In this document: positions 1 to 52,119 of the stretch, in pieces
Layout: each line of letters begins with the position of its first letter
Numbering within the stretch: position 1 is the first letter of the stretch
Source: Desulfuromonas sp.
GTDB lineage: Bacteria > Desulfobacterota > Desulfuromonadia > Desulfuromonadales > Geopsychrobacteraceae
DNA: 52,119 nucleotides
Reading direction: 5' to 3'
Assembly (NCBI GenBank): GCA_002869695.1
Contig: PKUD01000014.1
Location: 1 to 52,119, forward strand
The notes under the pieces: model-generated
Told to the model about the DNA's origin: nothing
The model's database searches: none
The model's input: only the letters and a program-made list of their open reading frames with translations
Translations under genes and position numbers: made by a program

Positions 1-521
<521 letters not shown>

Positions 522-523
522 CT

Positions 524-551
524 ACTTTACCGGAATTCGACGCCAGGACAA
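524..551 (-). promoter_or_regulatory. Possible sigma-70 promoter of the dehydrogenase gene
   Basis: On the minus strand, TTGTCC (-35, 551-546) and TAAAGT (-10, 529-524) are separated by 16 bp. The start codon lies about 27 bp downstream of the -10 element. The match is moderate. Confidence 0.35.
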
Positions 552-697
552 CAGGTTTGCATAAAAAAACAATCCGGACTTCACCAGGCCTGTCTGCTTA
601 CTTTTCAAAGATATGTCTCCTAGGGTTCGGCTTAGGGGTTCGGAGACTTTCCTTGCTCAGCAGGTTGACCAGAAGAGCGATAAGAGTCACAGCCTCG

Positions 698-743
698 CAA
701 CAAGAAAAGCGGAACAGCAACTGCTGTTCCGCTTTTCTTGTTG
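698..743. terminator. Long hairpin between rne and the dehydrogenase gene
   Basis: A perfect 21-bp stem (698-718 with 723-743) surrounds an AACT loop just past the rne stop codon. The A/T-rich outer stem supplies a U-rich 3' arm in either direction, but no separate long T-tract follows. It probably ends rne transcription. Confidence 0.75.
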
Positions 744-761
744 TAATCATTCAAGGCAAAG

Positions 762-3581
762 TCAGTCAGATGTCGAAGACTGTTCCGGTTTCGCCACGGT
801 TTTTTTTCTAGGAGCTCTCCGCTTTGGCTTTGTCTCCGTTTGTTCCGGACCCACCTCAGCTTTACCCTCATCGGGCTTTTTTGCTGGTTTTTTTCGCGGG
901 GCACGCCGTTTCGGCTGTTCCGTGGTCTTGGTTTCATTGGAGCCCGCTCCGATGACATCTTGAGCTGCAGCAGGTTTAGGTATTGACTTACCTTCGGGGC
1001 TTTCTGCCATATCGGCCTGTTCCTGGGGAGCTTGACTCTTCTTTTGCCGTGCTGCTGTTGCTTTGCGGGTCCGTCGTTGAGGCTTCTTCTCGCTCTCAGG
1101 GGCAGCGGGCTCATCTGCGGCAGCTACACCTTTGGGCGATTCAGTTATTTCTTTGTCGGTAGTTTTACGTGGCGCCCGGCGTTTCGGTTTGCTTGCGACC
1201 TTTTCCGTGGCGGTCTCATTTTCTGTCGCGTTTTGCTGCTGGTCCGATTCGGTCTGCGCTTCCTCGGCTGTCGGCTTGGTTTTCCTTCTGGGGCGCCGTT
1301 TCGGTTTTTCTTTGACCGCACCCTGGTCTGCCGCGACCGGTGCTGCGTCTTCCTGGAGGTTGCCGGTCTGCGAAGGCGATTCCTTTGCCGGTGCTGCGAC
1401 CACCTGTTCGGCAACTTTTTTCTGTGCTGATGATCTTCTCGCCGGACGTTTCTTCCGAGCTGATTCGCTTGCCGATTTTTCAGTTATCGGCTGAGTGGGC
1501 TCCGCAGTCGTCTCTGCCTGGCCAGATTCCGCCGGCAATTGCGTATCGGAATCAGCAGCCTTCTGTGCCGGGGATTTTCTTCTCGAGCGTCTCTTCGGTT
1601 TGTTTTCCGGCTCGACCTCACTGGCAGTAACGCGCTCTTCGGGCTTTGAACCGATTTCCTCAGCCGCAGCGGCCTCTTCGGACACATCTTTAGTTTTTGG
1701 CGCAGATGCTTTTCGCGAACTGCGTCGAGGGCGGCGTTTAGTCTGTTTGTTCTCTCCGGCTTCCGTTGACGAATCACCGCTGACCACATCTGCGGCGGGG
1801 AGGGGCTCGGCAGGGCTGTCACCATCAATCGCAGGTTTTTCTCTATCAACTGTTGTCTCTGCGTCGGTTGAGACTTCCTGGTGTTCGATTGTTTCGCGAC
1901 GGTCACTCCGCTTCCGGCGACGCCTTCTGCGCTTGCGGCTGGTCGATTCTTCCGTTGTCACGGGATCATCACCGGCCTCGACGGTAGCTGCTTGCTCGAC
2001 CTCCAATTTTTCCTCGTCCTGTTTGTCCTGCTGCGCCGCAGCAAGTGCACCCTCAATCTGGTTGGCGTGGGATATCGGTGCTGACTCCTCTTCCCGCAGC
2101 TGTTCCCGTTTGTGCAGTTCGACTTCGACCTGCCCGGGAATGAATTCGGGACGGCCCGCAATACTGACCGCGAGGTCGAGCTGTTTTTCCAGGGCAGCCA
2201 GGGCTGAACGCTTGTCATTGAGGAGGTAGGTGGCGACATCGAGAGGTACTCTGGCTTCGACTTTGCCAATCTGCCCTTTTGAGGCCGCGGCATGAAGCTG
2301 GCGGAGCAGGGCGACCGCCTGGGCCTCGACACTTTTGATGCGACCCTTACCCTGGCAGTGAGGACAGTCGAGGTAGGCACCGACACTCAGTGCCGCCTTG
2401 ATCCGCTGTCGACTCATCTCGAGCAGGCCGAACTGGCTGATCCGGCCGACGGTGACCTTTGCCTTGTCGTCCCGCAGGGATTTGCGCAGAACATCCTCAA
2501 CCTCGCGAATTCGTTTGCGATCGCGCATATCGATGAAGTCGATGACGATCAGTCCACCGAGATCGCGCAGACGCAACTGCCGGCCGATTTCCGCGGCTGC
2601 TTCCAGGTTTGTTTTGCCGGCCGTCGCTTCAATGCCGCTTTCGCTGGACATCTTGCCGGAGTTCACATCGATGGCAACCAGCGCCTCGGTCTGATCGATG
2701 ACAATGGAGCCACCGGAGGGGAGCGGAGTCTGGTTGCGGGACAGGCCGTCGATCTGATCCTCTATCTGGTAGCGCGAAAAGATCGGTCTCTTCTCCCGGT
2801 GCTGTTTGACCAGGCTCGCCTGCTCCGGCATGACCAGAGAGAAAAAGTCTTTCGCGTCACGGAAGACACCCGGATCATCGATCAGGACCTCATCCATCTC
2901 ATTGCTGAAATAATCGCGGATTGAACGGATTGCAAGGTTGGATTCCTGGTAGAGCTGGGCCGGGGCTTTGACGTGTTCCTTGCGATTCAGAATTCCCTGG
3001 TAAAGGTTGACCAGGTAGTCGAAATCGCGCTTAAGCTCTTCCGGTTCCTTGCCGATGCCGGCGGTGCGAACGATGTAGCCCATCCGTTCCGGCAAGTCGA
3101 GGGCGGCCATATTTCTCTTTAGTTCTTTACGTTCTTTTTCATCCGATATTTTGCGAGATACGCCTTTGGTTTTGCTGTCGGGCATCAGCACCATGTAGCG
3201 GCCCGGAAGGGAAAGGAATGTGGTCAGGGCAGCGCCCTTGGTCCCCCGTTCCTCTTTCACAATCTGCACCAGAAGTTCCTGCCCCCGCTTGAGGATGTCG
3301 TTGATGCGCGGGCGGTTGCGGATATCCAGGTTCTCTTTGTCCGGATACAGGTTCGGATGGATTTCGCCGATCTGCAGGAAGCCCATTTTTTCAGCACCAT
3401 AATCGACGAAGGCGGCCTGCAATCCGGGTTCAACCCGGACGACAACCGCCTTGTAGATATTGCCTTTGGTCTGTTCCTGCCCAGCGATCTCGATGTCGAG
3501 TTCGCTGAGAATTCCGTCAACAACAATCGCCACCCGATTTTCCTCCGGGTGGGAGGCATTGATCAACATTTTCTTACTCAT
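762..3581 (-). CDS. rne: Ribonuclease E/G with long repetitive basic C-terminal tail
   Basis: This is an endoribonuclease of the RNase E/G family, which acts in mRNA decay and rRNA/tRNA maturation. The N-terminal half (about 1-500) is canonical: an S1 RNA-binding region (about 35-120), a DNase I-like catalytic part with Asp305 in DVNSGK and Asp348 in DFIDM, and a zinc-link CPHC at about 406-409. The remaining 430 residues are low-complexity, alternating acidic Glu/Ala-rich linkers with repeated basic blocks such as KPKRRAPRK. This tail replaces the degradosome scaffold of E. coli RNase E and probably binds RNA or partners (inference). An AAAGG lies upstream of the ATG. The start overlaps the TGA of a small upstream frame (ATGA), suggesting translational coupling. 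Confidence 0.95.
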   Translation of the reverse strand: MSKKMLINASHPEENRVAIVVDGILSELDIEIAGQEQTKGNIYKAVVVRVEPGLQAAFVDYGAEKMGFLQIGEIHPNLYPDKENLDIRNRPRINDILKRGQELLVQIVKEERGTKGAALTTFLSLPGRYMVLMPDSKTKGVSRKISDEKERKELKRNMAALDLPERMGYIVRTAGIGKEPEELKRDFDYLVNLYQGILNRKEHVKAPAQLYQESNLAIRSIRDYFSNEMDEVLIDDPGVFRDAKDFFSLVMPEQASLVKQHREKRPIFSRYQIEDQIDGLSRNQTPLPSGGSIVIDQTEALVAIDVNSGKMSSESGIEATAGKTNLEAAAEIGRQLRLRDLGGLIVIDFIDMRDRKRIREVEDVLRKSLRDDKAKVTVGRISQFGLLEMSRQRIKAALSVGAYLDCPHCQGKGRIKSVEAQAVALLRQLHAAASKGQIGKVEARVPLDVATYLLNDKRSALAALEKQLDLAVSIAGRPEFIPGQVEVELHKREQLREEESAPISHANQIEGALAAAQQDKQDEEKLEVEQAATVEAGDDPVTTEESTSRKRRRRRRKRSDRRETIEHQEVSTDAETTVDREKPAIDGDSPAEPLPAADVVSGDSSTEAGENKQTKRRPRRSSRKASAPKTKDVSEEAAAAEEIGSKPEERVTASEVEPENKPKRRSRRKSPAQKAADSDTQLPAESGQAETTAEPTQPITEKSASESARKKRPARRSSAQKKVAEQVVAAPAKESPSQTGNLQEDAAPVAADQGAVKEKPKRRPRRKTKPTAEEAQTESDQQQNATENETATEKVASKPKRRAPRKTTDKEITESPKGVAAADEPAAPESEKKPQRRTRKATAARQKKSQAPQEQADMAESPEGKSIPKPAAAQDVIGAGSNETKTTEQPKRRAPRKKPAKKPDEGKAEVGPEQTETKPKRRAPRKKTVAKPEQSSTSD

Positions 3582-3830
3582 TGTAAACCTTTCTCGCCGC
3601 TAAGTGCAGCACCCCCGGTATCCTCAGGACTTTGGACCGCACCGCCAGCAGCGGGGTCTCCGTCTTGGGTCTTCGGGATAACTTTGTTGAAACCAACTGG
3701 TCTCGCGGCAGCTCCCATTGAGTTGCCGTAGTAACCTTTTTGCCCATTTAATCCGGGCTTCTTTCAATCCGGGCACCTCGACGCTGAGTGCGGAGTTGTC
3801 CGGTAAAAAGCTTATATCACCGTATAGCAT
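3578..3830 (-). pseudogene. Small coupled reading frame upstream of rne, apparently frameshifted
   Basis: Two frames on the minus strand join into one plausible protein. The upstream frame (from ATG at 3830) reads MLYGDISFLPDN...VEVPG. The downstream frame reads GLNGQKGYYGNSMGAAARP...EKGLQ and stops at a TGA overlapping the rne ATG. The downstream frame has coding-like RNY codon composition. The two frames meet at a direct repeat of 9 bases (3750-3758 and 3766-3774, period 16). Removing one 16-bp unit fuses them into about 78 residues. The intact fallback is a 46-residue frame starting at ATG 3718. Family unknown. It may be a relic, a leader frame or a chance frame. Confidence 0.35.
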
Positions 3831-3955
3831 AGCAGAGTTCTTAACGTTTAGGAATCGCTAAAGAAGTGCGCATATGGATTTCTTTCATATGGGAAGACTC
3901 TTGATGTTTTCTGTCGAATGTCTGGCGCAGGAGGGATGCAGGATATTCAACGAAG

Positions 3956-3979
3956 CAAATGTAGAATATTCTACATTTG
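3956..3979. promoter_or_regulatory. Perfect 24-bp palindrome, probable regulator binding site
   Basis: Every base of 3956-3979 pairs symmetrically about the centre at 3967/3968 (core GTAGAATATTCTAC). It lies about 95 bp upstream of the start point predicted from the sigma-54-like promoter at 4038-4053, a usual distance for an enhancer-binding protein site. It precedes a metal efflux operon, so a metal-responsive regulator is the likely ligand (inference). Confidence 0.6.
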
Positions 3980-4037
3980 TGCATTTATCCCCTCTTTGTG
4001 TAGCCGTAACCTACTTAAAATAAAGAGGAAAATTTCT

Positions 4038-4053
4038 TGGCACAACAATTGTG
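4038..4053 (+). promoter_or_regulatory. Sigma-54-like (-24/-12) promoter of the metal efflux operon
   Basis: TGGCAC at 4038-4043 is followed after five bases by TTGTG at 4049-4053. The GG and the -12 dinucleotide are ten bases apart, as in sigma-54 promoters. The -12 dinucleotide is GT instead of the preferred GC, which weakens the call. No good sigma-70 pair was seen in the same place. Confidence 0.45.
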
Positions 4054-4106
4054 ATAAGGATTGGTACAGTGAAAATTATCTCTTGCCGACAGGAAAGGGG
4101 GACGTC

Positions 4107-4250
4107 ATGAAAACGCTTGCAACTTGGTCCGTTCTTGGTCTGGTTCTGCTTTTGTTGACAGCCTGCGCTGCAACGACCGGTGGAGAGGACATCAGGGTGA
4201 AGTGTCCATCCTGTGGTTATGAATTTGACGTCGATAGATACGGACATTAA
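4107..4250 (+). CDS. Tiny lipoprotein with CPSCG motif, first gene of efflux operon
   Basis: This 47-residue product has a lipoprotein signal peptide ending in LLLLLTAC, so Cys20 is the probable lipidated residue. The mature part is only about 28 residues and contains one CPSCG knuckle, a half zinc-ribbon able to bind a soft metal with two thiols. The ATG follows AGGAAAGGGG. It lies downstream of the palindrome/sigma-54-like promoter and upstream of the CusC-like gene, with a terminator-like hairpin between them. It could act as a small metal-binding or sensing lipoprotein for the efflux system (inference). I do not recognise a named family. Confidence 0.75.
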   Translation: MKTLATWSVLGLVLLLLTACAATTGGEDIRVKCPSCGYEFDVDRYGH

Positions 4251-4270
4251 TCAACCTATGAATAATAACC

Positions 4271-4321
4271 AAAAGGGGCTGTTCGGTGTGTGGGACTCTC
4301 TGGGGCAGCCCCCCTTTTTTT
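4271..4321 (+). terminator. Terminator/attenuator between the small lipoprotein and cusC
   Basis: GGGGCTG (4275-4281) pairs with CAGCCCC (4306-4312), and C residues plus a run of seven T follow. It looks like an intrinsic terminator inside the operon. It may let the lipoprotein be made in excess over the efflux pump. Confidence 0.7.
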
Positions 4322-4341
4322 GTGATCCGGTGGTTAAGAGG

Positions 4342-5634
4342 ATGAAAAGGGTATCCATCTATTCTGTCTTTTTATGTCTTGCTGCTATCAGTGCGCCGGC
4401 AAGTATACTTGCGACCGAGCCAGTTCCCTTGGCCCAACTGCTTGAAGACGCCGACCGGAAGAACCCAGGATTGTTGGCAGCTCATGCGCAGGTATCTGTT
4501 GCTGAAAGTAAAATCGACCAGGTGACCTCACTGCAGGACCCGGTCCTCTCTCTGGCTCTCTCCAATTATCCGATCGACGAGCTGAAATCCGATGTGACCC
4601 CCATGACCGGCAACGAAGTGCGCCTGGCGCAGAAATTACCCTTTCCTGGCAAACTGGACGCCAAGGGCAGAATCGCTGCGCAGAAAAGCCGCTGGTTTAT
4701 CTCGGCCTACCAGGATGCCAGGCTGCAGGTTCGTCGTCAGGTTAAGGATGCATGGTACCGATTGCTGTTCCAGCAACAGGCGATTGATCTGACCAACCGC
4801 AACCTGGAGCTGTTGGATGATTTTATCATCATGACTGAAACCCGTTACGAGGTCGGAAAAGGCTTGCAGCAAAATGTTTTGAAAGCTCATTTGCAACGTT
4901 CCAGACAAATGGACAAGCTGATCGAGTTACAGCAGCAACAGCAGACGACTCTGGCGGAACTGAACAGCTTGGCCGGGCGGGAAACTGATCAGCCGATCGA
5001 CATTGCAGGTCAGTCAAAGCCCTCTGGGAAGGACTATTCACTGGCGGAGCTGCACCGGCAGGCTGAACTAAATCGACCTATGTTTGCGGCATTTGCCGCC
5101 TTGATTGATCAGTACAGGGAACAGCGAAAGCTGGCGGAACTTGACTCCCGTCCGGACGTCACCGTCTGGGCCGGATACCGCTGGCGGGACGACGGACTCG
5201 TCGATGGTGGCACCGATTTCGCCAGCGCCGGAGTCAGCTTTAACCTGCCGGTTTACCGCGGTCGGATTGCCGCCGGGATTGCTGAAGCCGATTCCTCGCT
5301 TCGCTTGGCGTATCAGAAACGCAACGATTTCGATAACAAGGTCAAGCTCACGATCCATCAGGCGCTGGTCAGCTTCCAGCAGGCCTCCAAGCTCGCGGCA
5401 CTTTACCGGGACGGTATCCTGCCTCAGGCCGAGCAGACCTTTCAGGCGACCCTGAGTGCTTACCAGGTGGACAAGGCCGATTTCCTCAGCCTGCTCGAGT
5501 CCCTGACGAGCCTCTACCGAACCGAGATCGATTATGCGCGTACGCTCAGCGATCAGTTGCGCAGCAAGGCCCGGATCGAGGCTGCCGCCGGGTTGGAGCT
5601 CGATCAATTGCCGCCGTCACCGATTGAAGAATAG
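4342..5634 (+). CDS. Outer-membrane efflux channel, TolC/CusC-like
   Basis: This 430-residue product is an outer membrane factor forming the trans-periplasmic channel of an RND pump. An N-terminal signal peptide (about 1-24, ending near ILATEP) is followed by two long helical repeats typical of OEP/TolC proteins. There is no clear lipobox, unlike E. coli CusC. An open frame extends further upstream (to 4213), but ATG 4342, preceded by a purine-rich AAGAGG, gives the signal peptide at the true N-terminus. The gene is 8 bp from the adaptor gene, so the partner proteins are the CusB- and CusA-like products downstream. Confidence 0.9.
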   Translation: MKRVSIYSVFLCLAAISAPASILATEPVPLAQLLEDADRKNPGLLAAHAQVSVAESKIDQVTSLQDPVLSLALSNYPIDELKSDVTPMTGNEVRLAQKLPFPGKLDAKGRIAAQKSRWFISAYQDARLQVRRQVKDAWYRLLFQQQAIDLTNRNLELLDDFIIMTETRYEVGKGLQQNVLKAHLQRSRQMDKLIELQQQQQTTLAELNSLAGRETDQPIDIAGQSKPSGKDYSLAELHRQAELNRPMFAAFAALIDQYREQRKLAELDSRPDVTVWAGYRWRDDGLVDGGTDFASAGVSFNLPVYRGRIAAGIAEADSSLRLAYQKRNDFDNKVKLTIHQALVSFQQASKLAALYRDGILPQAEQTFQATLSAYQVDKADFLSLLESLTSLYRTEIDYARTLSDQLRSKARIEAAAGLELDQLPPSPIEE

Positions 5635-5642
5635 GGACTGTC

Positions 5643-7154
5643 ATGAATCATCTTCTGAAAACACTACTTTACCTGAGTCTGGCAGTACTGCTGGTCAGCG
5701 GCCACCCGGTGCTCTCCGGGCCGAGTTATTCACCCGCCGGCTCCGGTCACAGCCACGCAGCAGATGACGGAGCCAATCCTGATGATGGGACCAAGTATAC
5801 CTGCGGCATGCATCCGATGATTATTGTCGATGAGCCGGGCAGCTGTCCGATCTGCGGCATGGACCTGACGCCATTAAAAGCAGGAACCGGTGGAAGTGGA
5901 AGCTCGGTTGCCCAAGGTGAGCGCAAGATCAAGTACTGGCAGGCACCGATGGACCCGACTTATATCCGTGATGATCCCGGCAAGTCGCCGATGGGGATGG
6001 ACCTGATCCCGGTCTATGAAGATGAGGCGACCGGTGGAGCAATGATTACCATTGATCCAACGACTATCCAGAACATGGGAGTGCGCACCGCGGCAGTTAC
6101 CCGTGGTGATCTGTCGCGAACCATTCGTACCGTCGGCCTGGTCAGTTACGAGGAGCCAACGCAGTATGTTGTCAACGCCAAGATTGCCGGCTGGGTGGAA
6201 AAACTCCATGTCTCCGAGACCGGCCAGCAGCTGAAAAAAGGTCAGCCGCTTCTGGAGATCTACAGTCCTGAACTGGTCACTGCCCAGCAGGAACTGTTGC
6301 TGGCACGTGATAACCATGATTCCCTGAAAGAGAGCAGTTTTAAGCAGATTGCCGACAGCTCACGCCGGCTGCTCGAAGCCTCGCGCAAGCGGCTGCAGCT
6401 CTGGGATGTCAGCCCCGAGCAGATTGCCCGTTTGGAACAGACCGGTGAGGTGCGCAAGACCGTCACCCTTTACGCCCCCTATAACGGCATCGTCACCATG
6501 AAAATGGTCAACGAGGGGATGTACGTCAAGCCGGGGATGACCCTGCTCAACCTGGCCGACATCTCCAGGGTCTGGGTGCTGGCCGATCTTTACGAATATC
6601 AGCTCCCCTGGGTCAAGCCGGGGCAGGAGGCCAGGGTGGTGCTGCCCTATGTGAAGGATCGCAGCTTCGATGCCCGAATAAGTTACCTCTACCCCTATGT
6701 TGAAGGGAAGACCCGCACCGTCAAGGCACGCATCGAGCTGGACAACGCAGACTTTGAGCTGCGTCCGGATATGTACGTCAGTGTCTATATGGAGGGAGAA
6801 AAGGTCACTGACGCTCTGCTGATACCCCAAGAAGCGGTCCTGCATTCCGGTGAAAAAAAGACCGTCTTTGTCGCGCTGTCTGGTGGCCGTTTTGAGCCGC
6901 GACTGGTCAAGACCGGGTTGCAGGGAGAAGACGGCCACGTTGAGATTGTTCAGGGCCTGTTCGAGGGGGAACAGGTGGTGACCAGTGCCCAGTTCATGCT
7001 CGATTCGGAGAGCAAGCTGCGCGAAGCGATCCAGAAAATGCTCAACCCGACCCGGGCCGAGACGCCTGAAGCAGCGACGGATGACGATCCGGACGATCTG
7101 TTTGGTGACGAAGAGCCTGCAGATAAGGAAAACCTGGAAGATCTTTTCAACTAA
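5643..7154 (+). CDS. cusB: RND periplasmic adaptor, CusB-like, with heavy-metal-binding domains
   Basis: This 503-residue membrane fusion protein links the inner-membrane pump to the outer-membrane channel. After a signal peptide there is a heavy-metal-binding knuckle (YTCGMHPMIIVDEPGSCPICG, about residues 52-75). A second, cysteine-less copy follows (about 98-125, QAPMDPTYIRDDPGKSPMGM). The rest has barrel-sandwich, helical hairpin and beta-barrel regions (about 145-440) and an acidic tail. Duplicated Met/Cys knuckles at the N-terminus fit delivery of copper or silver to the pump. The second copy retains Met but lost both Cys pairs. The gene is the second of three pump genes. Confidence 0.93.
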   Translation: MNHLLKTLLYLSLAVLLVSGHPVLSGPSYSPAGSGHSHAADDGANPDDGTKYTCGMHPMIIVDEPGSCPICGMDLTPLKAGTGGSGSSVAQGERKIKYWQAPMDPTYIRDDPGKSPMGMDLIPVYEDEATGGAMITIDPTTIQNMGVRTAAVTRGDLSRTIRTVGLVSYEEPTQYVVNAKIAGWVEKLHVSETGQQLKKGQPLLEIYSPELVTAQQELLLARDNHDSLKESSFKQIADSSRRLLEASRKRLQLWDVSPEQIARLEQTGEVRKTVTLYAPYNGIVTMKMVNEGMYVKPGMTLLNLADISRVWVLADLYEYQLPWVKPGQEARVVLPYVKDRSFDARISYLYPYVEGKTRTVKARIELDNADFELRPDMYVSVYMEGEKVTDALLIPQEAVLHSGEKKTVFVALSGGRFEPRLVKTGLQGEDGHVEIVQGLFEGEQVVTSAQFMLDSESKLREAIQKMLNPTRAETPEAATDDDPDDLFGDEEPADKENLEDLFN

Positions 7155-7190
7155 TCGACCGACACCGGTCTGGCGACAGGGTAAATACCG

Positions 7191-10100
7191 ATGCTGGAAA
7201 AACTTATTGAATGGTCGATCACAAATAAATTCATGGTGGTGCTGCTGACATTCTTCGTGATTGTCGGCGGCATCTACGCCTTGAAAAACACCCCGCTCGA
7301 TGCCATCCCCGACCTTTCGGATGTGCAGGTGATTGTCTTTACCGAGTATCCGGGGCAAGCGCCGCAAGTTGTCGAGGACCAGGTCACTTATCCGCTGACC
7401 ACCCAGATGCTGGCGGTGCCGCAGGCAAAAACCGTGCGCGGCTATTCTTTCTTCGGCCTCTCTTTTGTCTATATCATCTTCGAAGACGGAACCGATCTCT
7501 ACTGGGCTCGTTCACGTGTTCTGGAATATCTGAATTATGCCGCAGGCCGGCTGCCGCAAGGCGTGAACCCGAGTCTCGGACCGGATGCAACCGGGGTCGG
7601 CTGGGTCTATGAGTATGTGCTGGAAAGCGACCGGCACGATCTGCAGCAGCTGCGGTCATTGCAGGACTGGTTCCTGCGTTACGAGCTGACTTCGGTCAAC
7701 GGTGTTGCCGAGGTTGCTTCGATCGGCGGCTATGTCAAGCAATATCAGGTCGAGGTCGATCCTGACCGGTTGCTTGCCTACAATATCGGCATTCCGAAAA
7801 TCCGTATGGCCATCAAGCAGAGCAACAACGATGTCGGCGGACGATTGGTGGAGATGGCCGAAACCGAATTCATGGTCCGCGGGCTGGGGTATATCAAGTC
7901 GATTGAAGACCTGGAAATGGTCGTGGTCGGCAATGATGGCCGGGGGACACCGATCCTGCTGCGCGACGTGGCGCGGGTGAGTATCGGTCCAGAACTGCGG
8001 CGGGGTGCGGCTGAACTGGACGGCCAGGGGGAAGCGGTCGGTGGCGTGGTCATCATGCGCTATGGTGGTAACGCCCTGAAGACCATTGAGAACGTCAAAC
8101 AGAAACTGGAAGAACTGCAGGCCGGTCTGCCTGCCGGGGTGACTATCAAGCCGGTCTACGACCGGAGCGGACTTATCGAGCGGGCGGTCGACAATCTGAC
8201 CGAGAAACTGATCGAAGAGAGCATCGTCGTCGCGGTGGTCACGGCGCTGTTCCTGTTTCACCTGTCCAGTTCTCTGGTCGCTATCCTGACTCTGCCTATC
8301 GCGATTCTGATGGCCTTCATAGTCATGTATGCTCAGGGGATCAATGCCAATATCATGAGCCTGGGCGGGATCGCCATCGCCATCGGTGCGATGATCGATG
8401 CCGCAATTATCATGATTGAAAACGCCCATAAACATCTTGAGCGTGATCGTGGGAAAAAGAGCCACTGGGCCATTATCACCGCCTCTTGCAAAGAGGTCGG
8501 GCCTTCATTGTTCTACGCACTGCTGGTCATCACCGTCTCCTTTTTTCCGGTCTTTAGCCTGGGCGAGCAGTCGGGCCGGATGTTCAAGCCACTCGCCTAT
8601 ACCAAGACCTACGCCATGGCCGCCGGTGCGCTGCTGTCGGTGACCCTGGTTCCGGTGCTGCTCGGCTGGTTCGTGCGCGGCAAGATTCCTGACGAGCACA
8701 AAAATCCGATCAATCGTTTCCTGATCTGGGTATATAACCCGATGGTCGATTTCGTTATCAAGTGGCGCAAGACAGTGCTGGTCGTCGCTCTGCTGATCAC
8801 GGTCTCGATCATCGTTCCGATCCAGAAGATGGGTTCGGAGTTTATGCCTCCTCTCTACGAGGGCGATCTGCTCTATATGCCGACCACCCTGCCGGGGATT
8901 TCGATCACCAAGGCCAAGGAATTGCTCCAGCAGACCGACAAGATTATCTCCCAGTTCCCGGAGGTTGAACGGGTTTTTGGCAAGGTCGGACGGGCTGAAA
9001 CGGCAACCGATCCGGCACCGCTGGCGATGCTTGAAACCACCATCATGCTCAAGCCCGAATCGGAGTGGCGTATCGTGCCGAAGCAGCGTTTCTACTCCGC
9101 CTGGTCGGAAGACTTTGAGTGGGCGAAAAAGCCATTAAGAGTCGTCTGGCCTGAGCAGGGCCCCATCGATGTTGAAGAGCTTAAAACCGAGCTGAACAAC
9201 GCGATCAAGTTCCCGGGGTTGACCAACGCCTGGACCATGCCGATCAAGACCCGTATCGACATGCTTTCGACCGGGATCAAAACCCCGGTCGGCATCAAGG
9301 TGATGGGGGATGATCTGGCAGTATTGTCGCGGATCGGTGAGGAGATCGAGGCGGTGGTCCGCGAGATCCCCGGGACCCTGAGTGCCTTCTCCGAGCGGGT
9401 GGTCGGCGGCAACTATTTCGATTTTGAAATCGATCGGAACGCGGTGGCCCGTTACGGTCTGACTGTTGGCGATGTCCAGGATACGATCAAGTCGGCGATC
9501 GGTGGAATGAACGTTTCCCAGACGGTTGAGGGGCTCGAGCGCTATCCGATCAATATCCGCTACGCCCGGGATTACCGGAATGATCTGCCGTCGCTGGAGC
9601 GGGTGCTGATCCCGACGCCGAGCGGTCAGCATATCCCGATCTCGCAGGTCGCCGAGATAAAGATCAAGAAGGGCCCGCCGGGGATCAAGAGCGAGAATGC
9701 CCGGCGCACAGCCTGGGTGTATGTCGACCTTAAGGGTGTCGATGTTGGCAGCTATGTCAAGCAGGCGCAAGCCGTGGTGAACGAGAAGATCAAGCTGCCG
9801 GCAGGTTACAATATCGTCTGGAGCGGCCAGTACGAATACATGCAGGCGGCAGCAGCCAAGCTCAAGGTGGTGATTCCGCTGACCTTGCTGATTATCTTTG
9901 TCATTATCTATGTCAGCACCAAATCGATTATCAAGACCGGCATTATCTTTGTCGCCCTGCCGCTGTCGCTGGTCGGTTGCTTCTGGTTTCTCTGGCTGCT
10001 TGAATACAATATGTCGGTGGCGGTCTGGGTCGGGATTATCGCTCTGGCAGGAATCTCGGCGGAAACCGGGGTGGTTATGCTGCTCTATCTCGACCTGGCC

Positions 10101-10499
10101 TATGAACTCTGGAAAGAAAACAACCGGATGATGAATCGCGGCGATCTGGTTCAGGCGATCCACCATGGAGCGGTCAAGCGGATTCGGCCGAAGGTTATGA
10201 CCATCTGCGTGATAATCGCCGGACTGATTCCGATCATGTGGAGTCACGGCGCCGGGGCTGACGTCATGAAACGGATCGCCGCGCCGATGGTCGGCGGGGT
10301 GATTACCTCCGGTGTTATGGAACTGCTGGTATTCCCGGTTATTTACTTTCTCTGGCGGGGGAGGTCGCTGGATCAGGATATGACTCCGACCACCACCGGC
10401 GAACTGAATGAATCTGAAACCTATATCAAGCGAGTGAGTCGAGCGGATTTTAACTCACGCGTTCACGACAACGAGTTTCCACCGGAACTGGAAACATAA
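7191..10499 (+). CDS. cusA: Heavy-metal RND efflux pump, CusA-like
   Basis: This 1102-residue inner-membrane proton antiporter of the HME-RND family has a full-length topology of twelve predicted membrane segments and two large periplasmic loops. The three methionines that carry Cu(I)/Ag(I) in E. coli CusA are present in the same contexts: LLYMPTTLPGIS, APLAMLETTI and TRIDMLSTGI. This supports copper/silver over zinc/cobalt as substrate. Membrane motifs GAMIDAAIIMIEN and ISAETGVVMLLYLD carry the charged relay residues. It lies 36 bp after the adaptor gene and is followed by a Met/His-rich protein. The C-terminal 50 residues are hydrophilic. Confidence 0.95.
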   Translation: MLEKLIEWSITNKFMVVLLTFFVIVGGIYALKNTPLDAIPDLSDVQVIVFTEYPGQAPQVVEDQVTYPLTTQMLAVPQAKTVRGYSFFGLSFVYIIFEDGTDLYWARSRVLEYLNYAAGRLPQGVNPSLGPDATGVGWVYEYVLESDRHDLQQLRSLQDWFLRYELTSVNGVAEVASIGGYVKQYQVEVDPDRLLAYNIGIPKIRMAIKQSNNDVGGRLVEMAETEFMVRGLGYIKSIEDLEMVVVGNDGRGTPILLRDVARVSIGPELRRGAAELDGQGEAVGGVVIMRYGGNALKTIENVKQKLEELQAGLPAGVTIKPVYDRSGLIERAVDNLTEKLIEESIVVAVVTALFLFHLSSSLVAILTLPIAILMAFIVMYAQGINANIMSLGGIAIAIGAMIDAAIIMIENAHKHLERDRGKKSHWAIITASCKEVGPSLFYALLVITVSFFPVFSLGEQSGRMFKPLAYTKTYAMAAGALLSVTLVPVLLGWFVRGKIPDEHKNPINRFLIWVYNPMVDFVIKWRKTVLVVALLITVSIIVPIQKMGSEFMPPLYEGDLLYMPTTLPGISITKAKELLQQTDKIISQFPEVERVFGKVGRAETATDPAPLAMLETTIMLKPESEWRIVPKQRFYSAWSEDFEWAKKPLRVVWPEQGPIDVEELKTELNNAIKFPGLTNAWTMPIKTRIDMLSTGIKTPVGIKVMGDDLAVLSRIGEEIEAVVREIPGTLSAFSERVVGGNYFDFEIDRNAVARYGLTVGDVQDTIKSAIGGMNVSQTVEGLERYPINIRYARDYRNDLPSLERVLIPTPSGQHIPISQVAEIKIKKGPPGIKSENARRTAWVYVDLKGVDVGSYVKQAQAVVNEKIKLPAGYNIVWSGQYEYMQAAAAKLKVVIPLTLLIIFVIIYVSTKSIIKTGIIFVALPLSLVGCFWFLWLLEYNMSVAVWVGIIALAGISAETGVVMLLYLDLAYELWKENNRMMNRGDLVQAIHHGAVKRIRPKVMTICVIIAGLIPIMWSHGAGADVMKRIAAPMVGGVITSGVMELLVFPVIYFLWRGRSLDQDMTPTTTGELNESETYIKRVSRADFNSRVHDNEFPPELET

Positions 10500-10522
10500 T
10501 CAACTCAACTGAACAGGAGAAT

Positions 10523-11041
10523 ATGATGAAGAAGCAAATGTTGGTAATGATGATTGTCGCGGCCATGATGATCCCGACCGGGGCTATTGCCATGAAGGGG
10601 ATGGATCACTCTGATCACGCGGCAAAAGAATCGAAGTCCCAAGACATGAAGGGGATGGACCACGGAAAGAAGATGGACCACGACAGTATGAAGATGGATG
10701 GCAAAATGATCATGCTGCAGGACCATGAAGTCGATGGAATGATGGGCTCGGCACACATGATGGATGTGAAGGAAAAAATGGCCGAGCATGGCATGAGCAT
10801 GACCCATCACATCATGGTAGGTTTCATGGACACCGAGGGGAATCCGGTTGACAAGGGGAGCGCGGCGGTGAAGATTGAAAGTCCTGATGGCACGGTCAGC
10901 AAACCGGTCAAAATGATGGGCATGGACGGGTCATTTGGCGCCGATATTACCCTCGACCAGAAAGGGATGTACCACTTCAAGGTAGGAACCAAGCTGGCTG
11001 ACGGCCAGAAAAGAACCTTCCATTTCCACTATGAAAACTGA
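10523..11041 (+). CDS. Met/His-rich periplasmic metal-binding protein
   Basis: This 172-residue product has a signal peptide (about 1-22, cleavage near GAIA). The mature N-terminal half is packed with MDH/MKGMDH motifs rich in Met, His and Asp, as in copper-sequestering proteins. The C-terminal half (about 95-172) is a beta-sandwich-like region with alternating hydrophobic residues, ending HFHYEN. An AGGAG lies six bases upstream of the ATG. Last gene of the efflux operon, 23 bp behind cusA, it probably buffers copper or silver in the periplasm and passes it to the pump (inference from composition and context). Confidence 0.85.
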   Translation: MMKKQMLVMMIVAAMMIPTGAIAMKGMDHSDHAAKESKSQDMKGMDHGKKMDHDSMKMDGKMIMLQDHEVDGMMGSAHMMDVKEKMAEHGMSMTHHIMVGFMDTEGNPVDKGSAAVKIESPDGTVSKPVKMMGMDGSFGADITLDQKGMYHFKVGTKLADGQKRTFHFHYEN

Positions 11042-11055
11042 TAGGAACTAATGTT

Positions 11056-11087
11056 CTGCAGGGGGCCGATTGCTCGGCCCCCTGCAG
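11056..11087 (+). terminator. Terminator-like hairpin after the metal efflux operon
   Basis: A perfect 14-bp GC-rich stem (11056-11069 with 11074-11087) closes a TTGC loop 14 bp after the last stop codon. It lacks a T-tract, so termination may be partial. Confidence 0.6.
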
Positions 11088-11207
11088 GGTCCGTGTCACT
11101 TCGTCCTGCCATCCTACGGTCCAGATCGCTTCTCTCTGCGGGCCACAGCGAACTGCTCAGGGGACCTTTTTCTCCCTGCGCATTGTATCCCCAACCGGTT
11201 GACTTTG

Positions 11208-11216
11208 TGCTATAAC
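11208..11216 (+). promoter_or_regulatory. Extended -10 promoter of the ABC-F gene
   Basis: TGCTATAAC at 11208-11216 is a TGnTATAAC extended -10 element 35 bp before the ATG. No matching -35 box is visible. Confidence 0.45.
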
Positions 11217-11251
11217 AATCTGCCGACTCATGCGAAAGGGATTCAGCGCAG

Positions 11252-13177
11252 ATGTTGCAGCTCAGACAGATCATCAAAGATTTTGCCGACCGGCGAATTT
11301 TCAATAAAATTGACTGGCATATACGTCCGGATGACCGGATTGGCCTCTGTGGTGAAAACGGAGCCGGAAAGTCGACTCTGCTGAAGATGCTTGCCGGCCT
11401 GGTCGAGGCGGACGCCGGCGTCGTCCAGTCAGCCAAGGGGACGACTTTCGGTTACCTCCCCCAGGACGGACTGGTTCATAGTGGCCTAAACCTGTTTGAT
11501 GAGGTTCACAGCGCACTGCAGGAACTGCTGGAAATTGAGGCGGAACTGCGGCGGCTCGAACAGGTTATTGCCGCAGGAGCCGGTCCGGAAGTTCTGGAAC
11601 GATATGCAGAACTTCAGGGGCTTTTTGAACAGCGCGGTGGCTACACCATGGAATCGGAAGTCGGGCGGGTATTGTCCGGTTTGGGCTTCAGCAATGCCGA
11701 TTTCAACAAACCCTGCGAGCATTTTTCCGGGGGCTGGCAAATGCGCATCGCCCTGGCCAAACTGCTGCTGCAGCGACCCACCCTGCTGCTGCTCGATGAG
11801 CCGACCAATCACCTCGATCTGCCCGCACGAGACTGGCTGGAGGACTACCTGCTGGCTTATCCGCACGCGGTGGTGCTGGTGTCGCATGACCGGTTTTTCC
11901 TGGACAAGGTGGTAGGACGGATCGTCGAAATATGGAACGGCGAATTGACCGAATACCCGGGCAACTATTCAAAATATCTCCTGGCGCGGGATGAGCGGGT
12001 TGCTGCGCTCAAGGCCGCCAAGAAGCAGCAGGATGAGGAGATCGCGCGTACCGAGGCTTTCATCAGCCGGTTCCGCTATCAGGCCAACAAAGCGGCGCTG
12101 GTTCAGAGCCGGGTCAAGCAGTTGGAAAAGGTCGAGCGGATCAGCCTGCCGCCTGAGAGAAAAAGGATCTCATTTACTTTTCCGCCACCACCCAAGGGGG
12201 GGCGCATTGCCCTCGAACTCAAGGGTGCGGCGCAGAGTTACGGATCTCTGCAGGTGTTACGTGATGTCGATCTGCTGATTGAACAGGGCGAGAGAGTTGC
12301 GCTGGTCGGGCCCAACGGAGCCGGCAAGTCAACCCTGATGCGCCTGCTGGCGGGAACAGAGGCCCCCGTCGCGGGTAGGCGCGAAGAAGGACATAATCTG
12401 ATTCTGGCCTATTTTGCCCAGGATCAGGCGGCGGAATTGAACCCGAAACGGGACGTCTATGCGGAACTGTCAGCCGATGCCCCTTTCGCCATGGTGCCGA
12501 AACTGCGCAACATTCTCGGGGCGTTTCTGTTTTCCGGGGATGACGTGGAAAAAAGAATTTCAGTTCTTTCCGGCGGTGAGCGCAACCGTCTGGCGCTGGC
12601 AAAACTTCTGCTGCGGCCAGCCAACCTGCTTCTGCTCGATGAGCCGACCAATCACCTCGATCTGCAGTCGAAACAGGTTCTGCTTGATTCCCTCAAGGGC
12701 TACAGCGGCACCATCGTGTTTGTTTCCCATGACCGGTATTTTGTCGACCAGCTGGCAACCAGGGTTCTCGAGGTTGGGCAGGGCCGGGTAGTGAGCTATC
12801 TCGGCAACTACGAAGATTTTTTGCGGGCCAAGGAAGGGCTCGGTGACCACAGTCACAGTCGCCAGCGTGTTGAACAGCAGGCCGAGGTCAGTGCTGACAG
12901 TGAATTGCCCTTCGACAAGGATGCCAGACTTCAGGCCCATGCCGAGCGGAAAGAGCGTCAGCGGCAAGAGCGCAAACTGCAGAAGGAAGTTGAGTTTCTG
13001 GAGTCCTGCATCGAATCGCTGGAAGGTCAACTCATCGATTTGGAACAAACGATGGCTGATCCTGATCTTTATCAGGATCAGCAACGTTGGAAAGAGGTGA
13101 GCAGCGAACACGCACACCTGAAGCAGGAGCTGGAAAAGACATACGGGCGCTGGGAAAAGCTGCAGGAACAGGTATGA
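11252..13177 (+). CDS. ABC-F family ATPase (Uup/YheS-like)
   Basis: This 641-residue cytosolic protein has two ABC ATPase domains and no membrane segment. ABC-F proteins act on ribosomes in translation. Domain 1 has Walker A GENGAGKST (about 34-42), signature FSGGW and Walker B LLLLDEPTNHLDL. Domain 2 has GPNGAGKST, LSGGE and an identical LLLLDEPTNHLDL. The charged linker between them (about 240-300) is the ribosome-binding arm region. The C-terminal about 100 residues form a Lys/Glu/Gln coiled coil like the CTD of Uup. The stop codon overlaps a downstream ATG (ATGA) of the ParA-like gene, suggesting coupling. Confidence 0.93.
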   Translation: MLQLRQIIKDFADRRIFNKIDWHIRPDDRIGLCGENGAGKSTLLKMLAGLVEADAGVVQSAKGTTFGYLPQDGLVHSGLNLFDEVHSALQELLEIEAELRRLEQVIAAGAGPEVLERYAELQGLFEQRGGYTMESEVGRVLSGLGFSNADFNKPCEHFSGGWQMRIALAKLLLQRPTLLLLDEPTNHLDLPARDWLEDYLLAYPHAVVLVSHDRFFLDKVVGRIVEIWNGELTEYPGNYSKYLLARDERVAALKAAKKQQDEEIARTEAFISRFRYQANKAALVQSRVKQLEKVERISLPPERKRISFTFPPPPKGGRIALELKGAAQSYGSLQVLRDVDLLIEQGERVALVGPNGAGKSTLMRLLAGTEAPVAGRREEGHNLILAYFAQDQAAELNPKRDVYAELSADAPFAMVPKLRNILGAFLFSGDDVEKRISVLSGGERNRLALAKLLLRPANLLLLDEPTNHLDLQSKQVLLDSLKGYSGTIVFVSHDRYFVDQLATRVLEVGQGRVVSYLGNYEDFLRAKEGLGDHSHSRQRVEQQAEVSADSELPFDKDARLQAHAERKERQRQERKLQKEVEFLESCIESLEGQLIDLEQTMADPDLYQDQQRWKEVSSEHAHLKQELEKTYGRWEKLQEQV

Positions 13178-13182
13178 GTTGA

Positions 13183-14448
13183 CGAAAGCCTTTCGTCGTT
13201 GTTGTCGCGGGCGTAGCCGAAAAGGTCGGTAAGTCAACGATCGCCAATAATCTTGCGGTTTATCTGAAGGCCCTTCGTGAAGATCTTCCGGTCACCCTGA
13301 TCTCTTTTACCAAGGGTCCCGCGCTGGACGCAATGTTCTCGCTGAAAGATGGCAGTGCAGCGACCGTGGTGGATTTGCTCGCCGTTGGTGACCTGGCGAG
13401 AGTATCGCGGTTGGGGCAGTTCGGTGTCTTTTATCTGTCGGCGCGTGAGCAGCCGCAGCAGATCGGTGATACCACCCGCCTGCGGCGGGTTCTTGGCCGG
13501 GATAATCGCGGCGGTATCGTTATTTTCGATGCCGGAAACGAAGAGAATGATCTCTGGCGTTCAGCTGTCTGGGCTGCGGACCTGGTCTTGGCGCCGATCG
13601 GCGAACATCGATCTTTGACAAAACTCAGCATGTTGCGGCGCACCCTTACAGAGGGTGGTGGTCAGCAGGAAATGCTTTGGTTACTCCCGAGCCAGTTGGG
13701 CGATCCGGCTGATGGCACCAGTGACGAGGACCTGCAACAGTTATTGCGTTTTGCTGCCGAAGAACGGGGATGTCAGGTTTTGAAACACTCTCTGAGTGAA
13801 GACCAGCGCGTCCACCTGCAGGCGACCGGACAGAACCGTACGGTTCTGACGCGATTACCCGGGAGCCATGTCCACGGTGAACTCCGCCGGCTGGCCGATT
13901 TCGTTCTGCGTAAATACGCCGATGGCCCGGATGCAGATTGTCAGAGCCGCCGGATGCTGGCTGACGGATTGTTGCCCCGACGTGCTCGTAGGGTTGACCT
14001 GGTCTGCCCTCTCTGTGCGTTGTCGGCGATCGGGCCGCAGGTGCATTACCTTGAGGCTTTACCTGGCCGTTATCGTGCTTTGCTGCATGCCGACTGTCTG
14101 GAAAACCTGCTGCAGGGGACCGGGCTTCGCTCCTTTATGCCGCTCAGCGGTCTTTTGCTGGTGGAGACAGGTGTAGAAGGGGAAGGTTTGCGCAGTCAGA
14201 TTCGGCTGCTGCTGCCGGGAGAGCGGGGGGGCTTTGCCGAGCAGGAACTCCTTTTACCGCAGAGTAACTCAGGGTGGGATGCCCTGTTGCGGGCAGTCAC
14301 CGGTCTTAGCCTGAATGAGCAGGCCCCGGGGGTCCTGATCGTTTCGGCACGAGGAGAGGCCGCCGTGCTGTTGGGTCCGGGGCGGTACCAGCTTTATCAG
14401 GAGCAGAAGCGGAACGTCCTGCAGCGCCTCCGCAGTGAGGAGTACTGA
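13183..14448 (+). CDS. ParA/MinD-like P-loop protein with anomalous start
   Basis: The open frame encodes about 420 residues: a P-loop-like N-terminus (VVVVAGVAEKVGKSTIANNL), a Walker B-like IVIFDAGN at about 110-117, and a C-terminal half with a CPLC motif. It resembles ParA-like ATPases common in this order. The Walker A is degenerate: the KGGxGK[ST] pattern is reduced to AEKVGKS. No ATG, GTG or TTG lies in frame between the stop at 13180-13182 and ATG 13333, which is downstream of the P-loop. The ATG that overlaps the upstream stop (13174) reads ATG AGT TGA. A one-base shift from TTG 13179 would restore MTKAFVVVVAG. The gene may be frameshifted, read by recoding, or mis-sequenced. A palindrome at 13181-13197 covers the site. 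Confidence 0.65.
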   Translation, partial: RKPFVVVVAGVAEKVGKSTIANNLAVYLKALREDLPVTLISFTKGPALDAMFSLKDGSAATVVDLLAVGDLARVSRLGQFGVFYLSAREQPQQIGDTTRLRRVLGRDNRGGIVIFDAGNEENDLWRSAVWAADLVLAPIGEHRSLTKLSMLRRTLTEGGGQQEMLWLLPSQLGDPADGTSDEDLQQLLRFAAEERGCQVLKHSLSEDQRVHLQATGQNRTVLTRLPGSHVHGELRRLADFVLRKYADGPDADCQSRRMLADGLLPRRARRVDLVCPLCALSAIGPQVHYLEALPGRYRALLHADCLENLLQGTGLRSFMPLSGLLLVETGVEGEGLRSQIRLLLPGERGGFAEQELLLPQSNSGWDALLRAVTGLSLNEQAPGVLIVSARGEAAVLLGPGRYQLYQEQKRNVLQRLRSEEY

Positions 14449-14586
14449 TCAGTGGCCCTTGCTGTCGGTTCATGGCTGCAGAGCAAGTCTGGCTTTTTGG
14501 ATCTTGCTGCAATGAGATTGACAATTCCCTGTGAGTGCCTTTTAATACCTGTTGGGCTGTTTGCCATAAGCTGATAGGGACTTTTT

Positions 14587-15246
14587 ATGATATTTCTCCC
14601 CCGCGGAAATCCAGTCAAAGAAAAGGTCAATCCGGCGAGGGTTAATCTTCCTGAGGCTATGGGGAAACTCAGGGGAGGGTCTTTTTCAGGCTATATGCGT
14701 TTTGACAGTGACGAAGGGACCGGCGTCGTTATCTTTGAAAAGGGTCGCTTGATCAGTGCGCTTTTCCAGTACCGCAAAAGTGACAAACGGCTGATCGCTT
14801 ATGATGCGATTGCGCGGATTTTTGAGATTTCCATCCAGGGTGCTGCCGAACTGAATATCTACCGGGTCGATGCGGAACTTGCACTCGGTATTCACGGCCT
14901 GTTGCATGGCGATTATGTCTACCGGGGGCAGGAGATAAAACTCGTCGATGTCTGTTCATTGCTCGAAACCATAAAAAGAACCTGCCTTACAGGTTGCCTG
15001 CGTGTTTATGCCGAAGACAAAGTCTCTTTGATTTTTTATGAAGAGGGTTGTGCCAAGGGATTTTTTCTCGATGGTTTCAGCCGACTGCAGCAGATGGCAG
15101 ATGTCGGCAAGTCCGTTGCAAAACTTCCCGGCGCCAAACTTGATCTGTTGGCGACCAGGCACTCGGATGAAATTGTGCTTGCTGATTTGATGGCCTCCGC
15201 TGACCTCGGGACGATCTGGCGCAAATTGCGCAGCGCGGTGAACTGA
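14587..15246 (+). CDS. DUF4388-like protein, two tandem modules
   Basis: This 219-residue cytosolic protein has two similar modules. Each has the pattern of a helix, then a Gly-rich strand, then an (I/V)(I/F)(F)xxGxxxxxxF stretch. Module 1 contains GVVIFEKGRLISALF (about 55-69) and module 2 contains LRVYAEDKVSLIFYEEG (about 138-154). This matches the DUF4388/PATAN layout found in signalling and cell-polarity proteins of deltaproteobacteria. There is no catalytic motif. It follows the ParA-like gene after 138 bp, so the two may act together in cell organisation (inference). The family call rests on the repeated pattern only. Confidence 0.55.
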   Translation: MIFLPRGNPVKEKVNPARVNLPEAMGKLRGGSFSGYMRFDSDEGTGVVIFEKGRLISALFQYRKSDKRLIAYDAIARIFEISIQGAAELNIYRVDAELALGIHGLLHGDYVYRGQEIKLVDVCSLLETIKRTCLTGCLRVYAEDKVSLIFYEEGCAKGFFLDGFSRLQQMADVGKSVAKLPGAKLDLLATRHSDEIVLADLMASADLGTIWRKLRSAVN

Positions 15247-15589
15247 GAACGCTTCAGGGGAAATATAACTCTGTTTTTCTCTGGATTCTCATCTTGCCGG
15301 CCTGACTCATTTCCCTGCATTTCAGTTTTCTGCTTTGCACCTGATACGCTGAACTCTGCTGACTTGCCAGTCGGGCAGATAATTGTGCTAATATTAATCC
15401 TTGCGCCCGTTCTGCAGCCCAGGGTTTGCCACTATCGGCTAAAATTGGCCACTTGAGCGTTTTCTGGACTCAGTTTTTCGGCCAAACCTGCTTTATTCTT
15501 GACCGTTTTGCATGTTTGAACTATATCTAGGCAGGTATGTCAAACAATGGTTTCTTATCGCTAAAATTTATTCTGTCGGAGGTTCCTCA
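15247..15589. other. Intergenic region upstream of livK
   Basis: This 343-bp stretch holds a sigma-70 promoter near its end (see 15499-15527). Apart from a 6-bp inverted repeat (TTGGCC/GGCCAA) roughly 35-75 bp before the -35 box, I see no gene or RNA here. Confidence 0.5.
15499..15527 (+). promoter_or_regulatory. Sigma-70 promoter of livK
   Basis: TTGACC at 15499-15504 and TATATC at 15522-15527 are spaced by 17 bp. The livK start is 62 bp further on, with a GGAGG ahead of it. Confidence 0.6.
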
Positions 15590-16705
15590 ATGAAAAAGAT
15601 CAGTGCTCTCTTTGTAGCGGTTGCTCTGTCCCTGGTCCTGACCGCCAGCGGTTTCGCGGCTGACACCATCAAGCTCGGCGTTGCCGGTCCCCACAGCGGA
15701 GACCTTGCTCCCTACGGTATCCCGGCGATGAAAGCTGCCCAGTTGGTCGTGAAAAAAGTCAATGCGTCCGGCGGTGTGCTTGGCAAACAGGTCGAACTGC
15801 TGATCCAGGACGATCAATGTAAACCGGAAATTGCAACCAACACGGCAACCAAGCTGGTCACCGAAGGCGCCAATGTTGTGCTTGGTCATATCTGCTCTGG
15901 TGCGACCAAGGCGGCTCTCGGTATCTACAAGGATGCCAAGATTCCGGTTATGTCTCCCTCGGCGACCAACCCACCGCTGACCCAGAGTGGTGATTATCCG
16001 AATTTCTTTCGGACCATCGCTTCCGACGATATGCAGGCCAAAATGGCCGTCGATTTCGCCATTAATGATCTGGGTCTGAAGAAGATTGCCGTTCTGCATG
16101 ACAAGGGTGACTATGGCAAGGGCTTTGCCGAGTTTGCCAAGAAGTTCCTCGAAGAGTCAGGCAAGGCAGAAGTGGTTCTGTTTGAAGGGGTAACCCCCGG
16201 CGCAATCAACTATGATTCAATTGTTGGTAAGATCCGTCGTGAAAATGCCGAAGCTCTTATTTTCGGTGGGTATCATCCCGAAGCATCAAAGCTGGTCTCC
16301 TCCATGAAGCGCAAGAGGGTGACGGCGGTTTTTATTTCTGACGATGGTGTAAAAGATGACAGCTTCCTCAAGGTTGCAGGTTCTGCCGCCGAAGGTGCTT
16401 ATGTCACCGGTCCCCGCGACCTCTCCAGCATTCCTTTGAATGCGGCTGCGACTGAAGAGTTCAAAGCCGAGTACGGGACAGACCCGGGTGCATTTTTCCA
16501 GGAAGGTTACTCGGCGGCTCTGGCTCTTCTTACTGCTGTTGAAAAGGCAGGGAGTACCGATTACGATGCGGTGACCAAGGCTCTGCGCAGCGAGTATGTT
16601 GAGACTCCGGTTGGCAAAATCAAATTTGATGGAAAAGGGGATGCTGAAGGTGTTGGCTTCTCGGTTTACAAGGTCGAGAATGGCGCTTTCACAGAGCTTA
16701 AATAA
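15590..16705 (+). CDS. livK: Branched-chain amino acid ABC transporter, substrate-binding protein
   Basis: This 371-residue periplasmic binding protein of the Leu/Ile/Val family has a signal peptide (about 1-23, cleaving at GFAA). The mature sequence begins DTIKLGVAGPHSGDLAPYG, the usual Peripla_BP_6 N-terminus. Two Rossmann-like lobes follow. ATG 15590 is chosen over an upstream in-frame start at 15512 because GGAGG precedes it and it puts the signal peptide at the N-terminus. A strong hairpin separates it from livH, which usually allows excess binding protein over the permease. Ligand among hydrophobic amino acids is inferred from the family. Confidence 0.93.
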   Translation: MKKISALFVAVALSLVLTASGFAADTIKLGVAGPHSGDLAPYGIPAMKAAQLVVKKVNASGGVLGKQVELLIQDDQCKPEIATNTATKLVTEGANVVLGHICSGATKAALGIYKDAKIPVMSPSATNPPLTQSGDYPNFFRTIASDDMQAKMAVDFAINDLGLKKIAVLHDKGDYGKGFAEFAKKFLEESGKAEVVLFEGVTPGAINYDSIVGKIRRENAEALIFGGYHPEASKLVSSMKRKRVTAVFISDDGVKDDSFLKVAGSAAEGAYVTGPRDLSSIPLNAAATEEFKAEYGTDPGAFFQEGYSAALALLTAVEKAGSTDYDAVTKALRSEYVETPVGKIKFDGKGDAEGVGFSVYKVENGAFTELK

Positions 16706-16766
16706 CTGAATTGACACGTTGCAGCGAAAAACCTGAATATCGGGGCGCTGCAGGATAAGACCCCCT

Positions 16767-16796
16767 CAGGGGGCTGGCGTGCTAGCCAGCCCCCTG
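16767..16796 (+). terminator. Terminator-like hairpin between livK and livH
   Basis: A 12-bp GC-rich stem (16767-16778 with 16785-16796) is followed by AAACTTTGTTT. It probably gives partial termination after livK. Confidence 0.75.
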
Positions 16797-16912
16797 AAAC
16801 TTTGTTTACAGCTTGAAAATTCCTGTTTTTCGAGGGTTTTCTCTAAGCTAAAAAAGCTAGCCGGCGGAACTGAAACTCCGACTAAACTCTTTGCTGTGCG
16901 GTAGTACTCATT

Positions 16913-17815
16913 ATGGATTATTTTCTCGAACTTTTTTTCGGTGGACTGACCCGGGGCAGCATCTATGCCCTGATCGCCCTCGGGTACACTATGGTTTACG
17001 GCATTATTCAGCTGATCAATTTTGCCCATGGTGAAATTTATATGATCGGAGCTTTCGTGGCACTTATTGTCGCGGGGGTTTTGACTATCTACGGTTTTTC
17101 CGGAATTTCGATCCTGGTCATTGCCGGCATTATTGCCGTTATCTATGCCAGCGCTTATGGCTATACGCTTGAGAAAATTGCCTACCGACCGCTACGTGGA
17201 GCACCTCGCTTGTCACCATTGATTAGTGCCATCGGGATGTCGATATTTTTACAGAATTACGTGCTGCTTGCTCAAACCCCTGACTTTCTGCCTTTCCCCC
17301 GTCTGATCCCTGACTTTGCATTCATGGAACCGGTGGCTCATATCATCGGTTCACCGGAACTGGTGATTCTGGTTGTCACGATCGCGACTATGGTGGGACT
17401 AACCGTGCTGATCAAATATACTAGGATCGGCAAGGCTATGAGGGCAACTCAGCAGGACATGAGTATGGCACGACTGGTAGGGGTTAACGTCGACCGGATC
17501 ATTTCTTTGACTTTCGTTATCGGTTCCGCTCTTGCGGCTATTGGCGGCGTACTGGTGGCCTCCTATATGGGGCAGGTCAACTTTTATATCGGTTTTCTGG
17601 CCGGAGTCAAAGCATTTACCGCTGCGGTGCTGGGCGGCATCGGTTCAATTCCTGGAGCGGTCCTTGGTGGGTTGGTTCTCGGTTGGACCGAGAGCTTTGC
17701 CGCCGGGTATGTTTCCAGTGATTATGAAGACGTGTTAGCCTTCGGTCTGCTGGTGCTGATCCTGATCCTGCGTCCGTCCGGAATTCTTGGTAAAGCGCGA
17801 AAGCAGAAGGTGTAA
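16913..17815 (+). CDS. livH: Branched-chain amino acid ABC transporter permease LivH
   Basis: This 300-residue integral inner-membrane protein has about eight hydrophobic segments. It starts with the typical LivH sequence LFFGGLTRGSIYALIALGYTMVYGII and contains the EAA-loop-like stretch MRATQQDMSMARLVGVNV (about 180-197). With LivM it forms the channel of the Liv importer. The gene is 3 bp from livM. Confidence 0.95.
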   Translation: MDYFLELFFGGLTRGSIYALIALGYTMVYGIIQLINFAHGEIYMIGAFVALIVAGVLTIYGFSGISILVIAGIIAVIYASAYGYTLEKIAYRPLRGAPRLSPLISAIGMSIFLQNYVLLAQTPDFLPFPRLIPDFAFMEPVAHIIGSPELVILVVTIATMVGLTVLIKYTRIGKAMRATQQDMSMARLVGVNVDRIISLTFVIGSALAAIGGVLVASYMGQVNFYIGFLAGVKAFTAAVLGGIGSIPGAVLGGLVLGWTESFAAGYVSSDYEDVLAFGLLVLILILRPSGILGKARKQKV

Positions 17816-17818
17816 CGG

Positions 17819-19045
17819 GTGACAGATATGCTGAAAGATTTTAAACAATCAATCCTGATTTCGATCTGGTTTGTTTTTCTGACTTTTCCGCTGATGGTCG
17901 TGCGCGTCAATACCATGAACAATGTGGTTGAATGGCGCTGGATGAACTTGATCTGGGTTGCGATTGGAGCCTTTGTTCTGTCCTACGCCTGGCGCTATAT
18001 GCTGGCACGTAAACATGCAAAAATGAAGGTAGCCGAGGAAGGGGTACGGCAGCAGAGCAAGGTACAACTTCTGCTTGAGGATATGTCTTTTCGCTACAAG
18101 GCGATGGGAGTTCTGTTGATTATTGCTCTGGCGTTTCCACAGATTTTCGATACCTACCAGACGACGATCATGATTTCGGCACTTATCTACGTGGTCCTTG
18201 GCCTTGGCTTGAATATCGGCGTCGGCCTGGCAGGATTGCTCGATCTCGGTTATGTCGCCTTCTTTGGGGTCGGTGCCTATTCCTATGCACTGCTCAATCA
18301 TCATTTTGATTTCGGCTTCTGGATGACCCTGCCGATCGGTGGCCTCCTCGGCTGTCTGTTCGGAGTTCTCCTCGGATTTCCCATATTAAGATTACGGGGC
18401 GATTATCTGGCGATCGTCACCCTTGGTTTCATTATGATCTTTAAGACCGTAATGGAAAATTGGAGCGAGTTGTCCTTTGGACCGAGCGGCATCGCCAACA
18501 TTGACAGGCCCGGACTGTTCGGTATTGATATGAATCTTGACGCTTCAACGATCTATATCTATTACATTATGGTGGCGATGGTGGTGTTTACCATTCTGGT
18601 CACGATGCGTTTGCGTAACAGTCGTATCGGCCGAGCCTGGATCGCATTGCGTGAGGATGAAATTGCTTGTGTCGCCATGGGCATTGATATGGCCCGAACA
18701 AAGTTGTCTGCCTATGCGCTGGGTGCTTTCTGGGCCGGTATGGTCGGGGTGCTGTTTGCGGCCAAGACCACTTTTATCAACCCGGCCAGTTTTACCTTTA
18801 TGGAGTCGGCAATCATCCTTTCTATCGTGGTTCTCGGTGGGATGGGTTCAATCCTTGGCGTCATTCTCGGCGCTTTTATTCTTATCCTACTGCCGGAGTA
18901 TATGCGAGCATTCTCCGAATATCGGATGCTGGCGTTCGGTGCAGCAATGGTGTTGATGATGATTTTCCGACCTCAGGGGATTATCAGCAATATTCGCCAG
19001 AAGTACGAATATAAAGGCTTGAAAGAAGAGACCGAAAATGGCTGA
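17819..19045 (+). CDS. livM: Branched-chain amino acid ABC transporter permease LivM
   Basis: This 408-residue inner-membrane permease pairs with LivH. An N-terminal extension of about 90 residues holds two extra hydrophobic segments ahead of the conserved core. The core begins near LGLGLNIGVGLAGLLDLGYVAFFGVGAY. The cytoplasmic coupling loop is WIALREDEIACVAMGIDMARTKL. The frame opens with GTG 17819, and ATG 17828 three codons on is an alternative start. Its 3' end overlaps livG by 8 bp, indicating translational coupling. Confidence 0.94.
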   Translation: MTDMLKDFKQSILISIWFVFLTFPLMVVRVNTMNNVVEWRWMNLIWVAIGAFVLSYAWRYMLARKHAKMKVAEEGVRQQSKVQLLLEDMSFRYKAMGVLLIIALAFPQIFDTYQTTIMISALIYVVLGLGLNIGVGLAGLLDLGYVAFFGVGAYSYALLNHHFDFGFWMTLPIGGLLGCLFGVLLGFPILRLRGDYLAIVTLGFIMIFKTVMENWSELSFGPSGIANIDRPGLFGIDMNLDASTIYIYYIMVAMVVFTILVTMRLRNSRIGRAWIALREDEIACVAMGIDMARTKLSAYALGAFWAGMVGVLFAAKTTFINPASFTFMESAIILSIVVLGGMGSILGVILGAFILILLPEYMRAFSEYRMLAFGAAMVLMMIFRPQGIISNIRQKYEYKGLKEETENG

Positions 19046-19295
19046 ACAACACAGATTACTCGAAGTAAAAGGGTTGACCATGGATTTCGGCGGGTTGCGT
19101 GCCGTCGACAGCGTTTCTCTAGAGGTGCATGAGGGGGAGATTGCTGCCCTGATCGGTCCCAACGGCGCAGGGAAAACCACCTTTTTTAATTGCGTCACCG
19201 GGATCTATAATCCGACCAAGGGGGATATCCTTCTGCACCCGAAAGGCTTGCCGACCCGCCGCTTGAACGGTTTGAAACCGAACAAGGTGACATAA
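19038..19295 (+). CDS. livG: LivG ATPase, N-terminal fragment ended by in-frame TAA
   Basis: These 85 residues are the N-terminal part of the Liv transporter ATPase: MAEQHRLLEVKGLTMDFGGL, then Walker A GPNGAGKTT (about 39-47). The frame stops at TAA (19293-19295) inside the conserved run KVT-stop-MGLARTFQNIRLF. In intact LivG proteins this position holds an ordinary residue. TAA differs from GAA (Glu) by one base, so a nonsense substitution is the simplest explanation. No frame change is involved. Alone this piece lacks the Q-loop, signature and Walker B and cannot hydrolyse ATP. Confidence 0.85.
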   Translation: MAEQHRLLEVKGLTMDFGGLRAVDSVSLEVHEGEIAALIGPNGAGKTTFFNCVTGIYNPTKGDILLHPKGLPTRRLNGLKPNKVT

Positions 19296-19827
19296 ATGGG
19301 ACTGGCACGGACCTTTCAAAATATCCGTCTATTTTCTGACATGACAGTGCTGGAAAATGTCATGATCGGTCGGCACTGCCGGACAAAATCAGGCATCTTC
19401 CGGTCTATCGTTCGTGGCAAGGGGGTGCGTGAAGAGGAGCAGGAGATCGTCGAATCAAGTTATCAGTTGCTACAGAAGGTCGGTCTGGCAGAATTTACCA
19501 ATGAATTTGCCAAGAACCTGCCCTATGGTGCCCAGCGCCGCCTTGAAATAGCGCGGGCCATGGCGACCGATCCGTTTCTGCTGCTGCTTGATGAACCGGC
19601 CGCCGGTATGAACCCCCAAGAGACTTCCGATCTGGATCACTTGATCTGTAAGATCAGCGAAGAAGATCGGATCGCTATCCTGTTGATCGAGCACGACATG
19701 AAACTGGTTATGAATATTTCTAATCCCATTTACGTCATGGAGTATGGCAAAAAAATCGCTGAAGGGAGTCCTCAGCAAATCAAGGATAATCCAAAGGTGA
19801 TTGAAGCCTACCTGGGAGAGGAAACCG

Positions 19828-19835
<8 letters not shown>
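19296..19835 (+). CDS. livG: LivG ATPase, C-terminal fragment (possible restart)
   Basis: These 179 residues continue LivG directly in the same frame. They carry the Q-loop (ARTFQNIRLF), a LivG-type signature PYGAQRRLEIARA, Walker B LLLLDEPAAGMNP and the H-loop LLIEHDM. The ATG directly follows the TAA of the first fragment, and an AAGGTG six bases upstream could serve as ribosome binding site. Re-initiation could therefore make two LivG pieces that reassemble. Alternatively livG is a fresh pseudogene or the TAA is a sequencing error. The 3' end overlaps livF by 8 bp. Confidence 0.8.
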
Positions 19836-20535
<700 letters not shown>

Positions 20536-20544
20536 CGGTATATT

Positions 20545-20598
20545 CCGGAACTGAACGAAAAAGGGCTCCCGCGGGAGCCCTTTTTCGTTCAGTTCCGG
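20545..20598. terminator. Perfect 54-bp palindrome, bidirectional terminator after livF
   Basis: All bases of 20545-20598 are self-complementary about the centre at 20571/20572. The hairpin has a GGGCTCCC/GGGAGCCC core flanked by A-run/T-run arms (AAAAAGGG...CCCTTTTT), giving intrinsic termination in both directions. Confidence 0.9.
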
Positions 20599-20782
20599 GT
20601 GGGTCGTGATTCATGTATTGAACGAACAAAGCTCGTCCCAGGGTCTTTTAATCGAACCCACTGTTTACACACGATTGTCCCGCTGGCCTGTTGGCGCGAT
20701 TGCTGAAGCTCAAACGACAATGTGGTATGCTAGTCAATCATGCCGCTGGAAACTCTGTATTTCCGGATCAAGGATCGCCAGG

Positions 20783-22123
20783 ATGAAAGACTATTTCACT
20801 GTTACCAGAAAGGTGGCCTTTGGTTACCTGGTCATTCTTTTTTTCAGCCTTGCGGCCATTGTTTACGCTCTCACTAATTTTCACCAACACAATCGCCAGA
20901 CGCAAAGCCTGGTCGGTTCACAATTTAAAGTGTTTCCGTTGCTGCGGGATTTAAGGCAGAACCTGCTTGCTCAGGAAAAACTGGAAAAGCAGTTGCTGAT
21001 CCTGCACGAGGAAGAATTTCTCGACCTTCTGGGGTTGCGCCTCGTCGATTTTGAACAGCTTGTCGATAAAGTCGACGGCGGTTTTCCCGACAGCTATCGA
21101 CAGCCACTTAGCCCTGTTCTGCAGCAATATACACAGGAAATTAACTCGTTTATGGACGCTCTCTCAGATGATCACTGGCAGCAGGCTGATACATTGTCCT
21201 CACAGATGACCAGCCCGTTGCGCAGCCAGCTTTTTGATCTTCTCTCGGAGGTCCGAGACAGTCATCAGCGGGCGATCGATCTCAGCCTGAGAGACCTGTC
21301 CAGGCAGAGTGGCGAAGCCTATCGTTTTACCCTGATTATTTCGCTGGTGGGTATTCTGTTGTCCGCGCCGGTTGCATTGACCGTGATATACAGCATCCAG
21401 CGCTCGGTCAGGGCACTGCAGAAAGCGACCCGGGAAATCGCCGAGGGGAGCTTCGATTCAAAGTTGGATATCCGCGGCCGGGATGAGTTCGGTCTGCTGG
21501 CCCTGGATTTCGCCAGCATGGGACGCAAGCTACGAGAATTGGAGCAACTCCGTCTTGATGCCAACCCCTTGACCAACTTGCCAGGAAATCTCGCTATCGA
21601 CCGTGAACTCGAGCGGCGAATCCAGCAGCAGAAACCTTTTTCACATCTGTATATCGATCTTGATAATTTCAAGGCTTACAGTGACCGTTACGGCTATCAG
21701 GCCGGGAGTGATGTCCTCGCGAAAGTCGGCGGACTGATACAGGATGTGGCGAGAAGAGAAGGCACAAAAGAGGACCTGGTAGGTCATATCGGTGGTGATG
21801 ACTATGTTGTCCTGACCAGCCCGGAGCTTGCGGAAAAAATATCCCAGACTCTGGTTGACGCTTTTGATCGCATGGTCCCAGAATTCTACAGCAGTGAGGA
21901 CCGCGAAAAAGGCAGTTTCACCGGGACTGATCGCTACGGGGTAGAGCGGGAGTTCCCGCTGCTGACGATCTCTATAGCGATTACCAACTCGGAGAATTTT
22001 GAGCAGCCCTCCCTGCTGGCGATCAGCCGTGAATCTGCCAGCATGAAGCAGCATCTGAAAAACATCACAGGGAGTAACTACCTGGTTGACCGCCGCAAGC
22101 AATTTGTTGGAGAATCACAATAA
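20783..22123 (+). CDS. Membrane sensor with HAMP and degenerate GGDEF-like domain
   Basis: This 446-residue inner-membrane protein has a TM segment (about 12-35), a periplasmic helical region (about 36-180), a second TM (about 187-210), a HAMP domain (about 211-265) and a GGDEF-type domain (about 270-440). The domain opens with NPLTNLPGN instead of DPLTGLPNR. The active-site loop is GGDDY (337-341) instead of GG[DE]EF. At the guanine-contacting Asp of GGDEF enzymes the sequence reads QAGSD, placing Ser at 309, the change that marks hybrid promiscuous (cGAMP-forming) enzymes. Activity cannot be judged by eye. ATG 20783 is preceded by a CCAGG. The gene stands alone between the liv terminator and the porin region. 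Confidence 0.82.
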   Translation: MKDYFTVTRKVAFGYLVILFFSLAAIVYALTNFHQHNRQTQSLVGSQFKVFPLLRDLRQNLLAQEKLEKQLLILHEEEFLDLLGLRLVDFEQLVDKVDGGFPDSYRQPLSPVLQQYTQEINSFMDALSDDHWQQADTLSSQMTSPLRSQLFDLLSEVRDSHQRAIDLSLRDLSRQSGEAYRFTLIISLVGILLSAPVALTVIYSIQRSVRALQKATREIAEGSFDSKLDIRGRDEFGLLALDFASMGRKLRELEQLRLDANPLTNLPGNLAIDRELERRIQQQKPFSHLYIDLDNFKAYSDRYGYQAGSDVLAKVGGLIQDVARREGTKEDLVGHIGGDDYVVLTSPELAEKISQTLVDAFDRMVPEFYSSEDREKGSFTGTDRYGVEREFPLLTISIAITNSENFEQPSLLAISRESASMKQHLKNITGSNYLVDRRKQFVGESQ

Positions 22124-22425
22124 TTAAAATAAAAAAATAAAAAATATCAAAACATTTTATTCTTCTCTCTCGAACCTCACCTTTATTTGCCTTTCCTGAT
22201 ATTTTCCGATAAATCGCTAATTGCTCGTAATTGAATATAAATATTGTTTATGCCGGTTTGTTTTTGTGTGAATCCCGATTTAGTTAATATGTATTTTTAT
22301 CTATTTAACGAATAAAAATCGGAAATTAATCATTGAAATAATTCATAATAATATGTTAATTGTTCTTTACTTTTTTTTGGGTAAGACTCATTTAGGGAAG
22401 TAAATCATTTTTCAGGAGGAGTTTC
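22124..22425. other. AT-rich intergenic region upstream of the porin gene
   Basis: This stretch of about 300 bp is much more A+T-rich than its surroundings. It contains an 8-bp inverted repeat (22293-22300 with 22312-22319) and ends in a strong AGGAGGAG ribosome binding site. I could not place a confident promoter. It probably holds the control region of the porin-PBP-chemoreceptor genes. Confidence 0.45.
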
Positions 22426-23730
22426 ATGCACAAGGGAATTTTAGTTGTACTGATGGTATTGCTATTGTCGCCGTTGCAGGCAGCGGCGTTTGATGTCGCG
22501 CAGTTGCAGATTAATGGATTCCTGTCTCAGGGATATCTCGACAGCAGCGAAAACAGCTTCCTGGCTGGCGACTCTGTGGATGGGACAACAGAGTTCAATG
22601 AAGTAGGGATTGCAGTCAGCACCCAGATCAGTGATAAGCTGCGCGCCGGAATGCAGCTTTTATCTCGCGATCTCGGCAATGTGGGAAATAATGAGGTCCG
22701 ACTCGACTGGGGCTTTGCTGACTATCGCCATGAAGATTATCTCGGTGTACGGATAGGTAAGGTTAAGCTGCCGATGGGCCTGTATAATGAGGGTCGCGAC
22801 ACTGACATGCTACGCCCGATGGTCTTCCTGCCCCAGAGTATTTATGATGAAACCAAGCGAGATCTGCTGGTGGCTTACCAGGGGGGCGGTCTCTACGGTA
22901 ACCTCTCTTTCGGTGTGCTTGGCGATCTGGATTATCATGGATTTTACGGTGGGATTAACATTGGCGACGAATCTCTGTTGATCAATGCCCTTCAGCAAAA
23001 TGCCTCGTTCACCCTGACCAGCGCCAACGCGACTGGTCCTTTAGGGTTTGCCGACCAGTACAAGGTCAACAACGTTGAAGTGGACAACGATTACATCGCG
23101 GGTGGTGGCTTGGTACTTAATTCCGCCCTTGACGGACTTCGGCTCGGTGTGTCATGGCTGACTGTCCAGAATCAGCTTTCTTACAGTGGTATGATCACCG
23201 AGTCGCAAATGAATCCCGGTATGCCACCGACACCAAATACCAGCCCCGATATCATTGGTACCATTCCTCCAAGTGTGGGGCAACTGAACAATGAAGCCAC
23301 GTACGTGGCTTCATTGGAATATGTATATGAGAACCTTACCCTTGTCGGCGAGTATTCTGAAACAGAAAGAAAGCAGAAGTTTGGCAATATCACCGCGATT
23401 GACGCAACCTCGCAATCCTACTACGTGATGGCCGCCTATACGTTCATGGATCGGATGACCGTTTCAGCCCTTTACGATGTCTATTACTCTGACAAGGATG
23501 ACAAGGACGGTGATGCGTTTGCTGCCACCAGTCCCAGCCGGCAGGACTTTTTCAGCTGGCGTAAGGATCTGGGTGTCGGTGTCCGTTACGACATCACCCC
23601 CAACTGGCTGGTCAAGGCGGAATACCACGATGTTGATGGCGCCGCGCTGTTCCTGACGACGGTGAACGATCCTGCCGAACTGGAGCAGGACTGGGATTAC
23701 TTTGTTGTCAAAACGTCGGTCAACTTCTAA
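22426..23730 (+). CDS. Outer-membrane beta-barrel porin-like protein
   Basis: This 434-residue product has a signal peptide (about 1-22, ending QAAAFD). Many amphipathic alternating strands follow, and it ends in an aromatic-terminated strand (DYFVVKTSVNF), the mark of BAM-inserted barrels. The N-terminal run QINGFLSQGYLDSSENSFL and the stretch VRIGKVKLPMGLYNE resemble porins of the phosphate-selective/OprP-like superfamily. The gene is 13 bp upstream of a small periplasmic binding-protein-like gene. A role as channel for that protein's ligand is inferred. Strong AGGAGGAG precedes the ATG. Confidence 0.8.
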   Translation: MHKGILVVLMVLLLSPLQAAAFDVAQLQINGFLSQGYLDSSENSFLAGDSVDGTTEFNEVGIAVSTQISDKLRAGMQLLSRDLGNVGNNEVRLDWGFADYRHEDYLGVRIGKVKLPMGLYNEGRDTDMLRPMVFLPQSIYDETKRDLLVAYQGGGLYGNLSFGVLGDLDYHGFYGGINIGDESLLINALQQNASFTLTSANATGPLGFADQYKVNNVEVDNDYIAGGGLVLNSALDGLRLGVSWLTVQNQLSYSGMITESQMNPGMPPTPNTSPDIIGTIPPSVGQLNNEATYVASLEYVYENLTLVGEYSETERKQKFGNITAIDATSQSYYVMAAYTFMDRMTVSALYDVYYSDKDDKDGDAFAATSPSRQDFFSWRKDLGVGVRYDITPNWLVKAEYHDVDGAALFLTTVNDPAELEQDWDYFVVKTSVNF

Positions 23731-23743
23731 GAGGAGGTAGCAG

Positions 23744-24166
23744 ATGAAAATCAAAATTGTCCTTATGCTCGTTGCCGCTGCCTTCGTCTTTTCGAATGTC
23801 GCTCTGGCCGCAGACTATGTCCTGGTTGTGAACAAAGGTAATGCCGTTTCGAGCATTGATGCGAAAGACGCTAAGAAGATTTTTCTCGGGAAAAAGTCGT
23901 CCTGGAACAATGGTGAGCGGATTGTTCTCTACAGTCAGCAGAATCAGACGCTGACCGAGGCGTTCAGCGAAGGTGTGGTCAGGAAATCAGCTCAACAGTT
24001 CATGGTTTTCTGGAAGAAAGCTCTCTTTACCGGAACAGGCAAACCGCCAGTCGAAGTCTCCGATGATGCCCAGATGAAGCAGGCTATTGCAGCTGATCCC
24101 AAAGGGATTGGATATATCAGTGCATCGGCAATGGACGGTACGGTTAAGCAGCTCATTATCAATTAA
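23744..24166 (+). CDS. Small PstS-like periplasmic protein (single-lobe PBP-like)
   Basis: This 140-residue secreted protein (signal peptide about 1-22, cleaving at ALAA) matches the short PBP-like family often labelled phosphate ABC transporter substrate-binding protein. It has DYVLVVNKGNAVSSIDAKDAKKIFLGKKSSW and PKGIGYISASAMDG. At this length it has about half of a normal PstS, and there are no PstCAB genes nearby. It sits between a porin-like gene and a chemoreceptor. This suggests ligand presentation to the receptor, not uptake (inference). GAGGAGG lies nine bases before the ATG. Confidence 0.78.
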   Translation: MKIKIVLMLVAAAFVFSNVALAADYVLVVNKGNAVSSIDAKDAKKIFLGKKSSWNNGERIVLYSQQNQTLTEAFSEGVVRKSAQQFMVFWKKALFTGTGKPPVEVSDDAQMKQAIAADPKGIGYISASAMDGTVKQLIIN

Positions 24167-24174
24167 CACCAATC

Positions 24175-24205
24175 ACTCAGCTCCGGCTACGTACCGGAGC
24201 TGAGT
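24175..24205 (+). terminator. Hairpin between the PBP-like gene and chemoreceptor gene
   Basis: A 12-bp stem (24175-24186 with 24194-24205) closes a 7-base loop nine bases after the stop codon. It has no T-tract, so read-through into the receptor gene is likely. Confidence 0.5.
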
Positions 24206-24226
24206 CGTTAGAAAGTGTGGAATCCT

Positions 24227-25993
24227 ATGTTCGGTAGCATTCGTGCAAAACTCTGGCTCTGTGTTGGGCTCGGCTTTGTCGGTTTCGCGATAGCAACGGC
24301 GTTCACTTACATGTCCAGTGCACAACTTTCATCGGGTATCGATCTGGTTGGCTCTCGCGACTTTCCACTGGCGATGAAGAGCGCTGAATCGCTGAATCTC
24401 TACAAGAAGCAACAGGGCTTATATGAGGAAGCGGTGTTGATCGGAGATGAGGATGCTGTTGCTGAAGCTGATCGCATCGGCGCTCTTATAGCTGACTCCT
24501 TACACGGCATGGCACAGCTTGATCAGCACAAGAAAGATGCGCTGCTGCGCCTGGCAGACCAGCATAAATATTATACGGAGCAGGCGACAAAAAACTATGG
24601 GCTGCTGGCGGATGGTGAAGAAGGCGCTACGCTGATCGAGGCGATCCAGAAGACCGGACAGTTGCAGCGGGAATTGTTGCCCAGATTTGAAGAGCTGGCG
24701 GAAAATTTCAGATCACAGGTTGAGGTTAAGATTGCTGACAACCGCGCGGTTGCAGTTAAAAACTCATCAACCCAGATCTGGATCTTTCTGATTGTGTTCG
24801 TCCTGTCAGGGATTGCGATCCGCTTCATCTCCAATCGGCTGCTGATCAGCCCAATCTTAAGAATTCACGCGATGGTCGGCCAGCTGAGTGATGGCGATGT
24901 CGGCAAGCACAACCGCGTGCAGCTGGACTCCAGGGACGAAATCGGGGACTTGGCCGCTGAGTTGAATCAACTTGCTGACAGTATGTACGACCGGTCAGAA
25001 CTGGCGCAGGAAATCGCAACCGGAAATCTCAACGTCGTTGTCGAACTGGAATCTGAAAAGGATATCCTGGGGGATGCACTGAGTGGCATGGTCGGCAGTC
25101 TCGGCCAGATTGCGACACGCCTGAGGGACGCAACGGCACATGTGGCTGGGGGTGCAGGACAGATTTCGCTCTCCTGCCAATCATTGTCTGATGGCAGCTC
25201 GCAGCAGGCAGCATCCGTCGAGGAGGTCTCGGCGGCAATGGCGCAGATGCTGGCCAATGTCCAGCAGAGTGCCCAGAATGCCAGCGAAACGGAGCGGATG
25301 TCGAGGGCTGCTGCAGAAGAGGCGGCGACAGGGGGGCAGGCCGTCGAGGAGACGGTCACGGCCATGCGAGAGATCACCGGCAATGTCTCGATTATTGAGG
25401 AAATAGCCCGTCAGACCAACCTGTTGGCCCTGAATGCCGCCATCGAAGCGGCCCGTGTCGGGGAGCAGGGCAAGGGGTTTGCCGTGGTGGCCTCGGAGAT
25501 CCGTAAACTGGCTGAACGGAGCCAGGAGGCAGCTGCCCAGATCGGCGATATGTCATCTTCGAGTATTGAAGTCGCAGAGCGCGCCGGTTCAATGCTGGCG
25601 ACCCTGGTACCGAAAATTCAGAAGACCGCCGAGCTTGTGCAGGAGATCGTTGCATCGAGCAAGGAACAGGAATCCGGAACCGACCAAGTCAGCCTGGCGG
25701 TGCAGAAACTTGATCAGATCATCCAGGAAAATGCCGCCTCTGCGGAAGAGATGGCTTCAACGGCGGAGGAACTCTCTGCCCAGTCTGAACAGTTGAAAGA
25801 AATGACCGGTTTTTTCAAGATGAAAGACAAGCAGGTCTTTCAGAACCCGCCGCAGGTTGCCAGCAAAGTTATATCGGTAGTGCCGCATCCAATGAAAAAA
25901 GAGCAGCACAAAATTGCTCAGCAGCCGGAGTTGCCACCGGTCATTGACCTGGGGGAAGAAGATACTCTGGATGAAGAATTTGAAAAATTCTGA
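24227..25993 (+). CDS. Methyl-accepting chemotaxis protein
   Basis: This 588-residue receptor has an N-terminal TM (about 8-30), a periplasmic four-helix-bundle-like sensor region (about 31-180), a second TM (about 183-203), a HAMP region (about 205-260) and a long cytoplasmic signalling coiled coil. The tip shows the conserved [20 protein letters not shown] and [19 protein letters not shown]. The C-terminus ends in an acidic DEEFEKF with no NWETF-type CheR tether. ATG 24227 is chosen; GTG 24215 in the same frame is an alternative. It follows the porin and PBP-like genes. No che genes are present in the window. Confidence 0.93.
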
Positions 25994-26006
25994 TTAATTA
26001 TTTCCT

Positions 26007-26050
26007 AAACAGGACAAGGGTGCTCAGAATTGTGTTCCTTTGTCCTGTTT
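26007..26050. terminator. Bidirectional terminator shared by chemoreceptor and cobI
   Basis: AAACAGGACAA (26007-26017) pairs with TTGTCCTGTTT (26040-26050), followed by more T. The loop contains the cobI stop codon, so the 3' end of cobI lies inside the terminator. The chemoreceptor and cobI genes are convergent here. Confidence 0.75.
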
Positions 26051-26785
26051 TTCCTCTTTCTGCCAGCTTTTTTCTCCCGTTCTAACAATAACTGTTGTCA
26101 TATAGTTCAGCTCCTGGGGAGCCCAAAGTTCAAGATCCTCAACCACCAGTTCCTGTGCCCCGTGTTCGACACAGCTGACCAGCCTGCTTGACGAGAGCAG
26201 ATTTTTGTTTTTCAACAACGCTATCAAGTCAACAATTACCCCGGCCGCTTTGTAGAGGACCAGCGTTTCACAATGACTGAGCGCGTTCTCCACAGCCTTC
26301 AGGTCGGTCGCCGACATCAGTGTCAAGCGGTCCTCTTGCAGGGTCAGTGGATCGTGAAACCGGCTGGCCCCGATCTGGAAGGCACTGATGCCGGGTATAA
26401 TGTGAATTTTCTCCTTTGCCAATCTTTCAGACAGACCATAGAGCAGGTAGCTGGTTGTCGCAAATATCAGCGGGTCGCCGATGGTGATCATCGCCACCGA
26501 TCTGCCCTGCTGCAACTCTTGCATTACCTCTTCGGCAACCCTGCGCCATCGTTCCTGGGTGTTGCTGCCGTTACGCTGCATCGGGTAGTTGACAGTCATG
26601 ACCTCCTGCTGGTGGAGGTAGGGTGCGATAGCATTGAGTGCCAACGAGCGGTTGCTCCCCTTGGCCTGCGGCGTGAGGATGACATCAACCGCTTCAATGA
26701 TATTGACCGCGCGAACTGTCAGCAGATCTGGTGAGCCGGGGCCGATGCCGACGGCATAGAAGTGTCCGGGTTGGATTTTCTGCAT
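26024..26785 (-). CDS. cobI: Precorrin-2 / cobalt-factor II C20-methyltransferase
   Basis: This 253-residue SAM-dependent methyltransferase of the tetrapyrrole methylase family opens with FYAVGIGPGSPDLLTVRAV and has the internal loops TIGDPLIF (about 103-110) and IIPGISAFQIGAS (about 133-145). These are diagnostic of CobI/CbiL. The enzyme methylates C20 of precorrin-2 or, in the anaerobic pathway, of cobalt-sirohydrochlorin, the direct product of CbiK. That chelatase heads this same operon, which favours the anaerobic (CbiL) role. It is the last gene of the riboswitch-led operon, 55 bp after the binding-protein gene. Confidence 0.92.
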   Translation of the reverse strand: MQKIQPGHFYAVGIGPGSPDLLTVRAVNIIEAVDVILTPQAKGSNRSLALNAIAPYLHQQEVMTVNYPMQRNGSNTQERWRRVAEEVMQELQQGRSVAMITIGDPLIFATTSYLLYGLSERLAKEKIHIIPGISAFQIGASRFHDPLTLQEDRLTLMSATDLKAVENALSHCETLVLYKAAGVIVDLIALLKNKNLLSSSRLVSCVEHGAQELVVEDLELWAPQELNYMTTVIVRTGEKSWQKEEKQDKGTQF

Positions 26786-26840
26786 AGAAAAACTTTCTTG
26801 TGATGGTCTCGCCGGGGTCCTTGAAACGTCCGAGCCGGGG

Positions 26841-27620
26841 TTATTTGTAGTTTGAAAAAAACCTGTTCAGCGCCAAAATATTATCAAAGCTTAGGGTGTT
26901 TGCCCGGGAATATTGCAGTTGTTCGACCCGCAGATACGCGGACTGCAATGCGCGATACTGCCCTCGCTCACGTGGCGGGGTCGGCTGCTGGTTCATCGGT
27001 CCGACCTGCCAGATGTAGATGTCAGGTTGTAGCGCCAGAACCGCTTCCGGGTTGAACCGAAGCAACTTGCGGTTGCCGCCGCTTATAAAGTTACCACCCG
27101 CCGTGTTGATCATGTCGGCAATGATATTGCTGCTGCCGGCGATAGTCAGAGGAACTTCGCTGATTTCATAAATGACCCGCGGCGATTCCACCAGGGGTTG
27201 CAGTTTCTCCAGTTTCTCTCGCTGCATTTCGATCAGGTCGAGCGCCTGCTGCTCCCTGCCGATCAGCCTCGCCAGATCACGTGTCTGTTCAAGAATTTCT
27301 GCGAGACGGGTCGGGTTGTAGAAGAAGATATCAGCATTAATTTTCTCTGCCATCTCGTGGGAAAAGAACCTGTTTGAAGAAATGATCAGCAGATCGGGAT
27401 CGAGTGCTGTAATCAGTTCCAGGTTCGGCCGGATATGCGAGCCGATCTGCTGTGCCTTCGGAAATTCCGTAACGTTACGGGTTTTACCGACGACCAGCTC
27501 TGCGGCACCCAGTTTGTCGATGATGTCCGCCGCGGCCGGAGCGAGTATAACGATCCGGTCCGCGGCATAACTAGTTGTGCTGAAAAGTAAAAGCAGCAGC
27601 GCCGCGAGTAACCTGTACAT
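26841..27620 (-). CDS. BtuF/FecB-like periplasmic binding protein of a metal-chelate importer
   Basis: This 259-residue product has a signal peptide (about 1-19, ending TSYAA) and the TroA/BtuF-type fold: RIVILAPAAADIIDKLGAAELVVG, then PNLELITALDPDLLIIS. Family members bind cobalamin, haem or ferric siderophores for an inner-membrane ABC importer. The gene overlaps the ATPase gene by 50 bp, an unusually long overlap. Its start is supported by GGAG eight bases ahead. In this riboswitch operon the ligand is probably a corrinoid or its cobalt-tetrapyrrole precursor (inference). Confidence 0.88.
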   Translation of the reverse strand: MYRLLAALLLLLFSTTSYAADRIVILAPAAADIIDKLGAAELVVGKTRNVTEFPKAQQIGSHIRPNLELITALDPDLLIISSNRFFSHEMAEKINADIFFYNPTRLAEILEQTRDLARLIGREQQALDLIEMQREKLEKLQPLVESPRVIYEISEVPLTIAGSSNIIADMINTAGGNFISGGNRKLLRFNPEAVLALQPDIYIWQVGPMNQQPTPPRERGQYRALQSAYLRVEQLQYSRANTLSFDNILALNRFFSNYK

Positions 27621-28308
27621 CGTACGTCTCCGTCAGCAATTCCGGGGTGAGTTGTGCCCGGGGGACATCGGCCAGCAGTCTGCCCTTTTTGAGCAGCAGG
27701 AAACGGTCAAAGAAGCGTTCAGCAAGACTGATATCGTGCACCGGTGAGATGACCGTCTCGCTTCTGCCGGACAGCAGCTTGAAAATCTCCAGGGTATGAC
27801 GGATGTCGAGACTGGCATTGGGCTCATCCAGGAAAATAATCGGGGCGTCCTGATTGAGTACCCTGGCCATCATTACCCGGCGTTTCTCCCCCCCGGAAAG
27901 CTGGTTAAAAGGTCGTTTGCGCAAGTTGAGCAGGTCGAGATCCTGCATCTGCTGTTCACTCAGCCGCCAGTCCTCGTCGCTGAAACTGTTCCCGCGGGTA
28001 TGCGGATAACGGCCGAATAGCACCACTTCTTCGACACTGAAAGGGAAAATAACTTCGGCAAACTGGGGCAGAAGGGCAAAAATAAGCGCCCGGTCCGCAA
28101 CTGGAATTTTGTCGAGTTGGCGTTCGTTATAAGAGATTCTGCCATGACCGTGCAAAGAGCCGCAGAGCAGGTGCAGCAGGGTGCTTTTGCCGCTGCCGTT
28201 CTCTCCAAGAATGGCAACTTTCTCTCCCGGAGCGATAACCAGCTGATCCAGCGTCAGCTGGAATTTGCCACGCTGAAAGTTCAGATATTCTATCCGCAGC
28301 TCAGCCAT
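27571..28308 (-). CDS. ABC importer ATPase, BtuD/FecE-like
   Basis: This 245-residue ATPase has Walker A GENGSGKST (about 35-43), signature LSGGEKRRVMMAR, Walker B IIFLDEPNASLD and an H-loop in ISPVHDISLAE. It powers the FecCD-type permease encoded upstream, whose 3' end it overlaps by 8 bp. It belongs to the importer class that moves cobalamin, haem or siderophores. Substrate assignment depends on the B12 riboswitch control. Confidence 0.92.
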   Translation of the reverse strand: MAELRIEYLNFQRGKFQLTLDQLVIAPGEKVAILGENGSGKSTLLHLLCGSLHGHGRISYNERQLDKIPVADRALIFALLPQFAEVIFPFSVEEVVLFGRYPHTRGNSFSDEDWRLSEQQMQDLDLLNLRKRPFNQLSGGEKRRVMMARVLNQDAPIIFLDEPNASLDIRHTLEIFKLLSGRSETVISPVHDISLAERFFDRFLLLKKGRLLADVPRAQLTPELLTETYDVQVTRGAAAFTFQHN

Positions 28309-29251
28309 GCCAGAACCTTTCGCGTCGGGTCTTCAGCAGATAGAGGAAGAAGACGCCACCGAGCAGGGCCGTAATAATACCGACCGGGAGTTCTGCACCG
28401 CCGGGGATAATTGAGCGAGAGGCCGCATCGGCAAAAATCAGCAGCAGGGCACCCAGCAGCATGGAGAAGAACAGATTCTGGCGCATGTCACTGCCGAACA
28501 GGCTGCGGGCAACATGTGGCACGATCAATCCGACAAAACCGATGATTCCGGTATGGCTCACCGCGACGGCAACCAGGGTTGTGGCGACGATGAAGGCAAT
28601 TGTCCGCAGCCGCTCGACGTTGACCCCCAGGCTCTGCGCCGAGTGTTCATCAAGGGCCAGCATATTGAGCTGCAAAGCGCGGACTGAGAAGAGCAGATAG
28701 GCGATCAGCAGGGTCGCCGTACAGAGCATCAGTTTGCCCCAGTCAATGACGAAAAAGCCTCCCATCAACCAGAAGACAATCGAGGAGAGGGAGTCTTCAA
28801 AAAAATACTTGGCGAAGCTGATTACCGAAGAGGCGACGATGTTCATCACCACGCCCGCGAGAATCATCGTCACCGGGTTGATGACGCCGTTGGTTTTCGA
28901 CAGCCGATAGACTATGAGCAGACCGAGCAGCCCGGTTGCGAGTGCAGTGATCGGAACCAGCGGCAGTGGCAGGCCGAAGGCGATCGCCAGCACCGCTCCG
29001 AGAGCCGAAGAGCTGGCCGCGCCTGTGGTGAAGCTGTCGGCCAGGGGGTTTTTCAGGGTCAGTTGGTAGACGCTTCCCGAAAGGCCGAGCATTGCGCCGA
29101 TGACCGCTGAAAATAGCACCCGGGGAAGGCGTAGTGAAAGCATAATATCCCGCTCCACCGCGGACATTTCGAACGGATTGATGGCGGTAGATCCGATCAG
29201 GCATGAACCGGCCAGGCTGAGCAGGAAAATTATCAAGACTAACTTTTTCAT
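28301..29251 (-). CDS. ABC importer permease, BtuC/FecCD family
   Basis: This 316-residue inner-membrane protein has about nine to ten hydrophobic segments. It contains family motifs RLPRVLFSAVIGAMLGLSGSVYQ, NPLADSFTTGAASS and FVGLIVPHVARSLFG. It forms the channel as a homodimer with the BtuD-like ATPase. It is 42 bp downstream of the ABC-2 permease gene in the riboswitch operon. Confidence 0.94.
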   Translation of the reverse strand: MKKLVLIIFLLSLAGSCLIGSTAINPFEMSAVERDIMLSLRLPRVLFSAVIGAMLGLSGSVYQLTLKNPLADSFTTGAASSSALGAVLAIAFGLPLPLVPITALATGLLGLLIVYRLSKTNGVINPVTMILAGVVMNIVASSVISFAKYFFEDSLSSIVFWLMGGFFVIDWGKLMLCTATLLIAYLLFSVRALQLNMLALDEHSAQSLGVNVERLRTIAFIVATTLVAVAVSHTGIIGFVGLIVPHVARSLFGSDMRQNLFFSMLLGALLLIFADAASRSIIPGGAELPVGIITALLGGVFFLYLLKTRRERFWHG

Positions 29252-29293
29252 AGTGTGAGCTACAATATGCTTTCTGGCTCAAAATAGATGAAA

Positions 29294-30040
29294 TCAGATT
29301 TCAACACGGCTGACAATCCGTTTTGCAATCAGGAACAGTCCGAGCAGAATTCCGAGCAGGACGACATAAAGCGCATAGTTGATCTCCATCCCGGGCGTCA
29401 GGGTGGTACGGATCAGCTGGGTCGAATAGGTCAGCGGGAAGATGCTGGCCACCACCCTGATTGCCAGCGGCATCTGGTCTACCGGAAAGAAGGTTCCGGA
29501 GAGGAACATCATCGGAGTGATCAGAAAGGCATTGATGGTTGCCTGGTCGCTGTGGCTTTTGACGACCATCGCGGCGATGAAACCGAGCAGGGCAAAAATC
29601 GCCAGATGCAGCAGCAGGGCCGGTAGGAACAGTATGCTGAAACGCAGGTCAATGCTACACAGCAGACTGTAACCGCCGATGATCAGAACCGGGATCAGTC
29701 CCCGGGTGATTCCATAGCATACTTCGCCAACGACAATCTGCCAGCGCGGTAGCGGTGCCAGCAGGTATTCCTCAAACACCTTGAAATAGAAGCGCGAGAT
29801 ATTGATTTCGGTGGAGATGCCATAGGACTGGTTCATGCTGCTCATGGTCAGCAGGCCCGGCAACAGAAATGCGAGGTAGTCGACGCCGCTGACCTGAGCA
29901 CCGCGGCCGACGCCGTAGCCGAAAGCGAGCAGAAACAGTGCGGGAGAGACCCCTGAGGCGAGCAGGGTTTTGCCCAGTTTGCGGCGCAGAATGAGAATTT
30001 CACGCAGGTAGATAGCCCGTGCTCCATGCAGCAGCATCAC
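29294..30040 (-). CDS. ABC-2 type permease (exporter)
   Basis: This 248-residue membrane protein of the ABC-2/NodJ-DrrB group has six hydrophobic segments and a family-typical LSGTFFPVDQMPLAIRVVASIFPLTY near residue 185. ABC-2 permeases work as exporters. Its start overlaps the end of the preceding ATPase gene by 4 bp, so the two form one transporter. An exporter pair inside a B12-riboswitch operon with an importer and chelatase is unusual. Its substrate is unknown, and a tetrapyrrole or metal is a possibility (inference). Confidence 0.88.
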   Translation of the reverse strand: MMLLHGARAIYLREILILRRKLGKTLLASGVSPALFLLAFGYGVGRGAQVSGVDYLAFLLPGLLTMSSMNQSYGISTEINISRFYFKVFEEYLLAPLPRWQIVVGEVCYGITRGLIPVLIIGGYSLLCSIDLRFSILFLPALLLHLAIFALLGFIAAMVVKSHSDQATINAFLITPMMFLSGTFFPVDQMPLAIRVVASIFPLTYSTQLIRTTLTPGMEINYALYVVLLGILLGLFLIAKRIVSRVEI

Positions 30041-30939
30041 TCGATCCTCTTGCCGGTCAATTGCAGGAAGACGTCCTCCAGGGTGGTCTCACGAATTCTC
30101 ACCGAGGTGTCGAGCTGCTCGAGTCGCTGCAACGCCAGCGATCGTTCTGCAAAAAACTCATTGTCGATCTGGTCTCCATTGTAGATATCGAGAACAACGT
30201 TGCCGGCTGACTGTTTCAGCTGGCCTGGTGTCCCACCGGCGATAATTCTTGCCTGATCGATGATCAGCACCCGGTCGGCCAGTGCTTCCGCCTCCTCGAT
30301 GTAGTGGGTGGTGAGAAAGACCGTGCAGTTCTGTTCCTGGTTGATACGGCGAAGAAATGCCCACATCCTGCGCCGGCTGTGCGGATCAAGGCCGACCGTC
30401 GGTTCGTCGAGAAAGAGAATTTCCGGCTGGTGGAGCAGGGCGCGGGCGATGACCAGTTTGCGTTTCATCCCTCCGGAGAGCTTCCCTGCCGGCGTGTCCC
30501 GCTTGTCGGACAGGTCGGCAAACATCAGGCAGGAGTCGATTTGCCGCTTTAGCACGCTGCCGCACATGCCGAACAGGCGTCCATGGATCAGCAGGTTCTC
30601 GGCGACGGTCAGTTCGCGGTCAAGGTTGTTGTGCTGCGGAACCACTCCGATCAATTGCTTGGTTCTCAGCTGCTGTGGGTCGAACAGATCTCCATGATAA
30701 CGGATCTCTCCGGCAGTTGGTTTGAGCAGCCCGGTGAGCATGTTGATTGTGGTGGTTTTTCCGGCACCGTTCGGGCCGAGAAAAGCAAACAGCTCACCAC
30801 GGCCGACCCTGAAATCGAGTGAGTCAACGGCAATCGTCTTAGCAAAACTGCGGGAAAGTCCGGACACTTCAATCTCGCAGGGACGACCATTACAGCTGGT
30901 GATGTCAGCGCAGTTCAATGCCGGCTCCCGCAGCTGCAT
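30037..30939 (-). CDS. ABC-2 exporter ATPase (NodI/DrrA-like)
   Basis: This 300-residue ATPase has Walker A GPNGAGKTTT, signature LSGGMKRKL, Walker B ILFLDEPTVGLDP and H-loop LTTHYIEEAEALADRV. These are typical of exporter ATPases of the DrrA/NodI type, with the usual C-terminal domain of about 80 residues. It overlaps cbiK by 35 bp at its 5' end and the ABC-2 permease gene by 4 bp at its 3' end. This points to tight co-expression with both. Confidence 0.92.
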   Translation of the reverse strand: MQLREPALNCADITSCNGRPCEIEVSGLSRSFAKTIAVDSLDFRVGRGELFAFLGPNGAGKTTTINMLTGLLKPTAGEIRYHGDLFDPQQLRTKQLIGVVPQHNNLDRELTVAENLLIHGRLFGMCGSVLKRQIDSCLMFADLSDKRDTPAGKLSGGMKRKLVIARALLHQPEILFLDEPTVGLDPHSRRRMWAFLRRINQEQNCTVFLTTHYIEEAEALADRVLIIDQARIIAGGTPGQLKQSAGNVVLDIYNGDQIDNEFFAERSLALQRLEQLDTSVRIRETTLEDVFLQLTGKRIE

Positions 30940-31882
30940 CCCGGAGATGACTGAGGAAGAGTCTACGAATCGCAGCGTTGTTCCCCAGCCCTTCGAGCAG
31001 CAGTTTCGGGGTTATCCCGGCTGCAAGCAGACGGGTTTTCCAGGAATCATCAGCGTCGCCGGCCATGTCGTTCTTGGCATGGTCGCCGGCAACAACCATT
31101 AGGGGCTTGAGCAGAACACGCTCGGCCTTCGTCTCCTCCAGTCTGGCCAAAACCTGGTCCGGAGTGGGGTGCCCCTCCACCAGACCGATCATGGTCGTGA
31201 CGTCAGGGTACATGTCCGTCATGACCCGCTGCAGGTCTGAATAGACAGCGTTTGACAGGTGCTCATTGCCATGACCGACATAGAGCAGGATCGCCTGCAG
31301 TTTATGCGCCTGCTTGACATCCTCTGCGAGAGCCCCTGCGAGGCAGTGAAGGTCCTGCTGCACCGAATGGTTGTTCTCCGGCGATCCCATCAGGGGTCTG
31401 CCAAGGACAATCCTGTCGAAGGGCTGCCAGCGAGGTTTAACGGTTACGATCGACAGTAGGCCGTTGATATAGCTCTGCAGGTCGCTGAACTCCTCTCCGG
31501 CGGTGAGCAGGGTAGGCTGGACGACGATGGTTTTGTAGCCCTGATTCTGCAGGTCAGCCAGCGTGCCGAGGATATTTTTGACCTGGTAGATCATTTCCGG
31601 GATGCCCGGATGCTGCGCCCGGAAATCCTTGTCGCTGGACCTCTGGTGCCACCGCTTGCGGATGATATTGGACGTGAAGGCCAGTCTTACAGGTGTCTGC
31701 GGGTAGCGGTCGACCGTGTCGCGAACGATACCAAGGAGTGAGTCAAGGGCATCACTGTGAGTGGTGCCGAATGCGGCAATGACAATCGCCGTTGCTGGTT
31801 TCTCCATGGTAACAATTCCCTCGCAGCGGAACGGGATGAGGGAAAAGCAGAGCAACAGAAAAAGAGGATATCGATGTCGCAC
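30905..31882 (-). CDS. cbiK: Sirohydrochlorin cobaltochelatase CbiK, predicted exported
   Basis: CbiK inserts Co(II) (or Fe) into sirohydrochlorin. The 325-residue product has the chelatase fold with AIVIAAFGTTHSDAL at the start of the mature part. Probable metal ligands are His204 (VGHGNEH), Glu236 (LVEGHP) and His268 (AGDHAKND), spaced like the His/Glu/His set of Desulfovibrio CbiK-P. GTG 31882 is chosen because GGGAGAGG stands four bases upstream. It yields RHRYPLFLLLCFSLIPFRC, a basic then hydrophobic signal peptide. The alternative ATG 31807 would give a cytosolic form but has no comparably strong site. First gene of the riboswitch operon. Confidence 0.88.
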   Translation of the reverse strand: MRHRYPLFLLLCFSLIPFRCEGIVTMEKPATAIVIAAFGTTHSDALDSLLGIVRDTVDRYPQTPVRLAFTSNIIRKRWHQRSSDKDFRAQHPGIPEMIYQVKNILGTLADLQNQGYKTIVVQPTLLTAGEEFSDLQSYINGLLSIVTVKPRWQPFDRIVLGRPLMGSPENNHSVQQDLHCLAGALAEDVKQAHKLQAILLYVGHGNEHLSNAVYSDLQRVMTDMYPDVTTMIGLVEGHPTPDQVLARLEETKAERVLLKPLMVVAGDHAKNDMAGDADDSWKTRLLAAGITPKLLLEGLGNNAAIRRLFLSHLRDAAAGAGIELR

Positions 31883-31896
31883 GTTGCCTCTCCCGG

Positions 31897-31937
31897 ACAA
31901 AACATAAAAGCCCGCAAACCGAATGGTCTGCGGGCTT
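31897..31937 (-). terminator. Riboswitch expression-platform terminator upstream of cbiK
   Basis: On the minus strand a stem of about 13 bp (31937-31925 with 31920-31908, one mismatch, ATTC loop) is followed by TTTTATGTTTT. It lies between the cobalamin riboswitch and the cbiK ribosome binding site, so B12 binding would be expected to stop transcription here. Confidence 0.85.
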
Positions 31938-31984
31938 CCCGTTTATAAAGCTTGCAGTCGCCACCCTCCCATGGTCCCGGGGAG

Positions 31985-32160
31985 GTTCGTGTGGGGCGTT
32001 CGTCTCGGCAGGTCTTCTGGCTAGCGATTCGTTCTCCGGGCCGCCTTCCCGGAATGTCCCAGTGGCTGTCTGGCCCTTCGTCATCGCTCACAGCGGCGGG
32101 TCCGCGGGGGATTCTCACCCCTCTTCCCGTGACCGGCGAACAGGTTTTGGTTGAGCTCTG
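31985..32160 (-). promoter_or_regulatory. Cobalamin (B12) riboswitch
   Basis: Read on the minus strand it has, in order, GGGAAGAGGGGTGAGAATCC, GACCCGCCGCTGTGAGCG, GACAGCCACTGGGA and the B12 box AGCCAGAAGACCTGCCG. This is the complete set of conserved cobalamin-riboswitch segments. It is followed by an intrinsic terminator, then the seven-gene operon from cbiK to cobI. Boundaries are approximate. Confidence 0.95.
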
Positions 32161-32238
32161 TTTATACGGCACCAACGCCGGAGCTGTCAATGAATCATCG
32201 GGTTATTCGTTCGTCTTATCCGCCTGAAACGCGGGGGG

Positions 32239-33141
32239 CTAATAGGGGACCAGGTTGATCTGGATGCGCCGGTTCTGGGCGCGGCCTTCGACCGTCTCGT
32301 TGTCGGCGACAGGCCGATATTCCCCGAACCCTGTCGCAGAAAGACGATCCCCCGTTACTCCGACCTCGTCCTGGAGAAAATGGACGATACTGGTGGCACG
32401 GGCGGTGGAAAGTTCCCAGTTGGTCGGATAGAGGTCCTTGAGTCGCGAGCTGATCTGAACGTTGTCGGTATGCCCTTCGATACTCAGAGCCCGGTCAGGA
32501 GACTTGCTGATGACGTCAGCGAGGCTTGCGAGCAACTTTTTCCCTTCCGCTTTGACTTCCGTTTTGCCCGAATCGAAGAGGATTTGGCTGAGCAGGTTGA
32601 CAGAGAGTTTTCCTTCCAGGTTAGTGATCGTCAACTCGCCACGCTCAATTTCATTCTCCAGCGCGCCGACCAGCTGGTCGTAGGTATTCTTCAGTTTGGC
32701 CAGCCGCGCTTCACGGGCGATTCTTTCCCGCTCCAGCTCCTGTTCCAGTTGCCGTTTTTCCCGCTGCAGTTGATCGATGGAGAGCAGCAGCTGTTCATTG
32801 GTCTGCTGCATGCCGGCCAGTTGCTCCTCCATTTCCGTCTGCTGGTGAGTAAAAGACTGCGCCTGTCGATTCTGGTCGGCACGACTGCCGATCAGTTTCC
32901 GCTGCAGTTCGGAGTTCTGGTTCAGTGCCCCTATCAGGCGCTGATTGATGTCGGTCAGCTGGTTCTCGAGATGTTCTATCTCTTTGTTCAGCGCCACCTT
33001 TTCCGCCTCTAAGGTTACAACATCTCGACCGAGTAGATCGGCTTCGTTGACTTTCTGCAGATACGTGTTTTTGCTGACGCAGCCACTGATCAGTAGCGCC
33101 AAGAAGAGGACGAACAATATCGGGGTGTTTGATTTATGCAT
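32239..33141 (-). CDS. OmpA-family peptidoglycan-binding lipoprotein with coiled coil
   Basis: This 300-residue product has a lipoprotein signal with lipobox LLISGC. A long Glu/Gln/Leu-rich coiled coil (about 35-165) follows. A C-terminal OmpA domain (about 185-300) contains SIEGHTDN and the LSTARATSIVHFL...GFGEYRPV pattern that binds peptidoglycan. ATG 33141 is chosen over an earlier in-frame start at 33168 because AGGAG precedes it and the lipoprotein signal begins there. It probably tethers the envelope to the cell wall. The gene ends about 80 bp before the B12 riboswitch. Confidence 0.92.
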   Translation of the reverse strand: MHKSNTPILFVLFLALLISGCVSKNTYLQKVNEADLLGRDVVTLEAEKVALNKEIEHLENQLTDINQRLIGALNQNSELQRKLIGSRADQNRQAQSFTHQQTEMEEQLAGMQQTNEQLLLSIDQLQREKRQLEQELERERIAREARLAKLKNTYDQLVGALENEIERGELTITNLEGKLSVNLLSQILFDSGKTEVKAEGKKLLASLADVISKSPDRALSIEGHTDNVQISSRLKDLYPTNWELSTARATSIVHFLQDEVGVTGDRLSATGFGEYRPVADNETVEGRAQNRRIQINLVPY

Positions 33142-33182
33142 GGGATAACTCCTGTGCTTGAATGCCACTATTGTCTCTGCCC

Positions 33183-33211
33183 ATATTTAACACAAGCTAT
33201 CGAAATGTAAA
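33183..33211 (-). promoter_or_regulatory. Possible sigma-70 promoter of the OmpA-like gene
   Basis: On the minus strand TTTACA (33211-33206) and AAATAT (33188-33183) are separated by 17 bp, about 40 bp before the ATG. The -10 match is weak. Confidence 0.35.
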
Positions 33212-33244
33212 GGAGATTTATGCCAGTAACGTCAGGGATTTGGG

Positions 33245-33273
33245 TTGCGAGTGGTCGATTGCTGTGCTATACA
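33245..33273 (+). promoter_or_regulatory. Sigma-70 promoter of the nadC operon
   Basis: TTGCGA (33245-33250) and TATACA (33268-33273) are separated by 17 bp, about 70 bp before nadC. It is divergent to the OmpA-like gene. Confidence 0.5.
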
Positions 33274-33343
33274 GTAAAAACTTTTAAGAGAATAATTTTC
33301 CCCATTTGTCACGGGAATCGTAAAGTTACAGCGGAGTCGCAAA

Positions 33344-34171
33344 ATGTTCGAAATTGAGCGGATCGTCCGGGCTGCACTGGAAGAAGATATTGGCCTTGGA
33401 GATATCACCACTGAAGTGACTGTGGCATCCGGGACGATGGCACGTGCGGAGCTGGTTGCCAAGGAAGATTTTGTCCTGTCCGGAATCGACGTAGCGGCCA
33501 AGGTTTTCATGACTCTTGATGCTGGTGTAGCTTTTGAAAAGCTGCTGGGTGACGGCCAGCAGGTTCAGCGGGGGGAGGTGCTGGCCTGGCTGAAAGGTCC
33601 TGCTGCGATCTTGCTCCAGGGGGAACGTGTTGCGCTGAACCTGTTGCAGCGAATGAGCGGGATAGCTACCATGACCGCGGCTTTTGTCAAAGAGGTCGAA
33701 GGAACCGGGGCGGTTATTGTTGATACGCGCAAGACGGCCCCAGGCCTACGGGCGCTGGATAAATATTCGGTCCGGATGGGTGGCGGACGCAACCACCGGA
33801 TCGGCCTCTTCGATGGGGTTTTGATTAAAGAGAATCATATTGCCGCTGCCGGGGGGATTCATATTGCCATCAGCCGTGCCCGGCAGCAACTGCCCCATAC
33901 CCTGAAAATCGAAATCGAAACCCGCAACCATGATGAAGTCGGACAGGCGCTGGCTGCAGGTGCAGATATCATCATGCTCGACAATATGACCCTGGATGAA
34001 ATGGCCGAAGCAGTTCGACAGGTTGACGGTAAGGCTCTGGTCGAGGCGTCGGGGGGGGTCTCTCTGGAGAGCGTACGGGGGATTGCTGAGACGGGCGTCG
34101 ATATTATTTCCGTCGGGGCATTGACTCACTCGGTCAGGGGGGCCGACATTTCACTGCTGTTTGATTCCTAA
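33344..34171 (+). CDS. nadC: Nicotinate-nucleotide pyrophosphorylase (carboxylating)
   Basis: This 275-residue quinolinate phosphoribosyltransferase makes nicotinate mononucleotide from quinolinate and PRPP in NAD synthesis. Characteristic stretches are LEEDIGLGDITTE near the start, ALNLLQRMSGIAT, VDTRKTAPGLRALDKYSVRMGGG with its basic active-site residues, LIKENHI, and the C-terminal EASGGVSLESVRGIAETGVD. It is full-length and heads a run of cofactor genes. Confidence 0.97.
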   Translation: MFEIERIVRAALEEDIGLGDITTEVTVASGTMARAELVAKEDFVLSGIDVAAKVFMTLDAGVAFEKLLGDGQQVQRGEVLAWLKGPAAILLQGERVALNLLQRMSGIATMTAAFVKEVEGTGAVIVDTRKTAPGLRALDKYSVRMGGGRNHRIGLFDGVLIKENHIAAAGGIHIAISRARQQLPHTLKIEIETRNHDEVGQALAAGADIIMLDNMTLDEMAEAVRQVDGKALVEASGGVSLESVRGIAETGVDIISVGALTHSVRGADISLLFDS

Positions 34172-34187
34172 GGGGTTTCCCCTTTTT
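34170..34187 (+). terminator. Small terminator-like hairpin between nadC and birA
   Basis: AAGGGG/CCCCTT with a TTT loop is followed by TTT. The 6-bp stem is short, so it would at most attenuate. Confidence 0.45.
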
Positions 34188-34201
34188 AACCGGGAGTGGT
34201 T

Positions 34202-35206
34202 TTGAGCTCACGCGACCAGATTCTCAGTCTGTTCCGCCGCAGGGGAGGCGAGTTTCTCTCCGGGCAGGAGATCAGTCAGGCGTTGAACATCTCACGGGCT
34301 GCGGTATGGAAGCAGGTCGAGCAGTTGCGTGACCTCGGCTTCGAAATCGAAGCGCGTCGTTCGTTGGGCTATCGTCTGCTCAATGGCCCGGACCTGCTGC
34401 TGGCAGAAGATATCGAGGCGGGCCTGCAGGGGGATCTTGACTGGACTCTCACCTGTCTGAGCGAAACAGGTTCGACCAACGAGGATCTCCGCCTGCTTGC
34501 GGAACAGGGTGCGGCGGAGGGAACGGTACTTGTGGCTGACCGACAGAGCGCCGGTCGAGGACGCCTCGGTCGGCGCTGGGAATCCCCCGCAGGTATCAAC
34601 CTCTACTGTTCTCTCCTGTTGCGACCGCAGATTCCTCCGCAGCAGGCTCCCCAACTGACATTTCTCTCTGCCGTGGCGACCGCCGAGGCACTGATAGACA
34701 CCTTCGAACTTCCGGTCCGGGTCAAGTGGCCCAACGATCTGCTGGTCAACGGCCGCAAAATAGCCGGCATGCTTAACGAGATGAGCGCTGAGTCGGAGCA
34801 GGTTCATTTTGTCCTGCTCGGTATCGGGGTCAACCTGAACATGCAGGCAAGCCAGTTTCCGGAAGATTTGCGCTATCCGGCCACCTCGGTTCTCCTCGAA
34901 CGAGGCGCAGTAGTCCCACGGATGGCCTTTGTCCGTACTCTGCTGGAAAAGATTGATAAGTTCTACAGGGAGTATCGTGAGGAGGGATTCCGGGTGATCC
35001 GGCGCCGTTGGGAGGGTTTGTCCGATCTGCTTGATCAGGCGGTGCGGGTCGACCTGAATCCCGGCACCCGCGAAGGGGTCGTAGTCGGCCTGGATGAGGA
35101 CGGGGCGTTGCGTCTGCAGTTGGAAAACGGTCAGATTGAGCGTATTCTGGCTGGGGATGTGGCGCCGATAAGCGGAGAACAAGAGAAAGAACCAGCGGGA
35201 AACTAG
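34202..35206 (+). CDS. birA: Bifunctional biotin-[acetyl-CoA-carboxylase] ligase / biotin repressor
   Basis: This 334-residue product has an N-terminal winged-helix domain (about 1-60; SGQEISQALNISRAAVWKQVEQLR) and a biotin protein ligase domain with GSTNEDL, the biotinyl-AMP loop GRGRLGRRWESP, VKWPNDLLVNGRKIAGML and a C-terminal SH3-like cap. The DNA-binding domain means it can also repress biotin genes. TTG 34202 is chosen because GGGAG lies five bases ahead. GTG 34196 overlaps that Shine-Dalgarno sequence and is less likely. Confidence 0.95.
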   Translation: MSSRDQILSLFRRRGGEFLSGQEISQALNISRAAVWKQVEQLRDLGFEIEARRSLGYRLLNGPDLLLAEDIEAGLQGDLDWTLTCLSETGSTNEDLRLLAEQGAAEGTVLVADRQSAGRGRLGRRWESPAGINLYCSLLLRPQIPPQQAPQLTFLSAVATAEALIDTFELPVRVKWPNDLLVNGRKIAGMLNEMSAESEQVHFVLLGIGVNLNMQASQFPEDLRYPATSVLLERGAVVPRMAFVRTLLEKIDKFYREYREEGFRVIRRRWEGLSDLLDQAVRVDLNPGTREGVVVGLDEDGALRLQLENGQIERILAGDVAPISGEQEKEPAGN

Positions 35207-35214
35207 TCCCGCTG
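35193..35214 (+). terminator. Weak hairpin over the birA stop codon
   Basis: An 8-bp stem CAGCGGGA/TCCCGCTG surrounds the birA stop codon and is followed by CCTTTG. It may slow or couple translation into coaX. Termination is doubtful. Confidence 0.3.
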
Positions 35215-35242
35215 CCTTTGTTCCGGAGTGGAGAGAACCTGT

Positions 35243-36031
35243 ATGCTTCTTGTGATAGATGTCGGTAACAGCAACACGGTCCTGGGGATTTACCGGGATA
35301 CGCTGCTTGAGCGTGACTGGCGGGTTGCCACCGACAAGTATCGAACTGTGGATGAATATGCCATGCTCATCCATGACCTGTTCCGTCTTGCCGGGATCGC
35401 CTTTGAGGATCTGTCCGATGTGATTATCTCTTGTGTCGTCCCCCCGATGCTGAACACTTTGGAGGGGTTGTGCCGGCAATACCTCAAATTGACCCCGTAT
35501 GTCGTCGGCCCCGGCATCAAGACGGGGATGCCTATCCAGTATGACAACCCGAAAGAAGTGGGCGCGGATCGGATCGTCAACGCCGTTGCCGCTTATGAAA
35601 AGTGCAAATGCGGCCTGATCGTTGTTGACTTCGGCACGGCGACGACCTTTGATGTGATCTCCCCCGAAGGGGAGTATCAGGGGGGAGCAATTGCCCCGGG
35701 GGTCGGGATTTCTGCCGAGGCGCTGTTCGATCGGGCCAGCAAACTACCACGGGTTGAGTTCTCCCGGCCGGCCCAGATTATTGCCAAAAACACCGTCTGC
35801 AGCATGCAGGCCGGCATTTTTTTCGGCTATGTTGGTCTGGTTGAAGGGATTGTCAGTCGCATGAAAGAGGAACTCGCCACCAATCCGAAGGTTATAGCCA
35901 CCGGAGGGCTGGCCGCTCCGATTGCTGATGCGACCGATTCGATTGACCTGGTAGAGCCCTATTTGACCCTGGAAGGACTCTACCTTCTGTACCGGCGGAA
36001 CTGCAATCAGTCTGCCGTCAGCTCGTTGTAG
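35243..36031 (+). CDS. coaX: Type III pantothenate kinase
   Basis: This 262-residue ASKHA-fold kinase phosphorylates pantothenate, the first step of coenzyme A synthesis. It shows [14 protein letters not shown] at the N-terminus (phosphate-1 loop with catalytic Asp), the [12 protein letters not shown] motif, [13 protein letters not shown] and [11 protein letters not shown]. It is the standard length. An open frame begins earlier at 35228, but ATG 35243 gives the typical N-terminus. It lies 37 bp after birA. Confidence 0.97.
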
Positions 36032-36129
36032 CGAAAATTGTTTGCGGCGTATGCGACGCCAACCAATTGGAGATTTTCTGCACTGGAACTCCAACAGGTT
36101 CCCTTTTACTTGATAGAAAAGGAGCGATC

Positions 36130-38202
36130 ATGGGCAAGTACGACACGACAATGTTGAGAAATCTCGGAATTGTGGCGCACAACAGTGCCGGTAAGACCTC
36201 TCTGGTTGAGGCGATCCTGTTTAATACCGGGATGACCAGCAGCCTGGGCAAGGTTGATAACGGCACGTCCTCAATGGACTTTGAGGAGGAAGAAATCAAG
36301 CGGGGAATCACCCTGAGCGCCAGTCTGAACCACTGTACCTGGCAGAAGCACAGCCTGCATATAGTCGATACTCCCGGGGTCAGCAACTTTCTGCATGATA
36401 CCCGGCGCTGCCTGCGGGTTCTGGGCGGTGCAGTCGTGATCGTGTCCGCCATCTCCGGAACCAAGTCCCAGACCAAGCAGATCTGGGATTGGTGCGACGA
36501 ATTCGAAATCCCGCGGATCGCATTTGTCAACAAGATGGACAAGGAACGCGCCGATTTTCTCAAGGCCGTTGACGATATGGAAAAATCCCTGGGTGCCAGG
36601 GCGGTGATCGTGACCTTTCCGATCGGTGCTGAAGAGAACTTCAAGGGCACGATCGATCTGTTGACGATGAAGGCGCGCATCTACAAATTTGATGAAAAAG
36701 GCACCTACGACGAGGTCGACATCCCGGCTGAACTGCTTGATGAGGCCCAACAACTGCGTGAGCAGATGGTCGAGGCAATTGCCGAATCCGATGACGAGCT
36801 GATGGAAAAATACCTGGAAGGTGAGGAACTGACCCAGGAAGAGCTGCTCAAGGGGCTACGCGAAGGGACCCTGACCAAAGTGTTTACACCGGTATTCTGC
36901 GGCAGCGCCCTGGCCAACATTGGTGTCCGCCAGTTGCTCGACTACATTGTCGCCTGTCTGCCGTCGCCGGTCGACAAGGGTGCCCAGACCGGAGTCAATG
37001 ACAAGGATGAGCCGGAAGAGCGTCAACCGAAAGAGGACGAACCCTTCTCGGCAATGGTTTTCAAGACAATAAACGATCCTTATGCCGGCAAACTGTCCCT
37101 GTTCCGCGTCTATTCCGGAACCCTGACCCCGGATATGACGGTCTATAACCCCAATAAAAGGGAGAAAGAGCGGATCGGCAGTATCCTCGAGCTGGAAGGG
37201 AAAAAGCAGGTGTCTATCGATTCGGCGGTTGCCGGGGATATCGTCGCTGTGCCTAAGTTCAAGTACACAGCGACAGGTGATACGCTCTGCGATCTGAAAA
37301 AACAGATCATGTACGAACCGATTACGCCGCTCAAGCCGGTTATCTCTTTTGCCCTCGAGGCGAAGAAAAAGGGAGAGGAGGATAAGATCTATACCGGTCT
37401 GCAACGCCTGATGGAGGAGGATCCGGCACTCAGTATCTCCCGCGATGACGATACTCATGAGATGGTCCTTTCTGGCATGGGCCAGGTTCATCTTGAAGTC
37501 GCTGTCGAAAGACTGTCCCGCAAGTATGGTGCAGAGGTCGTGTTAAAGGAGCCCAAGGTTCCCTATCGCGAGGCGATTCGCGGCAGTACAAAGGTTCAGG
37601 GAAAATACAAGAAACAATCGGGTGGTCGCGGCCAGTTCGGCGATGTCTGGGTCGAGGTCAAGCCTCTTCCCCGGGGCAGCGGATATGAGTTTGTCGACAA
37701 TATCGTCGGCGGTGTGGTCCCGCGCAACTATATCCCGGCCGTCGACAAGGGGATTCAGGAAGCGATGAAAAACGGTCCCCTGACCAAGAGCCAGGTGGTT
37801 GATGTCCAGATTACCCTTTACGACGGCTCCTATCATTCCGTCGACTCCTCGGAGATGGCGTTCAAGGTTGCCGGTTCGATGGCGTTCAAAAAAGCGATGG
37901 AAGCGTGTCAGCCGATTCTGCTGGAACCGGTCATGGCGATGGAGATTACCGTTCCCGATGATTGCATGGGGGACGTTATCGGCGATCTGAACTCACGCCG
38001 GGGCAAGGTTGTCGGGGTTGAGCCTCAGGCCAACAGCCAGGTGATCAGTGCCGAAGTGCCGATGGCGGAAGTGCTCCGCTACGCTCCGGAACTGCGCTCA
38101 ATGACATCCGATCGTGGTATGTTCTCCATGGAGTTCAGTAAGTATGAAGAAGTTCCATCCCACCAGACAGCCAAAATTCTGGCAGATCTGGGCAGGGAAT
38201 AA
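36130..38202 (+). CDS. Elongation factor G-like GTPase (EF-G2 type)
   Basis: This 690-residue five-domain translational GTPase has a P-loop AHNSAGKTSL instead of the AHIDAGKTT of canonical EF-G, marking the EF-G2/FusA-like branch. Other GTPase motifs are DTPGVSNF and NKMDKERADF. Domain IV (GGRGQFGDVWVEVKP) and the C-terminal domain V are complete. ATG 36130 follows AAAAGGAGCGATC; the frame is open to 36067 without another good start. It is not in a ribosomal-protein operon but in the cofactor run, supporting an accessory role beside the main EF-G, such as recycling or a stress form. Confidence 0.92.
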   Translation: MGKYDTTMLRNLGIVAHNSAGKTSLVEAILFNTGMTSSLGKVDNGTSSMDFEEEEIKRGITLSASLNHCTWQKHSLHIVDTPGVSNFLHDTRRCLRVLGGAVVIVSAISGTKSQTKQIWDWCDEFEIPRIAFVNKMDKERADFLKAVDDMEKSLGARAVIVTFPIGAEENFKGTIDLLTMKARIYKFDEKGTYDEVDIPAELLDEAQQLREQMVEAIAESDDELMEKYLEGEELTQEELLKGLREGTLTKVFTPVFCGSALANIGVRQLLDYIVACLPSPVDKGAQTGVNDKDEPEERQPKEDEPFSAMVFKTINDPYAGKLSLFRVYSGTLTPDMTVYNPNKREKERIGSILELEGKKQVSIDSAVAGDIVAVPKFKYTATGDTLCDLKKQIMYEPITPLKPVISFALEAKKKGEEDKIYTGLQRLMEEDPALSISRDDDTHEMVLSGMGQVHLEVAVERLSRKYGAEVVLKEPKVPYREAIRGSTKVQGKYKKQSGGRGQFGDVWVEVKPLPRGSGYEFVDNIVGGVVPRNYIPAVDKGIQEAMKNGPLTKSQVVDVQITLYDGSYHSVDSSEMAFKVAGSMAFKKAMEACQPILLEPVMAMEITVPDDCMGDVIGDLNSRRGKVVGVEPQANSQVISAEVPMAEVLRYAPELRSMTSDRGMFSMEFSKYEEVPSHQTAKILADLGRE

Positions 38203-38255
38203 TCTACGTGTCCAATGGACATGATTGACGTTGTGGTTGACGAAGGAGGAGTTTT

Positions 38256-39500
38256 ATGAGCAGGGACGATCTTTTTGATGACGATCCCCCGGAAGAGAAG
38301 AGTGCCCCAGAAAAACCTGATGTCGCAGAAGACGCTGATGAGGAATTCTTCTTTGAAATAACCGATGACGACTCGGGCACCGATGAGTCGCCGGCAGAAC
38401 AGCCTGTTGCAGGTGAACCGCTTGTGGATGAGTCGATGGTCGAAGAACCGTCGCTTGAAATGAGAAAAACCACAGGTGGATCAAGCCAACGGATTCTTAT
38501 GCTTCTGCTCCTTCTGGTTGTGCTTATTGCTGCCGGTTATTTCTTCATGGGTGATCTGCTGCTGCCTCCTGCGCCAGAACCAGCTATCACGGTGAAAACA
38601 TCTCAACCCCAGAAGATGAAGATACCTCAGCGGAAACAGGTTGAACAGGAGCAGCAGGCCGTCAAAGAGGTCGTGATGCCAGCAGAACGGGTCGCAGAGG
38701 AAAATGCGCCTGTCCCACCGGAGAAAGCGGTCAGTGATGCTACGGTGGCGGGGTCTTCTCCGGTTGACAACACAGAGCCGCTTGCTGCAGCCACAGAGGC
38801 ATCTGGTCAGCAGGAGGAGGGGGAGGTAGCGGCCGATTCGGCTGAACCGGCTGAGGTTGCCCAAGCTGAACCGGTGGCAGAGACGTCTGAACCGGTAGCA
38901 GAGACGTCTGAACCGATTGCAGAAAAGTCTGAACCGATTGCAGAAAAGTCTGAACCGATTGCAGAAAAGTCTGAACCGATGGCTGGAGAGGCACCAGCCG
39001 TCGCTGTTTCAACGAGCGAGAAACCGCCTGCGCCAGTAGCTCCAGCTGCCTCTGATTATGTTCTGCAGGTCGGCGCTTTTGTGGTTGACAGCAACCTGGA
39101 AATTACTCTGGACAAGGTCAAAAAACTTGGTTTTGACCCGGTTGTTCTCGAGAGGAGAAAGTCCACGACAATGACGCGGTTGCGGGTGGGTGCCTACCCG
39201 GAACCTGTCGCCAGGGAAAAGCTGCAGGAGTTGCAGCAACTGATCGCTTCAGCGTTCCTTCTGCATGAAGAGCAGCAGATGGTTCTCTATGCAGGCTCTT
39301 ACTACAATGTCAATCGGGCCCGTTCCATGGCGGATAAGTTGTTTCAGCATGACATTCGGATCGAGGAGGAGCCTGTCGAAATCCAGGTGCCGATGAAGAT
39401 CGTTCGCTTTGGAAAATTTCATGACTCGGCTGCGGCCTCTGTGGTCGCCGGTCAGGCTAAAAAATCCGGGTTGGATGTCCTTGTTGTCAAGCGGAACTAG
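38256..39500 (+). CDS. SPOR-domain membrane protein with heptapeptide repeats
   Basis: This 414-residue protein has an acidic cytoplasmic N-terminus (about 1-75), one TM (about 82-102), a long Glu/Pro/Ala-rich periplasmic linker and two SPOR-like regions. One starts at DYVLQVGAFV (about 267), and a second, degenerate one at QQMVLYAGSYYNVNRA. SPOR domains bind denuded septal glycan. The linker holds a 21-bp tandem repeat encoding SEPxAEx (positions 38865-38984). It likely acts in division or cell-wall remodelling (inference). AGGAGG stands about eight bases ahead of the ATG. It is followed by an unknown gene. Confidence 0.85.
   Translation: MSRDDLFDDDPPEEKSAPEKPDVAEDADEEFFFEITDDDSGTDESPAEQPVAGEPLVDESMVEEPSLEMRKTTGGSSQRILMLLLLLVVLIAAGYFFMGDLLLPPAPEPAITVKTSQPQKMKIPQRKQVEQEQQAVKEVVMPAERVAEENAPVPPEKAVSDATVAGSSPVDNTEPLAAATEASGQQEEGEVAADSAEPAEVAQAEPVAETSEPVAETSEPIAEKSEPIAEKSEPIAEKSEPMAGEAPAVAVSTSEKPPAPVAPAASDYVLQVGAFVVDSNLEITLDKVKKLGFDPVVLERRKSTTMTRLRVGAYPEPVAREKLQELQQLIASAFLLHEEQQMVLYAGSYYNVNRARSMADKLFQHDIRIEEEPVEIQVPMKIVRFGKFHDSAAASVVAGQAKKSGLDVLVVKRN
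38865..38984 (+). repeat. 21-bp in-frame tandem repeat in the SPOR protein gene
   Basis: Five full 21-bp units start at 38865, 38886, 38907, 38928 and 38949, and a diverging sixth starts at 38970. Units 3-5 are nearly identical (TCTGAACCGATTGCAGAAAAG), so copy number probably varies between strains. Each unit encodes SEPxAEx. Confidence 0.9.
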
Positions 39501-39545
39501 CCGCTGTTCCGGTTGTCGCCGGTAGCAACGACATGGAGTGAGTGT

Positions 39546-40607
39546 TTGACAGAAGACAAGAATAGCGGAAAAAAAATTCAGGTCAGGGTGCCGGCGGAGG
39601 TGGCCAGAATCATGAAGCAATGGGGCGGCCGCGAGATGAAACTTGCGGCCGCCCGTGGTGCCCTGCCGATGTCCGGACCGCATCTGGTCACCGTCCTCTT
39701 TGTTTTTTGCTACGGGCAGGACGAAGAGCTGAAAAGTGAAGCACTGAAGACCCTCAGGGAGCTTTCTCCGCAGATATTGACATCGGCGATCAAGCAAGCG
39801 GATGTCATTCCGGAAGTCCTTGACATGATAGCCAGGATCCGCCACCGGGATCCCAAGGTCATGCAGCCGCTGTTGACCAGTCGCAACCTACCCCTGAAGA
39901 CTCTATTATTCCTCGCTGAACGGGTTTCCGGAGAAACGCTGGAAATCATCGCCGCCAATGAGCAGGCAATGCTGAAAGCGCCCGCCCTGAAGACAATGAT
40001 TATCAACAATCCGCATGCCGAGAAGGGCCTTAAAGCTAAACTTGGCTGGTCTCCGGAGCCAGTCGTTGAGTCTAGGCAGCAGCCGGAACAGGTCGTTCTG
40101 GAGCAGGGTCAGGCCCGGCCTGCGGCAGAGACAAGCCAGGAAGATGACGCGTTCTGCGAAGAGGGCGAATTCTCCGATTTTGAGGATGACGATCTGTCCA
40201 AGTACCAGAAACTGCTGGAAATGCCGGTCTCGGAAAAGATCAAGATGGCAATGACCGGGGACAAGGAATGGCGGACCCTGCTGCTGCGTGAATCAAATAA
40301 ACTGGTGACTTCGGCGGTTCTGAAAAATCCCCGGATCTCAGAAAGTGAAGTGATTATGGTCGCCAAGAATCGTGCATCCAGCGATGATATGATACGTATC
40401 ATTCTGCTCAACAAGGAATGGGTCAAGCATTACGAAATCAAAAAAGCGCTTGCGGTCCATCCTCGGACTCCGCTGCAGAAAGCGATGCGGTTTATGGGGT
40501 TCTTATCGGAAAAGGATCTCAAGGATATTTCCCGTAGCAAACAGGTCCCGCAGGCTATTGCCACCAATGCCCGCAGGCTGCTTGCCGCCAAGAGCAGGAA
40601 TCGCTAA
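39546..40607 (+). CDS. Unknown cytosolic protein with helical repeat character
   Basis: I do not recognise this 353-residue protein. There is no signal peptide or membrane segment. Two mostly helical halves (about 1-160 and 200-350) resemble HEAT-like repeats, with stretches such as LKTLRELSPQILTSAIKQADVIPEVLDMIARI. They are joined by a Gln-rich then acidic linker (about 165-210). The second half ends in basic residues (ATNARRLLAAKSRNR). TTG 39546 is chosen because GGAGTGAG precedes it; the frame is open from TTG 39513. It lies between the SPOR gene and mogA. No enzymatic motif is visible. Confidence 0.75.
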   Translation: MTEDKNSGKKIQVRVPAEVARIMKQWGGREMKLAAARGALPMSGPHLVTVLFVFCYGQDEELKSEALKTLRELSPQILTSAIKQADVIPEVLDMIARIRHRDPKVMQPLLTSRNLPLKTLLFLAERVSGETLEIIAANEQAMLKAPALKTMIINNPHAEKGLKAKLGWSPEPVVESRQQPEQVVLEQGQARPAAETSQEDDAFCEEGEFSDFEDDDLSKYQKLLEMPVSEKIKMAMTGDKEWRTLLLRESNKLVTSAVLKNPRISESEVIMVAKNRASSDDMIRIILLNKEWVKHYEIKKALAVHPRTPLQKAMRFMGFLSEKDLKDISRSKQVPQAIATNARRLLAAKSRNR

Positions 40608-40626
40608 ACGTTTCAGAAGGAATTTT

Positions 40627-41121
40627 ATGGCAGATCAATTCCGGATCGGCGTTCTGACGCTGTCCGATAAAGGTGTCCGTGGCGAAAGGGAGGACCAGAG
40701 CGGGCCGTTGGCTGCTGAGCTGGTCGCTCCTCTTGGGGAAATTTCCTGTTACCAGGTGCTCCCGGACGAACAGGAACAAATTGCGGAGATTCTCCGGAAT
40801 TGGTCGGACCACGAAAAGCTTAATCTTATCCTGACCACGGGTGGGACGGGTCTGTCTCCGCGCGACCGCACTCCGCAGGCCACCGAATCTGTTCTCGACT
40901 ATCAGATTCCAGGCATGGCCGAGGCGATGCGCGCAGTCAGCCTGCAGAAGACCCCGCATGCAATGTTATCGCGTGCCCTAGTCGGTGTTCGTGGCACGAC
41001 CTTAATCATCAATCTTCCCGGCAGCCCGAAAGGCGTCAGGGAGAATATTCAGGCCCTGTTGCCGGCCCTGCCGCACGCCCTCGCCAAATTGCTCGGTGAT
41101 CCGTCCGATTGCGCGACCTGA
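40627..41121 (+). CDS. mogA: Molybdopterin adenylyltransferase (MogA/MoaB family)
   Basis: This 164-residue MPT-binding-fold enzyme activates molybdopterin by adenylylation before molybdenum insertion. The conserved loops are LTTGGTGLSPRDRTP (about 75-89) and NLPGSPKGVRE (about 137-147). The N-terminal GVLTLSDKGVRGEREDQSG is also typical. AGAAGG lies upstream of the ATG. It is the last gene of the cofactor run. No other molybdenum-cofactor genes are present in the window. Confidence 0.93.
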   Translation: MADQFRIGVLTLSDKGVRGEREDQSGPLAAELVAPLGEISCYQVLPDEQEQIAEILRNWSDHEKLNLILTTGGTGLSPRDRTPQATESVLDYQIPGMAEAMRAVSLQKTPHAMLSRALVGVRGTTLIINLPGSPKGVRENIQALLPALPHALAKLLGDPSDCAT

Positions 41122-41333
41122 TTATTCTTCCGGTTTTCGGAAATTTGCTATACTTTAAGCGGTCCTGGGCTGCAGGATATGCTGCCAAAAAGATTGTGAT
41201 TTTGAGATACTTTCAATGCATGGGGCAGGATCCTGGATTGGGATTTCTGGTTGAGTTAAAGCGCTGCCCGGTTGGTCGGCTTAGACCAATCTGGAACATG
41301 TCAGACAGACGATGCAGATGACAAGGCAAAACT

Positions 41334-42104
41334 ATGAAGGATGCGCAAACACCCGGATCGGCGGGACTGAATAACTTTGGCCGGGTCGTCAAAATTCTGC
41401 TGGTAGATGATGTCGAACTTTTCCTGGAGCTGGAAAAAACCTTTTTCAGGCGGGATGATGTTGATTTGCTGGTGTCCGGAAACGGTGAACAGGCCTTGAG
41501 TATCATCGCTGATGAAAAGCCTGATCTGGTCTTTCTCGACCTGCACATGCCGGGAATTAACGGAGATGAGGTTTGCCGCAGGATCAAACAGTCCGATCAG
41601 CAGAGTCTACCGGTGGTTATGGTGATCCAGCAGGGCAGCGCCGAAGACGAGCAACTGTGTCGCGATGCCGGCTGCGATGATATCCTCTACAAGCCAGTAC
41701 GGCGGCAGGATTTTATCGCTGCCGCGGGAAGAAATCTCGCAATCAGGGAGCGGATTCTGCCGCGGATTGATGCGAGCCTGAGAATAAGCTTTGGACTGCA
41801 GCCGAAGAAATATCTGGAAAATTTCACAGTTAATTTAAGCGAGGGCGGGGTCTTTATTGCCACGGGTGCGATTTTGACTGTGGAGACACTGCTGAATGTC
41901 GAATTTCAGTTGCCGGGGCGGAATGAGGCGATCAAAAGTGCCGCCCGGGTGATCTGGGTCAATCATCCCGACTGGATGAGGCGCCCGAAGCTGCCGGTCG
42001 GGATGGGTGTCGAATTTGTCGAACCAGATCCGGAACAGCTGGAACTGCTGCACCTGTTTGTTGGGCAACACCATCCTTCCCCCTTGTCGCCAGATCAGCG
42101 ATAA
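41334..42104 (+). CDS. Response regulator with REC and PilZ domains
   Basis: This 256-residue cytosolic protein has a receiver domain (about 18-138) with the acidic pair in LLVDDVE, phosphoacceptor Asp in VFLDLHMPG and Lys in YKPVRR. A PilZ-type domain follows (about 145-240) with NLSEGGVFI, but the Arg-rich RxxxR c-di-GMP motif is not clear (RIDASLRISFG), so nucleotide binding is uncertain. There is no cognate kinase next to it. It probably links phosphorelay and c-di-GMP control of motility or surface behaviour (inference). Confidence 0.88.
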   Translation: MKDAQTPGSAGLNNFGRVVKILLVDDVELFLELEKTFFRRDDVDLLVSGNGEQALSIIADEKPDLVFLDLHMPGINGDEVCRRIKQSDQQSLPVVMVIQQGSAEDEQLCRDAGCDDILYKPVRRQDFIAAAGRNLAIRERILPRIDASLRISFGLQPKKYLENFTVNLSEGGVFIATGAILTVETLLNVEFQLPGRNEAIKSAARVIWVNHPDWMRRPKLPVGMGVEFVEPDPEQLELLHLFVGQHHPSPLSPDQR

Positions 42105-42562
42105 AGGTATTTTCGCCTCGTTTCCATCGCCCGCTTTCTGTCATGTTACCGAATGGAAACGCCCGTCGATGCGATATTCCCGCGCAGCCCTCCTGTTCTC
42201 CCCGTAGGAAAAAATGATCGATGTAATGTATTTTCAGCTGAGTTAGTCCCGCCTGTTGCTTTTTGGTAACGATGGGCCCTTGGAAATGGGTGGAATCGGT
42301 AACATGCTGTGCTGAATCGTCTACTCTCCGTTCAGCTTGAATTCCCTTCTGCGATAAAAACAAACGCCACTTCAGAAGGATAGACCATCGTCCGGCTGTT
42401 TGGCATGCAACTGGCAAATAAGACCAAGAAGGTCGGAATTGTTGGATGTTTTGACCTGCTACAATTGTTATTACAATGCCTTGATTTCTTTATTCTGTCA
42501 TGTAGGCTTTTTTTACCTTGGTCATGCGTAGTCAAATTCATCCTTACTCTGGGAGGTAGTCC
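42105..42562. other. Intergenic region upstream of the octaheme cytochrome gene
   Basis: This stretch of 458 bp contains the sigma-54-like promoter at 42401-42416 and GGGAGG just before the cytochrome ATG. I found no gene or recognisable riboswitch here. Open frames on the minus strand look like chance. Confidence 0.45.
42401..42416 (+). promoter_or_regulatory. Sigma-54-like (-24/-12) promoter of the octaheme cytochrome gene
   Basis: TGGCATG (42401-42407) and TGGCA (42412-42416) place GG and GC exactly ten bases apart, as required for sigma-54. One base of the -12 TTGC differs. The cytochrome ATG is about 135 bp beyond the predicted start point. Confidence 0.5.
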
Positions 42563-44167
42563 ATGAAGAAAAGTATGTTTTATCCGGTTCTGATGTCGGT
42601 GTTTTTAGCGATGTTGTTCTGTACCGGCAGTGTTTATGCTGCAGCTTCCATCGACAAGAATACCAAGCGTTGTATCACCTGCCACAAAGCCAAAGGCATG
42701 GCACCCAAGATGATCGAGCAGTGGGAAAACTCCAAACATGCCGAGAACGGCATCGGTTGTCTTTCCTGCCACCAGGCGGAAAAGGATGACTTTGATGCTT
42801 TTGAGCATAACGGTTTTACCGTAGGTCTCTATCCAACGCCAAAGGACTGCTCACAATGTCACCAGGAAGAGGTGACAGAGCACACCAAGTCGAAGCATGC
42901 CTATCAATTCTGGCTCTATGCTCCAGCTGACCGGGCAATCTTCGAGCCGATCGTCGGCACCAAGCAGGGTTGCGAGGCCTGCCACAATATTTCCAACCAG
43001 TGGCCGGACGGCTCGGTTGGCGAGTGTGATGCCTGTCATCCAAAGCACAGTTTCTCCATCGAAGTTGCCCGTACCCCGCAAACCTGTGGTGAGTGTCATC
43101 TTGGTCCGGATCATCCGCATATTGAAATCTACAATGAGTCAAAGCACGGCAACATCTATGCTGCTCAGGGTGACAAGTGGGATCTCTCCTATCGTTCAGA
43201 GGAGCACAAGAACGTTCCTATCGAAGCTCCGGTCTGCACCACCTGCCACATGGATGCCGTAGCCGGTATGGAGTCGACTCACAACGTTTCAGAACGGCTC
43301 TCCTGGGAGTCCCAGGCTCCCTGGTCTTATCGTACCATCTGGTTCGAAGAGGAGTTGGGTAGCTGGGAAGAGAAGAACGATCGCATGCAGAAGGTCTGCC
43401 TGAACTGCCACGCACCCTCTTTCATCAAAGATCACTTCCTTGCGTTTGATCTGGTCAATCTGCAGTACAACGAGATCCGTCGAGAATTCCTCAAGTGGAT
43501 CAACCTGTATATGGAAAAGGGCCTGATCAAGCCGCTCAAGGAAACCTTCAATGATGGCAAGGAGCGTCCTCAGTCGCAGAAGGTGATCAACGCCGGTTGG
43601 TATACCACAGCATCTCACCTGATGTATAACGGCTGGCACCATGAAGGGCGTCGTTTCCGTCACGGTTCTGCCATGGGTGGTGCTGATTATGTTCAGTGGC
43701 ATGGCATCTGGGAACTGCAGCACGATATTCAGGAAATGATAGCATGGGGAGCCGAACATGGCGTCGAGGAAGCCAAGAAGATTTACGAAGCTGATACCCC
43801 GGCCAAGTTCTTCCCCTACAAACTCTATGACTTCCCGGGTGGTATCTACGGTATCGCAACCAAGGAGCAGCAGGATGTGCCGACCGTACAGAAGTACATC
43901 CCCGACTACTGGGAGAAGGTCAAAGCCAACGTCGAGCAGGCATACAAGAAGGGATTCCTCTCCAAGGATGCTTGGGATCGCTGGATGGAGCGTTATACCA
44001 ACAAGGACCATTACGATGGCACCAAGTATGGTTCCCATCCCCTTTACGGTCCTTATGATGAGCGCAAGGTCAAGGAGTTGAATCTCAAAGATCCGAATTC
44101 GCCCCTGAGCCAGGCGATCAAAATCGGTCTGCCGTCTCCGGCGCCTGCAGAAGAGAAGATCAAGTAA
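42563..44167 (+). CDS. Octaheme c-type cytochrome, hydroxylamine oxidoreductase (HAO) family
   Basis: This 534-residue secreted multihaem protein has a signal peptide (about 1-27) and eight CxxCH haem c sites (CITCH at 37-41, CLSCH at 66-70, CSQCH at 96-100, then CEACH, CDACH, CGECH, CTTCH and CLNCH at 279-283). The haem-free C-terminal half has long helices, as in HAO. HAO relatives in non-nitrifiers reduce nitrite or act on hydroxylamine. Whether a Tyr crosslinks haem 4 (the P460 mark of oxidising enzymes) cannot be told by eye. There is no C-terminal TM and no adjacent quinol oxidase, so its electron partner is encoded elsewhere. GGGAGG precedes the ATG. Confidence 0.9.
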   Translation: MKKSMFYPVLMSVFLAMLFCTGSVYAAASIDKNTKRCITCHKAKGMAPKMIEQWENSKHAENGIGCLSCHQAEKDDFDAFEHNGFTVGLYPTPKDCSQCHQEEVTEHTKSKHAYQFWLYAPADRAIFEPIVGTKQGCEACHNISNQWPDGSVGECDACHPKHSFSIEVARTPQTCGECHLGPDHPHIEIYNESKHGNIYAAQGDKWDLSYRSEEHKNVPIEAPVCTTCHMDAVAGMESTHNVSERLSWESQAPWSYRTIWFEEELGSWEEKNDRMQKVCLNCHAPSFIKDHFLAFDLVNLQYNEIRREFLKWINLYMEKGLIKPLKETFNDGKERPQSQKVINAGWYTTASHLMYNGWHHEGRRFRHGSAMGGADYVQWHGIWELQHDIQEMIAWGAEHGVEEAKKIYEADTPAKFFPYKLYDFPGGIYGIATKEQQDVPTVQKYIPDYWEKVKANVEQAYKKGFLSKDAWDRWMERYTNKDHYDGTKYGSHPLYGPYDERKVKELNLKDPNSPLSQAIKIGLPSPAPAEEKIK

Positions 44168-44180
44168 AGCTCCGTCTCAT

Positions 44181-44219
44181 GGACAAAAGCGGGAGGGCTT
44201 ATCCCTCCCGCTTTTGTCC
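44181..44219 (+). terminator. Terminator after the octaheme cytochrome gene
   Basis: A perfect 17-bp stem (44181-44197 with 44203-44219, CTTAT loop) contains AAAAGCGGGAGGG/CCCTCCCGCTTTT. The next gene starts 45 bp later. Confidence 0.8.
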
Positions 44220-44263
44220 CACTACACGCTCAGTCTGCATCTCATTATGGGAGTCCCGTTTCC

Positions 44264-44782
44264 ATGAAGATTAAGGTCCTGTTTTCTACACTGGTATTTT
44301 CCGCACTCATGATTCTGCCTCTGTCAGGGTACGCCTACAGTGAAAATATCGTTGCCAGCCTGGATGGCGAAAGTGTCACGGTCGATATTCTGACCACCTA
44401 TGTCGATGAGGTCGCTGGAAGCAATTACAAGCTGTGGTTGGATGACAAGGAAGGTCTGCGCAAACTGGCTGACTTCTATATTAATCGGACCCTGTTGCTC
44501 GAGTACGCGCGCGAGACGGTTGAGAAAAATGACGCGCTTGTCAGCAACCACAACGCCCGCAGTGTCGATGAGGATGTCATGTATCTGACCTCGTTACTGA
44601 AAAAAGAAGTCCATGACAAGGCTATGGTCACCCAGGATGACGTACACGCCTATATGACGGAGAGACAGTATGTCTCCGAAAAGCAGGCCCGGCAGGAATT
44701 GGAAAGTGACAGGAAAAATATTCTGATGACGCAACTGATTGAAAAGGTCCGACAGGGTCATGAGATCAGCTATTACTATTGA
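44264..44782 (+). CDS. Periplasmic SurA-N-like protein without PPIase domain
   Basis: This 172-residue secreted protein has a signal peptide (about 1-24) and then NIVASLDGESVTVDILTTYVDEVAG and LADFYINRTLLLEYARETVEK. These fit the N-terminal chaperone domain of SurA/PpiC-type proteins. The usual parvulin domain is absent, so it is chaperone-like only. It directly follows the octaheme cytochrome and has its own terminator. It could assist folding or haem loading of that cytochrome (inference). Confidence 0.7.
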   Translation: MKIKVLFSTLVFSALMILPLSGYAYSENIVASLDGESVTVDILTTYVDEVAGSNYKLWLDDKEGLRKLADFYINRTLLLEYARETVEKNDALVSNHNARSVDEDVMYLTSLLKKEVHDKAMVTQDDVHAYMTERQYVSEKQARQELESDRKNILMTQLIEKVRQGHEISYYY

Positions 44783-44799
44783 GTCGAACAAACATGCTG

Positions 44800-44835
44800 A
44801 AAAAGGCCGGGCGGTTCCTGCTGTCCGGTCTTTTT
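44800..44835 (+). terminator. Terminator after the SurA-N-like gene
   Basis: AAAAAGGCCGG (44800-44810) pairs with CCGGTCTTTTT (44825-44835), and a GTTTG follows the T-run. Confidence 0.85.
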
Positions 44836-45012
44836 GTTTGCGGTGAGTGGGATTTTATGGTCTGAGGTTGTCAGTTGGTTCCCGTGAGGATATGATCACA
44901 GCTGCGTTTATTTTTAAGCTGGGGAGTTGGACTGAACCGTCTCGCCAGAGCGTATCGGGAGACCTGACGGAACCCTGGTTTGTCAGGCTCAGCCTCGGAG
45001 AAGGAGTCTCGG

Positions 45013-45525
45013 TTGGATAGCATAGTTTTCGATATTGAAACCACCGGATTGTCACCAAACCAAGGGCATCGGATCATCGAGCTTGGCGCGGTCAGGCTCT
45101 CCGCAGGGCAGGTGGTTGATGAATTTCACAGCCTGATCGATGCCGGGGTGGCGATCGATCCGCGGGCCCAGGCGGTGCATGGTATCAGCCGGGCGATGCT
45201 GCGCGGGCAACCGCAACCGGAGCAGGTCATCCCCGGATTCCGTAGTTTTATCGGAACTGTGCGACTGGTCGCCCATAACGCCCCGTTCGACACCCGTTTT
45301 CTACGTGCCGAGTTCGCCCAGTTCGGTCATGGTTTGCCCAATTGTATCGAATGCACGCTGAAACTCAGCCGTCGCATCCTGGTGTTGCCTAACTATCGCC
45401 TGGATACCGTTTATAGACATCTGGGTGGTAAGGTGGATGGCGCGATGCAAAGACACCGGGCGCTTGATGATGCAAAGATGGCAGCTTTTGTCTGGCTGAA
45501 ATTGCAGGAAAATGAACTGGACTAA
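45013..45525 (+). CDS. DEDDh 3'-5' exonuclease (DNA polymerase III epsilon-like)
   Basis: This 170-residue exonuclease of the DnaQ/RNase T superfamily has ExoI FDIETTG (metal-binding Asp and Glu), ExoII HNAPFDTRFL and ExoIII HRALDDAKM with the His of the DEDDh type. There is no polymerase-binding tail or helicase, so it is a stand-alone proofreading- or RNase T-like nuclease. TTG 45013 is chosen because GGAGAAGGAG precedes it; the frame is open to TTG 44980. Confidence 0.88.
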   Translation: MDSIVFDIETTGLSPNQGHRIIELGAVRLSAGQVVDEFHSLIDAGVAIDPRAQAVHGISRAMLRGQPQPEQVIPGFRSFIGTVRLVAHNAPFDTRFLRAEFAQFGHGLPNCIECTLKLSRRILVLPNYRLDTVYRHLGGKVDGAMQRHRALDDAKMAAFVWLKLQENELD

Positions 45526-45726
45526 CTTTGTTTCCAGACCGCAGGTCCGCTGATAGATGCGAGCATGGGCGCAGCCTGCTCAATGGCTAAGCTTCCGGCC
45601 CAGCGAGAAATCAACTGACAGATTCAACTCAGCAGGAATCGTTTGTGACAATAGTCTGAAATTTCAGCTTCTTGACCTGTATGAATCTTTCTCAAGCGGA
45701 TTGTGGGTTAGGTTCTATGGATAAAT

Positions 45727-46398
45727 ATGAGATTCTCGGTGCGACACTATCTCTTACCGCTCCTTATTGTTCTCTTTAGCTCCGTCACCTGTCTTGCCGA
45801 GTCGACGGTTACCTGCCACTGCTTCAAGAAACGCCAATATCTTCCTCAACAAAGCCATGCAGTTGATCCATATTTTCTGACAACTGCGCAGAATTCTTTG
45901 ATGGCGATTCTGTACCGGGTTGAAAAGAAATCCCTGGTTCGTGCCAAGATGAGCGGGGCAAAAGGTGACGATCTATGGATTGCCCATGAACTGTCCCGGC
46001 AGAGCGGCCGTTCTCTGGCTGAAATCCAGATCACCCGTTCCCGGGGCAACAGCTGGGATGAAGTGGTGAGGCGGCTGGGAGTTAATCCCGGTTTGCTGGA
46101 TCAATGGTTTCATGATCTGCGTGGTCGGCCGGAAGCGCTTGCTGCTTCAGTTGTTGATAAGGTCTTGGTCGTCGATCTGGAAGCGGGTGCTGACCGGGTT
46201 GCCCAACTTGGTGCACATGGCGCGACCGGCAAGGAGAAAATCCTTTCCGTTTTGCTCGCCAAGGTAGGGCAGGCTGATCCGGTCGGGATTTACAGCAGGA
46301 TTATTAACGGCGAAAGCTGGGGAAAACTTCTTCATGATTTAGGACTATACGACAGTGCGGCGATCGAGCAAAAATGGAAAATATTGTTGAAGCGTTAA
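45727..46398 (+). CDS. Secreted protein of unknown function with CHC motif
   Basis: This 223-residue product has a signal peptide (about 1-25). Its mature N-terminus begins near ESTVTCHCFKKRQYLP, with a Cys-His-Cys that could bind a metal or form a disulfide. The rest (about 45-220) is helical and soluble. It contains two similar stretches around SRSRGNSWDEVVRRLG (about 107-122) and SRIINGESWGKLLHDLG (about 190-206), suggesting an internal repeat. I do not recognise a family. It stands alone between the exonuclease and an M24 peptidase gene. Confidence 0.7.
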   Translation: MRFSVRHYLLPLLIVLFSSVTCLAESTVTCHCFKKRQYLPQQSHAVDPYFLTTAQNSLMAILYRVEKKSLVRAKMSGAKGDDLWIAHELSRQSGRSLAEIQITRSRGNSWDEVVRRLGVNPGLLDQWFHDLRGRPEALAASVVDKVLVVDLEAGADRVAQLGAHGATGKEKILSVLLAKVGQADPVGIYSRIINGESWGKLLHDLGLYDSAAIEQKWKILLKR

Positions 46399-46799
46399 CT
46401 GGGTATTGGCCTATGGTCTGTGATTGAATGTCACTCTTGTGATTAATCAATTTATCTGAAAAACCCTATACATACTGGATTGATGAACCGGGCAAATATT
46501 TTTTATGCGGATACTGTACACAATTTCTGTGGATAGCCTTGTGTAAAAGTCCAACCCCCCTCTTTTAATCTCGAGTCTCTGGCTTTTTGCCTAAAAAAAA
46601 GGCAGACTGCTCCGACAATTTTATCCGTAGAGTTTTTGTCGATCAGGGCAAAAATTGGCATTCAATTTGACGGCATGTATTCCGTGTGTTATCTCACTTT
46701 TGTTGCTGTCGGCAACGTCAGGGACATCACTTTAATCTGGTAAAGTCAATCACATCGGTGACAGCCTGTTCTGTTGCTATTTCATGAAAGAGAGGGTTT
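46399..46799. other. Intergenic region upstream of the M24 peptidase gene
   Basis: These 401 bp contain no open frame of note. I see a short inverted repeat (CGACAA/TTGTCG near 46613-46643) and an A/T-rich run after the 45727 gene. No promoter stands out. AGAGAGGGT lies just before the ATG. Confidence 0.45.
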
Positions 46800-47990
46800 A
46801 TGCGGATAACTCCTGCAACAGAACTGACTCAGCGGTGTCGCGCTCTGCAAGGGCAGATGGTTGAGGCGGGACTTGAGGCGACGATTATATTGCAGAACAG
46901 TGACCTGTTCTACTTTACCGGCTCAATCCAGCAGGGGGTACTCTACGTTCCCCTCAGTGGCGAACCCGTTTATCTGGTCCGGAAGGACTATGGGCGTGCC
47001 CGGATGGAATCGGGACTTAAGGAGGTAGCACCACTCGGCAGCATGCGTGATCTGCCAGGAATTCTGACTGATTTTGGCTTGCCCAAGGCGACGCGGATCG
47101 GTATGGAGTTGGATGTCGTTCCGGTTGCGCTGTTCCACCGCTGGCAGAAGGTGTTTTCTGATTGCGATCTGGTGGATGCTTCTCCTCTGATCAGAACTGT
47201 CAGGGCGATCAAGAGTGAATACGAGATCTCCATTATGAAAGACTGTGCCCTGATCATGGATAAAATTTTTCAGCACGCCAGAGAAATCATAGCCGTCGGC
47301 AGGACCGACCTGGAGGTGGCCGCTGACCTTGAATGTTTCGCCCGTAAAGAGGGACATCAGGGGATCATGCGCTTCCGGGCCTTTAACGCAGAGCTCTATT
47401 TCGGCCATATCTTTTCCGGTCCTGATGCAGCGGTCCCGGCCTTTCTTGATGCCCCTCTTGGAGGGCTCGGGCTGAATCCGTCAGTCGGCCAAGGTGCCAG
47501 TTACAAGCGGATAGAACGTAACGAACCGATCATCATCGACGTGATGACGGCCTATGATGGTTACATGGTCGACCAGACCCGGACCATGGTGGTCGGTAAG
47601 CTGCCGCAGCAGCTTGAACAGGCCTATTACGATATGCTGAAGGTGCAGGAACGCCTGTTCGAGATTGCCCGGCCCGGTGCGATCTGGGGTGATGTCTATC
47701 AACAGTGCTACGATCTGGCTGTCGAGCTGGGTTATAAGGATCACTTCATGGGGGCTTCAGGAGCGCAGGTTTCTTTCATCGGCCATGGCGTTGGCCTGGA
47801 GGTCGACGAATATCCCTTTATTGCCCGCGGCTTCGCGAAGCAGGAGCTGCAGGAGAACATGACATTTGCTTTTGAGCCGAAAGCGGTTTATCCGGGCCTG
47901 GGAGTGGTTGGTGTTGAGAACACCTACCGGCTCACCAGTGATCGGCTGAAGCGCCTCACCTATACCCCAGAGGATCTTGTTGAACTGTAG
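46800..47990 (+). CDS. M24 family metallopeptidase (Xaa-Pro aminopeptidase-like)
   Basis: This 396-residue protein has a creatinase N-terminal domain (about 1-135) and a pita-bread catalytic domain. The five metal ligands are in place: Asp247 and Asp258 (IIIDVMTAYDGYMVDQTRT), His329 (IGHGVGLEVDEYP), Glu359 (FEPKAVYPG) and Glu373 (VGVENTYR). It probably removes N-terminal residues ahead of proline or acts as a dipeptidase. It has no signal peptide. A large hairpin lies downstream. Confidence 0.92.
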   Translation: MRITPATELTQRCRALQGQMVEAGLEATIILQNSDLFYFTGSIQQGVLYVPLSGEPVYLVRKDYGRARMESGLKEVAPLGSMRDLPGILTDFGLPKATRIGMELDVVPVALFHRWQKVFSDCDLVDASPLIRTVRAIKSEYEISIMKDCALIMDKIFQHAREIIAVGRTDLEVAADLECFARKEGHQGIMRFRAFNAELYFGHIFSGPDAAVPAFLDAPLGGLGLNPSVGQGASYKRIERNEPIIIDVMTAYDGYMVDQTRTMVVGKLPQQLEQAYYDMLKVQERLFEIARPGAIWGDVYQQCYDLAVELGYKDHFMGASGAQVSFIGHGVGLEVDEYPFIARGFAKQELQENMTFAFEPKAVYPGLGVVGVENTYRLTSDRLKRLTYTPEDLVEL

Positions 47991-48119
47991 ATCCCCGTCA
48001 CCTTCCAGCATTTTGCAGACTGGTTGTCAGTGTTTCAAATACAGCTGAATGGGCAAGCCCCCATCAGTGTATCAATGAGACAATCGATGCCTGGCTGCAA
48101 TTCCTTAAGGCCAGACATA

Positions 48120-48165
48120 GGAACAGCTCCCCCCTTGATCTTGGAGATCATGGGGGGGCTGTTCC
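48120..48165. terminator. Large hairpin between the M24 peptidase and HD-GYP-like gene
   Basis: GGAACAGC (48120-48127) pairs with GCTGTTCC (48158-48165), continuing through C-run/G-run and TGATC/GATCA arms with one bulge. There is no T-tract. It may be a terminator, or a mobile REP-like element if it recurs in the genome. Confidence 0.5.
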
Positions 48166-48225
48166 AACCTTTGGCGATTGGTTACCTGCTTCGACAGGAG
48201 CTATTGGTCTGTTGACAGGCTTGAA

Positions 48226-49779
48226 ATGTCTGCTCTGATCGATAAACTGAACAGCAGGGGTGCCGAGATGACACGATTTGACCGAGATGAAGACTGGCTT
48301 CAATTGGAACGGTTCTCTCAGTTTTTTACCGAACTGGCGGAAGAGACTGACAACAGCAAACTGGTGCGGGCAGTCGTATCCAAAGCTCTGGAGTTGACCG
48401 GAGCGGATGCCGGGTTGCTCTACTTACAACCTGTCTCCGGCCTGCTCAGTTGTGAATCTGTCAGAATCCTTTCTTCCGACCTGTTCCTGTCGGGGGAGGA
48501 GCTGACTGACAGCCTTTCTCTGATCCCGATTCCGGAACAAATGGCGAGCAAGAGTTCTTGCCTTTTACGGGCTTATCTCGAAAAGCGTTCGCTGCTGGTT
48601 GATGATCCATCTGTCTGTGCGGTGGAACTTGATGAGCTGAGGCAATTCGAGCGCGCATTCGCTTATAGGGTTGACGCTCTGCTCAGTGTTCCACTTGGTG
48701 GTCTGCAGGACAAGGTATATGGCGTTCTGCAATTAATGAATCCCGGCAGCGAAAATTTTTCCGGCCAGCGCCGGGTTCTTGTTGAACAGCTTGCCAGCAT
48801 TGCCGGCAGCCTGCTGTATAAGAATCAACAGCTCGAAGAACAGAAGACTCTTTTTGAATCGATGATTCAGATGATTGCCGGAGCCGTGGATGAAAAGTTT
48901 TATCTCGGTGCCGACCACTGTCGGCGGGTGCCGGTGCTGGCAATGATGCTTGCTCGCGCAGTTAACCGAACAGAACGGCCGCCTTTTGCCGAACAGGTTT
49001 TCGATCAGGGTGAGTTGTACGAACTTGAGGTGGCGGCCTGGCTGCACGACTGCGGCAAGCTGGTCACACCGATCAGCCTGGTCGATAAATCGAGCAAACT
49101 GGAGACTGTTTTTGATCGGATTGAGTTGATTCAGACCCGTTTCGAGATACTTCGTCGTGATCAGGAGCTTTTCCGTTTACGGGAAGGGTTGTCGGGAGAG
49201 AATCTTCCCGTTCTGACGGACGGCAGTTATCGTCAGCAGAAGATGCTTGAAGACATGCATTTTCTCGCTGCCTGCAATCACGGGAAGAGGATTATGACTG
49301 CGGATGATCTGCAACGTCTGCGGGACATTGCTGATCGTTACCGTTGGGTTGATCGGCAGATGGAGGAGGTGTCTGTCCTGACCGAAGATGAGCTGACCAA
49401 CCTGTCCATCATGAGTGGAACCCTCAACGAGCGGGAGCGGGTCAAGATCAACAATCACGCCCTGGCCTCGGTTGGTATGCTTGATCTTCTCCCTTTTCCG
49501 GACGATTTACGGCGGGTTCCTGATATCATCAGTGGTTATCATCAGTCCGGAGACGCGCAGCCGTTGCTGCAGGCCCGCATTCTGACAATTGCTGACCGGT
49601 TTGTGTCCGTCACTGCGGAAAATAGAGCCTATTGCAAAACCAACAGCCTAGAAAACGCCATGAAAATTCTCTATGGAATGGCCGATTCGGGTCAACTTGA
49701 CCGAAACCTGCTCGATCTGTTTTCCGGGGAGCACCTCCACAAACAGTATGCGGCTGAGTTTCTGTCTGATGATCAGTAG
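48226..49779 (+). CDS. GAF domain and HD-GYP-like domain protein
   Basis: This 517-residue cytosolic protein has a GAF-type domain (about 20-200; LVRAVVSKALELTGADAGLLYL, LLSVPLGGL, VYGVLQLMNP) and an HD-GYP-like domain (about 220-510). The HD pair is in WLHDCGK (His274, Asp275), and VNHA is replaced by KINNHALASVGML. The GYP signature is degenerate (IISGYHQSGD). An insertion of about 100 residues separates the two halves, as in some known members. So c-di-GMP hydrolysis is uncertain. ATG 48226 is chosen; the frame opens at GTG 48178, and ATG 48268 is another candidate. Orphan signalling protein. Confidence 0.8.
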   Translation: MSALIDKLNSRGAEMTRFDRDEDWLQLERFSQFFTELAEETDNSKLVRAVVSKALELTGADAGLLYLQPVSGLLSCESVRILSSDLFLSGEELTDSLSLIPIPEQMASKSSCLLRAYLEKRSLLVDDPSVCAVELDELRQFERAFAYRVDALLSVPLGGLQDKVYGVLQLMNPGSENFSGQRRVLVEQLASIAGSLLYKNQQLEEQKTLFESMIQMIAGAVDEKFYLGADHCRRVPVLAMMLARAVNRTERPPFAEQVFDQGELYELEVAAWLHDCGKLVTPISLVDKSSKLETVFDRIELIQTRFEILRRDQELFRLREGLSGENLPVLTDGSYRQQKMLEDMHFLAACNHGKRIMTADDLQRLRDIADRYRWVDRQMEEVSVLTEDELTNLSIMSGTLNERERVKINNHALASVGMLDLLPFPDDLRRVPDIISGYHQSGDAQPLLQARILTIADRFVSVTAENRAYCKTNSLENAMKILYGMADSGQLDRNLLDLFSGEHLHKQYAAEFLSDDQ

Positions 49780-49884
49780 TTCGAAATCCTGTGGTAATGA
49801 TGAATTTTTCTGATCTTCCTGTTTTAATATTGTTAATAATTTCTTTCTGTTAACCTACTTGTCATTTTTCTCGACAGGAAAATC

Positions 49885-49926
49885 TGTTATGATACTTGTT
49901 AACTCTGAACAGGGCTTTAACCCTGT
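49885..49926 (+). promoter_or_regulatory. Extended -10 promoter and leader hairpin of hflKC
   Basis: TGTTATGAT (49885-49893) is an extended -10 element without a clear -35. About 15 bp on, ACAGGG/CCCTGT (49909-49914 with 49921-49926) forms a small leader hairpin ahead of the hflK ribosome binding site. Confidence 0.5.
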
Positions 49927-49960
49927 CAATTCACAAACCAACTAAGATTGAGAGGTAAAG

Positions 49961-50983
49961 ATGCAGGATTGGGGACAAGGCCCCTCCGGGGACGACCTGG
50001 AAAAGAAGGTTATTGAAATCAGGGATCACCTGAAGAACAAGTTGGGTCCGCAGAAGGGGATCCTGCCGATTTTGATCCTGGTACTGCTGCTGGTTCTGGG
50101 GGGCTACAGTAGCTTCTATGAGGTTGATACCGAGGAGACCGGGGTGGTGCTCCGTTTCGGCGAATTTTCCGGGTTCTCGGAGCCGGGACTGCACTTCAAG
50201 CTGCCGTTCGGGATCGACCAGGTTTACCTTGTGCAGACCGGCCGTGTTCTCAAGGAAGAGTTCGGCTATCGCACGGTCCAGCCCGGGGTTCGCACCACCT
50301 ATTCAAGGGGGGGGCTGGAGGAAGAATCGCTGACCCTGACCGGCGATCTCAATGTCAGTGACGTCGAGTGGATCGTTCAGTTCCAGGTCGCCGACCCCTT
50401 CAAGTTTATTTTCAATATCAAGGACCCTGTCGGCACGATCCGCGACATCTCAGAAGCAATGGTCCGCAAGGCGATCGGCAACGCCAACGTGACCCAGGTT
50501 CTGACCACCGAGCGGGCACAATTGGCCGGCGAGATCGAGGTGGGTCTGCAGGAAACCCTCAACCAGTACGACATCGGGGTACGCATCGTTACGGTCAAGT
50601 TTCAGGACGTGACCCCGCCTGATCCGGTCAAAGATGCTTTTAACGAAGTCAACGAGGCCGAGCAGCAGAAGGAGAGTTTAATCTTCCAGGCCCGTGAACA
50701 GTTCAACCGTGAAGTACCCCGGGCTCGTGGTCAGGCCAAACAGGCGCTGCAGGAAGCCGAGGGGTACGCTGTCGAGAGAATCAACAAGGCGAGAGGGGAA
50801 ACCAACCGGTTTCTTGCCCTGCTGACGGAATACCGGAAAGCCCCGGAGGTGACCAGACGCAGAATTTATCTGGAAACCATGGAAGTCATTCTGCCCAGAC
50901 TGGAAGAGACCTATATCATGGATGATCAGTCCGGTGGCCTGCTGCCGCTGCTCCCCCTGCGCAAAGAAGGAGTGGCCAAATGA
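49961..50983 (+). CDS. hflK: FtsH protease modulator HflK
   Basis: This 340-residue inner-membrane protein has one TM (about 27-46) and an SPFH/band-7 domain (about 50-230). It matches HflK: ETGVVLRFGEFSGFSEPGLHFKLPFGID, then VKDAFNEVNEAEQQKES. HflK and HflC form a cage around the membrane protease FtsH and modulate its activity. The N-terminus is short compared with E. coli HflK and lacks its Gly-rich tract. It overlaps hflC by 4 bp (ATGA). Confidence 0.94.
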   Translation: MQDWGQGPSGDDLEKKVIEIRDHLKNKLGPQKGILPILILVLLLVLGGYSSFYEVDTEETGVVLRFGEFSGFSEPGLHFKLPFGIDQVYLVQTGRVLKEEFGYRTVQPGVRTTYSRGGLEEESLTLTGDLNVSDVEWIVQFQVADPFKFIFNIKDPVGTIRDISEAMVRKAIGNANVTQVLTTERAQLAGEIEVGLQETLNQYDIGVRIVTVKFQDVTPPDPVKDAFNEVNEAEQQKESLIFQAREQFNREVPRARGQAKQALQEAEGYAVERINKARGETNRFLALLTEYRKAPEVTRRRIYLETMEVILPRLEETYIMDDQSGGLLPLLPLRKEGVAK

Positions 50984-51909
50984 AAAAGTCGATTTTTATT
51001 ATTCTGATTATCGCAATCATCGTCATTGCCCGGGGCGGTTTTTACGTGATTAACGAGGCAGAACAGGGGATTGTCACCCAGTTTGGCAAGCCGGTGGGCG
51101 ACGTGATCAACCCGGGGCTGAATTTCAAGCTGCCTTTTGTGCAGAAGGTCACCCGCTTTGAAAGGCGGATTCTCAAATGGGACGGTGATCCCAATCAGAT
51201 TCCGACCAAGGACAAGCGTTTTATCTGGGTCGATACCACGGCCCGCTGGCGGATCGCCGATCCCCTGCTGTTCTATAAAACGGTGGCGACAGAGCGAGGT
51301 GCCCAGAGTCGGCTTGACGATATTATCGATTCCGTGGTGCGGGATGCTGTTTCCGGCCGCTTGTTGGTCGAGCTGGTGCGTGGCAGCGACTACCGGGCCG
51401 AGGGAGTGGATGAGGAGAAGTTCGAGGTCGAAGGTGTTGAAATCGCCAAAGAGGATCTGGTCGGGCGCGAAGAGATATTGGCCGGTATGCTGGAGAAGGC
51501 CCGCGCCAGCACGCCTGAGTACGGTATCGAGCTGCTCGATATCCAGATCAAACGGATCAACTACGTGGAGCAGGTTCGCACCCGGGTCTACGAGCGAATG
51601 ATCAATGAACGGAAAAAGGTTGCCGCCGAGTATCGCTCCGAGGGCGAGGGGGAACAGGCAGAAATTCTCGGTGAAATGGGCCGGACCCTCAAAGAAATCA
51701 GCTCCGAAGCCTATCGTAAAGTTCTGGAAATCCGCGGCTCAGCCGATGCGGAGGCTGCAGCGATCTATGCTGAAGCCTACAACCAGGACAAGGAGTTCTA
51801 CTCCTTCCTGCGGACGCTGGAATCCTACAAGAAGGGGATCAGCGAGAATGGTCGTTTAATCATTTCTACCGATTATGATTATTATCGGTATATGAAGGAC
51901 GCCAAGTAG
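50980..51909 (+). CDS. hflC: FtsH protease modulator HflC
   Basis: This 309-residue partner of HflK has an N-terminal TM (about 4-22), a band-7 domain (VINEAEQGIVTQFGKPVGDVINPGLNFKLPFVQ) and a coiled-coil region with INERKKVAAEYRSEGEGEQAEI. It is full-length. ATG 50980 overlaps the hflK stop codon, with AAAGAAGGAG ahead of it. Confidence 0.95.
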   Translation: MKKSIFIILIIAIIVIARGGFYVINEAEQGIVTQFGKPVGDVINPGLNFKLPFVQKVTRFERRILKWDGDPNQIPTKDKRFIWVDTTARWRIADPLLFYKTVATERGAQSRLDDIIDSVVRDAVSGRLLVELVRGSDYRAEGVDEEKFEVEGVEIAKEDLVGREEILAGMLEKARASTPEYGIELLDIQIKRINYVEQVRTRVYERMINERKKVAAEYRSEGEGEQAEILGEMGRTLKEISSEAYRKVLEIRGSADAEAAAIYAEAYNQDKEFYSFLRTLESYKKGISENGRLIISTDYDYYRYMKDAK

Positions 51910-51930
51910 TTCTTTCAACCACCGCGTTAC

Positions 51931-51963
51931 TGAAGCGGGCTGCCCTTGCGGTGGCCCGCTTCA
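51931..51963 (+). terminator. Terminator after hflC
   Basis: TGAAGCGGGC (51931-51940) pairs with GCCCGCTTCA (51954-51963), followed by ACTTTCT. Confidence 0.7.
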
Positions 51964-52000
51964 ACTTTCTCCCGATACTTACGCAGACAAGGCAGGATGG

Positions 52001-52119
52001 ATGCGACCGATTTTCGTTTCCCGTTCCCTGGTGGGTTCGTATCTGGCAGCCTTGCTGTTACTGCTGTGGGGCTGCTGCGCTCCATCGCTGGAACTGTCAC
52101 AAACCGAACCTGCTGCCGA
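52001..52119 (+). CDS. Lipoprotein gene, N-terminal part (cut by window edge)
   Basis: The frame from ATG 52001 runs to the edge of the window, about 39 residues. It has a basic N-terminus, a hydrophobic stretch LAALLLLLWG and a cysteine pair WGCC, consistent with a lipoprotein signal. GGCAGGATGG lies upstream. The mature sequence shown is too short to identify a family. Confidence 0.7.
   Translation, partial: MRPIFVSRSLVGSYLAALLLLLWGCCAPSLELSQTEPAA

Follow-up and report, generated by a model that had tools for sequence, protein, structure and literature searches.

The window, a 52,119-nucleotide stretch of Desulfuromonas sp. (genome G000, assembly 97% complete), contains seven closely packed genes, from CbiK to CbiL, that are preceded by a B12 riboswitch and a terminator. 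The features are as follows:

31990..32191, reverse strand: cobalamin riboswitch RF00174 (88.7 bits; gathering score 31.5)
31906..31939, reverse strand: terminator-like hairpin in the gap that separates the riboswitch from cbiK (stem of 15 pairs followed by a T-rich tail)
30905..31882, reverse strand: CbiK, GTG start, predicted N-terminal signal peptide, 325 aa (PF06180, 225.8 bits; cut-off 26.2)
31805..31807, reverse strand: internal in-frame ATG of CbiK, a possible second start that would give a cytosolic form (anti-SD pairing -6.4 kcal/mol)
30037..30939, reverse strand: ABC-2 type exporter ATPase (DrrA/NodI-like), 300 aa (PF00005, 119 bits; cut-off 25)
29294..30040, reverse strand: ABC-2 type exporter permease, 248 aa (PF01061, membrane domain, 85.2 bits; cut-off 26.9)
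28301..29251, reverse strand: FecCD-type importer permease, 316 aa (PF01032, 262.9 bits)
27571..28308, reverse strand: FecE/BtuD-type importer ATPase, 245 aa (PF00005, 92.7 bits)
26841..27620, reverse strand: BtuF/IsdE-like binding protein, 259 aa (PF01497, 67 bits)
26024..26785, reverse strand: CbiL/CobI C20-methyltransferase, 253 aa (TIGR01467, 187.7 bits; cut-off 163.25)

All seven reading frames are open and each matches its expected Pfam family. Neighbouring genes overlap or are separated by at most 60 bases, with the exporter ATPase gene overlapping cbiK by 35 bases, and the downstream neighbour beyond CbiL lies on the opposite strand. Both the RF00174 aptamer and an expression platform are present ahead of cbiK, and the region 31895-32000, which spans the terminator-like hairpin, folds with a z of -3.06. 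The RF00174 and Pfam matches confirm the original prediction of one B12-riboswitch operon holding a CbiK with an export signal, an ABC-2 pair, a FecBCD-type importer and CbiL, as well as its count of exactly one exporter and one importer (the operon has a single ABC-2 pair and a single FecCD/FecE/BtuF-like set). Its placement of the operon at 26024-32160 held at the lower end; the upper end needs extending slightly, as the riboswitch reaches 32191.

Conservation of the operon

The complete gene order was found in ten of the 12 clade contigs (window included), and the other two are interrupted by contig ends. A riboswitch lies upstream of the operon in all 12 clade genomes, with the G020 copy scoring 31.2 bits, just below the cut-off. 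This clade count omits G034, where a clade-type CbiK is frame-broken and no ABC-2 pair was found in 7.1 kb downstream, and G024, whose CbiK comprises 79 residues at a contig end. Since the identical complete order recurs in nine other genomes and the riboswitch in 12 of 12, a chance origin can be excluded.

Similar gene sets were found in distant bacteria. A Desulfotomaculum MAG carries all seven functions in one run behind a riboswitch, with CbiK as a lipoprotein, and Geothermobacter carries them as two divergent runs, each with a riboswitch ahead. In a Lachnospiraceae genome with all seven functions, only the run of CbiK and importer is preceded by a riboswitch. The planctomycete stretch examined contains all functions except CbiL, with its riboswitch oriented towards CbiK and the binding protein. 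The order of the functions is reshuffled in these sets, and in the two Bacillota genomes among them CbiK is a lipoprotein. The predicted clustering of signal-peptide-bearing cbiK with the ABC-2 pair was thus recovered both within the family and in three phyla. Riboswitches were detected in seven of ten screened loci (ten of the 16 chosen), and none in L100, L122 and L166. Two Pseudodesulfovibrio MAGs (L128 and L129) encode a second CbiK without signal peptide near the exported one, and in L135, L136 and L161 a further CbiK domain likewise has no called signal; the exported copy in these organisms may therefore do something else.

The chelatase CbiK

The best start of CbiK is the GTG at 31882, which is preceded by the Shine-Dalgarno sequence GGGAGAGG and gives the N-terminus MRHRYPLFLLLCFSLIPFRCEG; the PF06180 score was computed on a reading from an earlier TTG. 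The NCBIfam CbiK equivalog cut-off was missed (143.9 bits versus 400). The catalytic residues His204 and His268 are invariant in 20 sequences and align with those of 2xvx and 1qgo; CbiK belongs to the class II chelatase family and its catalytic residues are intact. Salmonella CbiK (1QGO) shares the family and the aligned histidines; it is presumably cytosolic and without a signal peptide, and we know of no dedicated transporters for it.

A signal peptide is predicted at approximately 31817-31882, though its cleavage site is indistinct and lacks a clean A-x-A motif. One truncated CbiK domain was excluded; of the remaining 104, 83 received a signal peptide or lipobox call in simple purpose-made sequence tests (hydrophobic leader, lipobox), including 12 of 12 within the clade. 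The sample is biased: it was drawn from the 583 confirmed relatives of an alignment in which most CbiK are exported, and consists of the best 80 of them. A closely similar test called seven of 183 cytosolic control proteins exported. Exported CbiK may be undercounted, because many Bacillota sequences called as having none carry long linkers before the domain; the lipoprotein label on the G001 CbiK probably reflects a false lipobox. We infer that the window's CbiK would be processed, exported and active in the periplasm.

A different reading of the N-terminus is that two starts yield two CbiK forms, of which the short cytosolic one inserts cobalt for B12 while the exported one, with the importer, does something secondary, for instance capturing cobalt. 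The internal ATG sits directly past the predicted cleavage region, and its anti-SD energy is -7.7 to -10.0 kcal/mol in seven of the 12 clade genomes, against a baseline of 118 internal in-frame ATGs from 14 window genes (8% at -7 or better, 19% at -6 or better); counting the window, eight of the 12 reach at least -6.4. G001 has an internal site that far exceeds the GTG in strength (-10.0 versus -3.5). However, the pairing was not found in G016, G018, G020 and G023, and just seven of 25 Met-after-Ala/Gly sites reach -7, all within the clade. Bacillota lipoprotein forms keep the same partners, and two starts would leave both exporter and importer unexplained. We consider this reading quite unlikely. 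A broader version, in which the conserved Met past the cleavage site is a general second start, is unsupported outside genera g1 and g7 and G022.

The original prediction had named a cytosolic CbiK elsewhere in the genome, sufficient for B12 synthesis, as evidence against cobalt insertion outside the cytoplasm. A search of G000 (97% complete) revealed neither another CbiK nor a cytosolic CbiX nor CobN; the only CbiX matches outside CbiK fall in one 942-aa lipoprotein; the single-contig genome G016 likewise has one CbiK and zero CbiX matches. Nearly all other anaerobic B12 genes of G000 (CbiJ was outside the search) lie in one other riboswitch operon that lacks CbiK and CbiL, and G016 splits its B12 genes between operons in the same way. 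G000 also encodes a protein resembling the CysG N-terminus; CysG itself can insert cobalt, though the enzyme is iron-selective (PMC7018833, available text).

Exporter, importer and receptors

The exporter ATPase scored 272.6 bits against TIGR01188, under the cut-off of 312.45. Among 95 other loci (304 kb), an ABC-2 permease occurs only in this operon's own copies, a weak control given that most of these loci are about 3 kb. Family genomes with exported CbiK comprise 11 in which it lies beside an ABC-2 pair, five with CbtX and three with neither nearby. CbtX (COG3366) is a membrane protein unrelated to the ABC-2 pair and a predicted cobalt transporter. It is present in six of 44 family genomes, namely the five with signal-peptide CbiK and G011 (CbiK cut), and absent from all 12 ABC-2-clade genomes and all three with signal-less CbiK. 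Nine of 80 CbiK loci (the best 80 of 583 relatives) contain CbtX, and none of the nine carries the ABC-2 pair. The check for ABC-2 pair and importer near CbtX-type CbiK covered three of the five genomes (G002, G034 and G043; G005 and G015 were left out), and no importer was found in 20 kb at these loci. We consider that CbtX may take the place of the exporter.

In G019, G021 and G031, which have exported CbiK, we detected neither ABC-2 pair nor importer in the stretches examined, and CbtX is absent genome-wide. Many further exported-CbiK loci also show neither ABC-2 pair nor CbtX. The three family CbiK proteins without a signal peptide have neither partner, and two of them lie near a cobalt importer. 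Those of G041 and G042 fall in a 15-row set (98* in a quick tree) whose other 13 members are exported; CbiM and CbiQ lie about 3 kb or less away, and no ABC-2 permease, FecC or BtuF-like gene was found in 20 kb. The number of independent cases behind a joint loss of export and partner is small, about two.

ABC-2 transporters as a group carry varied cargo, and most exported-CbiK loci lack the pair. The pair might therefore have an unrelated cargo, perhaps a toxic metal complex, with CbiK's substrate leaving by another exporter or by leakage. That three phyla show the pair together with these partners, and the confinement of the permease described above, weak as that control is, make this highly improbable.

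The binding protein has a hydrophobic leader by eye and is equally close to IsdE, HmuT, ShuT and BtuF. The importer shares superfamily and fold with the BtuFCD B12 importer, but the equivalog cut-offs were not reached for BtuF (39.5 of 234), BtuC (208.3 of 461 and 189.5 of 334) or BtuD (95.7 of 281), and pocket residues differ. At the positions of E. coli BtuF that we take to be its B12 contacts, Trp66 is replaced by an invariant His, Trp85 by a gap and Trp196 by Leu, Met or Ile (Phe in one sequence); of these contacts, PDB titles support Trp66. Positions 48, 64, 84, 184, 185, 188 and 219, near pocket-equivalent positions, are each basic in at least 12 of 13 binding proteins; conservation is also seen in further basic columns (22, 122 and 148) and in eleven acidic ones. 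In CysG, Arg, Lys and Asn are among the residues that hold the eight carboxylates of sirohydrochlorin (PMC7018833, available text). Invariant His62 was dropped as proof of a metallo-tetrapyrrole ligand because V. cholerae BtuF carries His at the same place.

These features bear on whether the importer instead salvages outside corrinoids or precursors, with exported CbiK and CbiL merely co-regulated and the CysG-like protein inserting cobalt in the cytosol. Membership of the FecCD/BtuF family, the B12 riboswitch, the CysG-like protein and the name btuCDF given to the Desulfovibrio transporter (PMC545781, available text) all favour salvage. In the clade genome G020, moreover, a B12 riboswitch lies directly ahead of a TonB-dependent receptor whose closest match is BtuB (246 bits versus a cut-off of 599.7), making salvage possible in that organism. 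In G000, however, we found zero Plug domains and no TonB-dependent receptor, so that an outside ligand would have no obvious entry. Ten other clade genomes have one to four receptor plugs each; the two receptors of G016 best match siderophore and copper types, and neither is closest to the B12 type. The distant equivalog cut-offs, the lost pocket tryptophans and the nearly complete de novo gene set of G000 further weaken salvage there, and the exporter would go unexplained. Salvage, which the original prediction had offered as its alternative, is thus weakened for G000 and favoured by the G020 receptor; overall, we regard it as unlikely.

A haem or iron role for exported CbiK and importer is very unlikely, despite the closeness of the binding protein to IsdE, HmuT and ShuT. 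FetB, haem-binding by its PDB name and presumably identical to IhtB of P. gingivalis, is a CbiK homologue, and Desulfovibrio CbiK-P, which shares an N-terminal signal peptide with the window's CbiK (whose cleavage motif is weak), reportedly bound haem in a 2017 study. The P. gingivalis Iht system (IhtA-E) combines a binding protein, a permease and an ATPase with a CbiK homologue that is exported; it differs in its TonB receptor and haem/iron function, and a B12 riboswitch, CbiL and an ABC-2 exporter go unmentioned in the available text (PMC10913741). The present operon has both the riboswitch and CbiL, distant gene sets also adjoin riboswitches, and neither the TonB-dependent partner of Iht nor any other outer-membrane receptor was found in G000.

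A possible route for cobalt insertion outside the cytoplasm

CbiL/CobI is the enzyme directly after cobalt insertion. The sequence shows the operon, its riboswitch and terminator, the hydrophobic leader, the intact catalytic residues, their conservation, and an assembly without another CbiK, a cytosolic CbiX or CobN; we infer both the export of sirohydrochlorin and the ligand of the importer. In the model that we favour, the operon would place cobalt insertion, a step of anaerobic B12 synthesis, outside the cytoplasm in a loop of export, insertion and re-import. Low B12 would allow the riboswitch to permit transcription; cytosolic sirohydrochlorin would be put out by the ABC-2 pair and receive Co2+ from exported CbiK; and cobalt-sirohydrochlorin would be bound by the BtuF-like protein and returned through the FecCD/FecE importer, so that the pathway could continue in the cytosol through CbiL and the enzymes that the other cob operon encodes. 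We judge the chances of this loop to be evenly balanced. The clustering and the lone CbiK speak for the original prediction on this point, and the CysG-like protein, the internal start and the G020 receptor against it.

If the ring is exported, metal-loaded and re-imported, sirohydrochlorin would also serve as a cobalt carrier. More tentatively, and with some doubt, it may be a deliberate carrier with exported CbiK as its loader and an importer that takes up ring and cobalt as one, the ABC-2 pair and CbtX being two unrelated exporters for the same step in different bacteria; CbtX, a predicted cobalt importer, would then really export the ring. We had also considered that chelation in the periplasm might replace any cobalt importer. 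This is unsupported as stated and was dropped because G000 encodes a CbiM homologue, as do 18 of the 22 genomes that were searched; the G000 homologue has a C-terminal extension and scores below the NCBIfam cobalt CbiM cut-offs, and its contig gave no riboswitch match.

Desulfovibrio presumably also has a cytosolic CbiK, whereas none was found in G000. In Desulfovibrio, cbiK, btuCDF and cbiL lie under one B12 element, so that CbiK, a FecCD-type importer and CbiL behind one riboswitch are shared with this operon; the transporter is called a B12 transporter, and no ABC-2 pair is mentioned in the available text (PMC545781). The arrangement without the ABC-2 pair had therefore been described before, narrowing what is new to the exporter link. 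Neither exported CbiK with an ABC-2 pair nor a model of sirohydrochlorin export was found in the literature searched, which covered few subscription papers.

Discussion of cobalt insertion by CbiK has centred on which metals are available in the cytosol (PMC7689651, available text). If the loop is correct, one step of B12 synthesis takes place outside the cytoplasm. This would explain the signal peptide on the CbiK of many relatives, tie orphan transporters to CbiK and suggest one way in which cobalt reaches B12.

Operon anatomy and conservation of the gene set

The original prediction placed CbiK, an ABC-2 pair, an importer and CbiL in a single B12-riboswitch operon, and all of these are present in the window:

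26024-32191, minus strand: seven tightly packed genes in the order cbiK, ABC-2 ATPase, ABC-2 permease, FecCD permease, FecE ATPase, BtuF-like binding protein, cbiL
within 26024-32191, minus strand: B12 riboswitch, 88.7 bits
within 26024-32191, minus strand: terminator-like hairpin

An OmpA-type gene lies upstream on the same strand and a chemotaxis receptor gene downstream on the opposite strand. This anatomy suggests a transcription-terminating switch, in which bound B12 would stop transcription before cbiK. In Desulfovibrio, one B12 element covers cbiK-cbiL and btuCDF (PMC545781), and a riboswitch precedes cbiK-P in Oleidesulfovibrio alaskensis (PMC11124144). Tandem B12 aptamers precede the operon in three relatives (G022:C67, G028:C9, G029:C23). 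Elsewhere in the window, 22426-24166 holds a porin-like gene and then one for a 140-aa exported protein that we read as resembling the short phosphate-binding type, ahead of a chemotaxis receptor gene.

Matches to the CbiK family (PF06180) occur in 26 of the 44 Geopsychrobacteraceae genomes, and 12 of the 44, hereafter the clade, carry CbiK of the ABC-2-operon type. The complete seven-gene order is seen in 10 of the 12 clade contigs, including the window; the others show six genes (G022) or CbiK only (G037), and both stop at contig ends. In other genomes, we surveyed the best 80 of 583 CbiK-containing loci, of which L095-L097 match G028, G020 and G023. A Desulfotomaculum MAG (L143) has a riboswitch followed by a single run that encodes CbiL, FecC, FecE, a lipobox CbiK, a binding protein and both ABC-2 components. 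All seven functions are split between two divergent runs in Geothermobacter (L127, a riboswitch on each) and in a Lachnospiraceae locus (L172, a riboswitch before the CbiK-importer run only), while a planctomycete stretch (L137) contains all except CbiL, with the riboswitch oriented towards the genes for CbiK and the binding protein. The clustering of exported cbiK with the ABC-2 pair, for which a search had been proposed, is thus found in the clade and, CbiL aside in L137, as a seven-gene set across three phyla. The parts of the literature searched described neither the ABC-2 link nor the cross-phylum set, nor a division of CbiK into exported and signal-less forms.

Predicted export of CbiK, and its partner genes

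CbiK retains intact active-site residues. Its GTG start at 31882, preceded by a good ribosome site, yields a hydrophobic leader, which lacks a clean cleavage motif in the window; a leader of varying sequence and constant character is present in all 12 clade members. Among near relatives, a simple test scored 83 of 104 non-truncated CbiK domains as carrying a signal peptide or lipobox, against 7 of 183 cytosolic controls encoded at the same loci; mostly exported CbiK served to collect this sample, so the figures give no prevalence estimate. In 8 of the 12 clade members an internal ATG has an anti-SD energy between -6.4, the window's value, and -10.0; by comparison, of 118 internal ATGs taken from 14 genes of the window, 8% reach -7 and 19% reach -6. 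Met-after-Ala/Gly sites reach -7 in 7 of 25 cases, every one within the clade. These sites suggest that a second, cytosolic CbiK form is possible in part of the clade; the pairing is absent in the remaining four members, and we consider a dual start quite unlikely as the explanation. In two Pseudodesulfovibrio MAGs (L128, L129), a second CbiK, lacking a signal peptide, lies on the same strand after a run of exported CbiK, an importer and a CbiL-like gene (at 12694 and 10765, respectively).

Signal-less CbiK also occurs in G041 and G042, within a 15-row set (98*) of a quick tree whose other 13 members are exported. Both lie in riboswitch-led clusters in which CbiM and CbiQ are encoded within about 3 kb. 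Neither an ABC-2 permease nor FecC nor a BtuF-like gene turned up in 20 kb. Among surveyed delta-proteobacteria, CbiMNQO was described only in Geobacter (PMC545781). CbtX (COG3366), described as a candidate cobalt transporter beside cbiK (PMC545781) and listed among predicted cobalt transporters (PMC2667541), occurs in six of the 44 family genomes, five with a called signal peptide on a short CbiK plus G011 with a cut CbiK, and in none of the 12 clade genomes. The signal-less CbiK of G026 groups with the CbtX type in a genome without a CbtX match. Among the best 80 of 583 loci, seven contain the ABC-2 permease, nine contain CbtX (exported-CbiK loci L100, L102, L105, L111, L112, L113, L114, L120 and L126) and none contains both. 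CbtX may serve to export the ring and not to import cobalt. However, exported CbiK in G019, G021 and G031 lacks the ABC-2 pair in the stretches examined, in genomes without CbtX, and because these run against the contrast and events are few, it is suggestive only. We rate an ABC-2 cargo unrelated to the proposed chemistry the least probable reading, given the recurrence of the pair in the conserved set. In G034:C259 (L239), a clade-type CbiK with a frame broken near its start and no downstream ABC-2 pair, in a genome with the CbtX type, could be either the remnant of a replaced gene or a contaminant.

Chelatases and corrinoid supply

A cytosolic CbiK elsewhere, named in advance as refuting evidence, did not turn up in the assembly of the window's genome (G000; 3.29 Mb in 219 contigs, 97% complete), which contains a single PF06180 match and no detected CobN. 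CbiX matches comprise only CbiK itself and a 942-aa lipoprotein. The second riboswitch operon (C62) lacks CbiK and CbiL. Over NCBIfam cut-offs it encodes CobD, CbiB, a CbiH-CbiP fusion, CbiF, CbiET, CbiD, a ThiC-family gene, CbiA, CobT, CobC, CobS and CobU; CbiG, CbiC and BtuR are best matches below cut-off. The single-contig genome G016 shows the same separation of CbiK and CbiL from the other pathway genes in a 20 kb stretch, and it has two riboswitches, one CbiK and no CbiX match. Side features are:

G000:C62:2727-5027 (L040): CbiH and CbiP fused in one 766-aa frame
G000:C62:10108-11415 (L040): ThiC-family gene, BzaB model under its cut-off
G000:C116:8307-11135 (L041): the 942-aa lipoprotein (lipobox judged by eye), in which CbiX and ferrochelatase-like domains precede FG-GAP repeats; a second putative extracytoplasmic chelatase-fold protein

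Exported CbiK thus appears to be the only dedicated cobaltochelatase in the genome and not the sole possible one, because a CysG-N-terminal-like protein is encoded in the hem operon of both G000 and G016, and CysG, albeit iron-selective, can insert cobalt (PMC7018833). This protein could insert cobalt in the cytosol, with the importer salvaging corrinoids, an alternative that we consider unlikely. There is no obvious entry route for outside corrinoids in the window's genome, because no TonB-dependent receptor plug was found there; the other 11 clade genomes have one to four. The two receptors of G016 best match siderophore and copper receptors. At least one relative, G020, may import corrinoids:

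G020:C177:55231-56014 (L215): BtuB-like TonB-dependent receptor, 246 bits (cut-off 599.7), immediately preceded by a B12 riboswitch; the genome also carries the ABC-2 operon

Importer ligand and the proposed loop

By its profile, the binding protein comes closest to IsdE at 67.1 bits, followed by BtuF of V. cholerae (63.1), an iron-binding protein from staphylococci (58.6), HmuT (53.6) and ShuT (52.9); E. coli BtuF scores 43.5-50.1. Its predicted structure (pLDDT 89.9) finds the same group. In the alignment to the confirmed E. coli BtuF reference sequence, an invariant His stands in place of Trp66, a gap in place of Trp85, and Leu/Met/Ile (Phe in one) in place of Trp196. Columns 48, 64, 84, 184, 185, 188 and 219, which we selected as near pocket loops from a distant alignment rather than coordinates, are Arg/Lys in at least 12 of 13 sequences. 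Column 239 is also basic, as in BtuF; elsewhere, basic columns 22, 122 and 148 and eleven acidic ones are conserved. S-layer homology domains are found at the C-termini of the binding proteins encoded beside exported CbiK in L101 (9883-11316) and L143 (9869-11284).

A carboxylate-rich ligand would fit this protein, and sirohydrochlorin has eight (PMC7018833). Haem is a possible ligand. Of known systems that combine an importer with an exported CbiK homologue, the P. gingivalis Iht system (PMC10913741) is the nearest; FetB is treated in a review (PMC13402209). Given the B12 riboswitch and cbiL in the operon, we hold haem or iron handling to be very improbable. We favour, at about an even chance, a loop in which the ABC-2 pair would export sirohydrochlorin, CbiK would insert cobalt in the periplasm and the importer would return cobalt-sirohydrochlorin to the cytoplasm.
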